From positions 1 through 64,000 of IMG/VR virus record IMGVR_UViG_3300027859_000009: a stretch of DNA of 64,000 nucleotides. One strand, given 5' to 3'. The notes below the pieces were generated by a model. That model searched no databases. It was not told where the DNA came from and was given only the letters and a program-made list of their open reading frames with translations. A program made the translations under genes and the position numbers. Source of the stretch: a virus. Below, piece by piece: positions 1 through 64,000 of the stretch (the first letter of the stretch is position 1; every line of letters begins with the position of its first letter).

Positions 1-124
1 GAACGAATCCTTAACAGTTCTAAAACCCATTTATTTTCGGAAGTTTAGAAAAACTTGCACTAAACCTGTAAAAAGACTTGCTATGAATCTTTACTGGACG
101 AGGGTTCGAAACCCTCCGGCTCCA
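1..124 (+). ncRNA. ssrA: tmRNA (ssrA), 3' part
   Basis: The 3' end of a transfer-messenger RNA cut by the window edge. Seen: a tRNA-like T arm at about 95-116 (GAGGG stem, TTCGAAA loop, CCCTC), an acceptor 3' strand ending GGCTCCA at 118-124, and an upstream stretch with hairpin AAGTTT/AAACTT near 41-56 that fits the last pseudoknot region. The ending CGGCTCCA resembles bacterial tmRNA 3' ends, where the acceptor pairs with GGGGCTG. CCA is not encoded. The tag reading frame and 5' half lie outside the window, so the tag cannot be read. Role: trans-translation rescue of stalled ribosomes. It sits in a cluster with two tRNA genes. Confidence 0.75.
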
Positions 125-162
125 CATTATCGTTCTTTGAAATAATATGTTGGTAAACACGT

Positions 163-180
163 GGATATATATAATAAATA
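163..180 (+). promoter_or_regulatory. Late-type TATATA box before the HNH gene
   Basis: An alternating AT tract with TATATATAATAAAT lies 10-25 bp before the HNH start codon. It resembles the late boxes found elsewhere in the window but is less regular, so the call is weak. Confidence 0.3.
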
Positions 181-189
181 TAAACTTAT

Positions 190-624
190 ATGAATACTAA
201 AGATAGAAAATTAATAGAAGCAATAGAAGCATCTCAAACGATGTCAGAAGCTGCTGCTAGATTAGGTGTAGCTTTTAGTACTTTTAAAAGAAGAGCACTC
301 ATGTTAGGTGTATACACACCAAATCAAGGAGGAAAAGGTACTTATAAAACCAAGAAAAAATTAGAAGATGTTTTTTCTGGTAAAATACACCTGGTAACTT
401 CACAACTTAAGGCAAGGCTTTTTAGAGAAGGATATAAAGAAGAAAAATGCGAAAGTTGCGAAAGAACAGAATGGCTTGGAGAACCCATACCTTTAGAATT
501 AGACCACATCAACGGCGATAGATTAGACAATTCTTTAGAGAACTTAAGAACTTTATGTCCTAACTGCCATGCCAAAACGCCAACATATCGTAAGAAAAAT
601 TACATTGCTCGGGTGGCGGAATAG
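190..624 (+). CDS. HNH homing-type endonuclease with N-terminal HTH
   Basis: 144 residues. The N-terminal 45 residues look like a helix-turn-helix (SEAAARLGVAFSTFKRR). The C-terminal half is an HNH nuclease: CESC at about 95-98, LELDHINGDRLDN as the catalytic core and CPNCHA as the second zinc pair. Such genes are usually selfish, nicking or cutting DNA to spread their own gene, and often sit in tRNA or intergenic sites in phages. This one lies between the tmRNA and tRNA-Leu genes, and its last 18 bp including the stop codon are the first 18 bp of tRNA-Leu. It could therefore recognise the tRNA gene as target (inference). Confidence 0.85.
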   Translation: MNTKDRKLIEAIEASQTMSEAAARLGVAFSTFKRRALMLGVYTPNQGGKGTYKTKKKLEDVFSGKIHLVTSQLKARLFREGYKEEKCESCERTEWLGEPIPLELDHINGDRLDNSLENLRTLCPNCHAKTPTYRKKNYIARVAE

Positions 625-690
625 GTAGACGCGTCAGATTTAAGCTCTGATTCCTAGATTGGAGTGCGGGTTCGATTCCCGCCCCGAGTA
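607..690 (+). tRNA. tRNA-Leu (anticodon UAA)
   Basis: Cloverleaf seen: acceptor GCTCGGG with CCCGAGT (one terminal G-U pair), D arm from TGGCGGAA, anticodon stem TCAGA/TCTGA with loop TTTAAGC giving anticodon TAA, a long variable arm typical of leucine tRNA, and T arm GCGGG-TTCGATT-CCCGC. Discriminator A at 690; CCA not encoded. It reads UUA, the commonest leucine codon in this AT-rich genome. Its 5' end overlaps the HNH gene by 18 bp. Confidence 0.95.
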
Positions 691-695
691 CAAAT

Positions 696-769
696 GGACC
701 GGTAGCTCAGCTGGATAGAGCATCTGCCTTCTAAGCAGACGGTCGGAGGTTCGAATCCTCCCCGGTTCA
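696..769 (+). tRNA. tRNA-Arg (anticodon UCU)
   Basis: Cloverleaf seen: acceptor GGACCGG with CCGGTTC, D arm GCTCAGCTGGATAGAGC, anticodon stem TCTGC/GCAGA with loop CTTCTAA giving anticodon TCT, and T arm GGAGG-TTCGAAT-CCTCC. CCA not encoded. It reads AGA, by far the main arginine codon of the phage genes here, so it probably supplements a host pool. It follows tRNA-Leu by 5 bp. Confidence 0.95.
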
Positions 770-790
770 CTAAAACTTTTTTAAAAAAAG

Positions 791-840
791 TCACTCCAGA
801 TTTTTTTATGTCGTTTAAAATGATTATATTTATACTATAA
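791..840 (+). promoter_or_regulatory. Early-type 50-bp promoter element, copy 1
   Basis: Begins TCACTCCAGA, then a T7 run, ATGTCGTTTA, a short variable spacer, and TATATTTATACTATAA. The same 50-bp block recurs five more times. It ends 17 bp before the start codon of the alarmone hydrolase gene. An AC-T6-A7-GT inverted repeat just upstream (about 775-792) may also end transcription of the tRNA cluster. Confidence 0.75.
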
Positions 841-857
841 TCAAAACAACAAAAGAT

Positions 858-1343
858 ATGACAATTAATACAACAATTCTAGACTTCGCAACAGATGCAC
901 ATAGTGGTCAACTTCGAAAGTATACTGGAGATGCATACATCATCCATCCTATCGCAGTAGCACAGTTGGTTATTGACAACGGAGGAGACCAAAACATGGT
1001 AAATGCTGCTATTCTTCATGATGTATTAGAAGATACTGCAGTAACTCACAATCAATTACGAGCATTTTTGCACCAAACGCTTAGTCAAGCTGATGCTGAA
1101 GATACTTTAAGTTTAGTAGTTGCTTTAACTGATGTATACACGCATCAAGATTTTCCAAATCTAAACCGTAAAGCCCGTAAGCAATTAGAGGCTCAGCGTT
1201 TAGGCTTAGTATCTCAACGTGCAAAAGCAATTAAAAAATTAGATATGGTAGATAACACAAAGTCTATTGTAGATAATGACCCTAAGTTCTCTAAAGTTTA
1301 CTTAGCAGAGAAAGAAGTATTATTAACATTTTTAAATCAATAA
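858..1343 (+). CDS. Small alarmone hydrolase, SpoT/MESH1-like HD domain
   Basis: 161 residues, a single HD-type hydrolase domain. Seen: AHSGQLRKYTG at 14-24, the HP pair at 30-31 that helps bind metal, the signature LHDVLEDT at 53-60 (HD plus ED), and KLDMVDNT near 126-133, matching the KLAD..NL segment of RelA/SpoT hydrolases. There is no synthetase, TGS or ACT domain, so only hydrolysis is expected. Family knowledge: such enzymes remove the 3' pyrophosphate from (p)ppGpp and some also act on (p)ppApp or NADPH. First gene behind early promoter copy 1. A role in silencing the host stringent response or alarmone-based defence is inference. Confidence 0.8.
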   Translation: MTINTTILDFATDAHSGQLRKYTGDAYIIHPIAVAQLVIDNGGDQNMVNAAILHDVLEDTAVTHNQLRAFLHQTLSQADAEDTLSLVVALTDVYTHQDFPNLNRKARKQLEAQRLGLVSQRAKAIKKLDMVDNTKSIVDNDPKFSKVYLAEKEVLLTFLNQ

Positions 1344-1344
1344 A

Positions 1345-1566
1345 ATGACGACAGAAGAGAAAGATTGGTTTTTGGGTTTACCAGCAGAAATAAAACTCGA
1401 ACTTTTAGGTGATATGTTAAAAGAAGGAAATGCAGGTATGGCTTTAGCTACAGCAAAGATTTTGCTAGATGCCCCTTTTTCTGAAGGAGGAATATTAACC
1501 GAAGATATCAATAAAGTATTTGATAACAATCTAAACCAAAACAAAGAAGATGAGCAAGGAAATTAA
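1345..1566 (+). CDS. Hypothetical small acidic protein
   Basis: 73 residues, no family recognised. It starts 1 bp after the hydrolase stop codon, and its 3' end overlaps the next small gene by 17 bp, so it is part of the same transcription and translation unit. Charged and mostly helical in appearance. Confidence 0.6.
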   Translation: MTTEEKDWFLGLPAEIKLELLGDMLKEGNAGMALATAKILLDAPFSEGGILTEDINKVFDNNLNQNKEDEQGN

Positions 1567-1681
1567 TATAAATTGGTGGGCAGAAGATGATTGGTATTTT
1601 ATACCAACGTTTAACCTACATATAGAATACAGATGCTTTAGTTTTTACTTTCTAAAATTTACTTTAGAATTAGCATATTAA
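1550..1681 (+). CDS. Hypothetical 43-residue aromatic-rich protein
   Basis: Starts inside the end of the preceding gene in another frame and stops at 1681. The product is rich in W, Y and F (INWWAEDDWYF near the start). The leader AACAAAGAAGATG matches the AACAAAAAAGATG leader of the next gene, which supports real translation. Function unknown. Confidence 0.5.
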   Translation: MSKEININWWAEDDWYFIPTFNLHIEYRCFSFYFLKFTLELAY

Positions 1682-1697
1682 AACCAAAACAAAAAAG

Positions 1698-1832
1698 ATG
1701 ATTAGATTTTTTAAAGCATTATTAGCACACCCATTTAGATTTAAGTTTTCAATAGATGAAGATGAAAGATTATTTTTAGATGTGGGAATTGTATGGATAG
1801 CGGTACCAGTATTCTTATATTGGTTTCTATAA
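1698..1832 (+). CDS. Hypothetical 44-residue membrane protein
   Basis: Reads MIRFFKALLAHPFRF at the start and ends with a hydrophobic stretch of about 15 residues (VGIVWIAVPVFLYWFL), a likely membrane anchor. It has the leader AACAAAAAAGATG seen before other small genes in this operon. Function unknown. Confidence 0.5.
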   Translation: MIRFFKALLAHPFRFKFSIDEDERLFLDVGIVWIAVPVFLYWFL

Positions 1833-1867
1833 ACTAAATCAAAAGCAGAATTATTAAGACAAAAGAG

Positions 1868-2233
1868 ATGAAACACTTTAAGCCCCCTACTAAAATAGAA
1901 ATAAAAGGCTCCTCCAGAGGAGGATATGGCTGTTTTGCGACAGAGCATATTAATAAAGGTGAAGTTGTAGAAATAAGCAAAGTTTTACCCATAATGAAAA
2001 ACACCGAATTTCAAATTCATGCTTATCCCGATACTAGAGTAAATAGAGGAAGGGTGCTTTGTCTAGGTTATGGGTCTTTATACAATCATTCGGATAATCC
2101 TAATTTAGAACAGGAAGAGTATGAAAATAATCTATTTAGATTTATAGCAATCAAAGATATTCTTAAAGGAGAAGAATTACTAATAAAATACGGCAATGCA
2201 TATTTTTCTAGTAGAGATATAGAAAAAAAATAA
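1868..2233 (+). CDS. SET-domain protein, putative lysine methyltransferase
   Basis: 121 residues, the size of a minimal viral SET domain. Seen: GGYGCFATEHINKGEVV at 18-34 (SAM-binding N-terminal strand region), LGYGSLYNHSDNPN at 66-79 (the NHS motif forming the SAM and substrate pocket) and GEELLIKYGNAYF at 101-113 (the E..YG..Y motif). Family knowledge: SET proteins methylate lysine side chains using SAM. The pre-SET and post-SET cysteines are absent, as in vSET-type proteins. The substrate is unknown; a host protein or ribosomal target is inference. It lies in the early accessory operon behind promoter copy 1. Confidence 0.75.
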   Translation: MKHFKPPTKIEIKGSSRGGYGCFATEHINKGEVVEISKVLPIMKNTEFQIHAYPDTRVNRGRVLCLGYGSLYNHSDNPNLEQEEYENNLFRFIAIKDILKGEELLIKYGNAYFSSRDIEKK

Positions 2234-2262
2234 ACTTTTCACAATTTTAACATATAATAATT

Positions 2263-2547
2263 ATGAAGAAAAAGAGTATATTAAAAGAAGCTGATGAAAT
2301 AATCAATAACCGATCTGAAGAAAAAGAGAGACAATATGGTCCATTTTCAGAAGGCATGGATAGAGCGGCTTCAATATTTAACGGAATGACCGGCCTAGAT
2401 GTTACAGGTAAAGAAATGTATATGGCACTTATAGCACTTAAATTTTCTAGAGAAAGCTACAATCACAAAAGAGATAACCTTCTTGATGCAGTTGCATACA
2501 TAGGAGCATTAGATAATTACATAGAAGAAGAAGATAATACATTATAA
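2263..2547 (+). CDS. DUF6378-family phage protein
   Basis: 94 residues. The pattern ERQYGPFSEGMDRAA, TGKEMYMALIALKFSRES and DNLLDAVAYIGALDNY matches a small conserved family found in many phages, often near nucleotide metabolism genes. The family has no established function that I know of. It precedes the SGNH-like gene by 2 bp, so the two are probably co-translated. Confidence 0.65.
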   Translation: MKKKSILKEADEIINNRSEEKERQYGPFSEGMDRAASIFNGMTGLDVTGKEMYMALIALKFSRESYNHKRDNLLDAVAYIGALDNYIEEEDNTL

Positions 2548-2549
2548 TT

Positions 2550-3602
2550 ATGAAAACACCAGTAAAAGATATTTGGGAATTAGGAACATGGGCTAAAATT
2601 GCTATTGACGATGTTGTAACAACATTTAGTAATAAGAAGGCATCACATAAATCTGCATGGACATACATGCTAAAAAACCAGTTAAATCAAGCTGGTTTAG
2701 ACTGTGATATATTAACAAAAAACGATAATGTTCATGATTATGACGCGTGGTTTATCGTACTTCCAATGGAATTTCAAGGAAGTTATAATCTTTTTGGAGG
2801 AGCACAAGATGATACTGCAATGAGAATGCAAAGACTATTAGATTTTAAAGGTCCTATATTTTGTATTAATAGAGAAATGCCAGATATTGGTAAATTTGCA
2901 GAAAGTAGAATGAAGTCATGTTCTCAAATGTGGTCAGAACTTGATACTGAAAAACTTTCAGAAATTTCAAAAAATATAAAAACAATAGACCTTACATTAG
3001 AATCTGATACTTTTGTATTGGGAGATAGTCATTCAGTTTCAGCATATAAACCTGGAGCAAATATCTCTAGAAATGATGGGAAAACACTTTATGGAGTTCT
3101 CAAAGAAGGAATGCAAAATTATATTCCAGAAGGGACAAAGCATCTTATTTCATATTTTGGAAATATAGATATTAGACACCATCTTGGTAGACAAAAAGAT
3201 CCTCTATTATCAACAATAACCCTCGCTGAAGATTATATTAAACACCTTGAAACTTTGAATATTCCAAAAATTACAGTGGTTGCTTTATTACCAATTGAAT
3301 ATGAAGAGAGAAGAATTCCAAAAACAGGATGGTATAAAGGAACTCCATTTACTGGAACCCAAGAGGCAAGAACAAAAATCATGATAGAGTTTAACCAAAT
3401 TGTTAGAAGACTTTGTGAAGAAAAGGGCTTTGAATTTAAAGAATGGCCAAGACATTGGTATACAACGCATCCAAAAGAATTTGCAGACACTTATATGGAA
3501 AAACCTGGAAGCGTTCATCTTTCAAGACAATATTATCACTATGATTTTGATAGCGGAGAAGAGAATGAAGAACTTAAACAAAAAGTTTTTGGTTTATTTT
3601 GA
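2550..3602 (+). CDS. SGNH/GDSL-hydrolase-like protein
   Basis: 350 residues. The C-terminal part carries SGNH-type blocks: GDSHS at 158-162 (block I nucleophile serine), FGNIDIRHH at 203-211 (block III, G-N) and GSVHLS at 320-325 (block V histidine). SGNH enzymes are esterases, lipases or deacetylases. The N-terminal 150 residues are not recognised. Here the first half contains LGTWAKIAIDD and DAWFIVLPM. Possible roles are removal or addition of acyl groups on a surface glycan, but this is inference. It ends in -FGLF, a C-terminus shared with several replication proteins in the window. Confidence 0.5.
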   Translation: MKTPVKDIWELGTWAKIAIDDVVTTFSNKKASHKSAWTYMLKNQLNQAGLDCDILTKNDNVHDYDAWFIVLPMEFQGSYNLFGGAQDDTAMRMQRLLDFKGPIFCINREMPDIGKFAESRMKSCSQMWSELDTEKLSEISKNIKTIDLTLESDTFVLGDSHSVSAYKPGANISRNDGKTLYGVLKEGMQNYIPEGTKHLISYFGNIDIRHHLGRQKDPLLSTITLAEDYIKHLETLNIPKITVVALLPIEYEERRIPKTGWYKGTPFTGTQEARTKIMIEFNQIVRRLCEEKGFEFKEWPRHWYTTHPKEFADTYMEKPGSVHLSRQYYHYDFDSGEENEELKQKVFGLF

Positions 3603-3629
3603 AACAAAATAAAAAAATTAAGTATAAAG

Positions 3630-3637
3630 TATAAATA
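3630..3637 (+). promoter_or_regulatory. Late promoter box TATAAATA
   Basis: An exact T4-type late box TATAAATA lies 13 bp upstream of the inositol synthase start codon. This would place the inositol cluster under late control as well as read-through from the upstream genes. Confidence 0.45.
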
Positions 3638-3650
3638 ATAAAAATAAAAT

Positions 3651-4898
3651 ATGAGCAAAAGCAAAAAAATTAAAGTAGGAATTATTGGCGTTGGAAATTG
3701 CGCTAAGTCCTTAGTAGAAGGAGTACAATACTACTCTGAAAAGCAAACTTCAGCAAATGGTATGATGCGTGAAGATATCGGAGGATATACGGCTGAAAAT
3801 ATCGAATTTGTGTGCGGTTTTGACATTGATGAAAGAAAAGTAAATACTCCTCTTGGAGAAGCTTTAAAACAAAGACCTAATAGCGCTTATGATATTGTTG
3901 AAAAAATAAATTCAAAAGCTCCAGTTTATGAAGGTCCAGTAATTGATGGTTACGCGCTTCTTATGGATGCATATCCTGAAAAAGACAGATTTTTAGTTTC
4001 AGAAAAACTTAGAAATAGCTCTGAAATGAATAGAGTTTCTTGGACTAAGAAAAAAGAAAACGAATGGAAAGAAAAAATAATTAATTTAATTAACAAACAT
4101 GAAGTTGAGGTATTAATTAACTATCTTCCAGTAGGTTCTCAAAAAGCAACAGAATTTTGGGCTGAAATTTGTTTAGCAACTGGTGTAAGTTTTGTAAATT
4201 GCATTCCAGTATTTATTGCGTCAGACCCATCATGGGAAAAAAGATTCATCGATGCTGGAATTCCACTAGTAGGAGATGATATGAGAAGTCAATTTGGAGC
4301 ATCTATTCTTTCTCAAATGTTACAAGAACTTGCCTTTGAAAGAGGACATGATGTCAAAGCACATATTCAAAGAAATGTTGGTGGTAATACTGACTTTTTA
4401 AATATGGAAGATAAAGGAAGACTACAATCTAAGAAAATATCTAAAGAAAATGTTATTAGAGCACAAAACGATATTAGAGGTATTTCTACTGAAAATAGCT
4501 TTTTACATGCAGGACCTTCTGAATATATTGCATACTATGGTGATAACAAAGTTGCTAACTTCAGATTGGAACTTGAAGGATTTGGAGGAGCTCCAGTTCT
4601 TTTAGATGCTCAACTATCTGTTCAAGATAGCCCAAATTCAGCAGGCGTAGTAATAGATGCTTTAAGATATGTGAGAGTTGCAAGAGAAATGGGAATTGTT
4701 GGAGCGTTAAGAGGCCCATCAGCATTTACTCAAAAAACTCCCCCAAAACAAATGATGTTTGCAGATGCAGTTCAAGAATGTGAGGCATTAGCAAATAGAA
4801 AACTAACACCAACTACGAAAAAACAAGTAGTAGCTAAAAAAGTTAGTGAAGTTAGAAGAGGTACTTCTACGGTTCAAGGAACTTTAAATAAAAACTAA
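3651..4898 (+). CDS. ino1: Inositol-3-phosphate synthase
   Basis: 415 residues. Converts glucose 6-phosphate to 1D-myo-inositol 3-phosphate using NAD as a recycled cofactor. Seen: Rossmann motif GIIGVGNCAKS at 10-20, LINYLPVGS at 155-163, GDDMRSQFGAS at 208-218 (the family GDD..S..G block), NTDFLNM at 246-252, HAGPSEYIAYYGDNK near 286-300 and QDSPNSAGVVIDALR near 325-339. All hallmark blocks are present, so the enzyme should be active. The last 35 residues are a basic tail (VRRGTSTVQG). Such a gene is rare in phages. It is followed after 2 bp by a HAD phosphatase gene and then an FkbM methyltransferase, which suggests one pathway. Confidence 0.9.
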   Translation: MSKSKKIKVGIIGVGNCAKSLVEGVQYYSEKQTSANGMMREDIGGYTAENIEFVCGFDIDERKVNTPLGEALKQRPNSAYDIVEKINSKAPVYEGPVIDGYALLMDAYPEKDRFLVSEKLRNSSEMNRVSWTKKKENEWKEKIINLINKHEVEVLINYLPVGSQKATEFWAEICLATGVSFVNCIPVFIASDPSWEKRFIDAGIPLVGDDMRSQFGASILSQMLQELAFERGHDVKAHIQRNVGGNTDFLNMEDKGRLQSKKISKENVIRAQNDIRGISTENSFLHAGPSEYIAYYGDNKVANFRLELEGFGGAPVLLDAQLSVQDSPNSAGVVIDALRYVRVAREMGIVGALRGPSAFTQKTPPKQMMFADAVQECEALANRKLTPTTKKQVVAKKVSEVRRGTSTVQGTLNKN

Positions 4899-4900
4899 AA

Positions 4901-5377
4901 ATGTACAAATTGAGATTTAATTTTTTAAGAAAGCTTTTTCAAAATGAAAAAGTTAGTAAAAGCAAAGAGGTTAAAAAAGCTAAAAAAGCTAAAAAAACCA
5001 AGAAAATTGAAAAAGTATACGGTTATGACTTCGATGGTGTAATTTCCATCGGAGTCCATCCGCGAAATTCAAACGATGTTATTATAACTGGAAGATGTAT
5101 AGATGAGGCAGAACATGTTTTATCTGTCTTAGATAAAAAAGGAATAACAAATAGTGTCTATTTTAACCCAATGACTTTAGCAGAACGTGGAAATCATACA
5201 CTTAAAGCTAGAAGATTTTCTGGAGCTCACAAAGCAAAAACAATTACCAAACTAAAAAATAAAAAAATATTAGTTACTAGGTTTTTTGAAGATGATACTA
5301 CTCAAATAAAATGCATATCTAAAGAACACCCAGAATTAGATATAGTACACATCAAATCTAATTTAGTAGAAAAATAA
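4901..5377 (+). CDS. HAD-superfamily phosphatase
   Basis: 158 residues. A lysine-rich leader (KKAKKAKKTKK at about 25-35) precedes a short HAD fold: motif I YDFDG at 42-46 (nucleophile and acid aspartates), motif II ITGR at 62-65, motif III lysine in HKAKT at about 111, and motif IV FFEDD at 128-132. It is only 2 bp from the inositol synthase and 4 bp from the next gene. A simple reading is that it dephosphorylates inositol phosphate to free inositol, a step done elsewhere by an unrelated phosphatase family; this is inference. A polynucleotide 3'-phosphatase-like role is an alternative. Confidence 0.7.
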   Translation: MYKLRFNFLRKLFQNEKVSKSKEVKKAKKAKKTKKIEKVYGYDFDGVISIGVHPRNSNDVIITGRCIDEAEHVLSVLDKKGITNSVYFNPMTLAERGNHTLKARRFSGAHKAKTITKLKNKKILVTRFFEDDTTQIKCISKEHPELDIVHIKSNLVEK

Positions 5378-5381
5378 AATT

Positions 5382-6056
5382 ATGGCACTTACAACATTAC
5401 AAAAAAACTTAAGAAAAGATTATATGCAATACTTGAATGCTACTGAAGATGTAGATAAGAGTATGATAACCGACTGTATTAAACACTATCAAATACCGGA
5501 AGTAGATTATAGAGATAAAATATGTTTAGACCTTGGTGGTAATGTTGGCGGTTTTGCTAAATTAGCAGTAGATAGTGGTGCATATAGAGTATACACTGTT
5601 GAATGTGATTCTAGAAACTTTTTAAAAATGCAAACGAGTTTTCAAAATGAAGAAAAGGTAAATGTTATACATGCTGCAGTTTCAGGAAGTAGAGAAGATT
5701 CACTCGATATATACAAAGGACAGAGCAAATCAAATCACTGTTCTACTTCCATTATCAAAAGAACAGGAAGATATCAAAATTACGAAAATGTTAAAAATAT
5801 AAATATCAAAGACCTTTTACATGTTTGTAAACCAGATATTGTAAAAATAGACGTTGAAGGAGCAGAATATGAATTAATTGATGATGTTTTAAATTACCAC
5901 CCAGAGTTCTTATTTATAGAACTCCACATGGGAAAAATGAAAGAACTTGCACAGCCAACTTTAGATAGATTAGATGCGTTATATTCAAGCAGCAGTGTAG
6001 AGCCAGTTATTGTGTTTCAAAGCGTTGCAGGTTACGATTGTTGGTATAAAAAATAA
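5382..6056 (+). CDS. FkbM-family SAM methyltransferase
   Basis: 224 residues. Seen: SAM-binding loop DLGGNVGGF at 50-58, acidic strand end VECD at 73-76, and KIDVEGAE at 155-162, the FkbM hallmark, then PEFLFIELH. The family usually O-methylates sugars or small molecules. Placed between the HAD phosphatase and a DNA-modification-like helical protein, it may methylate an inositol or sugar product or a hypermodified base (inference). Spacing to the neighbours is 4 bp on each side. Confidence 0.8.
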   Translation: MALTTLQKNLRKDYMQYLNATEDVDKSMITDCIKHYQIPEVDYRDKICLDLGGNVGGFAKLAVDSGAYRVYTVECDSRNFLKMQTSFQNEEKVNVIHAAVSGSREDSLDIYKGQSKSNHCSTSIIKRTGRYQNYENVKNINIKDLLHVCKPDIVKIDVEGAEYELIDDVLNYHPEFLFIELHMGKMKELAQPTLDRLDALYSSSSVEPVIVFQSVAGYDCWYKK

Positions 6057-6060
6057 AAAA

Positions 6061-7101
6061 ATGCTAGACCAAGTTAACATGGAAGTAGTCAAAGATGTTG
6101 GCTACTTTTTTAATAAAGTAAATGAGAGAGCACTTTGGCAGCTCGGTATAAATGAAACATATAGCAGCGGAGGAGACGCTGCTTTAGGGGAAACTGTAGA
6201 ATATTTTCATCCACAATTAACGCTTGACGACAGAATGCGATACATCATGGAGAATATCGTTTATTCTGGTCTTGATATCGACAACATTATTTGCAATACA
6301 ATTATATCTCACTTTTATGGAGGTAGAGGAATTCATCAGATATTAACTAAAGAAAGAGACCCTAAAAAAGCTCTTGTAGATTTTAAAAGACTTTTAGTAG
6401 ATAAAGACTATGAAAATACTATTAGAAAGAATTTAGAACATGCTGTAGAGTTAGGTTTACCAATCTATGGAACTACAGAATTAAGAACAAGTTTATTTGG
6501 AGCAGCAAATACTTATATTGCTGAATCTAGAAATCAAGAACGTGATGCACATAAAATCAACATTTTATTATGGGTAGCAAGTTTTATACCAAGAGGAATA
6601 ACATCGAGAATGTCTCAGGCACAATCACTTAAAGAGATGTATGATATTATCACAAATATTGAAGGTGTAGGACAGTATTACGGTTATCACTGCTCAACGT
6701 CTAACTCGGTAAACCCGGCCATTAATATAAACCACGATGAAAGATTTTGCGTACCAGGACCTGGTGCTAGACTTACTTTAGATATTATGTTTGGTGAAGG
6801 TTGTAAAATTCCTTATGGAGACAGAGTAATTTGGTTTAGAGAAAACTATAAAGACCTTATTGGCGAAATCTATCTTCATCCATCAACACATAATGTCATT
6901 GTCAATGGAAATCGAGTTCTTGCCGAAGAGCAAAATGATTTAAAGGTTTACGGATGTGAAGTTGGGTTATGTCAATACGGAGTTTACCATAGGCTTAGAA
7001 ATAACCCACATTTAATTAATAGACGAAAAGTTGCAAGAGCAGATGGGGCATTAATGGAATCTTTTTTCAATAATAATTATAAACAACAAACGCTTTTTTA
7101 G
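6061..7101 (+). CDS. 5-hmdU DNA kinase / thymine pyrophosphorylase helical-family relative
   Basis: 346 residues from the ATG at 6061; an in-frame ATG at 6010 lies inside the upstream gene and is rejected. Seen: FFNKVNERALWQLG near 16-29, EGVGQYYGYHCSTS at 201-214 and ERFCVPGPGARLTL at 227-240. The pair of a G-x-G-Y/F-x-x-Y segment followed by GPGA matches, from memory, the glycosylase-like helical domain of phage 5-hydroxymethyl-dU DNA kinases and putrescinyl/glutamyl-thymine pyrophosphorylases, which act in DNA base hypermodification. No P-loop is seen. The C-terminus KQQTLF resembles a clamp-binding peptide (QxxLF). Assignment is to the fold family only. Confidence 0.5.
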   Translation: MLDQVNMEVVKDVGYFFNKVNERALWQLGINETYSSGGDAALGETVEYFHPQLTLDDRMRYIMENIVYSGLDIDNIICNTIISHFYGGRGIHQILTKERDPKKALVDFKRLLVDKDYENTIRKNLEHAVELGLPIYGTTELRTSLFGAANTYIAESRNQERDAHKINILLWVASFIPRGITSRMSQAQSLKEMYDIITNIEGVGQYYGYHCSTSNSVNPAININHDERFCVPGPGARLTLDIMFGEGCKIPYGDRVIWFRENYKDLIGEIYLHPSTHNVIVNGNRVLAEEQNDLKVYGCEVGLCQYGVYHRLRNNPHLINRRKVARADGALMESFFNNNYKQQTLF

Positions 7102-7113
7102 ATATATAAAATA
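7101..7113 (+). promoter_or_regulatory. Late promoter box
   Basis: GATATATAAAATA, with TATATAAA at 7103-7110, 16 bp before the start of the capsid-targeted protein gene at 7127. It overlaps the stop codon of the preceding gene. Confidence 0.6.
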
Positions 7114-7126
7114 AAATCTATTTAAA

Positions 7127-7624
7127 ATGAATCATACTAAACTGTTTGAACAATTTGTTAATGAGAACATTAAAAATATGACCATCGGTACACCTGCTAC
7201 AAATTCAGCTCAAAGGGAAACTGTTAAATTTGAATTATGGGCTTTAAAAGAAGGTCTTAAAAACACATACGGTAAAGATTTTTCTAAAGCTAAACAAACA
7301 AATCCTAAAAGCGCAAAAGGAAAGTTAGCAATATATGCGGTAACTGAAGAAAAAGAAAACCCATATACAACAAACGATAATTTTAAAACAATTGCAGCAA
7401 ATACAATAATTGCAGTATGCGACGGTAAAAAGCCTCTATATTTTCATAGAGAACCAATGTTTGGACCTCCTTATGAGGGCGAAATCACTCTAACACCAGA
7501 AAGAAGAACAAATCACGACAACCTTAATTTTGGTTATCACGACCATGAAGGTGGAAAATACGCAACAGGTATTAAGAACCTTAAAAGAATTATAGAATTA
7601 GCAGACGTAGCATATACTTTTTAA
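7127..7624 (+). CDS. Candidate internal head protein with capsid-targeting N-terminus
   Basis: 165 residues, no known domain. The first residues read LFEQFVNENI, matching the T4 capsid-targeting sequence of internal proteins (MKTYQEFI.E, from memory), with FVNE as a likely cleavage site for the prohead protease. It has its own late box and its own terminator, and stands alone between early-type genes. The body contains NTIIAVCDGKKPLYFHREP and a HDHEGG stretch that could bind metal. I infer that it is packaged in the capsid and may enter the host with the DNA. Function unknown. Confidence 0.55.
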   Translation: MNHTKLFEQFVNENIKNMTIGTPATNSAQRETVKFELWALKEGLKNTYGKDFSKAKQTNPKSAKGKLAIYAVTEEKENPYTTNDNFKTIAANTIIAVCDGKKPLYFHREPMFGPPYEGEITLTPERRTNHDNLNFGYHDHEGGKYATGIKNLKRIIELADVAYTF

Positions 7625-7643
7625 AATAAATTAAACTAATTAG

Positions 7644-7672
7644 AAGGGAACCTTAAACAGTTCCCTTTTTTT
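7644..7672 (+). terminator. Rho-independent terminator
   Basis: Stem AAGGGAAC/GTTCCCTT with an 8-base loop, followed by a run of seven T. It ends the single-gene unit at 7127-7624. Confidence 0.85.
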
Positions 7673-7686
7673 ATCTATAAAAATAG

Positions 7687-8094
7687 ATGGAAAATTCAAC
7701 ACCAAAACCAGACCATATTGTATTTAATGAGGAAACTGGAGAATATGATGCTAATACAAAAGCATATCCAACAACAGCAAGTGCTCCTTCATTTTCACCA
7801 GTTATTTTTGATAATCATGAAAGTGTTAAAGCTTCTAAATATTTTCAGACAAAATTTAATGAAATCAAAAATGAGTATTTTCAACTTATTAATCATTGGG
7901 AGAATACTAAAAGGGTTTATGATGCAGATTGTAATTTTAAACCAATAACTGGAGAAATATATCACCTTTACACAAAAGATACTGGAGACTTTTTAAGCAT
8001 TATAGAACCTTCTCAATGGAATCAAAAATATGTTGGAAGTTTTAAATTAACAACTGATGGAAAATGGGAGTCCGTAAAGGAAACAAACGACTAG
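7687..8094 (+). CDS. DUF2452-family protein
   Basis: 135 residues. The N-terminal 45 residues are low-complexity and proline-rich. The rest fits DUF2452, a family common in Bacteroidetes and their phages: FQTKFNEIKNEYFQL, NFKPITGEIYHLY and FLSIIEPSQW then VGSFKLTTDGKW. Function unknown. It precedes the dUTPase gene. Confidence 0.7.
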   Translation: MENSTPKPDHIVFNEETGEYDANTKAYPTTASAPSFSPVIFDNHESVKASKYFQTKFNEIKNEYFQLINHWENTKRVYDADCNFKPITGEIYHLYTKDTGDFLSIIEPSQWNQKYVGSFKLTTDGKWESVKETND

Positions 8095-8098
8095 AACC

Positions 8099-8107
8099 CT
8101 ATATAAC
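8099..8107 (+). promoter_or_regulatory. Late-type promoter box
   Basis: CTATATAAC, with TATATAAC at 8100-8107, lies 18 bp before the dUTPase start. It differs from the consensus at the last base. Confidence 0.35.
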
Positions 8108-8125
8108 TATTAAATATAATAAATT

Positions 8126-8593
8126 ATGGCAAACATTGATAACGAATGTAAAGATTTAGAAGTAAAAGACTTCTATGAAGAATCAACAACACACTTAGCA
8201 GACATTATGGAAAACCAAAAGAAAATGCAAGAGCAGACTTACGGTTTTAATTTCGAAGATATGACAATTAGAGAAATAATGGACTTTTGGCATTGCAACA
8301 CACATGCAGTTGTAGATGAAATTCACGAAATGACAGATGCTCTTGGGGGTATTAAAGATGGCTCTGGAAACGCAGTGTGGAAATATTGGAAAAAAGACTT
8401 TCCAAAATATGATAAATTAAAAATTTCTGATATGAGTGAAGATGATAAAAAAGAACTTTATATGGAGTGGGTAGATATTCTACACTTTTTTATTAATTAT
8501 GCTGCATCTATAGGACTTGACGCAAAAACAGCATATAATTATTACTTTGCAAAAGCAGAAGAAAATGTAAATCGTCAAAAAAGAGGATATTAG
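8126..8593 (+). CDS. dut: Dimeric all-alpha dUTPase (MazG-like)
   Basis: 155 residues. Hydrolyses dUTP to dUMP and pyrophosphate, keeping uracil out of DNA and feeding thymidylate synthesis. Seen: EIHEMTDAL at about 72-80 (acidic metal site), AVWKYWKKDF, EWVDILHFFINYAASIG at about 112-128 (second acidic site) and the C-terminal KAEENVNRQKRGY, all typical of the dUTPase_2 family. It directly precedes the DNA polymerase gene. Confidence 0.8.
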   Translation: MANIDNECKDLEVKDFYEESTTHLADIMENQKKMQEQTYGFNFEDMTIREIMDFWHCNTHAVVDEIHEMTDALGGIKDGSGNAVWKYWKKDFPKYDKLKISDMSEDDKKELYMEWVDILHFFINYAASIGLDAKTAYNYYFAKAEENVNRQKRGY

Positions 8594-8629
8594 TAGGTAA
8601 GTCCGTGTAACCGGTTATAAAAAATAAGT

Positions 8630-10036
8630 ATGATATTAGATATTGAGCAAAAAGAAAAAGAAGTAATAATAAGCTACTACGACAAAGAAGGAAAAGTAAG
8701 CTTTAAAAGATATCCAATTGATAAATTTGAAAATTGGGTTGTAACCGATGAAAAAGATAAATATAAACACCCACAACTAAAAAATTGGAATGGAAAGCCA
8801 ATTAAAAAAATTACTTCAAAAAGAGGATTTAATAAATTTAGTTTAGTATATTTCATTGAAAGTTTACCTGAAAAAGACCAAAAAGAGCTTTTTGAATCTA
8901 ACAGCCCTAAAACATATTTTATAGATATTGAAACAGAAATAGTAGACGGTTTTCCAAAAGCAGAAGACGCTAAAACTAGAATACTTAACTTTTCAATTAT
9001 AACGCCTGATAAAAAAGCAATAGTATTAGGCATTAAAGAGTTAGATATGAAAGGTCTTGAAAAAGACACTAATGAATATTTTAAATCTTTAGATGATGAT
9101 TGGTCCATATCATATTATAAGTTCGATAATGAGTATGATATGGTCTATAATTTTATTCATAAATTCATGCCTAAGTTTCCAATGATGACCGGATGGAACT
9201 TTATTAATTATGATTGGAAGTATATTGTAAATAGATGTAAAAGACTTCAAATAGATATTAGCGAAATGTCAGTTACTGGAAAAGTAGACAAAGTAGATGG
9301 TAGACCGTTACACATGGGAATTCTCGATTACATGCAATTATATGATAAGTATGATAAGTCTGTAAAAGTAAGAGAATCTAATTCTCTTGATTTTGTTTCA
9401 GGACAGATTGTAGGTCTTAAAAAGATTAAATACAATGGAGGATTACAAGAACTGTACGAAAACGATTATAAAAAATATGTTTACTACAATATAGTAGATT
9501 CTATTTTGGTATACTATATAGACCAAAAAATAAAGTCAATGGACGTTCTTTTAACATTAGCAAATATTACAAAAATGCCTCTGTATAAAGCAGCTAGCCC
9601 TGTTGCAATGACTGAAGCATTAATGGCTAGAAAATTAATGGAACAAAATAAAAGAATTGGAACAGAAAGAAAAGAAGATGTTGCAAAAGATGGAAAGTAC
9701 ACTGGTGCATTTGTTAAAGAGCCAATTTCAGGTTTTTATTCTGGTGTAAGTGCGTTTGACTTTGCATCTCTATATCCTTCAATTATGCGACAATTTAATA
9801 TTTCACCAGATTCATATATTGAACAAATTCCAAAAGAAGATATTGCAGAACGCAGGAAAGATAGTAATGTTATTGTATGTGAAAATGGAGTAGTTTACAA
9901 AAATAATGAATCAGTATTAAAACAAATTCAAAGTGATTTATACGCTCAAAGAAAAGAGTATAAAGCTATAGCTTATGATTATTTTGAAAAAGCAGCAATG
10001 GTTCAAAAAAAAATTAATTTAAAAAAGAACCCATAA
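8630..10036 (+). CDS. 43A: DNA polymerase B, N-terminal half (gp43-like, split)
   Basis: 468 residues. Carries the 3'-5' exonuclease (FIDIETE at 97-103; TGWNFINYD at 187-195; YYNIVD at 285-290) and polymerase motif A DFASLYPSI at 377-385. It stops after KAAMVQKKINLKKNP, before motif B. The missing palm and thumb part, with motifs B and C, is a separate gene at 15235-16440. The split lies in the loop before the motif B helix, so the halves could form a working enzyme by association (inference; T4-like phages with gp43 in two parts are known). Downstream lie an orphan late box and two terminators. Confidence 0.9.
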   Translation: MILDIEQKEKEVIISYYDKEGKVSFKRYPIDKFENWVVTDEKDKYKHPQLKNWNGKPIKKITSKRGFNKFSLVYFIESLPEKDQKELFESNSPKTYFIDIETEIVDGFPKAEDAKTRILNFSIITPDKKAIVLGIKELDMKGLEKDTNEYFKSLDDDWSISYYKFDNEYDMVYNFIHKFMPKFPMMTGWNFINYDWKYIVNRCKRLQIDISEMSVTGKVDKVDGRPLHMGILDYMQLYDKYDKSVKVRESNSLDFVSGQIVGLKKIKYNGGLQELYENDYKKYVYYNIVDSILVYYIDQKIKSMDVLLTLANITKMPLYKAASPVAMTEALMARKLMEQNKRIGTERKEDVAKDGKYTGAFVKEPISGFYSGVSAFDFASLYPSIMRQFNISPDSYIEQIPKEDIAERRKDSNVIVCENGVVYKNNESVLKQIQSDLYAQRKEYKAIAYDYFEKAAMVQKKINLKKNP

Positions 10037-10050
10037 TTAAGTGTGTTGAT

Positions 10051-10060
10051 GATATATAAA
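10051..10060 (+). promoter_or_regulatory. Orphan late promoter box
   Basis: GATATATAAA, identical to the best late boxes, but followed 16 bp later by a terminator and with no gene start within 110 bp. It may be a scar of a lost or moved gene, or drive a very short RNA. Confidence 0.45.
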
Positions 10061-10075
10061 ACACATCAAACAATC

Positions 10076-10097
10076 AAAGGTCAATCGACCTTTTTTT
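10076..10097 (+). terminator. Rho-independent terminator
   Basis: Stem AAAGGTC/GACCTTT with loop AATC, then seven T. First of two terminators after the polymerase N-terminal gene. Confidence 0.85.
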
Positions 10098-10105
10098 GGA
10101 CAAGT

Positions 10106-10144
10106 AAGGCAATTTTAGCTATTAATATCGTATTGCCTTTTTTT
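10106..10144 (+). terminator. Rho-independent terminator
   Basis: Stem AAGGCAAT/ATTGCCTT with an 18-base loop, then seven T. It follows the previous terminator by 8 bp, so the N-terminal polymerase gene is well insulated from nrdB. Confidence 0.75.
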
Positions 10145-10172
10145 AGAAATTAACTAAAAATTATTTTAAAAC

Positions 10173-11171
10173 ATGAATTTATTTAAAGAAAGAATAGAAT
10201 ATAAACCATTTGAATTTCCTGAATATTATAGTGATGGATGGTTACCACAGGCACAGGCATTTTGGTTACATACTGAAATTCCTATGCAAAGTGATGTTAA
10301 AGACTGGAAAGAAAATTTAACAGAATCTGAAAAGAATTTAGTAGGTAATATACTTTTAGGTTTCGCACAAACTGAATGTGCAGTAAGTGATTACTGGACT
10401 ACAATGGTAACTAACTGGTTTCCAAAGCATGAAATAAAACAAATGGCTATGATATTCGGTAGCCAAGAAACAATTCATGCTACTGCATATTCTTATTTGA
10501 ATGAAACACTAGGATTAGATGACTTTTCTGCTTTTCTACACGAGCCTACTATAGCTGAAAAATTTGAACATTTATCAGGAGTAGATTCTAATTATACTCA
10601 TAAAGATTTAGCAGAAAATAATAAAGCTAGAAAAGAAGTGGCTAGAAGTTTAGCAATTTTTTCTGCTTTTGCAGAAGGCGTTTCGCTCTACAGTTCTTTT
10701 GCTGTTTTATACAGTTTTCAAATGAGAAATCTTTTAAAAGGAATTGGACAGCAGATGAAATGGTCAGTAAGAGACGAATCACTACACTCAAAAATGGGTT
10801 GTAGGCTTTTTAGACACATGTGCGAAGAATATCCTGGCTTAAAAGAAGAAGTAGAAGGTGATGTAAAAACAGCAGCAAAGTTAATGGTCGATATGGAACT
10901 TAAATTTATCGATAAAATGTTTGAAATGGGAGATTTAGAAAATCTTAAAAAAGATGATTTAAAAAACTTTATTAAAAGAAGAGCAAACGAAAAATTATCA
11001 GAAATAGGATATGAAAAAATATTTGAATTTGATACAATTAGTGCAAAAGAATTAGATTGGTTTTATCATTTGACAGGAGGCGTAGAACACGCAGACTTTT
11101 TTGCAATTAGGCCAACTGCTTACTCTAAAGCGGGTGAAGATGAAGTATGGGATGAATCAGAATTATTTTAA
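10173..11171 (+). CDS. nrdB: Ribonucleotide reductase class I beta subunit
   Basis: 332 residues. Holds the diiron-tyrosyl radical that starts catalysis in the alpha subunit. Seen: QTECAVSDY with E68, SQETIHATAY with E99, H102 and the radical tyrosine Y106 (H plus 4), FAEGVSLY with the next glutamate, and RDESLHSKMG with the last glutamate and histidine. All ligands are present. It lies 16 bp upstream of nrdA. It ends ESELF; C-terminal peptides of NrdB dock on NrdA, and -LF is also seen on several replication proteins here. Confidence 0.93.
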   Translation: MNLFKERIEYKPFEFPEYYSDGWLPQAQAFWLHTEIPMQSDVKDWKENLTESEKNLVGNILLGFAQTECAVSDYWTTMVTNWFPKHEIKQMAMIFGSQETIHATAYSYLNETLGLDDFSAFLHEPTIAEKFEHLSGVDSNYTHKDLAENNKARKEVARSLAIFSAFAEGVSLYSSFAVLYSFQMRNLLKGIGQQMKWSVRDESLHSKMGCRLFRHMCEEYPGLKEEVEGDVKTAAKLMVDMELKFIDKMFEMGDLENLKKDDLKNFIKRRANEKLSEIGYEKIFEFDTISAKELDWFYHLTGGVEHADFFAIRPTAYSKAGEDEVWDESELF

Positions 11172-11187
11172 AAAAGTATAAATAAAA

Positions 11188-13050
11188 ATGCAAAAAGAAA
11201 AACAAAGGGTAGAATTAATTTCTAAACAAACAAAAACCGATATTTTAGTAAATCAACTTAATTGGGAAAAAGGAGTAGATTACCCAGTATGGGGTCACAC
11301 CGAAATATACATTAAAACAATATCAAATGGTTATTTATTAGAAGGTGAAACTCCTAAAGATGCATATTGGAGAGTATCTACAACAATAGCTAGAAGACTT
11401 AAAAAACCAGAAATGGCAAGTAAGTTTTTTGATTATATTTGGAAAGGTTGGTTAAACTTAGCCTCTCCAGTTTTATCAAATACTGGAACAGAAAGAGGTT
11501 TACCAATCTCTTGTTTTGGAATTGATGTTGCTGATTCAATTCACGACATTGGTAAAAAGAATCTTGAAATGATGCTTCTTGCAAAGAATGGAGGTGGAGT
11601 AGGAATTGGTGTAAATCAAATTAGACCAGCGGGTTCTGAAATTACAGATAATGGTACTTCTGATGGAGTCGTTCCGTTTTGTAAAATATATGATTCTACA
11701 ATTCTTGCTACAAATCAAGGAGCTGTTAGAAGAGGAGCAGCTTCCGTAAATATAGATATTGAACATAAAGATTTTTGGGATTGGTTAGAAATAAGAGAAC
11801 CTAAAGGTGATATTAATAGACAGTGTATGAACATGCATCAATGTGTTGTAATTTCCGATGGGTTTATGGATAAAGTAGAAAACGGAGACAAAGAATCTAG
11901 AAAAAGATATGCTGCTGTAGTTAAAAAGCGTAAAGCAACAGGCCAGCCTTTTATGATGTATAAGGGCAATATAAATAGAGCAAACCCAGAGGCTTATGTT
12001 AAAAACGGTCTTAAAGTTTACATGACTAATATTTGTAGTGAAATAGCATTACATACCGATGAAAATCATAGTTTTGTATGTTGTTTAAGTTCTTTAAATT
12101 TAGCAAAATATGATGAATGGAAACATACAGATGTTATTCAAACTGCAACTTGGTTTCTTGATGGTGTTTTAGAAGAATTTATTCAAAAAGCAAAATATAG
12201 ACAAGGTTTTGAAAACGCTATTCGATCTGCTGAAAAAGGAAGAGCACTTGGTCTTGGTGTACTTGGATGGCATACTTATTTACAAGAAAGAGGAATTCCA
12301 TTTGAAGGATTACCTGCACAATTTGAAACCCGTAAAATATTTTCTCAAATTCAAATAGAAAGTGAAACTGCAAGTAGGCAGCTAGCAGAAGAATTTGGAG
12401 AACCTTTATGGTGTGCTGGAACTGGTATGAGAAACACTCATTTAAGAGCAGTTGCACCAACTGTAACAAATTCAAAACTTAGTGGTAATGTAAGTCCAGG
12501 TATAGAACCATGGGCGGCTAACGTATTTACAGAACAAACATCAAAGGGAACTTTTATTAGAAAAAATCAGTCTTTAGTCAAATTTTTACAAAAGATAGGA
12601 CATGATGATTCTCAAGTTTGGTCTAAAATTCTAGAAGACCATGGAAGTATTCAAGAAGTTAGTATATTAGATAACTACATGATGACTTCTGGAGTTCATA
12701 TAGATTCTGATGATTTTGAGGTGTTAACAATAAATCAATATAATTCTTTATCAGATGATATCAAAAAAGATATGTTCGTTTCACCTAAAGAAGTATTTAA
12801 GACCTTTAAAGAAATTAATCAGTTAGAATTAGTAAGACAGGCAGGGGTTAGGCAGCAATATATCGATCAGTCAGTTAGTCTTAATATGGCATTCCCAAAT
12901 ACTGCATCACCTAAATTTATTAATAAAGTACATTTAGAAGCTTACAAACAAGGAATCAAAACTCTTTATTATATGAGAACTGAATCAGTGTTAAGAGGAG
13001 ATATTGCAGCATCTGCAACTGATGAAGCTTGTTTAAGCTGTGATGGATAA
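11188..13050 (+). CDS. nrdA: Ribonucleotide reductase class I alpha subunit
   Basis: 620 residues. Reduces ribonucleotides to deoxyribonucleotides. Seen: ISCFG with C109, GGGVGIG at 135-141, NICSE at 281-285 (the N.C.E catalytic triad), CCLSS near 298-302 for the partner cysteine, LYYMRTE near 592-598 (the tyrosine pair on the radical path) and a C-terminal CLSCDG that relays reducing power. The N-terminus goes straight into the catalytic domain, so the ATP-cone of many NrdA proteins (about 750 residues) is missing and dATP inhibition is probably absent (inference). Confidence 0.93.
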   Translation: MQKEKQRVELISKQTKTDILVNQLNWEKGVDYPVWGHTEIYIKTISNGYLLEGETPKDAYWRVSTTIARRLKKPEMASKFFDYIWKGWLNLASPVLSNTGTERGLPISCFGIDVADSIHDIGKKNLEMMLLAKNGGGVGIGVNQIRPAGSEITDNGTSDGVVPFCKIYDSTILATNQGAVRRGAASVNIDIEHKDFWDWLEIREPKGDINRQCMNMHQCVVISDGFMDKVENGDKESRKRYAAVVKKRKATGQPFMMYKGNINRANPEAYVKNGLKVYMTNICSEIALHTDENHSFVCCLSSLNLAKYDEWKHTDVIQTATWFLDGVLEEFIQKAKYRQGFENAIRSAEKGRALGLGVLGWHTYLQERGIPFEGLPAQFETRKIFSQIQIESETASRQLAEEFGEPLWCAGTGMRNTHLRAVAPTVTNSKLSGNVSPGIEPWAANVFTEQTSKGTFIRKNQSLVKFLQKIGHDDSQVWSKILEDHGSIQEVSILDNYMMTSGVHIDSDDFEVLTINQYNSLSDDIKKDMFVSPKEVFKTFKEINQLELVRQAGVRQQYIDQSVSLNMAFPNTASPKFINKVHLEAYKQGIKTLYYMRTESVLRGDIAASATDEACLSCDG

Positions 13051-13056
13051 GATATG

Positions 13057-13086
13057 CGGCTCTTTGGAGTCGCCATTAGGACCGTT
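13057..13086 (+). other. Two short hairpins after nrdA
   Basis: Just after the nrdA stop codon, GCGGCTC-TTTG-GAGTCGC and then CCGT-TTAATT-ACGG can each fold, followed by the terminator at 13099. They may only stabilise the 3' end of the nrd mRNA. No known riboswitch or RNA family recognised. Confidence 0.35.
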
Positions 13087-13098
13087 TAATTACGGAAC

Positions 13099-13133
13099 AA
13101 AAGGGAAGAGTATCGCTACGCTTCCCTTTTTTT
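13099..13133 (+). terminator. Rho-independent terminator
   Basis: Stem AAAAGGGAAG/CTTCCCTTTT with a 12-base loop, then a T run. Ends the nrdB-nrdA unit. Confidence 0.9.
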
Positions 13134-13136
13134 AAT

Positions 13137-13150
13137 AGATATATAAAACA
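13137..13150 (+). promoter_or_regulatory. Late promoter box
   Basis: AGATATATAAAACA, TATATAAA at 13140-13147, 24 bp before the gene at 13172. Confidence 0.65.
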
Positions 13151-13171
13151 TAATTAAAAATAAGATTAAAA

Positions 13172-14431
13172 ATGATACTTAACTATGGAGAATTCCTAAA
13201 CGAAAAAGAATGGGCAGTTACAGACGCTAAAATTCTTAAAACAAGAAGAGCATTTTATGCTGAAGCATTTACTCAATTTTTAAACGAAGATGAATTGATA
13301 CAGGCTAACTCACTAATAAATGAAGGACTTTTTGACAAGTTCGGTTTTAGCAGAATAGAAAGATTAAATGAAAACGAACTTTATGAAAGTCTTCTATTAG
13401 AATGGAATCTTTTACAAAAATTGGCAGATAAAGCTAAACAGGCTGTTAAGGTTGTAAAAGACGAGGGTAAAAAAGCACTTTCAAAATTACAACAGGGTGT
13501 AATTTCAATAGGTGGTAAACTCACCGGTCTTATTAAGAAAATAGTAGAAAGTATAAAAAGTGTTGCTGGAAAAGCAATAGATGCCGCAAAAAAAGCAGCA
13601 GCTGCTGCTAAAAAGAAAATGACTGAAGCGTTTACTAAAGAACTTAATACGTTTAAAAGTGAAGGTGAAAAGGTAAAAGCAGAAAAAATAAAATCTCTAT
13701 CAAAAGATACTGGTAATGCTACAAAAGTTTCTAAACATGTTGTAAAATGGTGTACCGGTACTTTAGGAAAAGAAACAGCAGGTGCAATTGCTAAAGGATC
13801 TAAAGAAGAGGTACCTGGTACTAAAAAAGAAAGTGCTGCAAAAGAAAGTTTTAGTTATAGAAGTTTTGAATTAATGATGGAAAATTCATTATATTTAAGT
13901 TGTACAGATGCAATGAAAGCTGGAGAGCTGAAATTATCAGAAGTAGAAGAACAACTTAATATGCTAGAAGAAGGAGGAGGTCAAGAAGCACACAAACTTC
14001 CATTTATTTCAACAATAACAAAATTTATCAACAAATTCCCACCATTCAGCGTTTTAAAAACATTTAAAGAAAAAGGAGCTGAAGTAGCAGGAGGTCTGAT
14101 GGGCGCTATGTCAGCCAAGGCAACAAAGGTAATGGGAGCTCCAGGACCTTTTAAATTTTTAGCAATAGGAGCTTTTATGGGGATAGCATTTGAGCTAGCA
14201 ATGAAAGACACTTTGAAAGCAGCAACCGCAAGTTTGCTTTTTCCACCAGCAGCTCCTTTTATTACAATGGCATTTAACTTTGCCTATGTTTTAGTAGCAA
14301 TAGCAACATTAGAAGTATTGGTAGGAACGGTATTAGATGCTAAAGATGATTTTGCAAAAGCTAAAGAAGATACTATGAAAAACTTGTCTAAACAGGCAGG
14401 TAATGTTGGAAAAGACAAAGAAGAAGCATAA
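13172..14431 (+). CDS. Candidate internal/ejected head protein with membrane segments
   Basis: 419 residues, no family recognised. It has a capsid-targeting-like start (ILNYGEFLNEKEW) and further L-N-E or I-N-E sites (FTQFLNEDE, SLINEG, RLNENE) within the first 70 residues that fit the T4 prohead protease rule (L/I)-x-E. The middle is lysine- and alanine-rich (KAIDAAKKAAAAAKKK). The last third has hydrophobic stretches (FKFLAIGAFMGIAFELAM; FNFAYVLVAIATLEVLVG) that could cross a membrane. A late box and a preceding terminator isolate it. Inference: packaged in the head and ejected into the host envelope. It is part of the block separating the two polymerase halves. Confidence 0.5.
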   Translation: MILNYGEFLNEKEWAVTDAKILKTRRAFYAEAFTQFLNEDELIQANSLINEGLFDKFGFSRIERLNENELYESLLLEWNLLQKLADKAKQAVKVVKDEGKKALSKLQQGVISIGGKLTGLIKKIVESIKSVAGKAIDAAKKAAAAAKKKMTEAFTKELNTFKSEGEKVKAEKIKSLSKDTGNATKVSKHVVKWCTGTLGKETAGAIAKGSKEEVPGTKKESAAKESFSYRSFELMMENSLYLSCTDAMKAGELKLSEVEEQLNMLEEGGGQEAHKLPFISTITKFINKFPPFSVLKTFKEKGAEVAGGLMGAMSAKATKVMGAPGPFKFLAIGAFMGIAFELAMKDTLKAATASLLFPPAAPFITMAFNFAYVLVAIATLEVLVGTVLDAKDDFAKAKEDTMKNLSKQAGNVGKDKEEA

Positions 14432-14490
14432 ATATTTTTGAAACAAAACACCAATTCATGATATAATTAACAAATAAAAATTATATCAAA

Positions 14491-15234
14491 ATGAAATTAG
14501 GAATTGCAAAAATTGACCAGCATGCTTTTATTAGCTTTATTAATCGATTAAAATTAATCGACTCTTTTATTTATTTTAAAATAAAAGATAATCAAGTTAT
14601 CTCAACATGCTATTTACCACAAAGAGATGCTGTGAAACACCACTCAGTATCAGTAGAAACATTATTTGGTGGAGTTGAAATGCCAGATAATTCTAAGGAA
14701 TATAAAATAGCATTCTTTGATGCTAATAGAATCATTGATGCTTTTAAACAATTTGAACACGACGCTATTCGCTGTGAAATTGAATTTATTCAAAATGAAC
14801 AAGACTTTGTAGCTTCTACCTTTAAAATCTTTAATGAAGAATTAGAAATCACATTATCATGTTCAGAACCTTCTCTTGGTTACCAAGATTTATCTACTGA
14901 GCAAATCGAAGGTATCTTTGAAAGAAGTCAAATGGACTTTCAATTCCCAATAGATAATCATTCAATCAATAGATTAAAATCGTTATTTAATTTAGAAAAA
15001 GAAGAAACGTTTGATATTAACTCAAATGGTTCTGGAGTACAAGTTAAAGGCAAAACATTTAACGTTGTAATTAGTCAAAGCGCAACTGGTAATGGAACAG
15101 CAACTCTTTACAAAAAATATTTAGCTCTTTTAGATAAAGAAGAATATAATGTACATGTTTCAAATAATAAAGTTGTATTTGATTCAACTGAATCTGAAAC
15201 TCTTTTAACTATTTCAACATGTAAAACTGCCTAA
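14491..15234 (+). CDS. 45: Sliding clamp (gp45-like)
   Basis: 247 residues, close to T4 gp45 (228). No exact motif defines gp45, but the layout fits: a short N-terminal strand-helix-strand, IAFFDANRIIDAFKQF near 72-87 (compare VAIYDLNGFLGIL of T4), and a second half beginning IDNHSINRLKSLF. It abuts the polymerase C-terminal gene with no gap, and the clamp loader gp44/gp62 is also in the window. A TTGAAA and TATAAT pair with an 18-bp spacer lies at 14438-14467 and could be a promoter. Role: ring that tethers polymerase and, in T4, activates late transcription with gp55. Confidence 0.6.
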   Translation: MKLGIAKIDQHAFISFINRLKLIDSFIYFKIKDNQVISTCYLPQRDAVKHHSVSVETLFGGVEMPDNSKEYKIAFFDANRIIDAFKQFEHDAIRCEIEFIQNEQDFVASTFKIFNEELEITLSCSEPSLGYQDLSTEQIEGIFERSQMDFQFPIDNHSINRLKSLFNLEKEETFDINSNGSGVQVKGKTFNVVISQSATGNGTATLYKKYLALLDKEEYNVHVSNNKVVFDSTESETLLTISTCKTA

Positions 15235-16440
15235 ATGAAAGAAGTAATTGAAGAGGTAGATTACGACAGCATGTCTGTCGAAGAGTTAGAGCAGTTACAA
15301 AAAGAATACATAGTACTTGCTAATAAATATACTGCGTATGAACAGTCTGTTAAATTATCTCTTAATAGTATTTATGGTGCATTTGGTAATAAGTGGTTTC
15401 ACTTCTTTGATATACAAATGGCCGAATCAATTACTCTTCAAGGCCAAGATGCAATCCTTTACTCCGAAAGTATTTTAAATAAGTACTTTACGGAGTTTTG
15501 GCATAAAGATGAAAAATTACACGAAAGGTTAGGTGTAAAAGTAAAAAATAAACTCATTAAACCTGCTGTAATTTATATAGATACAGATTCTAATTATGTA
15601 CAGTTCGGTGAAATGTATGAATCTATTGAATGGTTAGATGAATCTAAAAAATTAGACGTAACAACTTTTACTTTAGAGGTTTACAATCTTAGAATTAAAG
15701 ATTATATTTCGATGGCTATGAAAAAATATGCTAAAGATAGAAATACTGATAACTTCTTAATGTTTGAATTAGAGTCAGTGGCATATTCTGGTATATTTAT
15801 GACTAAGAAAAAATACATACAAGATATATCATGGGACGATAAACTTCCTGTAAATGAAAGACACAATTCTCTTAAAAAAGTAAAAACAGTAGGATACGAT
15901 ACCATTCAAAGTTCGACACCTTTATTTGCAAGAAAGAAATTAACCGAAGCGTTAACTTTATTATTTAGCAAAGGAGTTACACCTGGTCCAAATGAATTGC
16001 AGGAAATTGTTTCTTTCATGAAAGAATGTAAGAAAGAATTTAAGTTAGTAGACTTAGACGATATTTGTTTCAATCGAAAAACAAATAATATTCACAAGTA
16101 TATAATTGATGATAATAAAGAATTTCAAATAGGTCTTAAATGTCCTCCTAACGTAAAAGCGGCAGGTTTTTATAATTATTTAATGAATAACAATTCAAAA
16201 TATAAAAACAAATATAAAATGATATCAAATGGTGAAAAGCTTAGAATATACAATACGAAGCACACTATATGTGATACATTTGCGTATTTACCAGGTGAAC
16301 ACCCTTATGAAATAGCTCCGGAAATTGATTACGATACACAATTCGAAAAGTGTATGATTGACCCTATAAATAGAGTTTTAAGAGCAACTGGTTTACAAGA
16401 ATTAGATACAAATTTAATTTACGCATCGGCTTTATTTTAG
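15235..16440 (+). CDS. 43B: DNA polymerase B, C-terminal half (gp43-like, split)
   Basis: 401 residues. Begins in the helix before motif B; has motif B KLSLNSIYGAFGN at 40-52 and motif C YIDTDS at 114-119 with the two catalytic aspartates, then the thumb (MTKKKYIQD, KTVGYDTIQSS). It ends LIYASALF, a likely clamp-binding tail. It lacks exonuclease and motif A, which are on the gene at 8630-10036. Its ATG follows the clamp stop codon directly. Joining the ends (…AAMVQKKI plus KEVIEEV…) gives a natural-looking helix, so little or nothing has been lost. Confidence 0.9.
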   Translation: MKEVIEEVDYDSMSVEELEQLQKEYIVLANKYTAYEQSVKLSLNSIYGAFGNKWFHFFDIQMAESITLQGQDAILYSESILNKYFTEFWHKDEKLHERLGVKVKNKLIKPAVIYIDTDSNYVQFGEMYESIEWLDESKKLDVTTFTLEVYNLRIKDYISMAMKKYAKDRNTDNFLMFELESVAYSGIFMTKKKYIQDISWDDKLPVNERHNSLKKVKTVGYDTIQSSTPLFARKKLTEALTLLFSKGVTPGPNELQEIVSFMKECKKEFKLVDLDDICFNRKTNNIHKYIIDDNKEFQIGLKCPPNVKAAGFYNYLMNNNSKYKNKYKMISNGEKLRIYNTKHTICDTFAYLPGEHPYEIAPEIDYDTQFEKCMIDPINRVLRATGLQELDTNLIYASALF

Positions 16441-16475
16441 ATATAAAAATTTAAACAAAAAAAAACAAAATAAAA

Positions 16476-17585
16476 ATGGCAAAAAAGAAAGAATTTAATT
16501 TTAGCGATTTAAACGCAGAATTGGCAAACATTAACCCTTTAGGGTCTGTCATGTCAGAAAGCGATTTTAGCGAAGTTACAGAATATATTGATACTGGAAA
16601 TTATCACCTTAATGCATGTGTAAGTGGTTCACTTTTTGGTGGATGGCCAAACAGTCGAACTTGTGCATTAGCTGGACCTTCCGGAACAGGTAAAACTTTT
16701 CTTATTTTAAATAGTATTAAAAGGGCAATCGATATGGGTTACAGCATCGTCTTCTATGATTCTGAAGCTGCAGTTGATAGACAATTAATGAAAAAGTTTG
16801 GAATTGACGTGAGTAAAGTTAACTACCAACCGATTAATACTGTTCAGGCATTTAGACATTCAGTAACTACAATTACTACAAAGATGCAAGAAGTCAAAGC
16901 AGCAGGTGGAGAAGTTCCAAAATTAATGATTATTCTTGATAGTGCTGGTAACTTGGCAACTCAAAAAGAAATTAATGATGCAGTAAGTGGAAGTGAAAAA
17001 GCAGATATGACAAGAGCAAAAATTCTTAAATCAATTTTTAGAATTATAATGACTCCATTAGCAGATCTGAAAATTCCTTTCCTATTTACAAACCACACTT
17101 ATATGTCGCAAGGTTTTATTGCACAGCAAATTGCAGGTGGTGGAACTGGACCAGAATACGCAGCATCAATTGTTCTATTTTTAAATAAAGCACAATTAAA
17201 AGAAGGTACTGAAAAAACCGGAATTATTGTTACAGCAAAACCAAATAAAAACAGATTTGCAAAACCAACACCAATCAAATTCCATTTACACTTTACAAAA
17301 GGAATGAATAGATATGTAGGTTTAGAACAATATGCATCATGGGATATTTGTGGAGTAGCAAGAGGAACTATTGTAAAAGGTGAAAAAGTATTAAAAGAAA
17401 CCGCAAGAACTTGGGTTTGCAAACATCTAGACACAACGGTTTCAAATGCTGACTTTTTTACAGACAAGGTTTTTACCAAAGAAGTACTAGAAAAAATAAA
17501 CGAACATATCCAGCCAATATTCAACTATAACGATATTTCACACGATGTTGATGTTGATGAAATCTTAGAAGAGACAACAGAATGA
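16476..17585 (+). CDS. uvsX: UvsX-like RecA recombinase
   Basis: 369 residues. Strand exchange for recombination-dependent replication and repair. Seen: Walker A GPSGTGKT at 67-74, VFYDSEAAVD near 92-101, Walker B LMIILDSAGNL near 150-160 and the FTNHTY segment of L2-region strands. The acidic C-terminus (DVDVDEILEETTE) is typical of RecA-like proteins. Its stop codon overlaps the next start (ATGA). Confidence 0.9.
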   Translation: MAKKKEFNFSDLNAELANINPLGSVMSESDFSEVTEYIDTGNYHLNACVSGSLFGGWPNSRTCALAGPSGTGKTFLILNSIKRAIDMGYSIVFYDSEAAVDRQLMKKFGIDVSKVNYQPINTVQAFRHSVTTITTKMQEVKAAGGEVPKLMIILDSAGNLATQKEINDAVSGSEKADMTRAKILKSIFRIIMTPLADLKIPFLFTNHTYMSQGFIAQQIAGGGTGPEYAASIVLFLNKAQLKEGTEKTGIIVTAKPNKNRFAKPTPIKFHLHFTKGMNRYVGLEQYASWDICGVARGTIVKGEKVLKETARTWVCKHLDTTVSNADFFTDKVFTKEVLEKINEHIQPIFNYNDISHDVDVDEILEETTE

Positions 17586-17881
17586 TTTTACAGATAGACG
17601 AAGATAAATTACCCATAAAATATATTTTGGGAATACATGAGTCTTTACCAGAATATCCAACAGGTTTTGATATTTTATATGAAAAAATCAGAAGACATAT
17701 TGGTGAAGATAGCAGAGGTAATTTTACCAAACATGCTTCTATGAAATATCATTTAAAAGATGTAGAAGAATCTAAAGTAGATTTAGCATTAGAAGAATTG
17801 ATAAATGACGGTTGGATACGAACAATAAATGAAACAGAAGGCAAAGAGTCTTATAAAATACTTAAAAACCCATTTATATGA
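17582..17881 (+). CDS. Hypothetical protein, winged-helix-like
   Basis: 99 residues. The end looks like a small winged helix (VDLALEELINDGWIRTI then a beta wing ESYKILKNP), but no family is recognised. It overlaps uvsX and the helicase gene by 4 bp on each side, so it is translationally coupled. A helicase loader or accessory role is a guess from position. Confidence 0.6.
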   Translation: MILQIDEDKLPIKYILGIHESLPEYPTGFDILYEKIRRHIGEDSRGNFTKHASMKYHLKDVEESKVDLALEELINDGWIRTINETEGKESYKILKNPFI

Positions 17882-19194
17882 ATTTTAGTCAAGATTACGA
17901 AAAAATATTTTTTAGACTTTCTTTAGAAAAAACAAAGTACCTTACTACAATAAAATCAGGTTTTTACTCTTCTGAAGAAATTGATATATTGTCAAATCTT
18001 TCTTTAAAATTTTATAATAAATTTAATGAAACTCCTAAAAAAGACCAGCTTAAATTATTAGTTGACAATGCACCTGGAGCTAAAGATAGAATAAGTGATA
18101 ATATTATAAATATAATATTTGATGTAAGCCTAGAAGAATATGACGAGGAATGGTTATTATCTACTGCAGAATCATGGATAAAATGGAGAAATTTTGATAC
18201 AACTTTAAACGATACTATTGAATTTGTAAAAACAACATCAGTAACTCCAGAAAATACAGACCATATAATTTCAAAAGTAAAGACATTAATTAATGAAAGA
18301 AATAATCTTACTTTTAATAGCGATATAGGTTTAGATTTCTTTGATGTAGACTCACATGACCAAAAAAGTACTGAAAAAATCAGTTCCGGATATAACTTTT
18401 TAGATAGAGTTTTAGAAGGCGGTTATGATAAAGGCGGTAACTTGGTAGTGTATGCTGGAGAACAAAACATTGGTAAATCAATATATTTAGCAAATGATGC
18501 TGCTGAATTTGTTAAAGCAGGTACAAATACTGCTGTAATTACAGCGGAAATGGCAGCTCACAAATTTGTTAAAAGAATAGGTTCGAACCTCTTAAGCATT
18601 CCAATTAATGAATATACTGAAAAGTCTAAAAATAAAGACTATGTAAAAAGAAAATTAGAAACAGTAGGAAATGGTTTTACTCCTCCAGGAAGTTTATTTA
18701 TCAAACAAATGCCAACTTCACAGGCAACTGTATTGGATATTGAAGCACATCTTTCTCAAATAGAAGAAGAAAAAGGAATAAAATTAGGCGCTGTAGTTAT
18801 TGACTACATAAACATATTGTGTAATTATAGAAACCCAAATAGTGAAAATACTTACATGAAAATTAAACAAATTGCAGAAGACCTTAGGGCAATGGGTGTA
18901 AGAAATAACTGGCTAATAATAACAGCAACTCAGATAACAAGAAATGGTTATAATTCAACAGACATTACAATGAACGACATTGCTGAATCTGCAGGTTTAT
19001 CGCATACTGCAGATGTAATGTTAGGAATTATTCAAGATGATATTATGAGAGCAAATGACGAGTATTGGCTTAAAATACTTAAAATAAGAGATGGTGAAGG
19101 TAAAGGTACAAAGTGCAAGCTTGATATCAATTGGAACTATCTAAGATTAAATGAAACTGATGAAATAACAACAAGCAATATACATTCAATATGA
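17878..19194 (+). CDS. 41: Replicative DNA helicase (gp41/DnaB-like)
   Basis: 438 residues. Hexameric helicase of the DnaB/gp41 type. Seen: ISSGYNFLDRVLEGG at 168-182, Walker A AGEQNIGKS at 193-201, ITAEMAAHKFVKR (motif 1a region), Walker B AVVIDYINIL near 303-312, ATQITRNG and SAGLSHTADVML (motifs 3 and 4). The N-terminal 160 residues are divergent. It overlaps the next gene by 4 bp. No primase was recognised in this window. Confidence 0.85.
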   Translation: MNFSQDYEKIFFRLSLEKTKYLTTIKSGFYSSEEIDILSNLSLKFYNKFNETPKKDQLKLLVDNAPGAKDRISDNIINIIFDVSLEEYDEEWLLSTAESWIKWRNFDTTLNDTIEFVKTTSVTPENTDHIISKVKTLINERNNLTFNSDIGLDFFDVDSHDQKSTEKISSGYNFLDRVLEGGYDKGGNLVVYAGEQNIGKSIYLANDAAEFVKAGTNTAVITAEMAAHKFVKRIGSNLLSIPINEYTEKSKNKDYVKRKLETVGNGFTPPGSLFIKQMPTSQATVLDIEAHLSQIEEEKGIKLGAVVIDYINILCNYRNPNSENTYMKIKQIAEDLRAMGVRNNWLIITATQITRNGYNSTDITMNDIAESAGLSHTADVMLGIIQDDIMRANDEYWLKILKIRDGEGKGTKCKLDINWNYLRLNETDEITTSNIHSI

Positions 19195-19631
19195 GAAAAA
19201 AGACAGACAAAATATTTGATAATAATTTTGATTCACCGGAAAGTGAATTTGGTGGAAAAATATCTTTTAATTTAGACCCTAGTTTAGCAAGCGCAGATGA
19301 AGAAGATACTATTTATAGAGTTATGCTACAAAAAGAAATTCATGATTTAATTAATAATTCTAGATTTAGAAAATTTAACGAAATAGATGAATTTGCAAAT
19401 GCAATAAAATTAAAAAAATTAGACATTAATGAGGTGTACGGTTTCATGTTAGATGAATTGCTAGCAAATTATTCTAGAATAGATATATTTTCTGAAATGT
19501 CGAGTTATTTTAATATTCATCCTACAAAATTTTACAATTCATTATCTAATATATTTAAAGAAGGTTTAATAGAAGAACTAGATAAAAAAACCGGAGTACT
19601 TTCTAGAAAAAACATTAATAAATTATTTTAA
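19191..19631 (+). CDS. Hypothetical protein in replication operon
   Basis: 146 residues, no family recognised. Acidic N-terminus, then helical segments (IHDLINNSRFRKFNEIDEF; FSEMSSYFNIHPTKFYNSL). It overlaps the helicase gene by 4 bp and precedes gp47 by 1 bp. It ends INKLF, matching the -LF C-termini of several replication proteins here. A replisome accessory role is inferred from context only. Confidence 0.6.
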   Translation: MRKKTDKIFDNNFDSPESEFGGKISFNLDPSLASADEEDTIYRVMLQKEIHDLINNSRFRKFNEIDEFANAIKLKKLDINEVYGFMLDELLANYSRIDIFSEMSSYFNIHPTKFYNSLSNIFKEGLIEELDKKTGVLSRKNINKLF

Positions 19632-19632
19632 T

Positions 19633-20748
19633 ATGATAAATCAAAAAGATTTAAAAAAACCAGTAAAAAGGGTTTGGGTCTTAGGTGATTTACATTTTGG
19701 AGTCAGATCAAATTCTTTAGAATGGTTAGAAATTCAAAAAGACTTTTTTGAAAACCTATTTATTCCTACACTTAAGAAACACTATAGACCTGGAGATGTT
19801 TTAGTGCAAGTAGGAGATACTTTTGATAATAGACAGAGTATTAATATAAGAGTTTTAAATTATGCTATAAACTTATTTGAAAGATTAGGTGAAATTCTTC
19901 CAGTTCATATCATTGTCGGTAACCATGATATATGGGCTAAAAAATCAAATAGTGTAACTTCAATCGATAGTCTTAAATGGATACCCAACGTTCAAGTTTA
20001 TACTGATCCGGAGATGTATGATTGGAATGATAGAAAAATATTACTTATGCCATGGAGAAGAGATTCTGCACATGAAGCAGAGACTCTTGCTGATAACCCA
20101 ACAAGTGAAATAGTATTTTGCCATTCAGAAGTCCGTGGAATTTATCTTAATTCTAAAGTTAAGAATCAACATGGAAATGAAAGTAATATTTATGATAAAT
20201 ATACAAGGGTTTATAGCGGACATATTCATTACAGACAAGAAAAAAATAAACTCTTAATGGTTGGGGTTCCATATCAACTTACCCGATCAGACATGAATAA
20301 TACTAAAGGATTTGATTTGGTAGATTTAGAAACAATGGAAGAGACTTTCTTTGAAAATAATATCAGTCCTAAATTTTTAAGGTACAATATTAAAATGCTA
20401 TATGATATGAGTCTTGGTAATTTTAAAGAGCAAATAGAAAATAATTTTATAGACCTTTACGTACCATCTGATGTTGCAACAACCTCAGCACTCTCAAATC
20501 TTATTAATAAAGTACAAAAAATCGGTAGAAAAATAGAACCAAATATTTATCAAGAAGATAATATGATTGATAAAGACCTCTACGATATCGATGAAATAGA
20601 AGAAATGCAAAAGAATTATAGTGTTTTAGGTTTATGTGAGAAGTTTATAGATTCATCTCACTATGATAAAAAACTGAAAAAAGAAATAAAACAAAAATTA
20701 GAAACTCTCTATAACTCCTGCGTAAACAACTATGATACAGACCAATGA
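19633..20748 (+). CDS. 47: Recombination endonuclease subunit (gp47/SbcD-like)
   Basis: 371 residues. Mre11-type nuclease. Seen: VLGDLHFGVRS near 17-27 (metal ligands D and H), VQVGDTFDNRQ near 57-67, IIVGNHDIW near 95-103, FCHSEVRG and YSGHIHYRQ for the last metal histidines. All five phosphoesterase motifs are intact. It overlaps the gp46 gene by 4 bp. Together they resect DNA ends. Confidence 0.92.
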   Translation: MINQKDLKKPVKRVWVLGDLHFGVRSNSLEWLEIQKDFFENLFIPTLKKHYRPGDVLVQVGDTFDNRQSINIRVLNYAINLFERLGEILPVHIIVGNHDIWAKKSNSVTSIDSLKWIPNVQVYTDPEMYDWNDRKILLMPWRRDSAHEAETLADNPTSEIVFCHSEVRGIYLNSKVKNQHGNESNIYDKYTRVYSGHIHYRQEKNKLLMVGVPYQLTRSDMNNTKGFDLVDLETMEETFFENNISPKFLRYNIKMLYDMSLGNFKEQIENNFIDLYVPSDVATTSALSNLINKVQKIGRKIEPNIYQEDNMIDKDLYDIDEIEEMQKNYSVLGLCEKFIDSSHYDKKLKKEIKQKLETLYNSCVNNYDTDQ

Positions 20749-22415
20749 GAATAAATAGTATAGAATTTAAAAACTTTGCAAGTTACGGAAATACTATTCA
20801 AAAGATAGAATTTGGTGATGAAGCTCAACTATATTTAACGTTGGGAAAGAATGGTCACGGAAAAACTACAATTGCTAATAGTATTATTTATGCCCTTTAT
20901 GGAAAGGTAGAAGGTGTAAAATTGGCAGATCTGCCAAATAGAATCAATAAAGAATTATGGGTAAAAATCAATTTAACATGTAAAGACATGCAGGTTGAGA
21001 TTGAAAGAGGTCTTATGCCCGGAAGATTTAAAGTCATGGTAAATGGTGTTGAATTTGACAAGGCTGGAAAAAGATCGGTACAAGAGTATTTGGAAGATGA
21101 GATATTCGGTATACCCTACCACGTCTTTAAAAACATTATTATTTTAAGTATTAATGATTTTAAGTCTTTTTTAACCATGTCATCAGGTGATAAGAAACAG
21201 ATAATCGATAAAATGTTCGGCTTCTCTGTCTTAAATGATATGTTTAGAGAGGTTAAAGAAGAGAGAAAACAGATTAAAATGGAAGTTGACTCTTATAATT
21301 CTGAACTGAATCAGATTATGGAATCAATTTCTTCTGTAAAATATAAACTTAATAATCTTTTAGAAGAGAGTTCTAAAAAAGATAAGGCAAAAATAGAAGA
21401 GTTAAAAGAAAATCTTTTAGGTTATGGAGAAGATATTCAAAAGCTGAATGAAGCTAAATCTTCTATTTCTACAAAACTGGAAGAGTATTCTGAAGTTACT
21501 ACAAAAACTTCAAATGAAGAAGGAGACCTTGTCAGAGAAAATAGATATATTGAAGATAAAATAGAGCTTTATAAAAAGGGTAAATGTCCAACTTGCGAAA
21601 CAAGTTTAACTTCAACCGAGCATTTGAATAGACTTGCTGATTGGAAAGTTGACAAGGAAACAAATGAATCTAAAATAGATGAACTTAAAACTTTGATAAA
21701 AGATACTGAAGAAAAAGTATCAGCCCTTAAAACTAAAAAGAAACAAGTAGAGACCAGATCGACAAGCATCAAATATTCTATTAAAGAAATAAAGGACGAG
21801 CTGATTAAAATAAAAGAGACTACAAAAAACGCTAGTCAATTTCAGCATCTTAAACAGATAATAAAAGACTTTGAAAAAACAGAAAAAGAAAAAAGTAAAA
21901 AGAAGGTTGTTGTAGAAAAAGAAGACGCCTTTATGACTATTCTTGAAGAAGTTTTAGGAGAAGATGGAGTTAAAAACTTGGCAGTAAAAACTATCCTACC
22001 TGGATTAAATGCAAATATTGCAATGATGGTTCAAACAATGCACCTTCCATTCCATATTAAATTTGACGAAAAGTTCAATTGTATAGTAAATCATTTAGGA
22101 GAAGAAATTAACCCGTTAACACTGTCAACAGGAGAGAGAAAGAAAGCTGACTTTATAGTTATAATAGCTATTATAAAAATATTAAAACTGAGATTCCCTC
22201 AATTAAATCTAATGTTCTTAGACGAACTATTAAGCTCTGTCGACCAAGACGGAGTCTACAATATTCTCAAAATATTAAATGAGGTTATAAAAGAGAATGG
22301 ATTAAATACATTTGTAATAAATCACACTGAATTACCACATGAAATTTTCGACCAAAAAATACAAATATATAGAGAAAACGGCTTCTCTAAATTTGAGATA
22401 GAGAAGATTGATTAA
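20745..22415 (+). CDS. 46: Recombination endonuclease ATPase subunit (gp46/SbcC-like)
   Basis: 556 residues. Rad50-type SMC ATPase. Seen: Walker A GKNGHGKT at 34-41, long coiled coils on both sides of a zinc hook CPTC at 281-284, ABC signature LSTGERKK near 455 and Walker B LMFLDELLSSVD near 485. Length matches T4 gp46 (560). Partner of the upstream gp47. Confidence 0.92.
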   Translation: MRINSIEFKNFASYGNTIQKIEFGDEAQLYLTLGKNGHGKTTIANSIIYALYGKVEGVKLADLPNRINKELWVKINLTCKDMQVEIERGLMPGRFKVMVNGVEFDKAGKRSVQEYLEDEIFGIPYHVFKNIIILSINDFKSFLTMSSGDKKQIIDKMFGFSVLNDMFREVKEERKQIKMEVDSYNSELNQIMESISSVKYKLNNLLEESSKKDKAKIEELKENLLGYGEDIQKLNEAKSSISTKLEEYSEVTTKTSNEEGDLVRENRYIEDKIELYKKGKCPTCETSLTSTEHLNRLADWKVDKETNESKIDELKTLIKDTEEKVSALKTKKKQVETRSTSIKYSIKEIKDELIKIKETTKNASQFQHLKQIIKDFEKTEKEKSKKKVVVEKEDAFMTILEEVLGEDGVKNLAVKTILPGLNANIAMMVQTMHLPFHIKFDEKFNCIVNHLGEEINPLTLSTGERKKADFIVIIAIIKILKLRFPQLNLMFLDELLSSVDQDGVYNILKILNEVIKENGLNTFVINHTELPHEIFDQKIQIYRENGFSKFEIEKID

Positions 22416-22429
22416 AAATATTTGATATT

Positions 22430-22741
22430 ATGAAAATATTAGAAACATTCAACCAGTTTATTAATGAATCAGTAAATGTTGATGAATTAATAAAAGGTCT
22501 AGAAAAAGAATTCTCTTGGAATCAAGGATCTGCTAAAGAAATGACAACAAGTCCTGATTTTGCTTTTAGAAGAGGTGCTAAAGATGATAAAAACATTTTT
22601 ATAACATATAGCGGTATGAAAGGCCAGTCAATTGCAAAAGATATTAGACAGTTTATCAAAGATTCCGGTGCAAAAGCATTACAAGTTGAAAAAGAAAACG
22701 GCGATAACGAGCACTATTACCATATAGAAATTAAAAGATAA
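22430..22741 (+). CDS. Candidate internal head protein with capsid-targeting N-terminus
   Basis: 103 residues, no family recognised. N-terminus ILETFNQFINESVN matches the capsid-targeting pattern F-x-x-F-h-N-E shared by other genes here, with FINE as the likely protease site. The remaining 88 residues could form a small alpha/beta domain (IFITYSGMKGQSIAKDIRQF; YYHIEIKR). It starts the virion gene block and precedes the gp15-like gene by 1 bp. Function unknown. Confidence 0.5.
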   Translation: MKILETFNQFINESVNVDELIKGLEKEFSWNQGSAKEMTTSPDFAFRRGAKDDKNIFITYSGMKGQSIAKDIRQFIKDSGAKALQVEKENGDNEHYYHIEIKR

Positions 22742-22742
22742 T

Positions 22743-23507
22743 ATGGCAACTTATAACTTAAAGTTTAATAAAGATGATAGTGTGGTTAGACACCTTATTA
22801 TTGGCTTGCTTGCCGACTTAAATAAAAAAGTAACATTTTGGAGACAGTTAGACAATGAAACACGGTCATTAGTAGACGTTCCATTTTACTACTCAATAAC
22901 AGGCGATGAAAATTTTGTAAAAGATAATTTTTTATTTTCTACAGCAAATGGTCTAGATTGTGCACCCAATCCTGAAAAAGCAGATGGTAATTATGACGCT
23001 GTACCTAGAGGAGTAGTCAACATGTCGTCATTATCAATAGATGCTTCTAAATTAATTAATAAAAGGAATAGAGGTAATTTTTCTAAAATGACTGACCAGG
23101 GAATTTTAGAAGGTTATCAAGCTGAATTTGAATTAATTCCAATAACAGTAGGTGTAGATATTGAAATAATACTTTCTAGCCAATTAGATATTTTTAAATG
23201 CAGCGAAGAAATAATTAAAAGACTTTACAAATCAAATCAATATAATGTCGAAGTAGGTCACTTAGACGAAGGACTTTATAGAATGGCAGCATACTATGCA
23301 ATGCCAGATGAATATTCAAACGAAAGACCGGTAGAATTTTCTTTTGATGATAAAGGACAATATAAAATAACATTTAGTTTAGAAATTAACTCTTTTATTC
23401 CTTCTATAAACTTCGATACAGAACAACATGCTGGAAATAGGGTGTTTGGTTTTACTAGCGGATTGACTGACGGTAAAGAAATAGACCAACAACAAACAAA
23501 TCAATAA
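22743..23507 (+). CDS. 15: Tail sheath terminator/stabilizer (gp15-like)
   Basis: 254 residues (T4 gp15 is 272). The pattern follows gp15: RHLIIGLLADLNKKVTFWRQ near the start, VDVPFYYSITG, a central YQAEFELIPITVGVDIEIIL and a final FSFDDKGQYKITFSLEINSF then IPSINFD. In T4, gp15 caps the tail tube and sheath and joins the tail to the head. The assignment rests on remembered pattern similarity and length. Confidence 0.6.
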   Translation: MATYNLKFNKDDSVVRHLIIGLLADLNKKVTFWRQLDNETRSLVDVPFYYSITGDENFVKDNFLFSTANGLDCAPNPEKADGNYDAVPRGVVNMSSLSIDASKLINKRNRGNFSKMTDQGILEGYQAEFELIPITVGVDIEIILSSQLDIFKCSEEIIKRLYKSNQYNVEVGHLDEGLYRMAAYYAMPDEYSNERPVEFSFDDKGQYKITFSLEINSFIPSINFDTEQHAGNRVFGFTSGLTDGKEIDQQQTNQ

Positions 23508-23515
23508 TTTTTAAA

Positions 23516-23526
23516 GGATATATAAA
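23516..23526 (+). promoter_or_regulatory. Late promoter box
   Basis: GGATATATAAA, TATATAAA at 23519-23526, 21 bp before the gene at 23548. Confidence 0.65.
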
Positions 23527-23547
23527 AAAAATAAAATAATATTAAAA

Positions 23548-24702
23548 ATGGCAAAAGTTACACAAAACATTATCTCGCCTATTCATGTTAATGAAGACGA
23601 ATCTACCTACATTTCTTTAGATGGTAAGGCGTTTTTAGTAAAAGAAAACGAGATTACAGAAGCAGAAATGACATCGGCACCAAACGAGTTTAAAAACCTA
23701 GTAGTGGCCCTTGATAAATTTAAAGTTACAAACGAAGGAGTTGCATGGTATCATGGAATTTCTAGATTTAGATATAATAAAGAAGATAATAAATTCTTTA
23801 TTTCTAACTCAGAAGTTTTAAGTGAAAGTTTTAAAAACCACTTATTAGCAACAGGACTTGTAAGCTACTCTTTAAATCCAATGATTGACTTATTTGAAAA
23901 TGCAGCTAAAAATCATGATAAATTTGTATCATTAGAATTTGCTAGTAAAATTTCAAATAAGAATATCCACTGCTATGTTATGGAGCAAAATGGAAATTTC
24001 TTTGTATATAAAATCAATGAATCAAATAAAATCTATAAGTTTGAAAAAATGACTGCTAGTGAATGTTTTGATTATGTTAAAGAGCAAACTGGCCACGAAT
24101 TAATAATGGCTTCAGAATTACTTGAGGGTGAAAGAGCTCAAGCAGCTGAAACTCACAAGAAAATAGAGATTTTAGAACAAATGATAGCATTCTTAAAAGA
24201 CCAAAGAGGAGTTATTGCAGAAGCTGATAAATCTATTGAAGAAATAAAAGAAGCAGATACTTTAATTAATTCAGAAATCAAAAGATTAGAAGAAGAAATT
24301 TTAAAAATAGAAGAAGCTAAAAACGAAGGAGAAGGAAATGACCCAGTAGAATTAGAAGATGAAACTAACGAAGTTGATTCTGACGAAGCTAGAGAAGAAT
24401 TAGGAGAAGAAGCAGATAAAGAAGTACCTGAAGACGAAGGAGAAGAAGGTGCAAAAGAAGTAGCTGAAAAAAAAACTAACGAGGCCGAGCTAGAAGAAGA
24501 CCACGTTAGCAGAACTAATGGTTATGTTCCTGGAACTCTTAAATTTGGAATCGAAAAATATGCTGAAGGAACTGAAGTAAAAGTAGATGCAGAAGGTTAC
24601 ACAACATCAGGTCAAGATGAATCAATTACTGTTTTTGTAGGAGATACTCCAGTAAAAGTTACTAAAAGAGAAGTTGCATTAGCAGATACTGAAACAATTT
24701 AA
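23548..24702 (+). CDS. Unknown virion-associated protein, acidic coiled coil
   Basis: 384 residues, no family recognised. The first 200 residues look globular (VAWYHGISRFRYN; IHCYVMEQNGNFFVYKI). Residues about 205-255 are a coiled coil, followed by a very acidic linker (near 260-310, mostly E and D) and a small C-terminal beta-rich part (ITVFVGDTPVKVTKR). Late box upstream. Position between gp15-like and late sigma genes suggests a structural or assembly protein. Confidence 0.55.
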   Translation: MAKVTQNIISPIHVNEDESTYISLDGKAFLVKENEITEAEMTSAPNEFKNLVVALDKFKVTNEGVAWYHGISRFRYNKEDNKFFISNSEVLSESFKNHLLATGLVSYSLNPMIDLFENAAKNHDKFVSLEFASKISNKNIHCYVMEQNGNFFVYKINESNKIYKFEKMTASECFDYVKEQTGHELIMASELLEGERAQAAETHKKIEILEQMIAFLKDQRGVIAEADKSIEEIKEADTLINSEIKRLEEEILKIEEAKNEGEGNDPVELEDETNEVDSDEAREELGEEADKEVPEDEGEEGAKEVAEKKTNEAELEEDHVSRTNGYVPGTLKFGIEKYAEGTEVKVDAEGYTTSGQDESITVFVGDTPVKVTKREVALADTETI

Positions 24703-24724
24703 AAAAATAGTCTATAATATACAG

Positions 24725-25093
24725 ATGAAAAAAGTAAACAATTTTGAAAGTTTTTTAAATGAAGGATTTAGCCAAGCTTACAACACCAGAACGCTAAAAG
24801 GTATTACATTTTCGTTACCACCATGGGAGCACGTAGATGATATGTTTAAAAAAGGAGATGAATTTGAAATAGCCTTTAATCAAAGAGCAGATACTGAAAA
24901 AATTTGGAATGACATTAGAAAGGCTCAAAAAGAACATAAAGCTGTTAAGGCAATGAATATTGGTTGGATGTCAAATGAATTTCATGATGCTATCATTTCA
25001 GTTAAAGATGGAAATTACCCAGGTTTGACATATCTTTTTAAAGCATTAGATAAACATTATGGTAAATTCGGCGCAGCGATGGGTTGGAGATAA
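24725..25093 (+). CDS. Candidate internal head protein with capsid-targeting N-terminus
   Basis: 122 residues, no family recognised. The start KVNNFESFLNEGFSQ matches the capsid-targeting pattern, with FLNE as the likely cleavage site. The remainder is a compact domain (HVDDMFKKGDEFEIAF; LTYLFKALDKHYGKFG). It is followed by a terminator. An AT-rich TATAATATA stretch just upstream is a poor late box. Confidence 0.5.
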   Translation: MKKVNNFESFLNEGFSQAYNTRTLKGITFSLPPWEHVDDMFKKGDEFEIAFNQRADTEKIWNDIRKAQKEHKAVKAMNIGWMSNEFHDAIISVKDGNYPGLTYLFKALDKHYGKFGAAMGWR

Positions 25094-25113
25094 ACACCAA
25101 ATAAACTTACTAC

Positions 25114-25145
25114 AAAGGGCTAAATGAAACATTTGGCCCTTTTTT
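25114..25145 (+). terminator. Rho-independent terminator
   Basis: Stem AAAGGGC-t-AAATG / CATTT-g-GCCCTTT with loop AAA and a following T run. Confidence 0.85.
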
Positions 25146-25172
25146 CATATAATAAAGTAAAATATACAAATA

Positions 25173-25553
25173 ATGCCTAGAAAAAAGAATTATTTAAACA
25201 ACAAAGACCTTAGAGAGCAAATAATAATTTCTTTAGAACAAGATGAATTAACTAGAGAAGCTCAAAAAATGCTACAATTATTGGCTGAAAAAACAATTAA
25301 TAAATTAAGATATGCTAATGAGGATGATAGAAAGGATTGCCTTCAATTCGCTCTTTTAGACCTTTTAAAATATTGGAGAGGTTACAAGCCTCAATACCCA
25401 AATGCATTTGCATATTATACTGAAATAGCAAAAAGAGGTTATGCAAAAGGATGGAATAAACTTCATCCCCACAAATATAAAGGAACGCTTTCAATGGATA
25501 GAATTAATTCTAATGATAGCGATTCAGGAAATTCAGGAATGTTTAATATTTAA
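25173..25553 (+). CDS. 55: Late transcription sigma factor (gp55-like)
   Basis: 126 residues (T4 gp55 is 185). Matches gp55 in layout: NYLNNKDLREQIIISL near 6-21 (compare YVNNKELLQAII in T4), a region-2-like helical core (EKTINKLRY, FALLDLLKYWRGY, PNAFAYYTEIAKRGYAKGWNKL). It is shorter and lacks a clear C-terminal clamp-binding tail. Role: directs RNA polymerase to late promoters, which fits the TATATAAA boxes seen before the virion genes. It overlaps nothing and is 1 bp from the next gene. Confidence 0.75.
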   Translation: MPRKKNYLNNKDLREQIIISLEQDELTREAQKMLQLLAEKTINKLRYANEDDRKDCLQFALLDLLKYWRGYKPQYPNAFAYYTEIAKRGYAKGWNKLHPHKYKGTLSMDRINSNDSDSGNSGMFNI

Positions 25554-25554
25554 A

Positions 25555-26028
25555 ATGTCCATAAAAAATAATAAGCCTTCTGGCAATTCCAACTGGAATC
25601 AGGGTTATTATAACCCTGTATATCCCCAAAAATACACTGGAAAAGGACCTATTATATATAGAAGCTCATGGGAGTTAAAATTTATGAAAATGTGCGATAA
25701 TAGAGAAGATATTGTACTATGGTCAAGTGAACCGGTAGAAATAAAATATTGGAGTTCGCTTGACAATAAAGAACATTCATATTTTCCAGATTTTTATATC
25801 AAAGTTAAAAAAGATGAAAGTTTTGAAGAAACTTTGATAGAAATTAAACCAGAAGAGCAAATAAAAAAACCACAACCACCTACAAAAAATAGTAAACAAG
25901 CTCTTAAAAACTATAAATTTCTTGCAGAGCAGTTCATAAAAAATAGAGATAAATATAAATATGCACAAGAATGGGCAAAGTCAAGAGGCTGGAGATTTGT
26001 AGTCATGACAGAAAAAAGTCTTAAATAA
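25555..26028 (+). CDS. 4: Head completion nuclease (gp4-like)
   Basis: 157 residues from the ATG at 25555; an upstream in-frame ATG at 25441 lies within the sigma gene and is not used here. Matches T4 gp4 (150): YRSSWELKFMKMCDN, IVLWSSEPVEIKYWS, HSYFPDFYIKVK and ETLIEIKPEEQ. The PD..EIK pattern (about residues 81-103) is that of a restriction-endonuclease-like core. In T4 gp4 is needed to finish filled heads. The stop codon overlaps the next start (TAATG). Confidence 0.85.
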   Translation: MSIKNNKPSGNSNWNQGYYNPVYPQKYTGKGPIIYRSSWELKFMKMCDNREDIVLWSSEPVEIKYWSSLDNKEHSYFPDFYIKVKKDESFEETLIEIKPEEQIKKPQPPTKNSKQALKNYKFLAEQFIKNRDKYKYAQEWAKSRGWRFVVMTEKSLK

Positions 26029-26618
26029 TGGGTCAAGTTAGAAACGATATAAAAAAACTAATTAAAGAAAATGGAAGTTTAGCTAAGGCTTCTTCTGCTT
26101 CTCAAGATTGGTTTGATGCTGGTAAAAAATCTGTAAATGAAAAAGGTGCAAGTTTTACCTCTAAAAGGTTTTTTCCAGGAAAAATATACATTTTTAGATA
26201 TACGCCTTTAAATTCAAAAAATCTACCATGGTTTGATAAAAACCCAGTAGTTTTAGCTTTAGACCCTGCAGGTGCAAATGATGTTGGAATAAATTTAAAC
26301 CTTTTACCAAAAGATGTAAAAGAAAATTTATTAGATAAGGTATATAGTATGTTTGAGGCAGAAATTAAAAGTAATTCAGTAGGAGGTGCAGCAAATAACG
26401 TTAAAAGACAAAAGCATCTATCAATGACTTGGGAAAATATGAAAGGTTTTTTAAAAGGACCTGGATATGATTTTGCGTTAAGGCAATACATTGTTGGTAG
26501 AAAGTCTGCACAGGCATTTGTTAGTTATGAAAACTGGGCAAAAATAGTATTATGTGATTTTGCAGATTTGCAAGGAACTTCGTATGCTGAATTAGAAAGG
26601 CTTTTTAAAAAGAAATAG
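26028..26618 (+). CDS. Conserved virion or assembly protein, function unclear
   Basis: 196 residues. Contains KIYIFRYTPLNSKNLPWFD, PVVLALDPAG and GINLNLLPKDVKENLLDKV, a pattern I recall from small T4-like structural proteins next to head completion genes. In T4 the gene after 4 is 53 (also 196 residues, baseplate wedge), but the sequence does not match gp53 well; a gp2-like DNA end protector is another option. Its place between gp4 and the portal supports a head or tail role. Confidence 0.55.
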   Translation: MGQVRNDIKKLIKENGSLAKASSASQDWFDAGKKSVNEKGASFTSKRFFPGKIYIFRYTPLNSKNLPWFDKNPVVLALDPAGANDVGINLNLLPKDVKENLLDKVYSMFEAEIKSNSVGGAANNVKRQKHLSMTWENMKGFLKGPGYDFALRQYIVGRKSAQAFVSYENWAKIVLCDFADLQGTSYAELERLFKKK

Positions 26619-26626
26619 AATAAAAA

Positions 26627-26639
26627 GAATATATAAATT
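26627..26639 (+). promoter_or_regulatory. Late promoter box
   Basis: GAATATATAAATT, TATATAAA at 26630-26637, 20 bp before the portal gene. Confidence 0.6.
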
Positions 26640-26657
26640 GAAAAAGTATTAAAAATT

Positions 26658-28259
26658 ATGGCAGGTTTTGCAGATAAGGACCCTAGAAATGGGCCTTTTA
26701 GTACAGGTAAAAGACCATTTAGTCTAAGTAATACACTAAAAAGATTATCTTCATTTGGTATGAGATATGATGATTTAGTACTTAGGCAATCACAGGCTAT
26801 TGGTCCTTTAGAAGATAAATTCGGATATGGCGACATTAACCCTATGGGTATTGACGATGATAATATGTATGCGGCATTTGCTGCATTATCAATGGCCGAT
26901 ACAACAATGCGAAAAAATGTACCTTTTTTCGATCAGCAATATGTTGTAAAAAGAGAAGAACTTAGAAGATTTTCAGTAAATGATGAAATTGAAGATATTT
27001 TAGATATTCTTTGTGATGAAACAATAGTATATGATAATAAAAATTTCTTTGGTTCTCCTGAAATATTAGGAGTTGAGGTTTCTGATGGAATTCAAAAAGA
27101 CTTAAATAGATATTTTAGACAAATATATCATGCATTTGGATTTAATTCAGATCAATCTGCTTGGTACTACTTTAGGAAATGGTTAATTGACGGATATCTT
27201 GCATTTGAAATTATTTATTCACCAGATCAATCAGAAATTATAGGTTTTAAAGAATTAGACCCAGTAAGTTTAATTCCTGGATATAATAAAGATGATGGTA
27301 AAAAAGTTTGGATTCAATTTAAGGATGACCCTGTAAAAGAAAGAACTCTTTATGATTCTCAAGTAATTTATCTTTCTTATTCTTCAATAACTACAGCCTC
27401 TAGAGTATCTTATGTTGAAAGATTAACAAGGTCATTTAACTTATTAAGAATTATGGAGCACACCAGGGTAATTTGGGCTGTTACTAATAGTTCATATAGA
27501 ATGAAATTTGTAATACCTGTAGGTGGTAAATCTAAGACTAGAGCAAAACAATCTTTAGCACAACTTATGAATTCGTATAAAGAAGTTGTTGATTTTGATT
27601 GGGAATCTGCTTCAATGCAAACAAATGGACAGCCAATGTTACAATTTAATAAAGAGTATTGGTTACCAAGTAAAGACGGAGATAGTCCAGAAATAGAAAC
27701 ATTAGATAGTTCAGGTCCGGACCTTTCAGACACAGAAGCATTAAAATATTTTAGTGATAAATTAAAACACGTTTCTAAAATACCGTATTCAAGATTTTTA
27801 TATGAAGATGGAGGTGGAGACTTTAATCTTGCTGCAGATGGAATGATTAGAGATGAAATAAAATTCAGTAAATTTGTTAAGAGACTTAGAGCAGCTTTCC
27901 AAGAAATTTTAGTTAAGCCTCTTTATTTACAAATGTGCATTAAATATAAAGACCTTTCTGAAGACCCACAATTTAAAACTCAAGTGGCTTTAAGATATTA
28001 TAAAGATAATGATTTTGCAGCATTAAAAGAAATGGAAATCATGGAACGTAGATTAGACTTCGTTTCAACAATGAGAGATTCATTGATGACAACAAATCAA
28101 GAAACTATGGAAGAAGAATACTACTTTGATATGGAGTTCTTAGTTGATAGATATCTGCAGCTTAGCCCAGATGATATTGCAGCAAATGCAGCGGCTAAAG
28201 CTAAGGAAGAAAGAGAAAAAGAAGAAGCACCTGAGCCAGAAGACCCAATGGCAATGTAA
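26658..28259 (+). CDS. 20: Portal protein (gp20-like)
   Basis: 533 residues (T4 gp20 is 524). Twelve-subunit ring at one vertex through which DNA enters and leaves. Typical gp20 segments are seen: SAWYYFRKWLIDGYLAFEI near 172-190, FKELDPVSLIPGY, RMKFVIPVGGKSKTRA near 288-303, a QFNKEYWLPSKDG..EIETL block, LKYFSDKLKHVSKIPYSRF and a C-terminal acidic tail ending DPMAM. Followed by core protein and protease genes, as in T4. Confidence 0.92.
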   Translation: MAGFADKDPRNGPFSTGKRPFSLSNTLKRLSSFGMRYDDLVLRQSQAIGPLEDKFGYGDINPMGIDDDNMYAAFAALSMADTTMRKNVPFFDQQYVVKREELRRFSVNDEIEDILDILCDETIVYDNKNFFGSPEILGVEVSDGIQKDLNRYFRQIYHAFGFNSDQSAWYYFRKWLIDGYLAFEIIYSPDQSEIIGFKELDPVSLIPGYNKDDGKKVWIQFKDDPVKERTLYDSQVIYLSYSSITTASRVSYVERLTRSFNLLRIMEHTRVIWAVTNSSYRMKFVIPVGGKSKTRAKQSLAQLMNSYKEVVDFDWESASMQTNGQPMLQFNKEYWLPSKDGDSPEIETLDSSGPDLSDTEALKYFSDKLKHVSKIPYSRFLYEDGGGDFNLAADGMIRDEIKFSKFVKRLRAAFQEILVKPLYLQMCIKYKDLSEDPQFKTQVALRYYKDNDFAALKEMEIMERRLDFVSTMRDSLMTTNQETMEEEYYFDMEFLVDRYLQLSPDDIAANAAAKAKEEREKEEAPEPEDPMAM

Positions 28260-28264
28260 AAAAA

Positions 28265-28278
28265 AGATATATAAAACA
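28265..28278 (+). promoter_or_regulatory. Late-type box abutting a start codon
   Basis: AGATATATAAAACA, TATATAAA at 28268-28275. It matches the consensus perfectly but ends 2 bp before the ATG at 28278, too close to serve that start by the usual -10 geometry. It could still feed the protease gene downstream. Confidence 0.45.
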
Positions 28279-28664
28279 TGAAAATACAAAGAATAACATC
28301 GTACGAACAATTTTCAAGAGTTTTCGGTCCTATAAGTGAGGAAAAGAAAGAATCTTTATCTTCTATTAAAGCAGGTGATGAAAGTAAAGTTGAAGTATCA
28401 GATCAAAAAACTTCAGATGGTAAAATTATTTCTGCACAGGAGATTCTAGGTCAAATAATTGCTTCTGAAACAGAAGGAGATTTTAAAAAATATTTTTATG
28501 ATAAGTATGGAACTACTAAATTCGATACTGAGACAATGGGACAAATGGTAACAACTTACCAGGAATATAATAAAGAACTTGCAGCTGAAGAAAAGGAAGA
28601 AGAAAAGGAAGGCGGTGAAGGTGAAGGAGGTGAAGAAGATCCACTTGCAGGACTAGATGTTTAA
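28278..28664 (+). CDS. Prohead core protein (gp67/gp68-like by position)
   Basis: 128 residues. N-terminus RITSYEQFSRVFGPISEE resembles the capsid-targeting sequence of T4 core proteins (Y-x-x-F), with PISE as a possible protease site. The C-terminus is strongly acidic (repeated E and G from about 100 on). It lies between portal and protease exactly where T4 has 67 and 68. Similarity beyond these features was not recognised. Confidence 0.6.
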   Translation: MKIQRITSYEQFSRVFGPISEEKKESLSSIKAGDESKVEVSDQKTSDGKIISAQEILGQIIASETEGDFKKYFYDKYGTTKFDTETMGQMVTTYQEYNKELAAEEKEEEKEGGEGEGGEEDPLAGLDV

Positions 28665-28682
28665 AAAATAAAATTTTATTAA

Positions 28683-28693
28683 AGATATATACA
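28683..28693 (+). promoter_or_regulatory. Late promoter box
   Basis: AGATATATACA, TATATACA at 28686-28693, 17 bp before the protease gene. Confidence 0.55.
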
Positions 28694-28710
28694 AAAAATA
28701 AGAAACAAAA

Positions 28711-30594
28711 ATGGATAAACTTATCGACAAGACAAGCAATTTTGATTTGTTAATAGTAGAGAAGTCCTCATCAATTTTAACAAAATCTGGTGATGACAAA
28801 GACTATGTTTTAGAAGGTACTTTTGGAGAGATTGATGTTAAGAATAAAAACAACAGAATTTATACAGAAGGAGAATATTTACCACAAATTGAATCATTGC
28901 AAAATAAAATTAACTCTTCTAAGTTATTAGGAGAATTAGACCATCCTCAGCAATTTGATATATCTTTAAAAAACGTATCGCATATTATTGAAGAATTAAG
29001 ATATGATAAAGAAAATAAAAAAGTAAAAGGTAAAATCAGACTACTTGATACCGACGCAGGAAGACAAGCTAAGGCTTTAGTAGACGCTGGTGTACCTTTA
29101 CACATTAGCTCTAGGGCAGCAGGTGAAGTATCAGAAGGAGGTAAAGTAAAAATAAAGCAATTATTTACTTATGACCTCGTTGCAGACCCTGGTTTTCAAA
29201 ATGCAGAATTAACAAGAGTAAATGAATCTTATGGATATTCAAATGACGAAAACTTATTTATTTACGAGTTATTTAAAAGAAAAGAAGAAAATAAAAACCA
29301 AAACATAATAGAAAATAAAAACAAAAAAGAAATGGAAGAATTTGTAAAAACAGATGATTTCAACAACTACACAAAGTATCTTGCTGAGCAGATCAAAGGT
29401 TTAAAATCGGTTATTTCTGAATTATCAGAAAAAACAAATAATGGTTCGGATGAAACAAATGAAACTATTGAAAATGTAACAGCACATAACGACAGTATTG
29501 TTGAACAATTAAACAATTTAACAGAGTACGTTAAATATGTTGCAGAAAAAACAGACCAAAACATCTCATACACTGAGCATGTTGCAGAAAAAACAGACCA
29601 AAGTATTCAATATGCTGAGTACGTTGCGGAAAAAGTAGACCAAGGAATCGGATACACTGAACACGTAGCAGAATCTTTAACATCTTTAAAAGAGTATGCA
29701 AACTACGTTGCAACATCTTACAACGAAGGTGCTGAAACAACAGAAAAATTAATAGAGTATGTTGAGTATTTAAGAGGTAATGTACAAAATATCAGTGAAT
29801 ATGCTAATTATATTGCTGAATCTATCAACGAAAATCTAGTAATAGAAGGCGATGATGAAACAGCAAAAGAATTCGATGAATCAGATGAAGATAACGAATT
29901 AGAAAAAGTAGGAGATAACTCTGGAGAAGCTAATAGAGCTGATGGTGGAGCTGGTCAAGAAAAAGAAGATTTAGATAACGATTTAAAAGACGTTACTACA
30001 CCTGATGAAAAAGAAGAAGCTGATAAAGAAGTTCCTAAAAATTCAGGAGCAGACGGTGCTGATGACCCGCTAGAATCATATAAAGATGAAATTTCAGGTA
30101 AATTAAGTAGTTTACTAGAAAAAGCAGCTACAAAAGAAAATAAAGACCCTCATTTCTTTAAATTAGTTAGTTCTACAACAGCAGAAAAATATAATAACTT
30201 AGATGAAAATTCTAAAACTGCAGCTAGAAAATCAATTACTGAATCAGGATTTTTAACAGAATCTCAAATTATCAGAATCATTGAAAACGTTAATGAAGTA
30301 TCAGGAAACGTTTCAAATGAGCCTTTATTTATTACAGCTATGCCGTCTGAATATAAAGATAAATGGAATTCACTTTCAGAATCTAAGAAAAGACAAATTG
30401 TTGCACAGTCTAAGACTCGTAAATTAGAAACAGAATATCAAGTAAGAAACTTCTGGCAAACTAGAGACCTTAGAGAATTTGCTCCAGTAATGGAAAAAGT
30501 AGAAATGATTAACGAAAGTAAAAAAGAAGAACCAAAATTACCTTATAGTCTAGATGGTGTACAAGAGGCATTATCAAAAAGATTTAATAAGTAA
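28711..30594 (+). CDS. 21: Prohead protease (gp21-like) fused to scaffold-like region
   Basis: 627 residues, three times T4 gp21 (212). The first 190 residues are the protease: EGTFGEIDVKNKNNRIY near 35-51, GELDHP at 74-79 (catalytic histidine), VPLHISSRAAGEV at 128-140 (catalytic serine) and YDLVADPGF near 154-162. After residue 207 follows a helical, acidic region with 14-residue repeats and a basic C-terminal domain. T4 has a separate scaffold gene 22 between 21 and 23; here none is found, so the C-terminal 420 residues probably supply it. An A-rich leader before an internal ATG at 29332 suggests separate expression. Confidence 0.85.
   Translation: MDKLIDKTSNFDLLIVEKSSSILTKSGDDKDYVLEGTFGEIDVKNKNNRIYTEGEYLPQIESLQNKINSSKLLGELDHPQQFDISLKNVSHIIEELRYDKENKKVKGKIRLLDTDAGRQAKALVDAGVPLHISSRAAGEVSEGGKVKIKQLFTYDLVADPGFQNAELTRVNESYGYSNDENLFIYELFKRKEENKNQNIIENKNKKEMEEFVKTDDFNNYTKYLAEQIKGLKSVISELSEKTNNGSDETNETIENVTAHNDSIVEQLNNLTEYVKYVAEKTDQNISYTEHVAEKTDQSIQYAEYVAEKVDQGIGYTEHVAESLTSLKEYANYVATSYNEGAETTEKLIEYVEYLRGNVQNISEYANYIAESINENLVIEGDDETAKEFDESDEDNELEKVGDNSGEANRADGGAGQEKEDLDNDLKDVTTPDEKEEADKEVPKNSGADGADDPLESYKDEISGKLSSLLEKAATKENKDPHFFKLVSSTTAEKYNNLDENSKTAARKSITESGFLTESQIIRIIENVNEVSGNVSNEPLFITAMPSEYKDKWNSLSESKKRQIVAQSKTRKLETEYQVRNFWQTRDLREFAPVMEKVEMINESKKEEPKLPYSLDGVQEALSKRFNK
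29332..30594 (+). CDS. 22: Nested in-frame scaffold product (gp22-like, proposed)
   Basis: 420 residues if translated from the ATG at 29332, in frame within the protease gene. The upstream bases are almost pure A (AACAAAAAAGAA before ATG), the same leader type as at other starts in this genome, and the preceding segment of the long protein is an asparagine- and lysine-rich linker. The product begins EEFVKTDDFNNY, is helical with a 14-residue repeat array, an acidic middle (near 170-250) and a C-terminal domain. MINES near the end is a possible protease site. This is inference from layout; nested protease/scaffold genes are known in other phages. Confidence 0.5.
   Translation: MEEFVKTDDFNNYTKYLAEQIKGLKSVISELSEKTNNGSDETNETIENVTAHNDSIVEQLNNLTEYVKYVAEKTDQNISYTEHVAEKTDQSIQYAEYVAEKVDQGIGYTEHVAESLTSLKEYANYVATSYNEGAETTEKLIEYVEYLRGNVQNISEYANYIAESINENLVIEGDDETAKEFDESDEDNELEKVGDNSGEANRADGGAGQEKEDLDNDLKDVTTPDEKEEADKEVPKNSGADGADDPLESYKDEISGKLSSLLEKAATKENKDPHFFKLVSSTTAEKYNNLDENSKTAARKSITESGFLTESQIIRIIENVNEVSGNVSNEPLFITAMPSEYKDKWNSLSESKKRQIVAQSKTRKLETEYQVRNFWQTRDLREFAPVMEKVEMINESKKEEPKLPYSLDGVQEALSKRFNK
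29539..29748 (+). repeat. 42-bp tandem coding repeats
   Basis: Five units at 29539, 29581, 29623, 29665 and 29707, exactly 42 bp apart, encode 14-residue units of the form VAEKTDQxIxYxEx. The first three are near identical in protein and the last two are diverged. The 14-residue period equals two heptads, so the array should extend a coiled coil in the scaffold. Confidence 0.85.
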
Positions 30595-30616
30595 TAAAAT
30601 TCTATTTTTGTTTTTT

Positions 30617-30643
30617 AAAGCCCAGAATTTTCTGGGCTTTTTT
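30617..30643 (+). terminator. Rho-independent terminator
   Basis: Stem AAAGCCCAGA/TCTGGGCTTT with loop ATTT and a T run. It separates protease/scaffold from the small membrane gene and capsid gene. Confidence 0.92.
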
Positions 30644-30655
30644 ATGTTCCTAGAA

Positions 30656-30668
30656 AGATATATAATAA
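30656..30668 (+). promoter_or_regulatory. Late promoter box
   Basis: AGATATATAATAA, TATATAAT at 30659-30666, 14 bp before the gene at 30681. Confidence 0.6.
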
Positions 30669-30680
30669 AAAACATCAGTT

Positions 30681-30872
30681 ATGATTAAACATATATTTCA
30701 CTTATTACCGGTTATTTTATGCTTAGGGTTTTCTATCCTTTGGCCTTTTTGGTTAGCAAACGGATATTTAGATACTTTATACCTTAAAGCAGCAACTTTT
30801 ATAGCGGCTTATGGTGGCTTTATAGGAGGTACTGTATGGTACATTCAATGGGTTAAAAGAAACAAAAGATAA
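30681..30872 (+). CDS. Small two-helix membrane protein
   Basis: 63 residues with two hydrophobic helices (HLLPVILCLGFSILWPFWLA and a second near 36-55) and a basic end VKRNKR. It has its own late box and lies between the protease and capsid genes. Function unknown; a small late membrane protein such as a holin or antiholin is possible but not shown. Confidence 0.55.
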   Translation: MIKHIFHLLPVILCLGFSILWPFWLANGYLDTLYLKAATFIAAYGGFIGGTVWYIQWVKRNKR

Positions 30873-30972
30873 TCCTATAATCAAATACTCTACTTTTATT
30901 TAAAAAATATACAACTTTATTATATGATTCTAGTTATATAATATTAATGTAGTATTTTATTGAAAAATAAAA

Positions 30973-30986
30973 AGATATATAAAACA
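30973..30986 (+). promoter_or_regulatory. Late promoter box of the capsid gene
   Basis: AGATATATAAAACA, TATATAAA at 30976-30983, a perfect match. The leader to the capsid start is long (45 bp to the ATG at 31029, 84 bp to the one at 31068). Confidence 0.65.
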
Positions 30987-31067
30987 TATTCGACGATTTG
31001 GCTAAAGAAGCAGAAAGCCATGTAAATAATGTCGAAAACTAAAACGCAAAAAAATAAATTTAACAAA

Positions 31068-32480
31068 ATGGCAAATTTAATTAACGAAGCGGAAATTAGA
31101 GATACATGGTCACCGATTATTGAATCGGCAACTGGTATCAAAGACGCTGAAAAATTATCATGGATGTCTGAGTACTGTCACAATCACAAACTTTACGAAG
31201 ACGCAAACATCATGTCCCTTAACCCAGGAATGAACTTAACAGGTATGGGTGCAGTAGCATTCCCATCAAACTTTGACGGTGCAGCTGACGGTTCAGGAGA
31301 CAAAGCTCCAACTTTACTTCCTTTAGCGATGCAAGTTGCAGCTCAAACAATCGGATTAGACTTAGTACCAGTTGTACCAATGGCTGGACCTATGGGTCTT
31401 TTATCTTACCTAGACTTCGTATACGAAGGAGGTACTTTAGGTGCTGGAGCTTCCGGTGCTGATGGTACTGTAGCACCTACATACATCAAATCAGGAGCAA
31501 CTGCTGCTTCTACTGGTGATACTATCGTAGGTACATCTAGAATTGACGGAAAATCAATCATCAAAATTGGAGCAACAACTGAAGCTGCAGCACCAGTAAC
31601 TAACACTTACGCTGACGCTGAATTAGTTGCTGCATTAGACGACCATATCCCTGGTTTCGTTGGAAATGATGATGGAACTCCATACACTAGAGAAGTTGGT
31701 GAATCAACTCCGGACAGAGTTATGGGTCTTTCATTGTTCAGTAAATCAGTAGACGCTAGAACTTATCAAGTTGCTGCTGCAGTTACTAGAGAGCAAGTAC
31801 AAGATTTAAAACAATTCGGTGTAGATGCAGTTGCTCAAGTAGAGGCTGTATTAACTAACGAGCTTACTCAAACAATCAATGATTTAATTATCAATAACAT
31901 CGATTCACTTGCTACTGCTAACATGGCAGCTGCTGGTATCGCTGGAAACTTAAACGTAGCTTTAACTCCTGTTGCATCTGCAGCTGGTGGTGCTACTGAA
32001 GGTTCACAACACAGAAAAGTATTAACAGGTATTCTTGCTGCTGCTAACTTAATTGCTAACAGAGGTAGAAGAGGTGCTGGTAACTTTGCTGTAGTTGGAC
32101 CACAGGTTGCTACATTAATTCAATCGGTTTCAGGATTTGTTCCTAACCCATTCGCTAACACGGCAAACCAATCAGCAGGTGCTATTTATCCTGTAGGTTC
32201 TGTTGCTGGTGTACAAGTTTATACTAACCCAAAATGGAATTGGTCTTACAATGAAGTATTAGTTGGTAGAAAAGGAGACGGAAACGGACCTGGATTAGTA
32301 TTCATGCCTTACTTAATGGCAGAATCAGTACAAACAATTGCTGAAGGAACTATGGCTCCTAAAGTAGCTGTTAAGTCTAGATTCAGAATCGTTGAAGCTG
32401 GTTTCCACCCAGAAACACAATATGCAAAATTTGCAATTACTGTTGCTGGTGGTGGTACTGATTTAGTAAACATCGCTTAA
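31068..32480 (+). CDS. 23: Major capsid protein (gp23-like)
   Basis: 470 residues from the ATG at 31068, which has the usual A-rich leader; an in-frame ATG at 31029 would add 13 lysine- and asparagine-rich residues that look like translated leader. Typical gp23 content: NLINEAEIRDTWSPIIE at the start, LLPLAMQVAAQTIGLDLVPV, PMGLLSYLDFVY, LFSKSVDARTYQVAAAVTRE and a C-terminal half with RGAGNFAVVGPQVA, GAIYPVGSVAGVQVYTNPKW and VLVGRKGDG. NLINE near the N-terminus fits a prohead protease site. The base composition is richer in GC than its neighbours, common for highly expressed capsid genes. Confidence 0.93.
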   Translation: MANLINEAEIRDTWSPIIESATGIKDAEKLSWMSEYCHNHKLYEDANIMSLNPGMNLTGMGAVAFPSNFDGAADGSGDKAPTLLPLAMQVAAQTIGLDLVPVVPMAGPMGLLSYLDFVYEGGTLGAGASGADGTVAPTYIKSGATAASTGDTIVGTSRIDGKSIIKIGATTEAAAPVTNTYADAELVAALDDHIPGFVGNDDGTPYTREVGESTPDRVMGLSLFSKSVDARTYQVAAAVTREQVQDLKQFGVDAVAQVEAVLTNELTQTINDLIINNIDSLATANMAAAGIAGNLNVALTPVASAAGGATEGSQHRKVLTGILAAANLIANRGRRGAGNFAVVGPQVATLIQSVSGFVPNPFANTANQSAGAIYPVGSVAGVQVYTNPKWNWSYNEVLVGRKGDGNGPGLVFMPYLMAESVQTIAEGTMAPKVAVKSRFRIVEAGFHPETQYAKFAITVAGGGTDLVNIA

Positions 32481-32505
32481 TAAACTTTTAATAGTTTTAA
32501 GATAT

Positions 32506-32531
32506 AAAGGGAAACGTAAGTTTCCCTTTTT
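32506..32531 (+). terminator. Rho-independent terminator
   Basis: Stem AAAGGGAAAC/GTTTCCCTTT with a 4-base loop and T run, directly after the capsid gene. Confidence 0.92.
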
Positions 32532-32542
32532 CTGATTTAAAA

Positions 32543-32553
32543 GGATATATACT
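32543..32553 (+). promoter_or_regulatory. Late promoter box
   Basis: GGATATATACT, TATATACT at 32546-32553, 27 bp before the gene at 32581. Confidence 0.5.
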
Positions 32554-32580
32554 ATATTAATCTAAATAAAATTAACAAAA

Positions 32581-33606
32581 ATGAAAAGATTTTACCTAAA
32601 AGAAAATTTAAAAACATACAGTGAGTTTACATCACTTAATGAAGAAATCAATATTGAAAACCAACAAGAAACCTCTATATCAGGTCAAGATATTGAGGGC
32701 GATGTCATAACTGGAGATAATCTTTCCGGTGAAATTGATACCATCTTAGATAAATTAAAAGAATTAGAAGATGGAATAGAAGAAGAACTTGCGGTTAAAT
32801 ATTTAGGTCTTATAGAAGATAGAGACCTTTTTGAAGAAGAAGATGGCGCAATGGCCAAAATAAAAGATTTTGTATTTGTAGCACCTAAAGTTACAAAAAT
32901 GCAGAAAAAAGCTAATAAAATTAGACTTAATAAAGAGGTCTTAGATATGACTGTACAAAATCCTGAAATAGATGGTAAGAAAAAGAAATCGTTAGAACAA
33001 AAAAGAGACGGACTTAAAGACCAACTTAAAGATTTAGAAAATGCAGTTACCCAATATCAAAAAGATAACGGTGGAAAATATTCTGCTAGAAAACTTGCTA
33101 AAACAAAAATTGAAGGTCAATTAGCAGCTATTAAGAAAAAGACTGGTATGTCAGATGACCCAAAACAGCAAAAGTCATTAGCACAAGATGCTAAAGAACT
33201 TGCAGTAAGATACAAAGAAGAAGTTGCAGCAACAAAAGAAATTGCAGATGCTGATAAGCCTTCACCGGAAGAAGTAGCTAAAGCTAAAGCTGATGAAATC
33301 AAAACTCAAAGAAAAGAACTTATCGATAAGAAAGAGTCTACTGATGATAAAAAAGCACAAGCAACTTTACAAGTAGAAATAGAAACACTTAACGTAAAAA
33401 TAGCTGCATTAGAGAAAGAAGGTGAAGCAGAAGCTAAACAAGATTTAAAAGATGCTAAGGCAAAATTAGCAGAAATTGAATCTGGAGGAGCAGAAGCAGA
33501 AGCAGGAGCTGAAGGAGAAGCAGGAGCTGAAGGAGAAGCAGGAGCTAAAGGATATAATGAGTCTGAATTTGATGGTTCTGGTAGAAGTTTACCTATCGCA
33601 GAATAG
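32581..33606 (+). CDS. Coiled-coil head core or internal protein with capsid-targeting N-terminus
   Basis: 341 residues. Starts with ENLKTYSEFTSLNEEINIE, the closest match in the window to the T4 capsid-targeting sequence, with SLNE and NIE as possible protease sites. The rest is long, charged helix (lysine and glutamate rich) with coiled-coil segments near 105-160 and 215-285, then an A-G-E repeat tail and SEFDGSGRSLPIAE. It could be a scaffold or internal protein. No enzymatic domain recognised. Confidence 0.6.
   Translation: MKRFYLKENLKTYSEFTSLNEEINIENQQETSISGQDIEGDVITGDNLSGEIDTILDKLKELEDGIEEELAVKYLGLIEDRDLFEEEDGAMAKIKDFVFVAPKVTKMQKKANKIRLNKEVLDMTVQNPEIDGKKKKSLEQKRDGLKDQLKDLENAVTQYQKDNGGKYSARKLAKTKIEGQLAAIKKKTGMSDDPKQQKSLAQDAKELAVRYKEEVAATKEIADADKPSPEEVAKAKADEIKTQRKELIDKKESTDDKKAQATLQVEIETLNVKIAALEKEGEAEAKQDLKDAKAKLAEIESGGAEAEAGAEGEAGAEGEAGAKGYNESEFDGSGRSLPIAE
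33499..33549 (+). repeat. 18-bp tandem coding repeat
   Basis: Nearly three units of GCAGGAGCTGAAGGAGAA encode AGAEGE repeats close to the C-terminus of the core protein. Likely a flexible linker and a spot for replication slippage. Confidence 0.85.
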
Positions 33607-33617
33607 TATTTTTTAAA

Positions 33618-34229
33618 ATGATACCTAAGATAATACACCAAATATGGATAGGAGATAAACCTATCCCAGAAAAATGTAAAGCTTTTAGTGCAAAAATGAA
33701 GCAACTACATCCAGACTGGAAATATGTTTTTTGGGACAATAATAAAATATTTAACGAAGTTTATAAAGAAGATGAATATCTGCAAAGCTACTACGAGGAT
33801 ATTAATACCCATTTTAAACCTGCCCATATTGCGGATAGAGCTAGACTTTTAATATTAAGAGATTTTGGAGGAGTTTACGTGGATATGGATGCTAACCCTA
33901 TAAAATCGTTTAATAATATTCATGAAAAACTAAACGAATCAATTACTTTTTTTGGAGGTGTTAGGCCTAAAAGTAAAGAAGAAAAAAGAGGAGCATTAAT
34001 AGACTGTACTGTTTTAGGAGCTGAAAAAAACTCAAGAATAATCAATGAGGTTTTAAAAATTTATAAGAGTAAAAATTGGGCATGGGGAGGAAGAGCACTT
34101 TCTGATAAAATGTTTGAAAATTTAGGACCTGATGTTGCACTTTTTAACTATAAAAAATTTTACGATACAGAAATAACAGAAGAAACTATAGTTTCTCATG
34201 ACTCAAATAGACTATGGTCTTGGTTATAA
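33618..34229 (+). CDS. DXD sugar glycosyltransferase (OCH1/Gly_transf_sug type)
   Basis: 203 residues. Seen: IPKIIHQIWIGDKPIP at 2-17 (family start), HPDWKYVFWD at 31-40, HIADRARLLILRDFGGVYVDMDA at about 70-92 including the DXD motif at 89-91 that binds metal and the nucleotide sugar, and a W.WGGRALSD segment. The gene is a complete single domain. It follows the core protein by 11 bp in the late head module, so it may glycosylate a virion protein or host surface; the acceptor is unknown. Confidence 0.85.
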   Translation: MIPKIIHQIWIGDKPIPEKCKAFSAKMKQLHPDWKYVFWDNNKIFNEVYKEDEYLQSYYEDINTHFKPAHIADRARLLILRDFGGVYVDMDANPIKSFNNIHEKLNESITFFGGVRPKSKEEKRGALIDCTVLGAEKNSRIINEVLKIYKSKNWAWGGRALSDKMFENLGPDVALFNYKKFYDTEITEETIVSHDSNRLWSWL

Positions 34230-34230
34230 T

Positions 34231-34722
34231 CTAAGATTTCTTACCCTTTTTAACAATACGTATAAACTCTTGTTGGTCTTCCAGCAGGAGTTTTTTACAA
34301 TATTTTCGAAATTCAATACTGCTTTTAAGAATACGACTATCTACCATACTTTGTTTCAGGATATCAGAATACTCAGGGTGAATAAAATTTTCAAGCTGAA
34401 AGTTATTAAATTTAGCTTTAATGGGTTTACGACTTATTGCGCAGAACCAATCTATGGTATCATACGAATTAATTAGCTCTTCCATCTTAACAGGTGTTTG
34501 ATTTGTCCAATCATAATAAAACTTATCTCTTAAAACGGTGTTTTTTAGTTTTAACTCTTTTTGTTTAATTCTAAGAATTTGCTCCATAAAAACCATATCA
34601 TTTTTCCATCTACGTAGATTTCTGTGTTCTATCATAAATTTACGAAGAGTTCTAGGAAGGCCATCAAGTCTTACTCCATGCCGATGAGCCTGTTTAGGAT
34701 TGTTTGAGCGTTTTATTTGCAT
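34231..34722 (-). CDS. Hypothetical protein, only leftward gene
   Basis: 163 residues, basic (RSNNPKQAHRHGVRLDGLPR near the start, RIVKKGKKS at the end). No family recognised. Reality is supported by a TATATAAATAA box and A-rich leader just before its ATG on the minus strand, by full use of the gap between the glycosyltransferase gene and promoter copy 2, and by the lack of a good plus-strand gene there. It converges on the glycosyltransferase gene, whose stop is 1 bp away. Possibly a mobile or morphon-like addition. Confidence 0.6.
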   Translation of the reverse strand: MQIKRSNNPKQAHRHGVRLDGLPRTLRKFMIEHRNLRRWKNDMVFMEQILRIKQKELKLKNTVLRDKFYYDWTNQTPVKMEELINSYDTIDWFCAISRKPIKAKFNNFQLENFIHPEYSDILKQSMVDSRILKSSIEFRKYCKKLLLEDQQEFIRIVKKGKKS

Positions 34723-34749
34723 TTATTTATATATTTGTTAAAAATAATT

Positions 34750-34800
34750 GCCCTCAGATTTTTTTATGTCGTTTATAATGATTATATTTATACTATATTA
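34750..34800 (+). promoter_or_regulatory. Early-type 50-bp promoter element, copy 2
   Basis: Has CCCTCAGA in place of CACTCCAGA, then the T run, ATGTCGTTTA, and TATATTTATACTATATTA. It ends 17 bp before the ATG at 34818. Confidence 0.7.
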
Positions 34801-34817
34801 ATCAAAACGAATAAATT

Positions 34818-35384
34818 ATGGAATTTTTACACTACTTAGGAAAAGGATTAGGATGGTTACTAATGTACGGTGCCATTGCGGCATCAATAATATACAGTGT
34901 ATTGCTACTATTCGGTTTAATAATATATTCTACTAGATATGTTATTTGGAAATTAATCTTAAGAAAAGAAACTTCAACTGAGTTTCTTGATAGACTTGCT
35001 ATAGAAAAAGGATATACGTCATATCAGGAGATGCGTGATATATGGAAGAACCAGTTCGGCTCACATTTTGAGTGGTCTTACTACGCAGCATCTGAACAGA
35101 ACCTTGAACCCTATCTTGAAGAAGAAGACAGGACTGATCGAGAATATAGCAAAATGTATGACAATTTGTATGATATTTATAGAAAACACAACGAAACTTA
35201 TAATAATCCATGGAAGAAAAGATGGTATATCTTAACTGATTACAAATTTACAGCTAATAAAGAATGGAAAGGCGAGGCTTTTGTAGTTGCAGCAACCACG
35301 TTCATTATTTCAATATCAGCATATATGATAGCAGCACTCACATATTATATGGAGCATGGACAAAAGATGCCTCTACTATTTTAA
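34818..35384 (+). CDS. Hypothetical membrane protein
   Basis: 188 residues. Two hydrophobic regions at the N-terminus (near 9-50, including LLMYGAIAASIIYSVLLLFG) and one near the C-terminus (FVVAATTFIISISAYMIAAL) flank a soluble, charged middle. Promoter copy 2 directly upstream. Function unknown; an early membrane protein could modify host envelope or exclude other phages (inference). Confidence 0.6.
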   Translation: MEFLHYLGKGLGWLLMYGAIAASIIYSVLLLFGLIIYSTRYVIWKLILRKETSTEFLDRLAIEKGYTSYQEMRDIWKNQFGSHFEWSYYAASEQNLEPYLEEEDRTDREYSKMYDNLYDIYRKHNETYNNPWKKRWYILTDYKFTANKEWKGEAFVVAATTFIISISAYMIAALTYYMEHGQKMPLLF

Positions 35385-35401
35385 AAAAAGTGAAAAATAA
35401 A

Positions 35402-35451
35402 TCACTCCAGATTTTTTTATGTCGTTTATTTTTCTTATATTTATACTGTAA
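35402..35451 (+). promoter_or_regulatory. Early-type 50-bp promoter element, copy 3
   Basis: TCACTCCAGA, T run, ATGTCGTTTA, spacer, TATATTTATACTGTAA. One G replaces A in the last block. It ends 19 bp before the ATG at 35471. Confidence 0.75.
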
Positions 35452-35470
35452 CAAATTAATAATAACAACA

Positions 35471-35638
35471 ATGAAATTACCTTTTGAACTTAAATTTTTA
35501 TTAACAATTATAATAATGGCAATCTTTATTATTTGGATTCCAGTATTATTCGCTTTGAATATTGAAGATATCAGAATTTTAATACCAATTTGCACAGTAT
35601 ATGGATTTTGTTTAGGTAAATTAATTGCAAATAACTAA
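35471..35638 (+). CDS. Small membrane protein
   Basis: 55 residues with two hydrophobic helices (FLLTIIIMAIFIIWIPVLFA and IRILIPICTVYGFCLG). The start is set by promoter copy 3, whose end is 19 bp upstream; a longer in-frame reading from 35264 runs through the promoter and is rejected. First gene of a five-gene early unit. Confidence 0.65.
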   Translation: MKLPFELKFLLTIIIMAIFIIWIPVLFALNIEDIRILIPICTVYGFCLGKLIANN

Positions 35639-35641
35639 AAA

Positions 35642-36379
35642 ATGAATTTAGAAAACTTAAATTTCACATCACCTGAACAGCATATACCAGCTGTTACTAT
35701 CCCAGCAAAAACTTATATTTTTGCAGAAGAACTAGAAAAAGCAGTACTTAAGTACATGGAAGATAGATATCATTATCTTGCAGAAGGAAGACATATCCTT
35801 GATGACTTAAGTCCATCGTCTTATATTAAGAACCTCGCAAATATTTTCACAAAAGTATCATATCATGATATTGAAAAGCACTTTAATGCTCTTGGTGAAA
35901 AAATCACGGCTGAAAGATTAAAAAAAGAAAGAGAAGAGTATTTTGAACATCATGGCATTGATGTTAAAATAGACTCAGAAATGTTACTTCAATCATGTAA
36001 GTTTTTAAGAGAAAGGTTTCTTAAAAATAGACCTACGAAAGGATGGAATACAAATAAAATGGACAAATGGAGACTTCAAAACGAAGAACTACTCTATGAA
36101 GAACTTGGTTTAAAAACATATACAAAATCTGATAAAAATTGTTTAGACCTTAGAGGCTATGAAGACATAGACATCATAATTCACACTGATGGAATATTCC
36201 CAAGAAATGAGTGGGAGGCTGATAGAGGAATGGAATCTTTCTACATTAAAGCCCATTTTCCTAACGAATTTAGATGGGCAGAGCAGAAAAAACACGGTTC
36301 AGTAGGTATCTTAGAGATATACTACAGCAAGCGCAAAAATGAAATAAGAAATAATACAAACACAATAAAAATTAAATAA
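35642..36379 (+). CDS. Hypothetical protein
   Basis: 245 residues, no family recognised. Helical first two thirds (EELEKAVLKYMEDRYHYL; SCKFLRERFLKNRP) and a C-terminal alpha/beta part (YEDIDIIIHTDGIFPRNEW; VGILEIYYSKRKN). It starts 3 bp after the small membrane protein gene and 1 bp before the next, so the genes are coupled. Confidence 0.6.
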   Translation: MNLENLNFTSPEQHIPAVTIPAKTYIFAEELEKAVLKYMEDRYHYLAEGRHILDDLSPSSYIKNLANIFTKVSYHDIEKHFNALGEKITAERLKKEREEYFEHHGIDVKIDSEMLLQSCKFLRERFLKNRPTKGWNTNKMDKWRLQNEELLYEELGLKTYTKSDKNCLDLRGYEDIDIIIHTDGIFPRNEWEADRGMESFYIKAHFPNEFRWAEQKKHGSVGILEIYYSKRKNEIRNNTNTIKIK

Positions 36380-36380
36380 A

Positions 36381-36743
36381 ATGAGAAAAAGAAGAATAGA
36401 TTGGTTTAGAGTAACAATGGTAGGTACTTTTGTATTGGTAGCAGCAATAATACTAGGAGGTATTGGCTTAGAAGTAGCGTACTATCAAACATCAGATACT
36501 GTTACATTTACAGTAACGGATAAAGAAACAAAAGTAACATCAGATGGAGAACACGTATCTTCAAAGTATATTGTCTTTACAGAAAACGAAACCTTTGAAA
36601 ATACAGACCTTTTATTTGGGGGTAAATTTAACTCTTCAGATATCCAAGGAAAACTTAAAAGAGGAGAAACATACACTGCTGAGGTTTATGGATGGAGAGT
36701 TCCTTTCTTCTCAATGTACAGAAATATAGTAGTAATTAAATAA
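36381..36743 (+). CDS. Membrane-anchored protein, DUF1523-like
   Basis: 120 residues. One N-terminal membrane helix (VGTFVLVAAIILGGIGLEV) followed by a small beta domain: VTFTVTDKETKV, SKYIVFTENETFENTDLL, GGKFNSSDIQGKL and VYGWRVPFFSMYRNIVVI. This pattern fits the DUF1523 group of membrane-anchored proteins, from memory. Role unknown; probably faces the periplasm. Confidence 0.6.
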   Translation: MRKRRIDWFRVTMVGTFVLVAAIILGGIGLEVAYYQTSDTVTFTVTDKETKVTSDGEHVSSKYIVFTENETFENTDLLFGGKFNSSDIQGKLKRGETYTAEVYGWRVPFFSMYRNIVVIK

Positions 36744-36753
36744 AATAATAAAA

Positions 36754-36936
36754 ATGACTAAACAAGAAGCATTAAATGAAATAATGAAAGCAGTGGAATA
36801 TAAAGTACCTGGATATGATAACACAGAATTAGTAAAGGCTATTCTAGGAGTTTTTGAAAAACAGGTAAGAATAGACCAGATAGAAAAAGACCGCGAAATG
36901 AGTATGAAAACCCTAAATATTACTAAAATTAAATAA
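36754..36936 (+). CDS. Hypothetical small protein
   Basis: 60 residues, helical and charged, no family recognised. Ends the early unit that begins at promoter copy 3. Confidence 0.5.
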   Translation: MTKQEALNEIMKAVEYKVPGYDNTELVKAILGVFEKQVRIDQIEKDREMSMKTLNITKIK

Positions 36937-36974
36937 ACAAATCAAAGATTTTTTCTATAAAATAAAAATAAAAT

Positions 36975-37940
36975 ATGCAAGCAGTTCAACAACTTTTCAC
37001 AGAAAAATACAGACCAAAAAATCTTAGTGAACTTATTCTACCAGAAAGAGTGATGAATAAATTCAAAGACGGGTTAGTTCAAAACATGTTATTAGCGGGT
37101 AGTCCAGGTACTGGAAAAACATCAACAGCTAAAGCAATTGTTAATCAATTTAACATGCCGTATCTTTACATAAATGCATCGACAGATACTTCAGTAGACG
37201 TAATTAGAACAAGAATCACAGACTTTTGTTCTACAGTTTCTATTATGGACGGACCTAGTTCTATGAAGGTTGTAATATTAGATGAGGTTGATGGTGTATC
37301 AGATCAATTCTTTAAAGCACTTCGTGCTACAATGGAAACCTTCGCATCAAATAGCAGATTTATTGCTACATGTAATTATATAAATAAATTACCAGATCCA
37401 ATACTTTCAAGATTTGAAGTTATTAATTTTGATTTTGACAAAGAAGACGAAGCTGAACTAACTAAAAAATATATTAGAAGAGTTTACGAAATATGTCAAA
37501 ATGAAGGACTTGAAATAGAAAAACCAGCTCTATTAGAATTTGTAAGGCGAAATTTTCCAGATCTAAGAGATACTCTTAATAAACTGCAGGGCTTTAAATC
37601 TCAAGGAACTTTAGATATTAAAGTAGAAGACGTAAAAAGATTTAACTCTGTCTATAAAGACATATTTGAACTCATATTTAATGAAACAAATCCAGTAGTT
37701 AATTATAAAACATTAGTAAGCAATTATTCAAACAGAGTTGAAGATGTATTGCAGAGCTTAGGTAGCGATTTTATTGATTATATAAATCAAGAAAAAAGCC
37801 AGTACACAAAGCATATTCCAGAAATAACAGTGGAAGTTGCACAGCATCAAGCACAGAGACTTTCTGTAATAGACCCTGTAATTACAATGCTTTCATTAGT
37901 GTTTAAAATACAAACAATAATAAAAGAAACAAAGGTATGA
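36975..37940 (+). CDS. 44: Clamp loader large subunit (gp44/RFC-like)
   Basis: 321 residues. AAA+ ATPase that loads the gp45 clamp. Seen: FTEKYRPKNLSELI near 8-21, Walker A GSPGTGKT near 42-49, Walker B VVILDEVDGV near 96-105, sensor 1 FIATCNY and the arginine finger in DPILSRFEV near 138-146. Length equals T4 gp44 (319). It overlaps the next gene by 4 bp. Confidence 0.93.
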   Translation: MQAVQQLFTEKYRPKNLSELILPERVMNKFKDGLVQNMLLAGSPGTGKTSTAKAIVNQFNMPYLYINASTDTSVDVIRTRITDFCSTVSIMDGPSSMKVVILDEVDGVSDQFFKALRATMETFASNSRFIATCNYINKLPDPILSRFEVINFDFDKEDEAELTKKYIRRVYEICQNEGLEIEKPALLEFVRRNFPDLRDTLNKLQGFKSQGTLDIKVEDVKRFNSVYKDIFELIFNETNPVVNYKTLVSNYSNRVEDVLQSLGSDFIDYINQEKSQYTKHIPEITVEVAQHQAQRLSVIDPVITMLSLVFKIQTIIKETKV

Positions 37941-39169
37941 TGAAAAAAGGAGGACATACACTATTAATAGATGGCAATTATTTTTTGCACAGCAGACTTT
38001 TTGTTCTTCCAAGACCATCTAGTGGTAAAATGATGGAAGATGAAGAATCAAGAGCCAATCTTATGCGCAAATTAGCGATAGACTTAGCATCCGAAGTAAG
38101 AAAGATGAGAGACTTTATAGATAAAGTTGTAGTAACAGTAGATGCTAGAAGTTGGCGCAAAGACCTATTCCCACAAGCAGAATATAAAGGTACTAGAAAG
38201 CAAGATTCTAAAATAGATTGGACTGGCGTATATGGAATTTATGAAGAATTTCAAGCTATTTTACAAAAGCACGGTGTTATTGTACATAGAATAGACGGCG
38301 CAGAAGCAGATGATGTTCTTTTTGGTTGGTCAACTTACTTAAACAATAAAGGTAAAAATTGTATAATATGGACAGGTGATAGAGACCTTATTCAATTAGT
38401 AAATTATTCAATACCAAATGATGCATACACACTATGGTATTCAAGTGCTCATAAAAGTTTATATACTTTTCCTAACTTTGAAGAAGTTATTAATAGGAAA
38501 GAAGATATAGATAAAAATGACATGTTATTTAATATGAGTCACTATAAAGGTCTTTCTCAAGAATCTAGACACTCTCTTAAATTATGGATGGAAAATAATA
38601 AAGTAAAATTAACTGAAGTAGATTGTGACGAGTTTTTATTTAAAAAAATACTTGTAGGTGACAGTGGTGATAACATACCATCTGTTATTACTTGGCAAAA
38701 AGTAATGAAGAATGGTAAATTAAGAACTTATTCTATTACAGATAAAATGGCAGATAAAATATATGCTCAGTTTACAAAAGAATCAGATGGATTTGTTGTA
38801 GATACCTTATTTGTAAAAAGCGAATTAGAAAGAATGGCTGATGTTGTTTATAGGGTAGTAGGTAGAGAATCTGCAAAGATTATATCTAACAGGATATTTG
38901 ATAATATGTCTCTAATGATGCTTCACTCTAGAGTAATACCTGAACCTATTCAGAACGAAATATACAAAGCAGTAGAAAATGAATTTTCTTTGCTAGATAG
39001 AATGGACCTATCTAAGTTAACAAACAAAGATAAAATATTAGAAAATACAAAATGGTTAGATATTAAAAAATCTAAAAAAGCAGATATTTTCTCTAATTTA
39101 GATATAGAAGATAACCAGCCTAAAAAATTAAAATTAATAAATAAGAATAACAAAAATAAATTGTTCTAA
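37937..39169 (+). CDS. rnh: RNase H / flap 5'-3' exonuclease
   Basis: 410 residues. FEN-type nuclease that removes RNA primers. Seen: LLIDGNYFLHSR near 9-20 (first aspartate), KVVVTVDARSWRK, GAEADDVLFGW near 121-131, GDRDLIQL near 145-152 and VGDSGDNIPS near 239-248, all metal-binding motifs. Longer than T4 rnh (305), with extra C-terminal residues ending NKNKLF, a possible clamp-binding tail. It shares one base with the next gene at 39169. Confidence 0.88.
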   Translation: MMKKGGHTLLIDGNYFLHSRLFVLPRPSSGKMMEDEESRANLMRKLAIDLASEVRKMRDFIDKVVVTVDARSWRKDLFPQAEYKGTRKQDSKIDWTGVYGIYEEFQAILQKHGVIVHRIDGAEADDVLFGWSTYLNNKGKNCIIWTGDRDLIQLVNYSIPNDAYTLWYSSAHKSLYTFPNFEEVINRKEDIDKNDMLFNMSHYKGLSQESRHSLKLWMENNKVKLTEVDCDEFLFKKILVGDSGDNIPSVITWQKVMKNGKLRTYSITDKMADKIYAQFTKESDGFVVDTLFVKSELERMADVVYRVVGRESAKIISNRIFDNMSLMMLHSRVIPEPIQNEIYKAVENEFSLLDRMDLSKLTNKDKILENTKWLDIKKSKKADIFSNLDIEDNQPKKLKLINKNNKNKLF

Positions 39170-39594
39170 TGTTAGACGACACAAAACTTTTTGATTTTAT
39201 TAAAATAATGTTTACAAAACCGGAGCATTATAATAAATTAAAAAACTTTTCAAAGAAAAGGCATCATTTTATGGTAAATAGATTTATGTCAATTAAACAC
39301 CCAACAACTGCAAATTTATTTAATATAAATGGTATTGATGGCGGAAGAGTAATTGATTGTTGGCACAAAGTTACTAGTAGATTTAATAAAGTCCCAGGTT
39401 GGATATACACTAAGACTAAAAGTTCAAAGAAAAATATTAAAGAAAAATACCAACCAAGTGAAGAAGCTTTAAGAATTTATATGGAAAAAAATGAAATAGG
39501 AAAAAGAGAAATAGAAGAGTTAAAAAAATTTTGCAAAGAAGAGTTATATCAAGATTTAAAAACATTAGAAAATCAAATAAAAGTTTATGGCTAA
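39169..39594 (+). CDS. 62: Clamp loader small subunit (gp62-like)
   Basis: 141 residues (T4 gp62 is 187). The pattern MVNRFMSIKHPTTANLFN, DCWHKVTSRFNKVPGWIYTKTK and a C-terminal helix ELKKFCKEEL resembles gp62 of T4-like phages, which complete the clamp loader ring with gp44. Location two genes after gp44 supports this. It overlaps the following gene by 8 bp. Confidence 0.6.
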   Translation: MLDDTKLFDFIKIMFTKPEHYNKLKNFSKKRHHFMVNRFMSIKHPTTANLFNINGIDGGRVIDCWHKVTSRFNKVPGWIYTKTKSSKKNIKEKYQPSEEALRIYMEKNEIGKREIEELKKFCKEELYQDLKTLENQIKVYG

Positions 39595-40234
39595 CTATCT
39601 TTTTCCTGAAATTGTAGCTATAACTCTACAAAAACATAATTCAATAGACAATAAAATTTACACTCTTATAAAAAATAAAGGGTGTTTTACTAAACATGCT
39701 AATACTATTTTAGTAAAAAGCGAAGAATTATATTCCATTCTTAAAGAAAATTATGAATTAGAATTAGAAAAATTAAATACTATTTCTAATAAAAACCTAT
39801 ATAAAGGAGCAACTACAATTTACTTTCTTAATAAATTCATGAAAGACATGAAAAACTTAAGATGGTTTCAAATCACTTTATGTAAAAATATATCTTATAG
39901 TAGAATTAGTAGCAATCATCAGCCAGATGAAGAAAAAACTTTAAATTTTGATTTTAAAGTAATAAGAGGAAGTTTTAGAACTTTTGATTTATTTAAAGAA
40001 GAATTATTACCATCGGTTAATAAAATTTTAAAACTAGTAGGATGTGTTAACAAATCACACTACGCTGTAGTAAAACTAAAAAATTTAGAAAATAGAATTT
40101 TAAATTTTAAAGAATCTTCCAATGACTTAACAGAAGAAGAAAATAGTATATGTAGTACTTTAATCTATCATTTTTCAGAATGGTCAGATGATAATCCACA
40201 AACACTTATAGTCACAGATTTCTTAGATATATAG
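39587..40234 (+). CDS. Hypothetical protein after clamp loader
   Basis: 215 residues, no family recognised. Overlaps the gp62-like gene by 8 bp. Contains FLNKFMKDMKNLRWFQI and VIRGSFRTFDLFKEEL. A replication role is possible from its place only. Confidence 0.55.
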   Translation: MANYLFPEIVAITLQKHNSIDNKIYTLIKNKGCFTKHANTILVKSEELYSILKENYELELEKLNTISNKNLYKGATTIYFLNKFMKDMKNLRWFQITLCKNISYSRISSNHQPDEEKTLNFDFKVIRGSFRTFDLFKEELLPSVNKILKLVGCVNKSHYAVVKLKNLENRILNFKESSNDLTEEENSICSTLIYHFSEWSDDNPQTLIVTDFLDI

Positions 40235-40253
40235 TAGAAATACGTATTATATT

Positions 40254-40499
40254 ATGAAAGATAACAAGACTTTTTTTGAAAAGTTGCTTTCTGATGTTGA
40301 TGGTCAGCCATCTTCTAAAAGATTAGTAACTTTAGTAGCATTCGTTTTAATTTCCGGAGCATTTGTTATAAATATTTTTGCTGAAATACCATTAAAAGAA
40401 TATATGTTTGAGGGTATGCTTTGGTTAACTGGAGCTGGAATAGGTTCAGCAACAGTTGAGAAGTTTAGTAGAAAAGGGTTTAAAGACGAATCAGAATAA
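40254..40499 (+). CDS. Two-helix membrane protein, putative holin
   Basis: 81 residues. Reads FFEKLLSDVDGQPSSKRL at the start, then hydrophobic helices near 24-43 (VTLVAFVLISGAFVINIF) and near 52-66 (GMLWLTGAGIGSATV), and ends EKFSRKGFKDESE. The LLSD..G.PSSKR plus two helices pattern is common in Bacteroidetes phages, where it is often annotated as a holin-like protein. Direct evidence of lysis function is lacking. Confidence 0.5.
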   Translation: MKDNKTFFEKLLSDVDGQPSSKRLVTLVAFVLISGAFVINIFAEIPLKEYMFEGMLWLTGAGIGSATVEKFSRKGFKDESE

Positions 40500-40515
40500 A
40501 CTAGATAAATAAAAC

Positions 40516-42477
40516 ATGGTTACAAGTTACACAGCATCCGAAGTAGGAGATATTATCATTGCTAAATTAGTAGAACCTTACAAAGGGGCAGAGCAAATTT
40601 TAGATTGGGATATACAAGCCGGTTTTTCTAATGAGTTTACTGTTGGAAAAATAACTTTTGTACAAGGAAGTTCAACAGTTACTGGGATTGGAACAAATTT
40701 AGACCTTAATTCCGGAGATATTATTTTAGCAGCAGGTTATGAATTCGAAGTATCTTCTACACCTGACCCTAATACAATAGAACTATCTTCACCATCTCTT
40801 TATGATTTAACAGATGTTGAGTTTCATATAAAAGAAAACGAATGGAATTATTTTAAATACGAGTTTAGATGGTCGCAAAATGATGTAATAGAAAAAGGAG
40901 GAGAGCATAGTGAATGGCATCCCTTAAATAAAACAAATATTTTAGGAGATATTTTAACTTTAGATATAAATCCAGCAGCCCCTTTTTGGGTAGAAATAAA
41001 ATCAACAGTTCAGGATTTACAACCTCTCCATACTATTTCTTTTTTAAAAGTAACATACACTATTCAATATGAAAATGGTACAATAGAAGAATGTCCTCAA
41101 ATATGCGCAGAATGTGAACCTTATGATGTCATAGGATGTGCTAATATTTTAGTAGAATGTGACTCAGAAAATCTTTATAACCCCTATGGTTTAAGTAGGC
41201 CTGTAAAAATCTATAATAGTTTATCTAATTTAGCAAATCAAGTTTATGGTCATCCTGTAACATATTATAGAGTTGAACCAAATGTTAGGAGTAAAGATGT
41301 TATTTTAAAAGAATATTCGCTTTATGATGTTATTGAAAAGGCAACAATAAAGATAATGGTACCAGATAACGAATTTCCTACAGAAGCTGCAAGTTTTGAT
41401 ATTTTTGGGATGGGTTTTGAAGATTTTGAAATTCACATGTTAGGTTCTGAATTTAGAAAGCATTTTGGTGAAGGTAAAAGCCCCAGATCAAGGGACTATT
41501 TATTTATACCATACAATAATAGAATGTATGAAGTAAATTCAGTTTCTTTAGCCGACGAATTTAATAAAGAGCTAACTTATTTCAAACTACATTTGAAAAA
41601 ATATGAAAATAGAACTTCTACTAATAAAGGAGATTTTGCAGAAGATTTAACAGACTTAGTAGTAGGAGTAGAAGAAGTTCTAGGAGAAGACATAAAAGAA
41701 GAGTTCACAAAAGTTACAAAACCTTTACAATACCAAGCAACTCATCATGCATCACAGGACGGTGTTAGAAAATATGTTCATAAAGATTTAGAAATTAGAG
41801 ATATTAATTTAATGAATAAATGGACGGTTGTTTCTAGAAATTACTACGAAACATCAAGTATTTTAGGAGATGAATCTCAAAGTCCTGCTGTTATTTATAA
41901 TGAAATTTCTAAAAATGGAGTTGGTGAAAATCTTTCACTACACCACTGGTTTCAACCAACTAAAAGATTCGATTACAAAAAAGCTGAACAGTATACAACA
42001 TTAGATGGAACTGATATTGAAGGAAATGGACTTGCTTTAAAAATATCATCAAAGGGTATTATTGTTAGAATAAACAATCAAGATTATTTATTTAAACATA
42101 AAATAATATTTGGTTCAGATCATTGGTACTCAATAGTTGTTAACATGAGTAACACTTATAACGAAGTTTCTGTAAGTATTTTTAAATTAGATGGGCAAAA
42201 TAATTATAATAGCCCTACAGGTCCTATGGAACTTGAAGAAATGTTTTTTGGTAAATTAGATATGCTTTCAATTCAAACTTGGGAAACCGATGTTAATTGG
42301 TCTTTAAGAGGCAGCGAATTAAACATAACTAATGTTAGAATATTTAAAAAGACTATCGAAGACGAACAAAAAGTTCCAGTATTACACCAATATGTAGTAA
42401 GAGATGCACATCACCTTTTATTAGCAGATAATGCCATACCATCGTTAATGTTACAGAAGTATGGTCAATCTAGATAA
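40516..42477 (+). CDS. Neck or tail structural protein (gp14-like core, LamG-like end)
   Basis: 653 residues. The middle (about 225-370) has VKIYNSLSNLANQVYGH, TYYRVEPN..SKDVILKEYSLYDV, MGFEDFEIHMLGSEFRKHFG and SRDYLFIPYNNRMYEV, which resembles neck protein gp14 of T4-like phages. The N-terminal 180 residues are beta-rich, with a cysteine-rich turn near 192-215. The last 200 residues look like a LamG/concanavalin fold (GLALKISSKGIIVRINNQ; DHWYSIVVNMS). In T4 gp14 is only 256 residues. Its place just before the terminase genes also fits gp13-gp14. Confidence 0.6.
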   Translation: MVTSYTASEVGDIIIAKLVEPYKGAEQILDWDIQAGFSNEFTVGKITFVQGSSTVTGIGTNLDLNSGDIILAAGYEFEVSSTPDPNTIELSSPSLYDLTDVEFHIKENEWNYFKYEFRWSQNDVIEKGGEHSEWHPLNKTNILGDILTLDINPAAPFWVEIKSTVQDLQPLHTISFLKVTYTIQYENGTIEECPQICAECEPYDVIGCANILVECDSENLYNPYGLSRPVKIYNSLSNLANQVYGHPVTYYRVEPNVRSKDVILKEYSLYDVIEKATIKIMVPDNEFPTEAASFDIFGMGFEDFEIHMLGSEFRKHFGEGKSPRSRDYLFIPYNNRMYEVNSVSLADEFNKELTYFKLHLKKYENRTSTNKGDFAEDLTDLVVGVEEVLGEDIKEEFTKVTKPLQYQATHHASQDGVRKYVHKDLEIRDINLMNKWTVVSRNYYETSSILGDESQSPAVIYNEISKNGVGENLSLHHWFQPTKRFDYKKAEQYTTLDGTDIEGNGLALKISSKGIIVRINNQDYLFKHKIIFGSDHWYSIVVNMSNTYNEVSVSIFKLDGQNNYNSPTGPMELEEMFFGKLDMLSIQTWETDVNWSLRGSELNITNVRIFKKTIEDEQKVPVLHQYVVRDAHHLLLADNAIPSLMLQKYGQSR

Positions 42478-42480
42478 AAG

Positions 42481-42491
42481 GAATATATAAT
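42481..42491 (+). promoter_or_regulatory. Late promoter box
   Basis: GAATATATAAT, TATATAAT at 42484-42491, 14 bp before the small terminase gene. Confidence 0.55.
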
Positions 42492-42505
42492 CTAAATTAA
42501 TAAGA

Positions 42506-43156
42506 ATGTCAGAAGATAAAAAGAAGACTATTTCAGAACAAGCTGAATTTATTAGAAAAGACTTAGAAGACCTTTTAGGTCCAGATAATAGTATAGACGT
42601 AGAACAAGACCCGTCAGATTTACCTATTCCTAAATTTCATAATGCAAAACCAGCTGTAAATTATTCTGAAATGAAAGGTATTTCAGAAAAACAGGCTAAA
42701 AAAACTATCTCTAGCCTAATGGAATTTTACTTAGATTCAGAAATCATTGAAAAAGATGAATATTTACAAGCTAAGAAAAAAATGGATGAAATGACTATGG
42801 GCTCTCTTGTGTATCAGCTACAAGCAGGTGAAAGAGCACTAACAACATTATTAGAAACTATTGAAGGAGGAGAATTAGCACCCAGAATGTTTGAGGTATT
42901 AGCAACATTGCAAAAATCAATGTTAGATATTATTAAAAGCCAAACCATGTACCTTATGGCAACTGAAGAGAGCGCAAAAAGAATAGCAAGAGATATTGAA
43001 CTCTATAAAAAGAGAGATAGAGATGATGAACTAGAACAGGTTGGAGGAAAAGAAAATGGAAATATTCAAAGAGGTACAAAAGACCTTATGAATCAAATTC
43101 AAGCAGGTATAAATAAAGCTGACATAGAAGATATAGAACCAGAAACAGATGAGTGA
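42506..43156 (+). CDS. 16: Terminase small subunit (gp16-like)
   Basis: 216 residues (T4 gp16 is 164). Recognises DNA for packaging and regulates the large subunit. Helical throughout, with ISEKQAKKTISSLMEFYLDS, SLVYQLQAGERALTTLLETI and LATLQKSMLDIIKSQTMYL, like the central oligomer helices of gp16. It overlaps gp17 by 8 bp, as in T4. Confidence 0.8.
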   Translation: MSEDKKKTISEQAEFIRKDLEDLLGPDNSIDVEQDPSDLPIPKFHNAKPAVNYSEMKGISEKQAKKTISSLMEFYLDSEIIEKDEYLQAKKKMDEMTMGSLVYQLQAGERALTTLLETIEGGELAPRMFEVLATLQKSMLDIIKSQTMYLMATEESAKRIARDIELYKKRDRDDELEQVGGKENGNIQRGTKDLMNQIQAGINKADIEDIEPETDE

Positions 43157-44963
43157 TAACGTTTGGATTCCTAAAGAAACAGGCCAGGCAACTTCAGAAA
43201 GACTTGTTTGGACAACTAAAAAAGTAAATGATTTAGAAGTAGCACTTGACCAAGGTTATAAACCACAGGTTAAAATGCCATTTTATGAAGGAAAGCAATT
43301 TTTAAGAAGAGGTAATATTGTATTTGAATACACTGATGGAGAGATTCAAGAGCTGGCTAGATGCGCGTCAGATATTGTATATTTTGCAGAAAAATATGCA
43401 GTTGTTTTAACTGATGAGGGAATTCAGCAGGTAAAATTAAGAGATTATCAAAAGGAAATGTTGCGTAATTTCCAAAATAATAGATTTAATATTTGTTTAG
43501 CAGCCCGCCAAATGGGTAAAACAGTTATGGCAAGTATTTTTAATGCATGGTTCTTAACTTTCAATACAGATAAAAACACACTGTTATTAGCAAATAAATC
43601 TGACACAACAAAAGAAATTATCGATAAAGCAAAGGTTGTTATAGAAAATCTTCCATTCTTTATGAAACCTGGAATTACAAAATATGATGTAATGAACGTA
43701 AAATGTGACAATGGCTGCAGACTTGTAGGACAGAGCACGACAGCTAAAGCAGGTATTGGTTTTACAATTCATTTATTATTTTTAGATGAGTTTGCACATA
43801 TTCACCCTTCTATAGTTGACGCTTTTTACGAAAATGTTTATCCTACACTTTCTGCTTCTAAGGTGTCCAGGATTATTATCACAAGCACACCAAACGGCTT
43901 TAATAAGTTTTATCAAATATACACCGCAGCTGAAAGAGGAGATAACGAATATAATTCTATGAGAATAGATTGGTGGCAGCATCCCGATAGAGACGACGCT
44001 TGGTATAAAAGAGAACTTGGAAACTTAGGAACTGTTGAGGCTTTTAATAGACAATATGGAAATGAATTTGTAAGTTCATCAAATTTGCTTTTAGACCCAG
44101 GGTCTATGAAAAAGATGAGAAGTTCAATGAAAGAATATGTACATCATGAATTCGATTGTTTTACCGATAACCAAATAGATATAAAAGGTTTTTTAAGTTT
44201 TCACCCAGGCTTTGATGTAGAAACTTTAAAAGACAAAGATAAATATTGGCTTTTAACAGTAGATATTGCTGAAGGAAACGGAGGAGACTATTCTATTATT
44301 AATATATTTAGAATCGACCCAATGACTAAAAAACAGATAAAAAATGTTACAACACCAGGTGCAATGTATGACTTTTTTAAATTAAATCAAGTCGGTGTTT
44401 TTAGAAGCAATGAACATATTATTGAAGATTTTTCAAAAATACTTTATTTAGTAGGAGTAGAATTGCTATATAATGAAAACACAAAGATAATCGTAGAATT
44501 TAATACTTATGGTTCAGTTCTTTTAAAATATTTACAAACTGTATTCCCTAGAACAAATGATTTTGATGAAGAGATGATTTTAAGATTTAAACACAGGCAC
44601 GATAGTAAAGGTTTAAAACATGGAATAAAAATAAAAAATGATAATAAGCCAATATTTTGTCAAAATTTCAAATCTCTTTATGAAAATAATAAAATAAACA
44701 TTACTGAATTTCAAACAACAAACGAAATAAGTCTTTTTGGAACTTTACCCTCAGGAAACTATGGTGCTCAGATGGGCAATGATGACCTTGCAATGTCAAG
44801 TATTATAGCAACTGAATATTTTAATACAGCAGCATATGCTGATTCAGTAGAAGAATTGTTAGACTTAATTGACCCAGACTTGCATGATTTCATGGAAACT
44901 ACGTTATTTAAAGATAATCAAGACCAAGGAGACTTAAATTTCGACATTTATGACCTATTATAG
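43149..44963 (+). CDS. 17: Terminase large subunit (gp17-like)
   Basis: 604 residues (T4 gp17 is 610). Packaging motor and nuclease. Seen: LRDYQKEMLRNF at 98-109, Walker A AARQMGKT at 118-125, Walker B LLFLDEFAH at 209-217, coupling motif ITSTPNG near 239-245, and nuclease VDIAEGNGGDYS near 375-386 plus DDLAMSS near the end for the metal aspartates. No intron or intein seen. Confidence 0.94.
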   Translation: MSDNVWIPKETGQATSERLVWTTKKVNDLEVALDQGYKPQVKMPFYEGKQFLRRGNIVFEYTDGEIQELARCASDIVYFAEKYAVVLTDEGIQQVKLRDYQKEMLRNFQNNRFNICLAARQMGKTVMASIFNAWFLTFNTDKNTLLLANKSDTTKEIIDKAKVVIENLPFFMKPGITKYDVMNVKCDNGCRLVGQSTTAKAGIGFTIHLLFLDEFAHIHPSIVDAFYENVYPTLSASKVSRIIITSTPNGFNKFYQIYTAAERGDNEYNSMRIDWWQHPDRDDAWYKRELGNLGTVEAFNRQYGNEFVSSSNLLLDPGSMKKMRSSMKEYVHHEFDCFTDNQIDIKGFLSFHPGFDVETLKDKDKYWLLTVDIAEGNGGDYSIINIFRIDPMTKKQIKNVTTPGAMYDFFKLNQVGVFRSNEHIIEDFSKILYLVGVELLYNENTKIIVEFNTYGSVLLKYLQTVFPRTNDFDEEMILRFKHRHDSKGLKHGIKIKNDNKPIFCQNFKSLYENNKINITEFQTTNEISLFGTLPSGNYGAQMGNDDLAMSSIIATEYFNTAAYADSVEELLDLIDPDLHDFMETTLFKDNQDQGDLNFDIYDLL

Positions 44964-44982
44964 AATAATTCCCATAATTCTT

Positions 44983-44993
44983 AGATATATACT
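44983..44993 (+). promoter_or_regulatory. Late promoter box
   Basis: AGATATATACT, TATATACT at 44986-44993, 30 bp before the sheath gene. Confidence 0.55.
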
Positions 44994-45023
44994 TTAACAA
45001 ACTAAAAAAAAATAATTTCAATT

Positions 45024-47276
45024 ATGGCACTAAGTCCTCAATTATTACAATTCAAATCAAGCGGTGTTTACCGTTTAGAATTTGATAAGTCTCAAGTATC
45101 TACAGTTACTGCAGAGACTATTAGGTTATTGGCAGGTCACTCTAAAAAAGGACCAATCAATACACCAGTATATTGCGAAGATACAGAATCTTTTACTCTT
45201 ATCTTTGGTAATATCGATAAAAAATTAGAAAAGAAAGGAATGTTCTTTCACAGAAGTTGTTTAGAAGCTCTTAAAAGAGGTCCTATTCTAGCTATTAATT
45301 TAGCAGACCTTTCATCAGCAGATAAAGCTGACTATTGGAAAATTTCAACAGATGCGACAGGAGCATCTGCTGCAGCATCTTCAACTTCAGATGATGAATA
45401 TGAATCATTCCACAACACTGACAAATTTATGTTTGCATCAGACTCTGAGTTTTTAGCAACTGTCGGAGAACACCCTGAAGAAGCATTAAACATTGTTAAT
45501 TTAGGTAATGATAATCTTTCAGTTATCGTAAGACAAGCACAAGATGTTAAAGCTTTTGAAGTACAGGCTAGAGATTGGTATGGAACAGGAAATATTCCAG
45601 AAGGAATTTCTGAACTAGACTATATTTCAGACTACATGGTCGATGTCTTTGTATTTAAAGGTAAATTTGACGCAGCTGCGTTAGATGCAGACCCTGTATA
45701 TGGAGATTACTTTACTTCAACTGGTCTTAAAAAAGATAAACTTAACGCTTTTGCAGATGAAAGACAAATCACTTTATTATCACAGTATACTGGTTCAATC
45801 ATACCAAACTTTCAAGATTTAGAAGGAAATGGTCTATACATTGAACAAATAATAAATGCAGAAACTAGAAGAACTGGTTTATTTTGTGCAGTTAATGAAG
45901 AAGCTGTAGAAGATTCAAAAGTAAATTTAGTAGGAATAAATGCTGCTGTTGCTATTGACGCTTTATCTTATCAGATTGGAGCTACAGCTAGAGCCATAGA
46001 TTTCTCAACAACTGATTTCGTTTATACTTCAAATGGTTCATCATTTGATTTCGAATCTGCATCAAATGATGATTTAGATTTAGTTGTAGGAGACTATTTT
46101 CCAGGAGCAACAGGTACAGATTTAGTTAAAGTAACTAGAATTTCACAACAAGGTACTTCACCGACAGTATATACTGTTACATGTTCAGGACCAGTTGATT
46201 CAGGTTTTACAGTATCTTCTGATGTTGCGTTTAAATCTCTTGAAAAAACAGCTACTGAGTACAGAATTTTTAATTTTGATGCAGCAACTTTAGCAGATCA
46301 GTCTATTTCAGATTGTTTAACTGCTATTTCATCAGATGGATTATTCTCTGCATTAACAGATAGAGACGTTATAGATTTAAGATATATTGTAGATACTTTT
46401 GGTTCAATAGATGGTTCAAACCTTTTAAATAAAAATGAATTTACAAGAATCGCAAAAGAAAGACAAAACGTATCTTGTATATTAAATGCACCTACAGTTG
46501 CTGAATTTAAAAAATCAACAGACCCGTCGTTTAAAGATGCTACTACAAAGAAATTTAATACAAGATTTGTAAAAGATGGTGGTGATTTATCACAAAATCC
46601 AACTGCAATTTATTCGCTACCTTCAATTGCTGAAGGAGCTAATTACGGTTTTTATTACGGACCTGGTTTAGAAGTAAGAGAAAACGGAAAAGTTAAAACA
46701 GTTGTACCAGCAGCTTACGTATCTAATAACTATATTGATAAATTTACAAATGCACTTCCTTGGTCTATTGTATCAGGACCTAGAAGAGGAGTTATTACAG
46801 GAACTAACGTTATTGGAGCTGAATATGCATTCGATAAAACAGACAGAGATAATTTAGAACCTTTTGGAATCAACCCAATTGTATTTGAAAGAGGAGTTGG
46901 ACTAAATATTAAAGGTAATAAAACAGGACAGCAAAGCGTAAAATCGGCTTTAAGTTCAGCTCACGTAAGAGAGGTATTAATCTTCATCGAAAATGGTTTA
47001 GCAGATATACTTAAAGATTACTTATTTGAGTTTAACACTGCACAAACTAGATTAGAAATTAAAACACTTGCTGATTCATTCATGGATGGTGTTTTAGCAG
47101 ATGAAGGTGTATTTGCATATAATAATGTAATAGACTCAACTAACAACACAAATGAAGTTATAGATGCTAATATGGGTATCCTTGATACATTTGTAGAACC
47201 AGTTAAAGGTTTAGAAATTATTGTACATAGAACAACAGTACTTAATACTGGAGATATAGCTTCAGGTAACTTCTAA
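45024..47276 (+). CDS. 18: Tail sheath protein (gp18-like)
   Basis: 750 residues (T4 gp18 is 659). Contractile sheath. The C-terminal third has the conserved sheath pattern: NNYIDKFTNALPWSIVSGPRRG split over 20 residues, NPIVFERGVGLNIKGNKTGQ, SALSSAHVREVLIFIENGL and FVEPVKGLEIIVHRT. The middle (about 230-420) holds variable insert domains. Confidence 0.9.
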   Translation: MALSPQLLQFKSSGVYRLEFDKSQVSTVTAETIRLLAGHSKKGPINTPVYCEDTESFTLIFGNIDKKLEKKGMFFHRSCLEALKRGPILAINLADLSSADKADYWKISTDATGASAAASSTSDDEYESFHNTDKFMFASDSEFLATVGEHPEEALNIVNLGNDNLSVIVRQAQDVKAFEVQARDWYGTGNIPEGISELDYISDYMVDVFVFKGKFDAAALDADPVYGDYFTSTGLKKDKLNAFADERQITLLSQYTGSIIPNFQDLEGNGLYIEQIINAETRRTGLFCAVNEEAVEDSKVNLVGINAAVAIDALSYQIGATARAIDFSTTDFVYTSNGSSFDFESASNDDLDLVVGDYFPGATGTDLVKVTRISQQGTSPTVYTVTCSGPVDSGFTVSSDVAFKSLEKTATEYRIFNFDAATLADQSISDCLTAISSDGLFSALTDRDVIDLRYIVDTFGSIDGSNLLNKNEFTRIAKERQNVSCILNAPTVAEFKKSTDPSFKDATTKKFNTRFVKDGGDLSQNPTAIYSLPSIAEGANYGFYYGPGLEVRENGKVKTVVPAAYVSNNYIDKFTNALPWSIVSGPRRGVITGTNVIGAEYAFDKTDRDNLEPFGINPIVFERGVGLNIKGNKTGQQSVKSALSSAHVREVLIFIENGLADILKDYLFEFNTAQTRLEIKTLADSFMDGVLADEGVFAYNNVIDSTNNTNEVIDANMGILDTFVEPVKGLEIIVHRTTVLNTGDIASGNF

Positions 47277-47292
47277 AAATAATTAAGATAAA

Positions 47293-47318
47293 TCAGGAAA
47301 GACTTCGGTCTTTCCTGA
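47293..47318 (+). terminator. Strong hairpin after sheath gene
   Basis: Perfect 11-bp stem TCAGGAAAGAC/GTCTTTCCTGA capped by TTCG, a very stable tetraloop. Only a weak T run follows (ATTTT), so it may act as a terminator or an mRNA-stabilising or processing hairpin between sheath and tube. Confidence 0.7.
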
Positions 47319-47337
47319 TAAATTTTAAAAAAGAATT

Positions 47338-47350
47338 AGATATATAAAAC
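47338..47350 (+). promoter_or_regulatory. Late promoter box
   Basis: AGATATATAAAAC, TATATAAA at 47341-47348, 26 bp before the tail tube gene. Confidence 0.65.
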
Positions 47351-47374
47351 ATAAATAAAAATAAAAATAAAGAA

Positions 47375-47929
47375 ATGGCATTACCACATTATTCAAACGA
47401 CCAAACTAGCAAGAAAGGTAAGAATTTTGAACCAGTATTAGCGAATATGTTTGAGGTAACTATTCTTCCACCAGCAGGAGTTGGAGGTCAAGAATTATTA
47501 ATTCAACATATTAACAGTATTTCAGGTTTAGAACTTCATAAAGATTTGGGAACAGTAACCCAAAAATTCAAATGGTCTACAAGGTCTTTTACAGGTGTAC
47601 CTGGAGATTCCTTCTTAGACGTTACCGTTAATTTCTCATTAAACTTAAACGATGCAAATCAAATGTACCTTTACAAAACATTAAGAGATTGGTACAGACT
47701 AGCATATAACCCAGAAACTGGAGAAACGGGTCTTAAAAAAGACTACGTTGGACAGATGGTTATAGTTCAATTCAACAGAAAAGGTGATATTTTTAGAAAA
47801 ATCACACTAGACGATTGTTTCGTATATTCACCATTGAATCCATTGGCTGAAAATAACTATGAAACAGGAGACCCACAAGCAATTGATTGTGTATGGAGAG
47901 CTGACGTATGGTCAGAAGAATTAGCATAA
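47375..47929 (+). CDS. 19: Tail tube protein (gp19-like)
   Basis: 184 residues (T4 gp19 is 163). Hexamer rings form the inner tube. Typical pattern: NFEPVLANMFEVTILPPAG near 22-40, LQHINSISGLEL-type strand, LYKTLRDWYRLAYNPETG near 107-124 and ITLDDCFVYSPLNPL near 147-161. Own late box and terminator, as expected for an abundant protein. Confidence 0.9.
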   Translation: MALPHYSNDQTSKKGKNFEPVLANMFEVTILPPAGVGGQELLIQHINSISGLELHKDLGTVTQKFKWSTRSFTGVPGDSFLDVTVNFSLNLNDANQMYLYKTLRDWYRLAYNPETGETGLKKDYVGQMVIVQFNRKGDIFRKITLDDCFVYSPLNPLAENNYETGDPQAIDCVWRADVWSEELA

Positions 47930-47946
47930 CAGCATTAAATTTTAAG

Positions 47947-47978
47947 AAAGAGAAGGCAATAAAACCTTCTCTTTTTTT
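47947..47978 (+). terminator. Rho-independent terminator
   Basis: Stem AAAGAGAAGG/CCTTCTCTTT with an 8-base loop and T run after the tube gene. Confidence 0.9.
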
Positions 47979-48010
47979 ACACTGAAAATATAATATAATA
48001 ATATTTTAAT

Positions 48011-48214
48011 ATGTCCAACAAAAAAGATTATTTAGTAGATAAGTTAATTAAAAAAATTCAAGTTTTATTAACAGAGCCGGAGTTTGAGGAGTTAAATAAT
48101 ATTATTTTAAGCGAAGCACTTCAAAATAAACAAAGACCTAGGTCTGTAAGTGCTTTTGTTAGAGAACTTGTTAAAAAAGAAATAAAAAGAATCGAAGATT
48201 CTGAAACAAAATAA
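48011..48214 (+). CDS. Ribbon-helix-helix-like small protein
   Basis: 67 residues. LLTEPEFEELNNIIL, then RPRSVSAFVRELVKKEIKR looks like a ribbon-helix-helix DNA-binding domain (S-x-F-V-R-E-L). It stands between the tube and chaperone genes, so it may be a phage transcription regulator. Fold assignment is by pattern only. Confidence 0.5.
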   Translation: MSNKKDYLVDKLIKKIQVLLTEPEFEELNNIILSEALQNKQRPRSVSAFVRELVKKEIKRIEDSETK

Positions 48215-48221
48215 ATTAAAT

Positions 48222-48230
48222 TTATATAAA
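48222..48230 (+). promoter_or_regulatory. Late promoter box
   Basis: TTATATAAA with TATATAAA at 48223-48230, 19 bp before the chaperone gene. Confidence 0.5.
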
Positions 48231-48249
48231 CCTTAAAAATTCATTAAAA

Positions 48250-49269
48250 ATGAGCAAAGAAGAAAACAAAAATGAAGAATTTGATAAATTCTTAAACAAA
48301 AAAGAAGAAGGCAACGGATACGATTCTGTTGAAAACACTTCAACAGAAAAAGCTGGACCAGACTCAAACCCTGAGTTAGCCTCTTTTGAAGAAACAATCA
48401 ATGAAAAAGGATTGGGTTCTGTAGATATTTCAAACTATGGAAGAAAAAAGGCAGATTCTACAGATACTGTATTAGGTTATGTACCTCTATCTATGGAAAC
48501 ACTTTTTTCTAAAGGTAGATTTTATCCACAAGACGCATCTATTCATGTTAGATCTGCAAAAGTTGCAGAAATTAGACATTTTTCAACAATGAACGAGCAA
48601 AATATTTTGGACATTGAAGAAAAATTAAACAACATTGTAAAATCTTGTATTAGATTTGAATCAAAATCTAAAAAGCTTTCATATAAAGACCTTATGGAAG
48701 AAGATAGAATTGCAGTACTTTTAGCAATTAGAGACCTTACTTTTCCAGAGCCTGAAAACAAAATCATAGTTCAAGCAGAAAATAGTTATGGTCAAACTAA
48801 AGATGTTGAGATTGCTACAAATAATTTTGTTGCAAATGAAATTCCAGAAGAAATAGAAAAGTATTACGATGTAGTTTCAAGATGTTTTAGAATTCAAACT
48901 CGCTCATCTGGAGAAATATTAATGAGACCCCCTTCTATTGGAGTTATGGAAGAAGTTACTAAGTATATTAGAACTCAGCAGGAAAGTAAAAAAAGATGGG
49001 ACCAGGCCTTTATTCAAATCTTACCATATATTCAGTTAGATTGGAGAGGTTTTAGTTCAAAAGAAATCTTTAATCAAGAGATAGACTTCCAAGGTTGGAA
49101 TGAGAAAAAATACATGGTAGTATATAGATTAGCAGAAAAAATGAGAATTGGCGCACAGCCGGAAATGCAAGTAGATGTTGACGGGGAGGACGTTTCGGTC
49201 CCTCTCGATTTCCCAGGTGGAGTCAAAAGCCTTTTCATTATTTCAGATCTCGCTGGAGAGCTTCTTTAA
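48250..49269 (+). CDS. Tail assembly chaperone / baseplate hub gp26-like, 0-frame product
   Basis: 339 residues. The first 70 are acidic and disordered. The core has MSETLFSKGRFYP-type start (LSMETLFSKGRFYPQD), VRSAKVAEIRHFSTMNEQNI, SYKDLMEEDRIAVLLAIRDLTFP and IEKYYDVVSRCFRI, the pattern of gp26-type hub or chaperone proteins of T4-like phages that begin with a short membrane-like SKGKFYP motif. It ends GELL at a CTT CTT TAA stop. The next frame continues the protein directly, and the tape measure gene follows, so this is the G-type product of a G/GT chaperone pair. Confidence 0.65.
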   Translation: MSKEENKNEEFDKFLNKKEEGNGYDSVENTSTEKAGPDSNPELASFEETINEKGLGSVDISNYGRKKADSTDTVLGYVPLSMETLFSKGRFYPQDASIHVRSAKVAEIRHFSTMNEQNILDIEEKLNNIVKSCIRFESKSKKLSYKDLMEEDRIAVLLAIRDLTFPEPENKIIVQAENSYGQTKDVEIATNNFVANEIPEEIEKYYDVVSRCFRIQTRSSGEILMRPPSIGVMEEVTKYIRTQQESKKRWDQAFIQILPYIQLDWRGFSSKEIFNQEIDFQGWNEKKYMVVYRLAEKMRIGAQPEMQVDVDGEDVSVPLDFPGGVKSLFIISDLAGELL

Positions 49270-49516
49270 GGCTAAATTCTATCTGGGTTTTCATTTGCAT
49301 CTCCAGCCTAGTGAAATTGATGCACTCGACTTTTATGAGTATCAGTATTATATACAAAATCTTACTGAGCATCTTAAAAAGCAAAATAAAGAAGAGGCTG
49401 AACAAAATGAACAGATGCAAGAGCAATATGGTACAAAAGCACCAAAAACACCAAAAATGAGTGATTATGGGGTAAATATGCCTAAAATTCCAAGTATGAA
49501 AATGCCTAAGTTTTAG
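48250..49516 (+). CDS. Tail assembly chaperone GT-type fusion via +1 frameshift (proposed)
   Basis: If ribosomes slip +1 at CUU-UAA (49264-49269), skipping the U at 49267, decoding resumes at AAG 49268 and adds 82 residues, giving 421 in total. The added part reads KAKFYLGFHLHLQPSEIDAL, then a helix rich in Q and E and a proline-methionine tail, which resembles the T part of other tail chaperones (L..hP.EIDA). The only start codon of the second frame (49175) would begin inside the first gene with an unnatural peptide and has no A-rich leader. CUU followed by a stop is the slip site of bacterial RF2. Actual slippage is inference. Confidence 0.55.
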
Positions 49517-49530
49517 AGATATATAATAAA
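49516..49530 (+). promoter_or_regulatory. Late promoter box
   Basis: GAGATATATAATAAA, TATATAAT at 49520-49527, 17 bp before the tape measure start. Confidence 0.6.
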
Positions 49531-49544
49531 AATACTTAAGTTAG

Positions 49545-52500
49545 TTGGCAAGACCATTTTCATCCCCGTTTGAAAAATTATCAGTAGATAATCAGAAAGT
49601 TTTAATCGAACAGCTCTCCCCAGGAGGAGAGCTGTTTAGTTTGTTTGAAGAAATTTTAAATCAACTTCAAAGTACTGACGATCGCCAGCAAAAAGACGAA
49701 GCAAAAACAAAAGTAAGTTTATTTTCTGGTTTAACAATTAAAGAAGCATTAGCATGGAAACTGCTAGGAGAAAAAGGTCTTCAATCTATAGGTAAAGGTT
49801 TAGGAGCGATAGCTGAAGTTATTGACAAAATGACCACTGCCGGTAAAGAAGTTAAAGAAAGAATAGAAGGTATAGCGATGGGTATCGAAACGGTATTTGG
49901 CATTGCTCCTAAAATTCTTAAGTTTGCATTTACCATGGTGCTAGCTCTTCCACTTTTAATGCTTGCCGTAGTAGCAGTGCCTTTTATAGGGCTATTGCTA
50001 TTAGGTACTTTAGCAATAATGGGTATTTTAAGTAAAGTTGCAGAGAAACAAAAAGGAATGTATGAGAGTCTAGCTCTTTTAGGAGATGTAGGCGCTGCAA
50101 TATTAAAATTTGGAGGTTATTTAGCACTTTCTGCACTGGTATATCCAATAGCGTTACTTGGTATGATAGTAGTTATACCTACGTTGCTAATAATGTTAGC
50201 TGCGTTAACACTTATAGGACGTTTAGTAGACCCTAAATCTATGGAAAAATATAAAGGTTTAGAAGAAGTAGGTAAAGCAATACTTTTATTCGGTGGATAT
50301 TTAGCACTCTCTTTATTAATATATCCATTTGCTATATTAGCAACACCTATGGTTCTCGGAGTAATAGTTGGTTTTGCTGTAGTATTTGCTCTTTTAGATA
50401 GATTTGGTTTTGTAAAATCTGTAAATAAAGCTGGAAAAGCACTTAAACAAGTAGGAATAGCAATATTAGTATTAGGTGCCGCTTTATTTATTTTTGGACT
50501 TATTTTTCCACCTACCGTAGAAACATTTCAAACTTTAGGTTTTGTAATGTTAGTACTTGTAGGTATTTCTGCCGCTATGTGGTTAGTCGGTAAAATGTAT
50601 AAAAAAATGAGAAAAGGTGCAATAGGACTTGCCTTAACAGGTCTTGCTATTCTAGTATTAGGATATGCCCTTAAGAAATTTGAAGAATCTTTGCCTGCCA
50701 ATCCATGGGAATTCTTTGCTGAATTAGGAGTTGCACTTGTAGGTTTAGGTGTAATAATGTATGGTTATGGTTCACAATGGAAAAGTATAGCAAAAGGTGC
50801 ATTAGTACTTGCCGGATCTGGATTAGCCCTTGCACTTATGGGATATGGTATTTCAGAAATAGGAGAAGCTTTAAATAGTACAGGAGATGCTTGGATGTTT
50901 ATGGCTGAACTTGGAGTATTTCTTGTTGGTATGGGAGTTATGGCAGCAGGTTGGGGTGCAGCAGTAATGTTGATAGGTCCGGGTCTTTTAGCAATGGGTG
51001 GTGCAGGAGTTGCATTAAAATCAGTATCATGGGGTCTAGAAGGATTTATACCTATATTTAAAGGTTCAGAATGGAAATCTATGGTAGGCGAACATCATAA
51101 ATCTAAAGGTATTTTAGGAATGGGTGGTGGATCTGTATCTAATTTTCAAGCTCTAATGGAAGCTGTAGGTTATAGCTTTATTTGGAACCCTGTTTCGGTT
51201 GCCGGTATTTTAGGAGGAGCAGCAGCTCTTGGTGCAGCAGGATTGGCATTAAAGCCTCTTGCTAAAGGTATTAATGATATGATTCCTATATTTAAAGGAA
51301 AAGGTTGGAAAGAAATGGTTGAAACTAAAGGAAACCCTAAAGCCGGAGGTATTTTAGGATTTGGTGCTACTGAACAAACAAATATTCAACTTTTAATAAG
51401 TTCTATAGCAAACTCCTTTAAATTAGGCTTTGGTGTTATTAATGTAGGTGCAGGTGCAGGTGCAATGGCAATTGTAGGAAAATCTTTAAGTAAATTAGCA
51501 GTAGGACTAAATGATTTTATGAAATATAAAATAAGTAAAACTATTGCAAAGAATATTGCTTCTATGGTTGATGCAGTCGCCGGTACTTTTGGTGAGATAG
51601 GAAAAGAATATGGAGGTGCTGGCTTTTTTGGTTTGGGCGCAGGACCATTATATGATGGTATTGAAGCAACGATGGGAATGGGTGATGCTTTAACTAGCAT
51701 CGCAAAAGGTATGGCTGCTGTAGCAGAACTTAGATTTCCTACTTATGGAGACCCTAAAAACCCTGGTAAAATAACTGAATATATTACTTTAGATAAAGGT
51801 AAAATGAGAGACGTTTCAGCCAATGTTGCAGATATGGTTGATGCTCTTGCAAGTGCTTTTGGTGAAGTAGGAAAGAGATATCCTAATAAGCCTGCATCTG
51901 GTTTATGGGGCTTTTTTGGAGGAACAGAGAATCCTGTAAAAACAGGTCTATCTTCAGTTAGTGGTATGGGAAGTGCATTAGGAGGAATTGCACAGGGAAT
52001 GCAAGATTTCTCAACTCTTAAATTTCATAAATATGATGACCCTACTAACCCTGAAAAAATAACAGCAACAATTGACTTAACCCAAGGAGACGTACTTAGT
52101 GAAGTTACTGCAAACATAGTTTCGATGATCGATTCTTTAGCAACAGGTTTTGCTCAAATAGGTATAAGATATCCAAAAGTAAAAAAGAAAGGTTGGTTCG
52201 GTATAACTTATTCTACTAATGGACCTGTTGGTGTAGGTATTGAACAATCTTCAGGTATGGGTGCTATTGTAGCGGCAATAGGTCAGGGAATGAGAGATTT
52301 TTCAGAAATGAAATTTCCGGTATATGATGGAACTAAAGTAGTAGAATACATTGATTTGACAAAAGGAAATGCCCTTAAAAAAGTTACAAGCAATATTACT
52401 GAAATGGTTCTATCTTTAGCTGGAGGTTTTGCTGAAGTTGCAAGAAGGTTCCCTAGAAAAAAATACAAAACTTGGTGGGGAGCTACCAGATATGCACCGG

Positions 52501-53897
52501 ACGGTACAGTAGGTGAAGGGGTAAAACAGGCATCAGGTATGGGTGGTGTAATATCAGAATTAGGTTCTGGTTTAAAAGACTTTTCTACACTTAAATTTCC
52601 AATTTACAAAGGTACTAAAGTAGTAGGATATACCACTCTTACTAGTCAGACTATGGGTAAGACGACTGACAATATCGTATATATGATAGAATCTCTCATG
52701 AATGGTTTTGCTAAGATAGGAGATAAATACGGTTCTTGGCCAGGTACTAGAAGTTCAGTACAACAAGGTGTACAAGCTGCGCAGGGCGCAGGATTTGAAG
52801 TTGCAATGTTGGCTATAGGTTTAAAGTCAATGGCTATGTTAAGATTCCCAATTTATAAAGGTAAGAGAATTGTAGGTTATGAATCTCTTACGGGAGATGG
52901 TATAGAAAAAGTAGCAAGAAATATTTATATGATGATATCCTCTCCTTTAGATGCTTTCGGTAGGATTGGTAAAAAATATGGTGGAGAAGTCGTTAGTTTT
53001 ATGGGAGTTAGAAGCGGAGATGGAGGAGACGTAGGTAAAGGTATTCTAGCCGCAAAAGAATTACCTAAAGGATTAGGAACAGTAATGGGTTCTATTTTGG
53101 GAGTAGTAAGTCATAAAAACTTTAAAGAAGTTGTAAAAGCAACACCTATAGTTTCTAAAATGGTTACTATGATAGGAGAATCATTTGAACCACTTGCTAA
53201 AGCAGGCCCTGATGGCATTATGGCTTCTGCAAATGCAGTTAAATATTATTTTGAGCAGTTTGCAACTATAGAAACTCCAATCAAAAATTGGTTAAAGTTA
53301 TCAGATAATTATAGAACTATGCAACTAACAAATAGATATTTTGCAGGTATCGCTCGCTCAACTAAAGAAATTGGAGAAACTCCAGTATTTGGTGCAATGA
53401 TGCTTTCTAGATTAACTAAAACCCTACAAGATAGAAAATTAATGAAAACTGCCTTAGCAATGACACATATTGCAAATGCTTATAAAAAAATACAGGTATC
53501 TTCTACTGAAATGGAAATTGAGGCTTTAGAAAAGTCAACAGAGATGTTTAAAGCACTTTCTTATCTTACTGAACAGGGAGGTGAAACTGCAATAGAGGCA
53601 TTAGGAGATAATTTAATTGAAGCTGTAAAAGAATTAGCATCAATGATAGCTAATTTTGAACAGACTGTTGGTGACGCTAAAGACCAGAATGCTGATGTTG
53701 CTGAAAAAATGGAAAATACAGGAAGCATATTTGATAGAGTAGCAGCAGTATTTTCAGATAATCCTGCAACACCAATAGGTCAGCCAACTCCTTCAGCTGA
53801 TCCTTCACCATCTTCATCTTCTGGAGATATGCAAGAGTTAATAGATATATTGACTAGTGGTGACGCAATAGTTCAAGTACAAAAGACTTTTGATTAA
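49545..53897 (+). CDS. Tape measure protein
   Basis: 1450 residues with a TTG start; no ATG gives a full-length protein. It sets tail length and forms a channel at infection. Residues about 120-500 contain many glycine-rich hydrophobic helices (FTMVLALPLLMLAVVAVPF; IAILVLGAALFIFGLIF). Residues about 665-1160 hold six degenerate repeats of 83-97 residues, each with N(I/V)..M(V/I).SL...F..IG..Y and an FP.Y.G.K...Y..L segment. The C-terminus is helical then serine- and proline-rich. T4 gp29 is 590 residues, so the tail here is either longer or the protein less extended. Downstream of the chaperone pair, as usual. Confidence 0.8.
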   Translation: MARPFSSPFEKLSVDNQKVLIEQLSPGGELFSLFEEILNQLQSTDDRQQKDEAKTKVSLFSGLTIKEALAWKLLGEKGLQSIGKGLGAIAEVIDKMTTAGKEVKERIEGIAMGIETVFGIAPKILKFAFTMVLALPLLMLAVVAVPFIGLLLLGTLAIMGILSKVAEKQKGMYESLALLGDVGAAILKFGGYLALSALVYPIALLGMIVVIPTLLIMLAALTLIGRLVDPKSMEKYKGLEEVGKAILLFGGYLALSLLIYPFAILATPMVLGVIVGFAVVFALLDRFGFVKSVNKAGKALKQVGIAILVLGAALFIFGLIFPPTVETFQTLGFVMLVLVGISAAMWLVGKMYKKMRKGAIGLALTGLAILVLGYALKKFEESLPANPWEFFAELGVALVGLGVIMYGYGSQWKSIAKGALVLAGSGLALALMGYGISEIGEALNSTGDAWMFMAELGVFLVGMGVMAAGWGAAVMLIGPGLLAMGGAGVALKSVSWGLEGFIPIFKGSEWKSMVGEHHKSKGILGMGGGSVSNFQALMEAVGYSFIWNPVSVAGILGGAAALGAAGLALKPLAKGINDMIPIFKGKGWKEMVETKGNPKAGGILGFGATEQTNIQLLISSIANSFKLGFGVINVGAGAGAMAIVGKSLSKLAVGLNDFMKYKISKTIAKNIASMVDAVAGTFGEIGKEYGGAGFFGLGAGPLYDGIEATMGMGDALTSIAKGMAAVAELRFPTYGDPKNPGKITEYITLDKGKMRDVSANVADMVDALASAFGEVGKRYPNKPASGLWGFFGGTENPVKTGLSSVSGMGSALGGIAQGMQDFSTLKFHKYDDPTNPEKITATIDLTQGDVLSEVTANIVSMIDSLATGFAQIGIRYPKVKKKGWFGITYSTNGPVGVGIEQSSGMGAIVAAIGQGMRDFSEMKFPVYDGTKVVEYIDLTKGNALKKVTSNITEMVLSLAGGFAEVARRFPRKKYKTWWGATRYAPDGTVGEGVKQASGMGGVISELGSGLKDFSTLKFPIYKGTKVVGYTTLTSQTMGKTTDNIVYMIESLMNGFAKIGDKYGSWPGTRSSVQQGVQAAQGAGFEVAMLAIGLKSMAMLRFPIYKGKRIVGYESLTGDGIEKVARNIYMMISSPLDAFGRIGKKYGGEVVSFMGVRSGDGGDVGKGILAAKELPKGLGTVMGSILGVVSHKNFKEVVKATPIVSKMVTMIGESFEPLAKAGPDGIMASANAVKYYFEQFATIETPIKNWLKLSDNYRTMQLTNRYFAGIARSTKEIGETPVFGAMMLSRLTKTLQDRKLMKTALAMTHIANAYKKIQVSSTEMEIEALEKSTEMFKALSYLTEQGGETAIEALGDNLIEAVKELASMIANFEQTVGDAKDQNADVAEKMENTGSIFDRVAAVFSDNPATPIGQPTPSADPSPSSSSGDMQELIDILTSGDAIVQVQKTFD
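51552..52990 (+). repeat. Six degenerate coding repeats in the tape measure gene
   Basis: Units centre on NIASMVDAVAGTFGEIG (51552), NVADMVDALASAFGEVG, NIVSMIDSLATGFAQIG, NITEMVLSLAGGFAEVA, NIVYMIESLMNGFAKIG and NIYMMISSPLDAFGRIG (about 52917). Spacing is about 250-290 bp. DNA identity is low, so the duplication is old. Confidence 0.75.
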
Positions 53898-53913
53898 ACT
53901 TTTTAATTTTATC

Positions 53914-53922
53914 TTATATAAA
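53914..53922 (+). promoter_or_regulatory. Late promoter box
   Basis: TTATATAAA, TATATAAA at 53915-53922, 20 bp before the KTSC gene. Confidence 0.5.
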
Positions 53923-53942
53923 AATAAAATAAAATAAAAATT

Positions 53943-54182
53943 ATGCCAAAATTATCAGAAACTGTAAAATATAATTCAAGTACCATAAAATCTTCTCACT
54001 ATAATTTTAAAGATAAAAATTTAGAAGTAATGTTTAAATCCGGTTCTGTATATGAATATAAGAGCGTTCCGATTATAAACTATACTTTTTTTAGAGATGG
54101 TGTTTCAACTGGAAAATCTTTTAACGAATATATCAAAGATTTTGATTTTACTAAAATTTTTGAAGAAGCAAAAGTTGATTAA
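53943..54182 (+). CDS. KTSC-domain protein
   Basis: 79 residues. The pattern SSTIKSSHYNFKDKNLEVMF, SGSVYEYKSVPIINYTFF and GKSFNEYIKDF matches the KTSC domain (S..i...Y....L.v.F..G..Y.Y..VP). The domain is found alone in phages and at the end of some lysyl-tRNA synthetases; its function is not firmly known. Confidence 0.75.
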   Translation: MPKLSETVKYNSSTIKSSHYNFKDKNLEVMFKSGSVYEYKSVPIINYTFFRDGVSTGKSFNEYIKDFDFTKIFEEAKVD

Positions 54183-54190
54183 TATATACT
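54181..54190 (+). promoter_or_regulatory. Late promoter box
   Basis: AATATATACT, TATATACT at 54183-54190, 17 bp before the small basic protein gene. Confidence 0.45.
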
Positions 54191-54207
54191 TAAAATAAAT
54201 ACAAACA

Positions 54208-54339
54208 ATGGCAAAATCAATATCATCTAAAGAAAAGGTACAAAAAACAAAAAGACCAGGAGTTCATTCTAAAAACAACACATCTAGGTCTAAAGAATCC
54301 AAAAACTATAAAAAGAAGTACAGAGGACAGGGCAAATAA
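54208..54339 (+). CDS. Small, very basic 43-residue protein
   Basis: About half of its residues are K, R or S; it ends ESKNYKKKYRGQGK, with KRPGVHSKNNTSRSKE before it. Similar short K-R-P-G-V-H-x-K...NYKK.YRGQG proteins occur in many T4-like and Bacteroidetes phages (from memory). Possibly a nucleic-acid or virion packing peptide. Late box upstream. Confidence 0.6.
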   Translation: MAKSISSKEKVQKTKRPGVHSKNNTSRSKESKNYKKKYRGQGK

Positions 54340-54348
54340 CCCGGTTAC

Positions 54349-54450
54349 ATGGACTTACCTACTAAAATGGTCACATTAATAGCAGTTCTTGCATTTTTCA
54401 TGATAGGCTTTGCCTTAAACCACATTGACAAAAAGTGGCCAAATAAATAA
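54349..54450 (+). CDS. Single-helix membrane peptide
   Basis: 33 residues: one hydrophobic helix (MVTLIAVLAFFMIGFAL) then HIDKKWPNK. Starts 9 bp after the basic protein gene. Tiny, so it is listed with caution; function unknown. Confidence 0.4.
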   Translation: MDLPTKMVTLIAVLAFFMIGFALNHIDKKWPNK

Positions 54451-54468
54451 AACTTTTTTAAAAAAAAG

Positions 54469-54518
54469 TCACTCCAGATTTTTTTATGTCGTTTATTATT
54501 GTTATATTTATACTATAA
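54469..54518 (+). promoter_or_regulatory. Early-type 50-bp promoter element, copy 4
   Basis: TCACTCCAGA, T run, ATGTCGTTTA, spacer, TATATTTATACTATAA, followed by TTAATTAATCAAAACA before the ATG at 54535. An ACTTTTTT/AAAAAAAAGT inverted repeat precedes it, as at copy 1. Confidence 0.75.
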
Positions 54519-54534
54519 TTAATTAATCAAAACA

Positions 54535-54819
54535 ATGACAAAAATGACAAAAGTTAAAGTAGGAGACAAAGTTAGAAGTTTCGACTTCGATAGTCACGAA
54601 GTAAAAGGAAAAGATGCTTGTTACGTTGAAGGCGTAGTAGAAAGCATAGAAGGTCACCCGATGAGCGGTGACGGAGAATACGCTAAATTCAAAATCACTC
54701 TTAAAATCTTCGGTGGAGAAGAGAGAACAGAAGCTGTTGGAGAATATAACTGGGTTCCTCAAAATGGCCAAGAAACTTGGCTCGGAAAATTAACTAATCA
54801 CTTAACAATAATAGCATAA
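54535..54819 (+). CDS. Hypothetical protein, SH3-like
   Basis: 94 residues. KVKVGDKVRSFDFDSHEV and CYVEGVVESIEGHPM suggest a small beta barrel of SH3 type. No family recognised. First gene of a five-gene early unit behind promoter copy 4. Confidence 0.6.
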   Translation: MTKMTKVKVGDKVRSFDFDSHEVKGKDACYVEGVVESIEGHPMSGDGEYAKFKITLKIFGGEERTEAVGEYNWVPQNGQETWLGKLTNHLTIIA

Positions 54820-54820
54820 T

Positions 54821-55033
54821 ATGTCAAACTCAAAGAAAAAATCATTTCCAGTATTTACAATAATATTTCTAATATTTTTAACTTTAAAGCTTGCTGAAAT
54901 TGGACAAGTAGCAGCTTGGTCATGGTGGTGGGTAACCGCACCTTTATGGCTACCTCTTATAGTAGGATTATTCGTAATAGGATTAACAATCACAGTAGGT
55001 GTAATTATAGCCTACATAAATAGTAAATTATAA
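54821..55033 (+). CDS. Small two-helix membrane protein
   Basis: 70 residues. Hydrophobic helices near 10-25 (VFTIIFLIFLTLKLA) and 40-66 (LPLIVGLFVIGLTITVGVII), joined by a tryptophan-rich stretch AAWSWWWVTAPLW. Starts 1 bp after the previous gene. Function unknown. Confidence 0.55.
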   Translation: MSNSKKKSFPVFTIIFLIFLTLKLAEIGQVAAWSWWWVTAPLWLPLIVGLFVIGLTITVGVIIAYINSKL

Positions 55034-55053
55034 ACCCTTAAAAACCAAAAATT

Positions 55054-55515
55054 ATGCCATGTTCAGATGCAGGAGCCTACGATTACTTAAACGACCACAG
55101 GACTCAAAGACAGTTAAATGAAAACGAAGCTCTTAGAAAAGAAGTTTTAAGACTTGAAAAACGATTAGAAGAATCTAAAACTGAAAAAGAATTAAAGCTT
55201 GAAGCAGAACTTCAAACTGCAAAAATAGCAGCTAAAGATTTCGCACAAAGATTAAATAAGACAACAGAGCTTTTATGTAATGCAACCTTTATATTATTCG
55301 AAGAAGGATATTTGCACGGAAATTCAAAACTTCAAGAGTGGTTTAACAATCATACCGAAGAAGACGCTAAAAGAATGAAAACCGATTTAGATAAAATAAT
55401 GAAACGTAAAAACGGTACTATTCAAAGCCTTATTAAATGGTACGAAACCCTAGATGCAAAAGAGCAATGGGTATTTGAAACTCATAAAAATTTCAAAGGA
55501 TATAAATTAAACTAA
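55054..55515 (+). CDS. Coiled-coil hypothetical protein
   Basis: 153 residues. Begins MPCSDAGAYDYL, then a long charged coiled coil (LRKEVLRLEKRLEESKTEKE) and a C-terminal helical part with EGYLHGNSKLQEWF. The start resembles a phage family whose members begin PCSD, from memory; no function known. Confidence 0.6.
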   Translation: MPCSDAGAYDYLNDHRTQRQLNENEALRKEVLRLEKRLEESKTEKELKLEAELQTAKIAAKDFAQRLNKTTELLCNATFILFEEGYLHGNSKLQEWFNNHTEEDAKRMKTDLDKIMKRKNGTIQSLIKWYETLDAKEQWVFETHKNFKGYKLN

Positions 55516-55516
55516 A

Positions 55517-55717
55517 ATGGAAATAACATTAAACAGAAAACACACAATAGACCAGATAGAATGGGTAACAACTGAATTCGAATGGCCTGAAGTAATGAGA
55601 AAAGAATGGGTTTCTTTTTTAAGAAGTAAAAAAGTTCATGAATTAAAAGATTTAAAAAGTTTACCTATGGAAGAATTAAACGAAATATACGGAGAAGCAT
55701 ATTCTCTATTAACATAA
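55517..55717 (+). CDS. Hypothetical small protein
   Basis: 66 residues, no family recognised. WVTTEFEWPEVMRKEWVSFL is tryptophan-rich. It starts 1 bp after the preceding gene. FEWP also occurs in the small protein at 57323, so the two may be distant relatives. Confidence 0.5.
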   Translation: MEITLNRKHTIDQIEWVTTEFEWPEVMRKEWVSFLRSKKVHELKDLKSLPMEELNEIYGEAYSLLT

Positions 55718-55730
55718 AAACAAAATAAAA

Positions 55731-55925
55731 ATGAAAAATATTTTAGAATACAAATTAAGTAGAATGGTACAACTGGTCGCTTTATTTAGTCTTCCAATAA
55801 TTATATACGGCGAATGGATCGAACCTTACAGCCTTGAAAACAACATTTGGATAGGAATTAATGGAGCAGTATGGTTACACTTTTTAGACCGAGCACGAAA
55901 TGGTCTACCATCTAAAAAAGTTTAA
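55731..55925 (+). CDS. Small membrane protein
   Basis: 64 residues with a hydrophobic helix near 11-26 (MVQLVALFSLPIIIYG) and a second near 39-50 (WIGINGAVWLHFL). Last gene before promoter copy 5. Confidence 0.5.
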   Translation: MKNILEYKLSRMVQLVALFSLPIIIYGEWIEPYSLENNIWIGINGAVWLHFLDRARNGLPSKKV

Positions 55926-55932
55926 AAATAAA

Positions 55933-55982
55933 TCACTCCAGATTTTTTTATGTCGTTTATTTTTATTATATTTAACTATAAT
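55933..55982 (+). promoter_or_regulatory. Early-type 50-bp promoter element, copy 5
   Basis: Same blocks with TATATTTAACTATAA at the end, one base shorter than the other copies. Followed by TTAATTAATCAAAACAATA and the ligase ATG. Confidence 0.7.
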
Positions 55983-56005
55983 TAATTAATCAAAACAATA
56001 ACAAT

Positions 56006-57310
56006 ATGCTAGATAGACTACAAGAATTCGTAGAGAGGAGTAACTCAACAAACTCAAACACTGATAAATTAGATGTCTTAAGAGACTACTCGACAGATCA
56101 GGAGGTACTAGGAGCTCTTAGGTATACTTATTCACCATTTAAACAATATCATGTTACTTCAAAAAATCTTAAAAAGAGAAGTGACCTGGTTAGTCCAATC
56201 GGAAACCAATACGGTAGTATATTTACCCTATTAGATACGTTAAATGATAGAATAATCACAGGACATGATGCTATTGCAGCCGTAAACAGATTTATTCTCG
56301 AGAACAGACAATATGAAGAACTCATCTATAATATTATAGATCGAAATCTTAAGACCCGTTCTACAGCTTCAATGATTAATAAAGTTGTACCCGGTCTCAT
56401 ACCAGGATTTGATGTTGCATTAGCCGCAACCTATGATGAGAAAACAAAAAAGAAAGTCGATCTTGATACTGATGATTGGTACCTTTCTAGAAAATTGGAC
56501 GGAGTCAGATGTTTAGCATTCTTCGACAACTTCGGAACTGTTACTTTTAAAAGTAGAAGTGGCAAACCATTTGATACACTTGGAAAAGTTGCTAAAGAAC
56601 TTGAAGAACTGAAACTTTACAACGTCGTGATGGATGGAGAGATTTGCATTGTTGATGAAAATGGTGATGAAGATTTTCAATCAATCATCAAAGAAATCAA
56701 AAGAAAAGACCACACTATCAAAAACCCATTATTTCAAATTTTTGATATGATATCGTTAGAAGACTTTGAGAATAAGACTTCAAGGGAAAAATTAAGTGAA
56801 AGACTTGATAATCTTGAAATGGTCTTCCATCACTTCGACCCTAAATACACCAAAGTACTTGAACAAGACCTCTTAACCAGTTGGGATATGTTTGAGTCTA
56901 AGATGGACCTAGCCGTTCAGAGTGGTTGGGAAGGTCTAATGCTACGAAAAGACGAGAAGTACAAAGGTAAAAGAAGTACAGATATCCTGAAGGTAAAGAA
57001 ATTCTATGATGAAGAATATATCGTCGTAGACGTAGAGAACTCCCCCAATCGTGTAATTGTTGATGGAGTCGAAGTAGAAGAGATGATGCTAAAGAACGTC
57101 ATCATAGAACACAAAGGCAATAGAGTACAGGTTGGAAGTGGTTTTACAATTGATGAAAGAAGAAACTATTTTGAAAACCCTAATAAAATATTAGGAAAGA
57201 CCATAACAGTGCAGTACTTTGAAGAGACTACAAATCAAAATGGCACCCATTCATTGAGGTTCCCAGTGATTAAAGCAGTCTACCAAAACGGAAGAGTTGA
57301 TTATGTATAA
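56006..57310 (+). CDS. 30: ATP-dependent DNA ligase (gp30-like)
   Basis: 434 residues (T4 gp30 is 487). Seals nicks. Seen: adenylation motif I KLDGVR near 154-159 with the nucleophile lysine, FKSRSGKPF (motif III region), VMDGEICI near 207-214, GWEGLMLRKDEKYKGKRS near 309-326 (motif IV) and DILKVKKF near 328-335 (motif V). Under its own early promoter copy. Confidence 0.92.
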   Translation: MLDRLQEFVERSNSTNSNTDKLDVLRDYSTDQEVLGALRYTYSPFKQYHVTSKNLKKRSDLVSPIGNQYGSIFTLLDTLNDRIITGHDAIAAVNRFILENRQYEELIYNIIDRNLKTRSTASMINKVVPGLIPGFDVALAATYDEKTKKKVDLDTDDWYLSRKLDGVRCLAFFDNFGTVTFKSRSGKPFDTLGKVAKELEELKLYNVVMDGEICIVDENGDEDFQSIIKEIKRKDHTIKNPLFQIFDMISLEDFENKTSREKLSERLDNLEMVFHHFDPKYTKVLEQDLLTSWDMFESKMDLAVQSGWEGLMLRKDEKYKGKRSTDILKVKKFYDEEYIVVDVENSPNRVIVDGVEVEEMMLKNVIIEHKGNRVQVGSGFTIDERRNYFENPNKILGKTITVQYFEETTNQNGTHSLRFPVIKAVYQNGRVDYV

Positions 57311-57322
57311 ACCAAAACTGAG

Positions 57323-57490
57323 ATGAGTAAAGAAGAAAGATTTGAGTTATGGGTAAATAAATTCAGAAATGAATTAACAGAAGGACAAATAGAAGTTCTA
57401 CAAGATAGTTTATCTAATTTCGAATGGCCAGATGAATATAAAGAATTGATACAAGATAGAATAGAAGAACTTAAACCAAAACAAAGATGA
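57323..57490 (+). CDS. Hypothetical small acidic protein
   Basis: 55 residues, helical (KEERFELWVNKFRNELTEGQ; NFEWPDEYKELIQDRIEEL). Overlaps the next start by 4 bp (ATGA). The leader CAAAACTGAGATG and repeated ACCAAAAC spacing between these genes suggest coupled translation. Confidence 0.5.
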   Translation: MSKEERFELWVNKFRNELTEGQIEVLQDSLSNFEWPDEYKELIQDRIEELKPKQR

Positions 57491-57666
57491 GTCCAAATAA
57501 AGATGAAAAGAAATACTGGAATAGAATTTATGGTTTTTTAGGTAATAGTATTTATGAAATCTATGATACTGAAACGGCAGAAAAGAGAAAACTAAAAGGA
57601 CAGAAAGTTTTTAAAGAGTTATTAGAACAGAGATTAAACCGAAAAAAAGATGAAAGTAATAATTAA
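57487..57666 (+). CDS. Hypothetical small basic protein
   Basis: 59 residues, charged, ends RLNRKKDESNN. Overlaps both neighbours. No family recognised. Confidence 0.5.
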   Translation: MSPNKDEKKYWNRIYGFLGNSIYEIYDTETAEKRKLKGQKVFKELLEQRLNRKKDESNN

Positions 57667-57826
57667 ATACAATCCAGAATATAAGACTTCAGTAAAAGTA
57701 CATGAAGTTAAAGAAGAAGAAGATGCTTGGGATCTAATAGATGAAGCCAAGCAAAGTTTTGGTCAAGGAATTATATTGACTGACCAGGAGTTTGCGCAAT
57801 TAATAAACCAAAACAAAGATGAGTAA
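57650..57826 (+). CDS. Hypothetical small acidic protein
   Basis: 58 residues. Alpha/beta look: VIIKYNPEYKTSVKV then EEDAWDLIDEAKQSF. Overlaps both neighbours by 8-17 bp in different frames. Function unknown. Confidence 0.5.
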   Translation: MKVIIKYNPEYKTSVKVHEVKEEEDAWDLIDEAKQSFGQGIILTDQEFAQLINQNKDE

Positions 57827-57923
57827 AATTTGGAAATACATTTTTAAAAAGAGATATAATTTTTTAGATGTAGTCATGGTTGCTATTATTAGTCAAATCA
57901 TATATGAATACATTATAAAGTAA
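57819..57923 (+). CDS. Single-helix membrane peptide
   Basis: 34 residues with one hydrophobic segment (FLDVVMVAIISQIIYEYII). Starts within the end of the previous gene. Listed with caution because of size. Confidence 0.4.
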   Translation: MSKIWKYIFKKRYNFLDVVMVAIISQIIYEYIIK

Positions 57924-57935
57924 ACCAAATTAAAG

Positions 57936-58475
57936 ATGATTTGTAAAAAATGTAACGAAATTATTCCACAGGCTAGAGTAGATTTAGGTTACTCTGTTTG
58001 TGTTGAATGCTCAGAAGTAGAAAAGTATGGATGTGTTGATGTTGTACAGCATAAGACTGGAAATACAATCGAAGTACTTTCTAGAAAAGATGCAGAACAG
58101 GCAAACAAATTAACTCAAAGGACTGGGTTTGGAACTCTAAGAAGTTTAAGATCTGGCACCACTAAAAAAGAAAAACATGTTGGTGGTCAATGTTGTTCAA
58201 ATGCTTTTGTAGGAAACGAAAAAAGTTTTGAAGAAGTTGGAAAAGACTGTATGTTATGGGTAGAACTTGAAGATTGGAATAAAGTAACTTATACTCTTCA
58301 AAAAGCTCTAGATAAAAGAGAAATTTCAAAAAGTCAATGGCATCAACTAACCCGAATATTTAAAGAGTTCATGCCGAAAGAAGAAAACAAAATACAAAAA
58401 ACGATTATAAAATCAGTAGATGAAGAAATCAACCATGTATTTAAAAATTGGCGAAATTCAAAAATTTATAAATAA
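57936..58475 (+). CDS. Zinc-ribbon protein with DksA-like finger
   Basis: 179 residues. The N-terminus CKKCNEIIPQARVDLGYSVC..C (cysteines 3, 6, 22 and 25) matches the C4 zinc finger of DksA/TraR proteins (C..C...I...R). The coiled-coil tips of DksA are missing. A QCCSNAF pair and LRSLRSGTTKK are seen in the middle; the end is helical. It could bind RNA polymerase or nucleic acid (inference). It closes the early unit of copy 5. Confidence 0.55.
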   Translation: MICKKCNEIIPQARVDLGYSVCVECSEVEKYGCVDVVQHKTGNTIEVLSRKDAEQANKLTQRTGFGTLRSLRSGTTKKEKHVGGQCCSNAFVGNEKSFEEVGKDCMLWVELEDWNKVTYTLQKALDKREISKSQWHQLTRIFKEFMPKEENKIQKTIIKSVDEEINHVFKNWRNSKIYK

Positions 58476-58488
58476 AAGTTAAAATAAA

Positions 58489-58538
58489 TCACTCCAGATT
58501 TTTTTATGTCGTTTATTATGATTATATTTATACTATAA
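58489..58538 (+). promoter_or_regulatory. Early-type 50-bp promoter element, copy 6
   Basis: TCACTCCAGA, T run, ATGTCGTTTA, spacer, TATATTTATACTATAA, then CAAATTAAAGAT and ATG at 58551. Drives the two-gene NAD operon. Confidence 0.75.
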
Positions 58539-58550
58539 CAAATTAAAGAT

Positions 58551-59414
58551 ATGCTACAACTTAACTTATATCCAAATCAGAAAAAAGGAATCAACTACGA
58601 AATTTATAAATTTCCAGACGGTCAACAATCTATTAAAATAGATGAATTTGCATTTCAACATGATCGATTTGAGGTAGAAATTGTAAGTCCTTTTACTTCA
58701 TTCCTAGATTTAGAATTAATAATCTGTGCAAATCAAGCTCTTAAAGAAATGGGAGTTCAAAAAGTCAGTTTATATACACCATATTTCTTAGGTGGTAGAA
58801 GTGATAGAAAATTCGAAGAAGGAACTTCAAACTATTTAAAAACAGTAGTTTGCCCAATTATTAACAGTCAAAACTTTCATAGAGTTACTGTTTTAGACCC
58901 ACATTCAGATGTAATAGAAGCGTGTCTTAATAACTTTAAAGGAATCGATACTGTTGATTTCGCTGAACAAGTTTTAAAAGATGTAAAAGCTCAATATTAT
59001 CCGGTACAAGATTTAGAATATCCTATCGTGCTTGTATCTCCAGATGCAGGTGCTCTCAAAAAAGTATTTAAAATTCAGAAAAGTACAGGTATTAAAAACC
59101 TAGTTATTGGTTCTAAGAATAGAGATGTCAAAGGACAAATAACACATACTTCTATTTCAGGACTGAAAGACATAAATATCTCAAACGCAACCTATATTAT
59201 CTTCGATGATATATGCGATGGAGGTAGAACTTTCCTTGAACTTGCTAAAGTTATAAAAAAGGAAAAAGAAAATGCTAGAATAGTTTTAGCAGTAACACAT
59301 GGTCTTTTTACTAAAGGTCTTCCGATCGAACATGTTGACCACGTATACACCACAGACTCTATTGTTCGTGAATTTGAATCAAAGAGTCTTACTATTATAA
59401 ATTGTAACAAATAA
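58551..59414 (+). CDS. PRPP synthetase-family enzyme, candidate ADP-ribose pyrophosphokinase (Adps)
   Basis: 287 residues, shorter than host Prs (about 315). Seen: FPDGQQSIKI near 21-30, a diverged catalytic loop LGGRSDRKFEEG near 81-92, TVLDPHSD near 120-127, SPDAGALKKV near 160-169 and the PRPP-type loop FDDICDGGRTF near 220-230. The neighbour is a nicotinamide phosphoribosyltransferase homologue. Pairs of a Prs-like and a NAMPT-like gene form the phage NARP1 pathway, in which the first enzyme makes ADP-ribose pyrophosphate and the second joins it to nicotinamide to rebuild NAD+. A plain PRPP synthetase remains possible. Confidence 0.75.
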   Translation: MLQLNLYPNQKKGINYEIYKFPDGQQSIKIDEFAFQHDRFEVEIVSPFTSFLDLELIICANQALKEMGVQKVSLYTPYFLGGRSDRKFEEGTSNYLKTVVCPIINSQNFHRVTVLDPHSDVIEACLNNFKGIDTVDFAEQVLKDVKAQYYPVQDLEYPIVLVSPDAGALKKVFKIQKSTGIKNLVIGSKNRDVKGQITHTSISGLKDINISNATYIIFDDICDGGRTFLELAKVIKKEKENARIVLAVTHGLFTKGLPIEHVDHVYTTDSIVREFESKSLTIINCNK

Positions 59415-59425
59415 AAATCAATAAT

Positions 59426-60943
59426 ATGAAAATGAACAGCTTATTTTTAACAGATGGTTATAAAACTGGACACCATCAACAATATCCAAAAGGAACAAAC
59501 ACAGTTTATTCTAACTGGACACCAAGAGGAAACAAGTATGCACCGAGAGGTTGTGATAAAGTCGTTTCATTTGGACAACAAATGGTAATTCAATGGTTAG
59601 TAGACCATTTTAATGATAACTTCTTTAGTCAACCTAAAGAAAAAGTTTGCGGTCAAATGAAAGCTGAATTGTCAATGTACTTAAATACAGACTATGATGT
59701 AACTCATTTCGAAGAACTTCACGATTTAGGTTATCTTCCTATTGAAGTTAAATCTTTAGAAGAAGGAATCGAAGTTCCTTTAAGAGTTCCAATGTTGACA
59801 GTACAAAATACTGGAAACTTTGGATGGTTAACTAACTTTTTAGAGACTATTTTATCTAATATGTTATGGCAACCAATGACTTCAGCGACAATCGCTTTGT
59901 TATACAAGCGAATTTTAACTGAAGGTGCTTTAAAAACAGACAAAGATGCAATTGGTTTTGTAGACTTCCAGGGACATGATTTTTCTATGAGAGGAATGGG
60001 AGGATTTATGAGTACTATCTTAAGTGGACTAGGACATGCTGCCGCATTTAGTGGAAGTGATTCTTTGCCAGTTATTGCAGCAGCCAGAAACTACTACAAC
60101 GAATCTGGTTTCGTTGTCGGTTCAGTAAATGCCACGGAGCATTCAGTAATGTGTGCTGGAACTAAAGGAGATGAATTAGGAACCTTTAGAAGATTAATGG
60201 ATACCTATCCAACAGGAATATTAAGTATTGTATCTGATACCTGGGACTTATGGACAGTAGTCACTGATTATTTACCAGCATTAAAAGACGAAATTATGAG
60301 TCGAGATGGTAAAATAGTTATTCGACCTGACAGCGGAGACCCGGTAGATATTCTTTGTGGATATAACTCTCTTACGACAGACGAGTTCAAGGGCAAGGCA
60401 ATCACTGTGGGTGATGCACATCCTGCTAATAAAGGTTTAATTGAACTTTTATGGGAAACCTTTGGAGGAACTACAAATTCACAGGGCTACAAAGTCTTAG
60501 ACCAACATATTGGAGCAATTTATGGAGATAGTATTACTCCAGATCGAGCAAGACAAATTATTGAAAGACTTGCTAGAAAAGGATTCGCTTCTACAAACGT
60601 AGTTCTAGGTATTGGAAGTTACACTTATCAATATAACACTAGAGATACATTTGGTTTCGCAATGAAAGCAACCTATGTTGAAGTTGAAGGAAAAGGAAGA
60701 GAAATCTTTAAAGACCCTATCACAGATGATGGAACCAAAAAATCTGCAAAAGGTTTATTACATGTAAGTAAGAACCCAGAAACTGGAGAACTAGAACTAA
60801 GAGATATGGTTTCTAGAAAAACAGAAGCAGAAGGAGAATTAAAAACTATTTTCAAAGACGGTAAATTCTACAATAGAACTACCTTAACTGAAGTTAGAAA
60901 TAAAATCTCTAACTTGATTACAGACCCTAAATTGGTTAAATAA
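59426..60943 (+). CDS. Nicotinamide phosphoribosyltransferase-like enzyme, candidate Namat
   Basis: 505 residues, the full NAMPT size. Seen: LTDGYKTGHHQQYPKGT near 8-24, FVDFQGHDFSMRGMGG near 175-190, ATEHSVM near 237-243 with the catalytic histidine, DTWDLW near 273-278 and VIRPDSGDPVDIL near 301-313, which bind the phosphoribosyl substrate. Family reaction: nicotinamide plus PRPP gives NMN; in the NARP1 variant, nicotinamide plus ADP-ribose pyrophosphate gives NAD+ directly. It lies 11 bp after the Prs-like gene and is followed by a terminator, so the two form one unit. Confidence 0.85.
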   Translation: MKMNSLFLTDGYKTGHHQQYPKGTNTVYSNWTPRGNKYAPRGCDKVVSFGQQMVIQWLVDHFNDNFFSQPKEKVCGQMKAELSMYLNTDYDVTHFEELHDLGYLPIEVKSLEEGIEVPLRVPMLTVQNTGNFGWLTNFLETILSNMLWQPMTSATIALLYKRILTEGALKTDKDAIGFVDFQGHDFSMRGMGGFMSTILSGLGHAAAFSGSDSLPVIAAARNYYNESGFVVGSVNATEHSVMCAGTKGDELGTFRRLMDTYPTGILSIVSDTWDLWTVVTDYLPALKDEIMSRDGKIVIRPDSGDPVDILCGYNSLTTDEFKGKAITVGDAHPANKGLIELLWETFGGTTNSQGYKVLDQHIGAIYGDSITPDRARQIIERLARKGFASTNVVLGIGSYTYQYNTRDTFGFAMKATYVEVEGKGREIFKDPITDDGTKKSAKGLLHVSKNPETGELELRDMVSRKTEAEGELKTIFKDGKFYNRTTLTEVRNKISNLITDPKLVK

Positions 60944-60960
60944 AAATCATAGATAAATAT

Positions 60961-60992
60961 AGCAGAGTGAAACTATTCACTCTGCTTTTATA
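60961..60992 (+). terminator. Rho-independent terminator
   Basis: Stem AGCAGAGTGA/TCACTCTGCT with a 6-base loop, followed by TTTAT. Ends the NAD operon. Confidence 0.75.
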
Positions 60993-61000
60993 TTAAAAGT

Positions 61001-61264
61001 ATGCAGTTAAAAGAACAAATTATATACGTTAAAAAAATTGTAAGTAGTTGCAAAACAGAAGAACAAAAAACTGTAGCGACTTCTTGGGCTGAAAACTGGG
61101 CTAAAAGAATGCAAAAGATATTTCCCAATGTTATAGATAATTGGGTAGATTTATTTATAGAGGTTATGCAAGTTAAATGTACATGTTCAACTGGAAAAGT
61201 TGTTAAGTCACATAACCCAAACTGCAGTTATATGAATGAAATCTTTGGAGAAAATGTGGGATAG
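61001..61264 (+). CDS. Hypothetical small protein
   Basis: 87 residues. Helical with TSWAENWAKRMQKIFP, and a C-terminal CTCSTGKVVKSHNPNC cluster that could bind a metal. No family recognised. Overlaps the lipoprotein gene by 11 bp. Confidence 0.55.
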   Translation: MQLKEQIIYVKKIVSSCKTEEQKTVATSWAENWAKRMQKIFPNVIDNWVDLFIEVMQVKCTCSTGKVVKSHNPNCSYMNEIFGENVG

Positions 61265-61523
61265 AGATAGTAGAATTTTAATGGTATTTCTTTTATTCCT
61301 TTTAGGTTTAATTCTTTTAGCATCTTGTGGAACTAAAGTAATTACAATAAAAGAGCAATTTCCAGTAACTTTTAAATATGAACTAGAGATTCCCCACCAT
61401 AACTTAAATAATGAGTGTTTTCCTGAAAAAACCATAACATTTTTATGTAAAGATACCATTAAATTAGAATATGAATATGTTAGAAATTTTAAAAGATATA
61501 TAAGGAGAAATGGCAAAAAATAA
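61254..61523 (+). CDS. Putative lipoprotein
   Basis: 89 residues from the ATG at 61254; starts at 61236 and 61281 are also possible. A short basic N-terminus, hydrophobic stretch ILMVFLLFLLGLILL and lipobox LASC give a type II signal peptide, with the mature protein starting at the cysteine. The mature part (about 65 residues) has NNECFPEKTITFLCKD, a possible disulphide, and a basic end. Phage lipoproteins of this size are often spanin outer parts or superinfection-exclusion proteins; neither is shown here. It overlaps the next gene by 14 bp. Confidence 0.6.
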   Translation: MWDRDSRILMVFLLFLLGLILLASCGTKVITIKEQFPVTFKYELEIPHHNLNNECFPEKTITFLCKDTIKLEYEYVRNFKRYIRRNGKK

Positions 61524-61833
61524 AAAGTCAGTGAAAAAGCTTAAAGTAATACATGAAGAGTATAAAACTCTAAAACCAGGTGAGTTTAGACACGTTATTT
61601 TAGAGAATTTCTTTTTTGGTTTAAGTGGAGCTATCATAGTCCCATTTATCGCAGTTAGGTTAGATATAGCTGTTCTTATATGTTATATGATTCACTATTT
61701 CTATATTAGTAAAGTTATTAATAGGCCTAAATATGTTACTAGCCTTGCAAAATTTTTATTATTTCCTATTCCTACTGCACTAGGAGGCTTTACAGGATAC
61801 AAACTAGCATATTATATAAGTACACTACTATGA
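61510..61833 (+). CDS. Hypothetical membrane protein
   Basis: 107 residues. Basic N-terminus (KNKKSVKKLK), then hydrophobic helices near 37-66 (FFFGLSGAIIVPFIAV and LDIAVLICYMIHYFY) and 80-105. It overlaps the lipoprotein gene, so the two may act together in the envelope (inference). Confidence 0.6.
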   Translation: MAKNKKSVKKLKVIHEEYKTLKPGEFRHVILENFFFGLSGAIIVPFIAVRLDIAVLICYMIHYFYISKVINRPKYVTSLAKFLLFPIPTALGGFTGYKLAYYISTLL

Positions 61834-62009
61834 CGAAAAAAACAGCATCTCAGAAAGATTACGAGCACATTAATTTAATTTTAAATGAAGCTGAAAAGCA
61901 TGGTTTAAAATGGGAAGTAGAACACGATGCTATAAAAATAATGAAAGAGCACCCAACTATGGATATGGTAGACGCATTTACACATGCATTTAATAATTGG
62001 GTAAAATAA
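61830..62009 (+). CDS. Hypothetical small protein
   Basis: 59 residues, helical: YEHINLILNEAEKHGL, HDAIKIMKEHP and MVDAFTHAFNNWVK. The overlap of 4 bp with the preceding gene (ATGA) shows translational coupling. No function known. Confidence 0.55.
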   Translation: MTKKTASQKDYEHINLILNEAEKHGLKWEVEHDAIKIMKEHPTMDMVDAFTHAFNNWVK

Positions 62010-62015
62010 ACTAAA

Positions 62016-62204
62016 ATGGCAAAATTAATAAAAACAGTAGTAATACAAAAAACAATTACATACGAGGCAGATCTTTCTAAACAAGAGATAGAACAGTATT
62101 TAGAAAATGAAGATAGTTGCGTACTATTTGACTTTAAAGAAACTGAAGCTAAAGAAAGACAAACAGAGTGGGTAAGAATTTACACAGACCAAACACCATA
62201 TTAA
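62016..62204 (+). CDS. Hypothetical small protein
   Basis: 62 residues, alpha/beta look (LIKTVVIQKTITYEADLS; WVRIYTDQTPY). No family recognised. Its stop codon is followed at once by the next start. Confidence 0.5.
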   Translation: MAKLIKTVVIQKTITYEADLSKQEIEQYLENEDSCVLFDFKETEAKERQTEWVRIYTDQTPY

Positions 62205-62369
62205 ATGACAAGAAAAGAATACGACAATAAACTTAATCAACTTTTAGAAAAAATTGAAGAACTAGAAAACAGCTCTGAAAAAAATTCTTTAGAAAAATTA
62301 AAACAATTAAGAAACGAAGTAGCAAGACTTAAATTAGAAAATTTAAACTTTTCTAATATTTTAGGTTAA
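62205..62369 (+). CDS. Small coiled-coil protein
   Basis: 54 residues, almost wholly a charged coiled coil (LNQLLEKIEELENS; LEKLKQLRNEVARLKLENL). Begins directly after the previous stop codon. Confidence 0.5.
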   Translation: MTRKEYDNKLNQLLEKIEELENSSEKNSLEKLKQLRNEVARLKLENLNFSNILG

Positions 62370-62405
62370 GTCATAAACTTTTTTTATTTTTTTAATATAA
62401 CATAC

Positions 62406-62879
62406 ATGAAAATTATTTTAGTAGGAAAAGCAGCAGCAGGAAAAGATTATTTAAGAGAAAGATTAGAAAATAAATCTTTTATTTCTGGTGTAAGTCATAC
62501 AACTAGACCTCCAAGAAAAACAGAAAAAGACGGTGTAGATTATCATTATACTACAGAAGAAAAGTTTATAGAACTTATAGATTCCGGAGAAATGTTAGAA
62601 CACATGATATTCAAAGGAACTTATTATGGTTTAACAAAAGAAGAGTTTGAAAAAGGAGATATACTTATTATGTCTCCAGAAGGTTTAGAGCTTTTACCAG
62701 AAGACCTTAAAAATAAGTGCTTAATAATCTATTTAGATATTGAACCTACTACCAGATTAGTCCGATTAATCTTACGTAATGATAAAAACGACACATTAGA
62801 ACGTAGATTCGAGGCAGATGAAAAGCAATTTAAAAACTTTCAAGAATTCGATTTAAGGGTAACGAATTCAGAATTTTAA
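62406..62879 (+). CDS. gmk: Guanylate kinase-like nucleotide kinase
   Basis: 157 residues, shorter than bacterial Gmk (about 205). Seen: P-loop GKAAAGKD near 7-14, SHTTRPPRKTEKDGVDYHY near 30-48 (GMP-binding serine, arginine and tyrosine), GEMLEHMIFKGTYYG near 60-74 and an R-x-x-x-D-rich end. Phosphorylates GMP or dGMP, supporting dNTP supply with RNR and dUTPase. The lid region is shortened. Confidence 0.8.
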   Translation: MKIILVGKAAAGKDYLRERLENKSFISGVSHTTRPPRKTEKDGVDYHYTTEEKFIELIDSGEMLEHMIFKGTYYGLTKEEFEKGDILIMSPEGLELLPEDLKNKCLIIYLDIEPTTRLVRLILRNDKNDTLERRFEADEKQFKNFQEFDLRVTNSEF

Positions 62880-62880
62880 A

Positions 62881-62890
62881 GATATATAAT
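62881..62890 (+). promoter_or_regulatory. Late promoter box
   Basis: GATATATAAT, TATATAAT at 62883-62890, 22 bp before the gene at 62913. Confidence 0.5.
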
Positions 62891-62912
62891 TAACACCCTA
62901 AAATTTATATAA

Positions 62913-63461
62913 ATGTCAAAACTAGAAGACTTAAGAAAAAGAAGAGATGAACTAGAAAAAGAAGCACAGAGACTAACAGAGCTAGAAGCATCTAAAATTT
63001 TCACAGTAAAAATCGATGATGTGAAAATGATTAAAACAATCCAAGACCACCTTAACAAAGGTTACACATGGACCACAAAAAACGCAGCAATTATCGTAAC
63101 TCTATACGATAAGTTGAAAACTGAAAGAACTAGAATTACTAAAGAGGTTGCTGAACTTGGAACAGACCAAGAGGTTACTGATTACCAATCAGTTCTTGAA
63201 TTAAAAGCCTATGAGCTTAATGGTTTGTATCAAGCTCTATTGAATGTAAGCGGAGAAGGTATCGAAAATGCTAGAAAATTTATTAGAATGCTAACACTTG
63301 TTGGCGAATCAGTTACCGGAGCAATGAATGAAATGACCGAATCTAATAAAGTTATTACAGACCTGCACGTTGAATTAAATGACCTAGATGGAACTATTCA
63401 GCACCTAGAAGAGTCAGAAAAAACAGAAGAACTCGAACCTACTTTGACTAAAGACGTTTAA
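62913..63461 (+). CDS. Coiled-coil hypothetical protein
   Basis: 182 residues. Helical, with coiled coils at the start (LEDLRKRRDELEKEAQRL) and near 140-175 (DLHVELNDLDGTIQHLEE). No family recognised. Late box upstream suggests late expression. Confidence 0.55.
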   Translation: MSKLEDLRKRRDELEKEAQRLTELEASKIFTVKIDDVKMIKTIQDHLNKGYTWTTKNAAIIVTLYDKLKTERTRITKEVAELGTDQEVTDYQSVLELKAYELNGLYQALLNVSGEGIENARKFIRMLTLVGESVTGAMNEMTESNKVITDLHVELNDLDGTIQHLEESEKTEELEPTLTKDV

Positions 63462-63470
63462 TTTTTCTAA

Positions 63471-63998
63471 ATGAAAGGTAAAACTTATATCACATCAAAT
63501 ATGCAACTTGGAAGGCCTTCTGCCATTGGAAAATGGAAAAGGCCTTTTAAAAATGTTGATGAAATGACAGAAACTCTAATAAAAAATTGGAACGATACTG
63601 TCACAGAAAGAGATACTGTATATCATTTGGGTAATTTTGCATGGGACCCTAAAACAGCATACGACTCTATACAAGCATTAAAAGGATTAAATATTTACTT
63701 TATTCTTGCTGAAACTGATGAGCCTTTATTAGAATTATGGGATAAAAATACACTTCCTAAAAATGTAAAAATAATAGATGATATTTATTTCGATTCTGAT
63801 AATAATAGAGTTTATTCATATTGGCCTTTGAAAGAATGGAAAAATAAATCAAAAGGAGCGTATAATATTGTTGGATATCCCAATAGAAAATATAAAACTT
63901 TACCAAAAAATAAAGTTATCAATTGCAGTGTAGACCAGTGTAATTTTAAACCGCAAGACTTAGAATCAATATTAGGTCTTCTTAAAGAAATAGAATAA
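63471..63998 (+). CDS. Metallophosphoesterase-like pseudoenzyme
   Basis: 175 residues, the full length of a common phage calcineurin-like phosphoesterase family. The framework is kept (RPFKNVDEMTETLIKNWND at 24-42, DTVYHLG near 48-54, NCSVDQCNFKP at 151-161), but each metal-site motif is altered: TSDTHFGH is TSNMQLGR at 8-15, LGDF is LGNF at 53-56, GNHD is AETDE at 80-84, the HYP site is YWP at 117-119, and GHxH is GYPNRK at 135-140. I infer it cannot bind the two metals and serves a binding or decoy role. It is not truncated. Confidence 0.7.
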   Translation: MKGKTYITSNMQLGRPSAIGKWKRPFKNVDEMTETLIKNWNDTVTERDTVYHLGNFAWDPKTAYDSIQALKGLNIYFILAETDEPLLELWDKNTLPKNVKIIDDIYFDSDNNRVYSYWPLKEWKNKSKGAYNIVGYPNRKYKTLPKNKVINCSVDQCNFKPQDLESILGLLKEIE

Positions 63999-64000
63999 AA

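Follow-up and report, generated by a model that had tools for sequence, protein, structure and literature searches.

Why would a phage carry a gene for inositol-3-phosphate synthase (IPS) beside a gene for a protein that resembles DNA-hypermodification enzymes? This question is raised by a locus in the virus record IMGVR_UViG_3300027859_000009, of which we analyzed positions 1 to 64,000 (hereafter called the window). A sequence-only reading had suggested that four closely spaced genes make methyl-inositol, or attach an inositol-type group to DNA or to a surface glycan. Our best reading is that IPS and the small HAD-superfamily phosphatase encoded next to it (HAD) act as a transferable module that provides inositol for the hypermodification of a base, most likely 5-hydroxymethylcytosine (hmC) in this phage.

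Genes of the inositol cluster

The four genes lie in order on the + strand at positions 3651-7101, separated by gaps of 2, 4 and 4 bp as first described, and the following features surround and include them.

2263..2547, + strand: DUF6378 protein, 94 aa (PF19905, 1.7e-11)
2550..3602, + strand: BGT-N/SGNH hybrid protein, 350 aa (T4 beta-glucosyltransferase-like N part, SGNH C part)
3651..4898, + strand: IPS, 415 aa (PF01658, TIGR03450, PDB 1gr0)
4901..5377, + strand: small HAD-superfamily phosphatase, 158 aa (HAD motifs by eye)
5382..6056, + strand: FkbM-family methyltransferase, 224 aa (PF05050, TIGR01444)
6061..7101, + strand: HEL, 346 aa from the ATG at 6061 (PF18723, HMUDK_hel)
8126..8593, + strand: MazG-like NTP pyrophosphohydrolase, 155 aa (phrog_173, 4.9e-14; phrog_18650 dUTPase, 7.4e-9)

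The first gene of the four had been called a complete IPS, and profile searches bear this out. Its product matches PF01658 with 80.8 bits (cut-off 27, E 1e-22) and TIGR03450 with 292.5 bits (4.5e-87), a score under the equivalog cut-off of 638. The nearest structure is INO1 of Mycobacterium tuberculosis (Mtb; PDB 1gr0, E 1.8e-79), aligned in two stretches, residues 4-102 and 143-369, with the catalytic Lys regions in register. Homology to INO1 extends over the whole length, including the NAD-binding and catalytic blocks, and residues K261, K262, K265, K300, D326 and K362 are invariant among the IPS proteins of the window, Mendera and Cr30. From this homology, the enzyme is predicted to convert glucose-6-phosphate to inositol-3-phosphate.

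For the second gene, the HAD label holds: motifs I to IV (DxDGV, ITGR, HK and EDDxxQ) are all present and vary little or not at all among 11 diverse homologues, and the protein has no match in Pfam, NCBIfam or PDB. The third product was correctly assigned to the FkbM family, with 36.4 bits to PF05050 (cut-off 22.7, 7.2e-9) and 57.9 bits to TIGR01444 (cut-off 37.7, 1.5e-15). Its gene is not a fixed member of the cluster, being present at 89/152 class A, 15/53 class B and 0/12 class C loci (classes defined below). Thus, FkbM is an optional tailoring enzyme. The gene at 2550, by comparison, which had been suspected of belonging to the cluster, occupies a syntenic position in almost every relative and is fused to HEL in Aeromonas phages; unlike FkbM, it is part of the core. 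The DUF6378 gene upstream of it keeps its place in most window-type relatives of class A. The MazG-like gene is a frequent downstream neighbor at many class A loci, where its product might belong to the cluster and possibly removes dCTP or dUTP.

A T4-type box in front of the unit did not hold up as a promoter. The sequence TATAAATA occupies positions 3630-3637 and ends ∼13 nt ahead of the IPS ATG. It occurs 24 times in 64 kb, compared with 14.3 ± 4.0 in shuffled sequences, which is chance level, and is present in just 2 of 58 distinct IPS upstream regions of relatives. Because of this copy count, the two upstream regions and the short distance to the ATG, it is poor evidence for a T4 late promoter, and we rejected that candidate.

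Phage inositol synthases adjoin three kinds of DNA-modification genes

Among 119 phage loci found with IPS queries, 116 adjoin a DNA-base modification system, and the other three lie on sequence stretches of 4.4-8.7 kb. The systems are of three kinds. Class A (84 loci) is the SGNH and HEL type of this phage, class B (26 loci) combines a Tet/JBP dioxygenase with an amino acid:DNA transferase (ADDT) and a kinase, and class C (6 loci) consists of 7-deazaguanine genes. Control loci around clamp-loader genes show an A or C context in 0/80 cases and a B context in 11/80. Class B adjacency alone is therefore weaker evidence, since the ADDT-TET-kinase set is common near clamp-loader genes without IPS. 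These counts nonetheless give strong comparative support to the part of the sequence-only reading that couples inositol synthesis to DNA modification.

Searches driven by the partner genes give the same picture, with loci partly shared between the IPS, HAD and HEL scans. IPS is present at 79 of 80 HAD loci, the lone exception being cut at a contig end, and HAD travels with IPS in all three contexts; HAD is thus a near-obligate neighbor of phage IPS. IPS is likewise present at 75 of 80 HEL loci; of the remaining five, four are truncated close to the gene and one belongs to Aeromonas phage 44RR. Aeromonas phages 44RR2.8t and 31 combine an SGNH-HEL fusion with a dCMP hydroxymethylase and have a sugar-type Na+ symporter in place of IPS. 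In bacterial genomes, HEL turned up on no more than two contigs, both from a single MAG and carrying this five-gene phage cluster, so no cellular origin was found. In IMG/VR, an HEL query returned only four close loci. The sequence-only reading was open to refutation by genome comparison, had the four genes proved not to stay together, and it survived this check: IPS, HAD and HEL remain linked in related phages, together with the 2550 gene, with FkbM as the optional member.

Gene order varies. Arrangements include SGNH-IPS-HAD-FkbM-HEL (65 times), HMase-IPS-HAD-HEL-SGNH (20 times, HMase being a dCMP-hydroxymethylase-like gene) and TET-ADDT-IPS-HAD-KIN (20 times), and further orders exist. Class B partners were identified by Pfam as ADDT (PF18724; 57.2, 38.4 and 63.1 bits) and Tet_JBP (PF12851; 53.1 bits), and Caulobacter phage Cr30 belongs to this class. 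At class C loci, including those of Menderavirus, IPS and HAD are placed between FolE and QueC; Mendera gp42 (403 aa) has no family match beyond phrog_10773. In a tree of 53 dereplicated IPS rows the contexts switch repeatedly, requiring 11 changes where the minimum is 3, and with only well-supported branches counted, at least 6, 4 and 5 changes remain necessary for A, B and C, respectively.

A glucosyltransferase-like acceptor domain joined to an SGNH-type domain

The 2550 protein had been described as SGNH-like, which applies to its C-terminal domain and not to the whole protein, as its N-terminal third shares homology with T4 beta-glucosyltransferase (BGT). In profile-profile alignment, residues ∼16-136 align to T4 BGT 1-124, corresponding to the N-terminal acceptor domain. 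A 32-row profile gives an HHalign probability of 76 (E 2.3e-5, score 43.8), whereas the best of 100 shuffles scores 25.1 and unrelated background ORFs reach up to about 25. With a 53-row profile the probability rises to 92 (E 6.6e-7). The nucleotide-sugar-binding GT-B C-terminal domain is absent, and a full BGT was rejected on this ground.

The C half instead matches SGNH hydrolases. An AF2 model (pLDDT 84.9) finds SGNH/GDSL hydrolases as PDB fold matches with a probability of 1.0, and a sequence search finds no PDB homologue. In the 53-row alignment the SGNH residues S160 (53/53), N205 (52/53) and H323 (53/53) are conserved; G177 is conserved in just 38/53, and the Asp of the DxxH block is absent from the sequence. 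We know of no role for an SGNH domain in DNA modification.

HEL is a stand-alone relative of the 5-hmdU DNA kinase helical domain

The fourth protein had been placed in the helical family that acts on 5-hmdU-type bases, and the profile search agrees: HEL matches PF18723, the helical domain of 5-hmdU DNA kinases, with 52.8 bits (cut-off 25, 4.8e-14). This is the sole domain across its 346 aa, and no P-loop family matches. HEL was rejected as a 5-hmdU DNA kinase, as the N-terminal P-loop kinase domain is absent, and as an ADDT by sequence, since there is no PF18724 match and profile-profile comparison with ADDT gives a probability of 1.3. The HEL profile does not match Aes012_229, and sequence search reveals no PDB homologue. 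An AF2 model (pLDDT 85.9) has as its best PDB fold match the 5-PmdU glycinyltransferase gp46/PUGT (8z2n), although this match is weak (probability 0.93, TM 0.39/0.45, E 0.3); further weak matches include AGOG DNA glycosylases. HEL is probably a base-flipping transferase or a partner of one.

The acceptor base

Of 152 class A loci, 42 have a dCMP-hydroxymethylase-like gene nearby. These genes match PF00303, nearly all carry the RSNDxxxGxxxD pattern and Asp at the position equivalent to residue 177 of TS, and their best PDB match is T4 dCMP hydroxymethylase (1b49). Asp177 marks cytosine substrates (PMC8670742). Because relatives carry this Asp177-type enzyme, the acceptor is more likely to be hmC than the 5-hmdU-type base proposed earlier. 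The argument is drawn from relatives because the window record, a fragment of 80.5 kb, has no PF00303 gene.

A proposed pathway for inositol on DNA and its alternatives

Since inositol genes adjoin three DNA-decorating systems in many unrelated phages, we consider it probable, by roughly two chances in three, that the products of this cluster hypermodify a base of the phage DNA by adding an inositol-derived group. Genome context couples the steps into the following scheme. IPS, with clear homology to INO1, would convert host glucose-6-phosphate to inositol-3-phosphate, and HAD, judging from its motifs and near-obligate pairing, would strip the phosphate to yield free inositol. A phage dCMP hydroxymethylase, clearly homologous and encoded in relatives, would make 5-hydroxymethyl-dCMP and hence hmC in DNA. 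The BGT-N/SGNH protein and HEL may then act jointly on the base in DNA, with the BGT-like domain recognizing hmC and HEL flipping or holding the base in the manner of 5-hmdU kinase and PUGT, so that inositol could become joined to the hydroxymethyl carbon. By analogy to the class B pair of kinase and amino acid:DNA transferase, our guess is that activation of the hydroxyl by the SGNH domain would allow inositol, with the help of HEL, to take its place. In phages having FkbM, inositol might also be O-methylated. The likely benefit would be phage DNA shielded from nucleases. No inositol-activating enzyme (nucleotidyltransferase) was found in the cluster, which counts against the coupling scheme, as do the weak fold match of HEL to PUGT, its dissimilarity to ADDT at the profile level and the absence of a known SGNH role in DNA modification.

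Inositol, or inositol phosphate, could instead be the acceptor or donor part of a larger sugar-like group on hypermodified DNA, for example a glycosyl-inositol, and not be joined directly to the base. A glycosyltransferase of the BGT family (PF09198, 30.5 bits) or a TAGT (PF20691, 35.4 bits) does lie within the cluster of some relatives, TAGT in three class A clusters, and in Aeromonas phage Aes012 the homologue of the 2550 gene has a UDP-galactopyranose mutase gene beside it. However, most class A clusters, including that of the window, have no glycosyltransferase gene, and their recurrent core is IPS, HAD, SGNH and HEL; we regard this alternative as unlikely. It is also conceivable that the synthase makes another cyclitol or a carbasugar, as in aristeromycin biosynthesis, for placement on DNA. 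Its second PDB match is indeed 6k96, a five-membered-cyclitol-phosphate synthase (E 4.7e-45), but Mtb INO1 is a far better match and the INO1-aligned Lys and Asp residues are conserved, leaving this idea with a very slim chance.

Two further explanations dispense with DNA as the target. IPS, HAD and FkbM could act on a host surface glycan or lipid, such as an inositol lipid for superinfection exclusion, with HEL and the SGNH gene as unrelated neighbors. FkbM methyltransferases frequently act on glycans, SGNH domains commonly serve as polysaccharide esterases or acetyltransferases, and the fold matches of the 2550 protein fit such a role. Yet HEL and IPS remain linked although their gene order varies, the cluster revealed no membrane or lipid enzyme, and IPS and HAD recur beside ADDT-TET-kinase and 7-deazaguanine genes, so that DNA bases are the common theme; the surface-glycan part of the sequence-only reading is accordingly disfavored, and we think it improbable. 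IPS might otherwise be a general auxiliary metabolic gene, serving as an osmolyte or redox sink, whose modification neighbors hitch-hike in hypervariable replication-gene regions. The loci do lie near replication and nucleotide genes, where ADDT-type systems are common, as the controls demonstrate. Against this, the A and C contexts that the controls lack account for 84 and 6 of the 119 IPS loci, and HAD and HEL genes practically never occur without IPS, making mere hitch-hiking quite improbable as well.

Relation to known systems

The proposed base hypermodification resembles the glucosyl-hmC system of T4 (the dCMP hydroxymethylase gp42 with beta- and alpha-glucosyltransferases) in its T4-like phage setting, in the Asp177-type dCMP hydroxymethylase of relatives and in the BGT N-terminal domain of the 2550 protein. 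It differs in that SGNH takes the place of the UDP-sugar-binding GT-B C-terminal domain, and in the addition of HEL and an inositol supply. Phages 31 and Aes012 and six large relatives were searched for such enzymes: a T4-type BGT was found in neither phage and was missing from five of the relatives, and neither the phages nor the relatives gave an AGT-type match.

Thymidine hypermodification reportedly uses a 5-hmdU DNA kinase and amino acid:DNA transferases (PUGT/ADDT). The PF18723 domain of HEL, whose modeled fold comes closest to PUGT, though weakly, recalls this route, as do class B relatives with genuine PF18724 ADDT and a P-loop kinase; here, in contrast, HEL stands alone without a kinase domain, inositol and not an amino acid is expected to serve as the nucleophile, and the base is probably cytosine. 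Class B IPS loci also share Tet_JBP, and sometimes TAGT, with Tet/JBP and TAGT cytosine hypermodification, but add IPS and HAD, and the window type uses dCMP hydroxymethylase in place of Tet. Class C loci, with IPS and HAD between FolE and QueC, recall phage 7-deazaguanine DNA modification (FolE/QueC/QueE), whereas the window cluster has no such genes. Finally, the IPS itself is nearest to actinobacterial INO1, of the mycothiol or PI precursor pathway, although no PI or mycothiol genes are seen in the cluster and the partner phosphatase is a small HAD protein, not an IMPase-family enzyme.

Implications

To our knowledge, inositol has not been described on DNA, and the literature searched contains no report that connects it with phage DNA. 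Inositol and glucose are isomers, so inositol-hmC and the glucosyl-hmC of T4 would be identical in mass, and inositol-hmC could therefore be missed or misread by mass alone. We give even chances to a broader proposal: that inositol-bearing bases are a widespread, unreported modification class, in which IPS and HAD feed three unrelated machineries (hmC, Tet/kinase/transferase and 7-deazaguanine), and that coupling in the hmC type is done by a new hybrid enzyme, which joins the acceptor domain of a T4 glucosyltransferase to an SGNH active site and cooperates with a kinase-less 5-hmdU-kinase domain. If inositol is indeed attached to phage DNA, a cyclitol would join the DNA alphabet, a function could be assigned to the IPS genes that stand as orphans in the Menderavirus and phage Cr30 annotations, and the uncharacterized families phrog_13881, phrog_17781 and phrog_33138, along with the HAD family, would acquire a testable role.

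Gene content of the cluster

A sequence-only reading had grouped four genes of the window into one unit, and the four ORFs are indeed present, separated by gaps of 2, 4 and 4 bp and preceded by an SGNH-like gene:

2550-3602, SGNH-like protein, 350 aa (the 2550 protein)
3651-4898, + strand, inositol-3-phosphate synthase (IPS)
4901-5377, + strand, small HAD phosphatase
5382-6056, + strand, FkbM methyltransferase
6061-7101, helical-domain protein (HEL)

Domain and PDB searches match the first product to PF01658, TIGR03450 (4.5e-87) and Mtb INO1 (PDB 1gr0, 1.8e-79). Domain searches identify the third as FkbM (PF05050, TIGR01444) and place the HAD-like product in no family. The suggested kinship of the fourth to 5-hmdU DNA kinase families is borne out by a domain match to PF18723 (HMUDK_hel), and HEL is related to the kinase's helical domain but stands alone, with no kinase domain attached. 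The proposed T4-type box before the unit (TATAAATA, 3630-3637) is not counted as evidence, because it is one of 24 copies in the window versus 14.3 expected and because, among 58 distinct IPS genes in relatives, just 2 have it upstream.

The phage probably infects a member of the Bacteroidota: its ribonucleotide reductase is nearest (58%) to that of Flavobacterium phage immuto, and its large-terminase-like protein comes closest to those of unannotated uncultured phages and then to that of Tenacibaculum phage PTm1. A B-family-like DNA polymerase ORF (8630-10036) encodes just 468 aa, and comparable short matches in relatives suggest a naturally split enzyme. A SET-domain gene (PF00856, 1868-2233) lies upstream of the cluster, and close relatives have similar genes; in one locus (L084) a short SET-like ORF comes after HEL.

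Co-occurrence in related phages

That the genes should stay together in related phages had been set as a check, and they do in searches started from HEL, IPS or HAD. The HEL-started search gave 37 close loci, nearly all with the whole set, while a broad HEL profile found IPS in 75 of 80 loci (4 of the remaining 5 are cut close to the gene) and the HAD-started search found it in 79 of 80; loci from separate scans overlap. Three different IPS queries gave 119 loci, in which the context is SGNH and/or HEL in 84 (class A), amino acid:DNA transferase (ADDT) in 26 (class B) and FolE/QueC in 6 (class C), the 3 loci with none of these being short stretches. Clamp-loader control loci show class A or C context in 0 of 80 and class B in 11, 10 of these without IPS. 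Thus, these phages commonly have a TET-ADDT-kinase system with no IPS beside it, and the IPS+HAD pair is an addition to such systems. Cluster gene order varies among loci, which argues against mere conservation of the phage backbone. Two contigs of the MAG Planctomycetaceae bacterium TMED10 (L396, L397) carry a complete HMase-IPS-HAD-HEL-SGNH cluster and are probably phage contigs binned into a bacterial genome.

The 2550 protein and HEL

The SGNH-like gene, thought possibly to belong to the cluster, is tied to it by a natural fusion: PHROG 17781, a 795-aa family comprising ORF233c of Aeromonas phage 31 and its 44RR homologues, matches the 2550 protein in its first half and HEL in its second. 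Over the N-terminal domain of T4 beta-glucosyltransferase (BGT), the 2550-family profile gives a match scoring 43.8 (E 2.3e-5), against 25.1 for the best of 100 shuffles and up to about 25 for unrelated background ORFs. With 53 diverse members the match reaches probability 92 (E 6.6e-7), and the profile also matches the relatives' BGT-like proteins. The position aligned by eye to Asp100, the catalytic residue of BGT, is Glu or Asp in 40 of 53. In the AlphaFold model (pLDDT 84.9, from shallow alignments) the C-terminal half adopts an SGNH-hydrolase fold (probability 1.0 to GDSL lipases/acetylesterases). Ser160 and His323 are invariant and Asn205 occurs in 52 of 53, while the block II glycine is not conserved and the classical SGNH Asp is absent. 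The profile match and the modeled fold with these three residues indicate a putative hybrid, in which a DNA-glucosyltransferase acceptor-binding domain is joined to an SGNH active site in place of the sugar-nucleotide domain.

For HEL, 16 columns are invariant among 11 very diverse members. The top PDB match of its AlphaFold model (pLDDT 85.9, likewise from shallow alignments) is the 5-phosphomethyl-dU glycinyltransferase PUGT (8z2n), with a probability of 0.93 but a weak E of 0.3, and weak matches thereafter include AGOG 8-oxoguanine DNA glycosylases; together these suggest a fold of the base-flipping type. Sequence-profile comparison shows no relationship between HEL and ADDT.

The probable modified base and a proposed route

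Near-complete relatives carry a canonical thymidylate synthase (TS) and a second, divergent TS-family gene whose top PDB match is T4 dCMP hydroxymethylase (8.3e-15). Of 152 class A loci, 42 include such a gene; in L028 it follows HEL and a MazG-like gene, and many other loci have it upstream of IPS or SGNH. These proteins almost always have Asp at the TS-177 position, a mark of a cytosine substrate (PMC8670742). Aeromonas phages 31 and Aes012 carry a gp42-like gene and give no matches to T4 BGT or AGT; the 80.5 kb window record, itself a fragment, holds no TS-family gene.

In the route that we propose, IPS would convert glucose-6-phosphate to inositol-3-phosphate, HAD would release inositol, and the 2550 protein with HEL would couple it to 5-hydroxymethylcytosine in DNA, FkbM, where present, O-methylating the inositol. 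By analogy with the class B kinase and ADDT, SGNH might activate the hydroxymethyl group and HEL let inositol displace it; other chemistries are possible. Homology backs the first enzyme and the hydroxymethylase, and the remaining steps rest on context and inference. Searches of the literature outside subscription journals gave no report of inositol on phage DNA, an absence that does not by itself make the idea new.

IPS is genuinely missing only from Aeromonas phages 44RR and 31, in which a sodium/solute symporter (PDB 2xq2, E 9e-104) lies directly upstream of the SGNH-HEL fusion:

L003:3271-4791, phage 31 ORF234c, vSGLT/SGLT-branch symporter
L374:5154-6674, 44RR, vSGLT/SGLT-branch symporter

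Because the SGLT branch also contains animal inositol carriers, import may replace synthesis in these phages, although a sugar is an equally possible cargo.

Accessory genes

Further genes occur in or beside clusters:

L030:8290-9309, also L014, L016, L017, L103, L067: BGT-family glycosyltransferase (PF09198, 30.5 bits) inside the cluster, in most between HAD and FkbM
L025:9152-9994, also L100, L043: TET-associated glycosyltransferase (PF20691, 35.4 bits) inside or adjoining, in the FkbM place in L025 and L100
L029:6615-7490, also L086, L027: PLP-dependent cysteine-synthase-like gene (PF00291, 229 bits) between SGNH and IPS
L036:8620-9180, also L038, L081: 2OG-Fe(II) oxygenase (PF13640) between HEL and MazG
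L045:11278-11772 and relatives: cREC_REC cyclic-phosphate-processing receiver domain protein (75.5 bits) between HEL and MazG, in up to 19 loci
L124:2785-6059, Aeromonas phage Aes012: one unit of UDP-galactopyranose mutase, 358-aa protein and SGNH homologue

The Aes012 unit occupies the same site, flanked by motA and nrdC.10, and may point to a galactofuranose-type variant.

IPS+HAD in three modification systems

Phages of the window type, Menderavirus (41%) and Cr30 (40%) all have the same small HAD gene behind IPS. On a tree built from 53 dereplicated IPS proteins, context must change 11 times where the minimum is 3; counting well-supported branches alone, at least 6, 4 and 5 changes are required for classes A, B and C. 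Class A has dCMP hydroxymethylase or 5-hmdU-kinase-type genes; class B has ADDT with a Tet/JBP dioxygenase (43 of 53) and a kinase (45 of 53); class C has 7-deazaguanine synthesis genes. An earlier account of the Menderavirus cluster presented it as queuosine genes and listed IPS separately, among genes of bacterial origin (PMC9025141). Mendera gp42 (L001:11449-12657, 403 aa), between QueC and QueE, belongs to phrog_10773, beyond which it has no recognized family; of the 12 IPS loci of class C, 7 have it, and it is a candidate for the class C transferase. The context changes and the common HAD gene indicate that the IPS+HAD pair has repeatedly passed between three modification machineries, whose common theme, judged from their gene content, is the DNA base.
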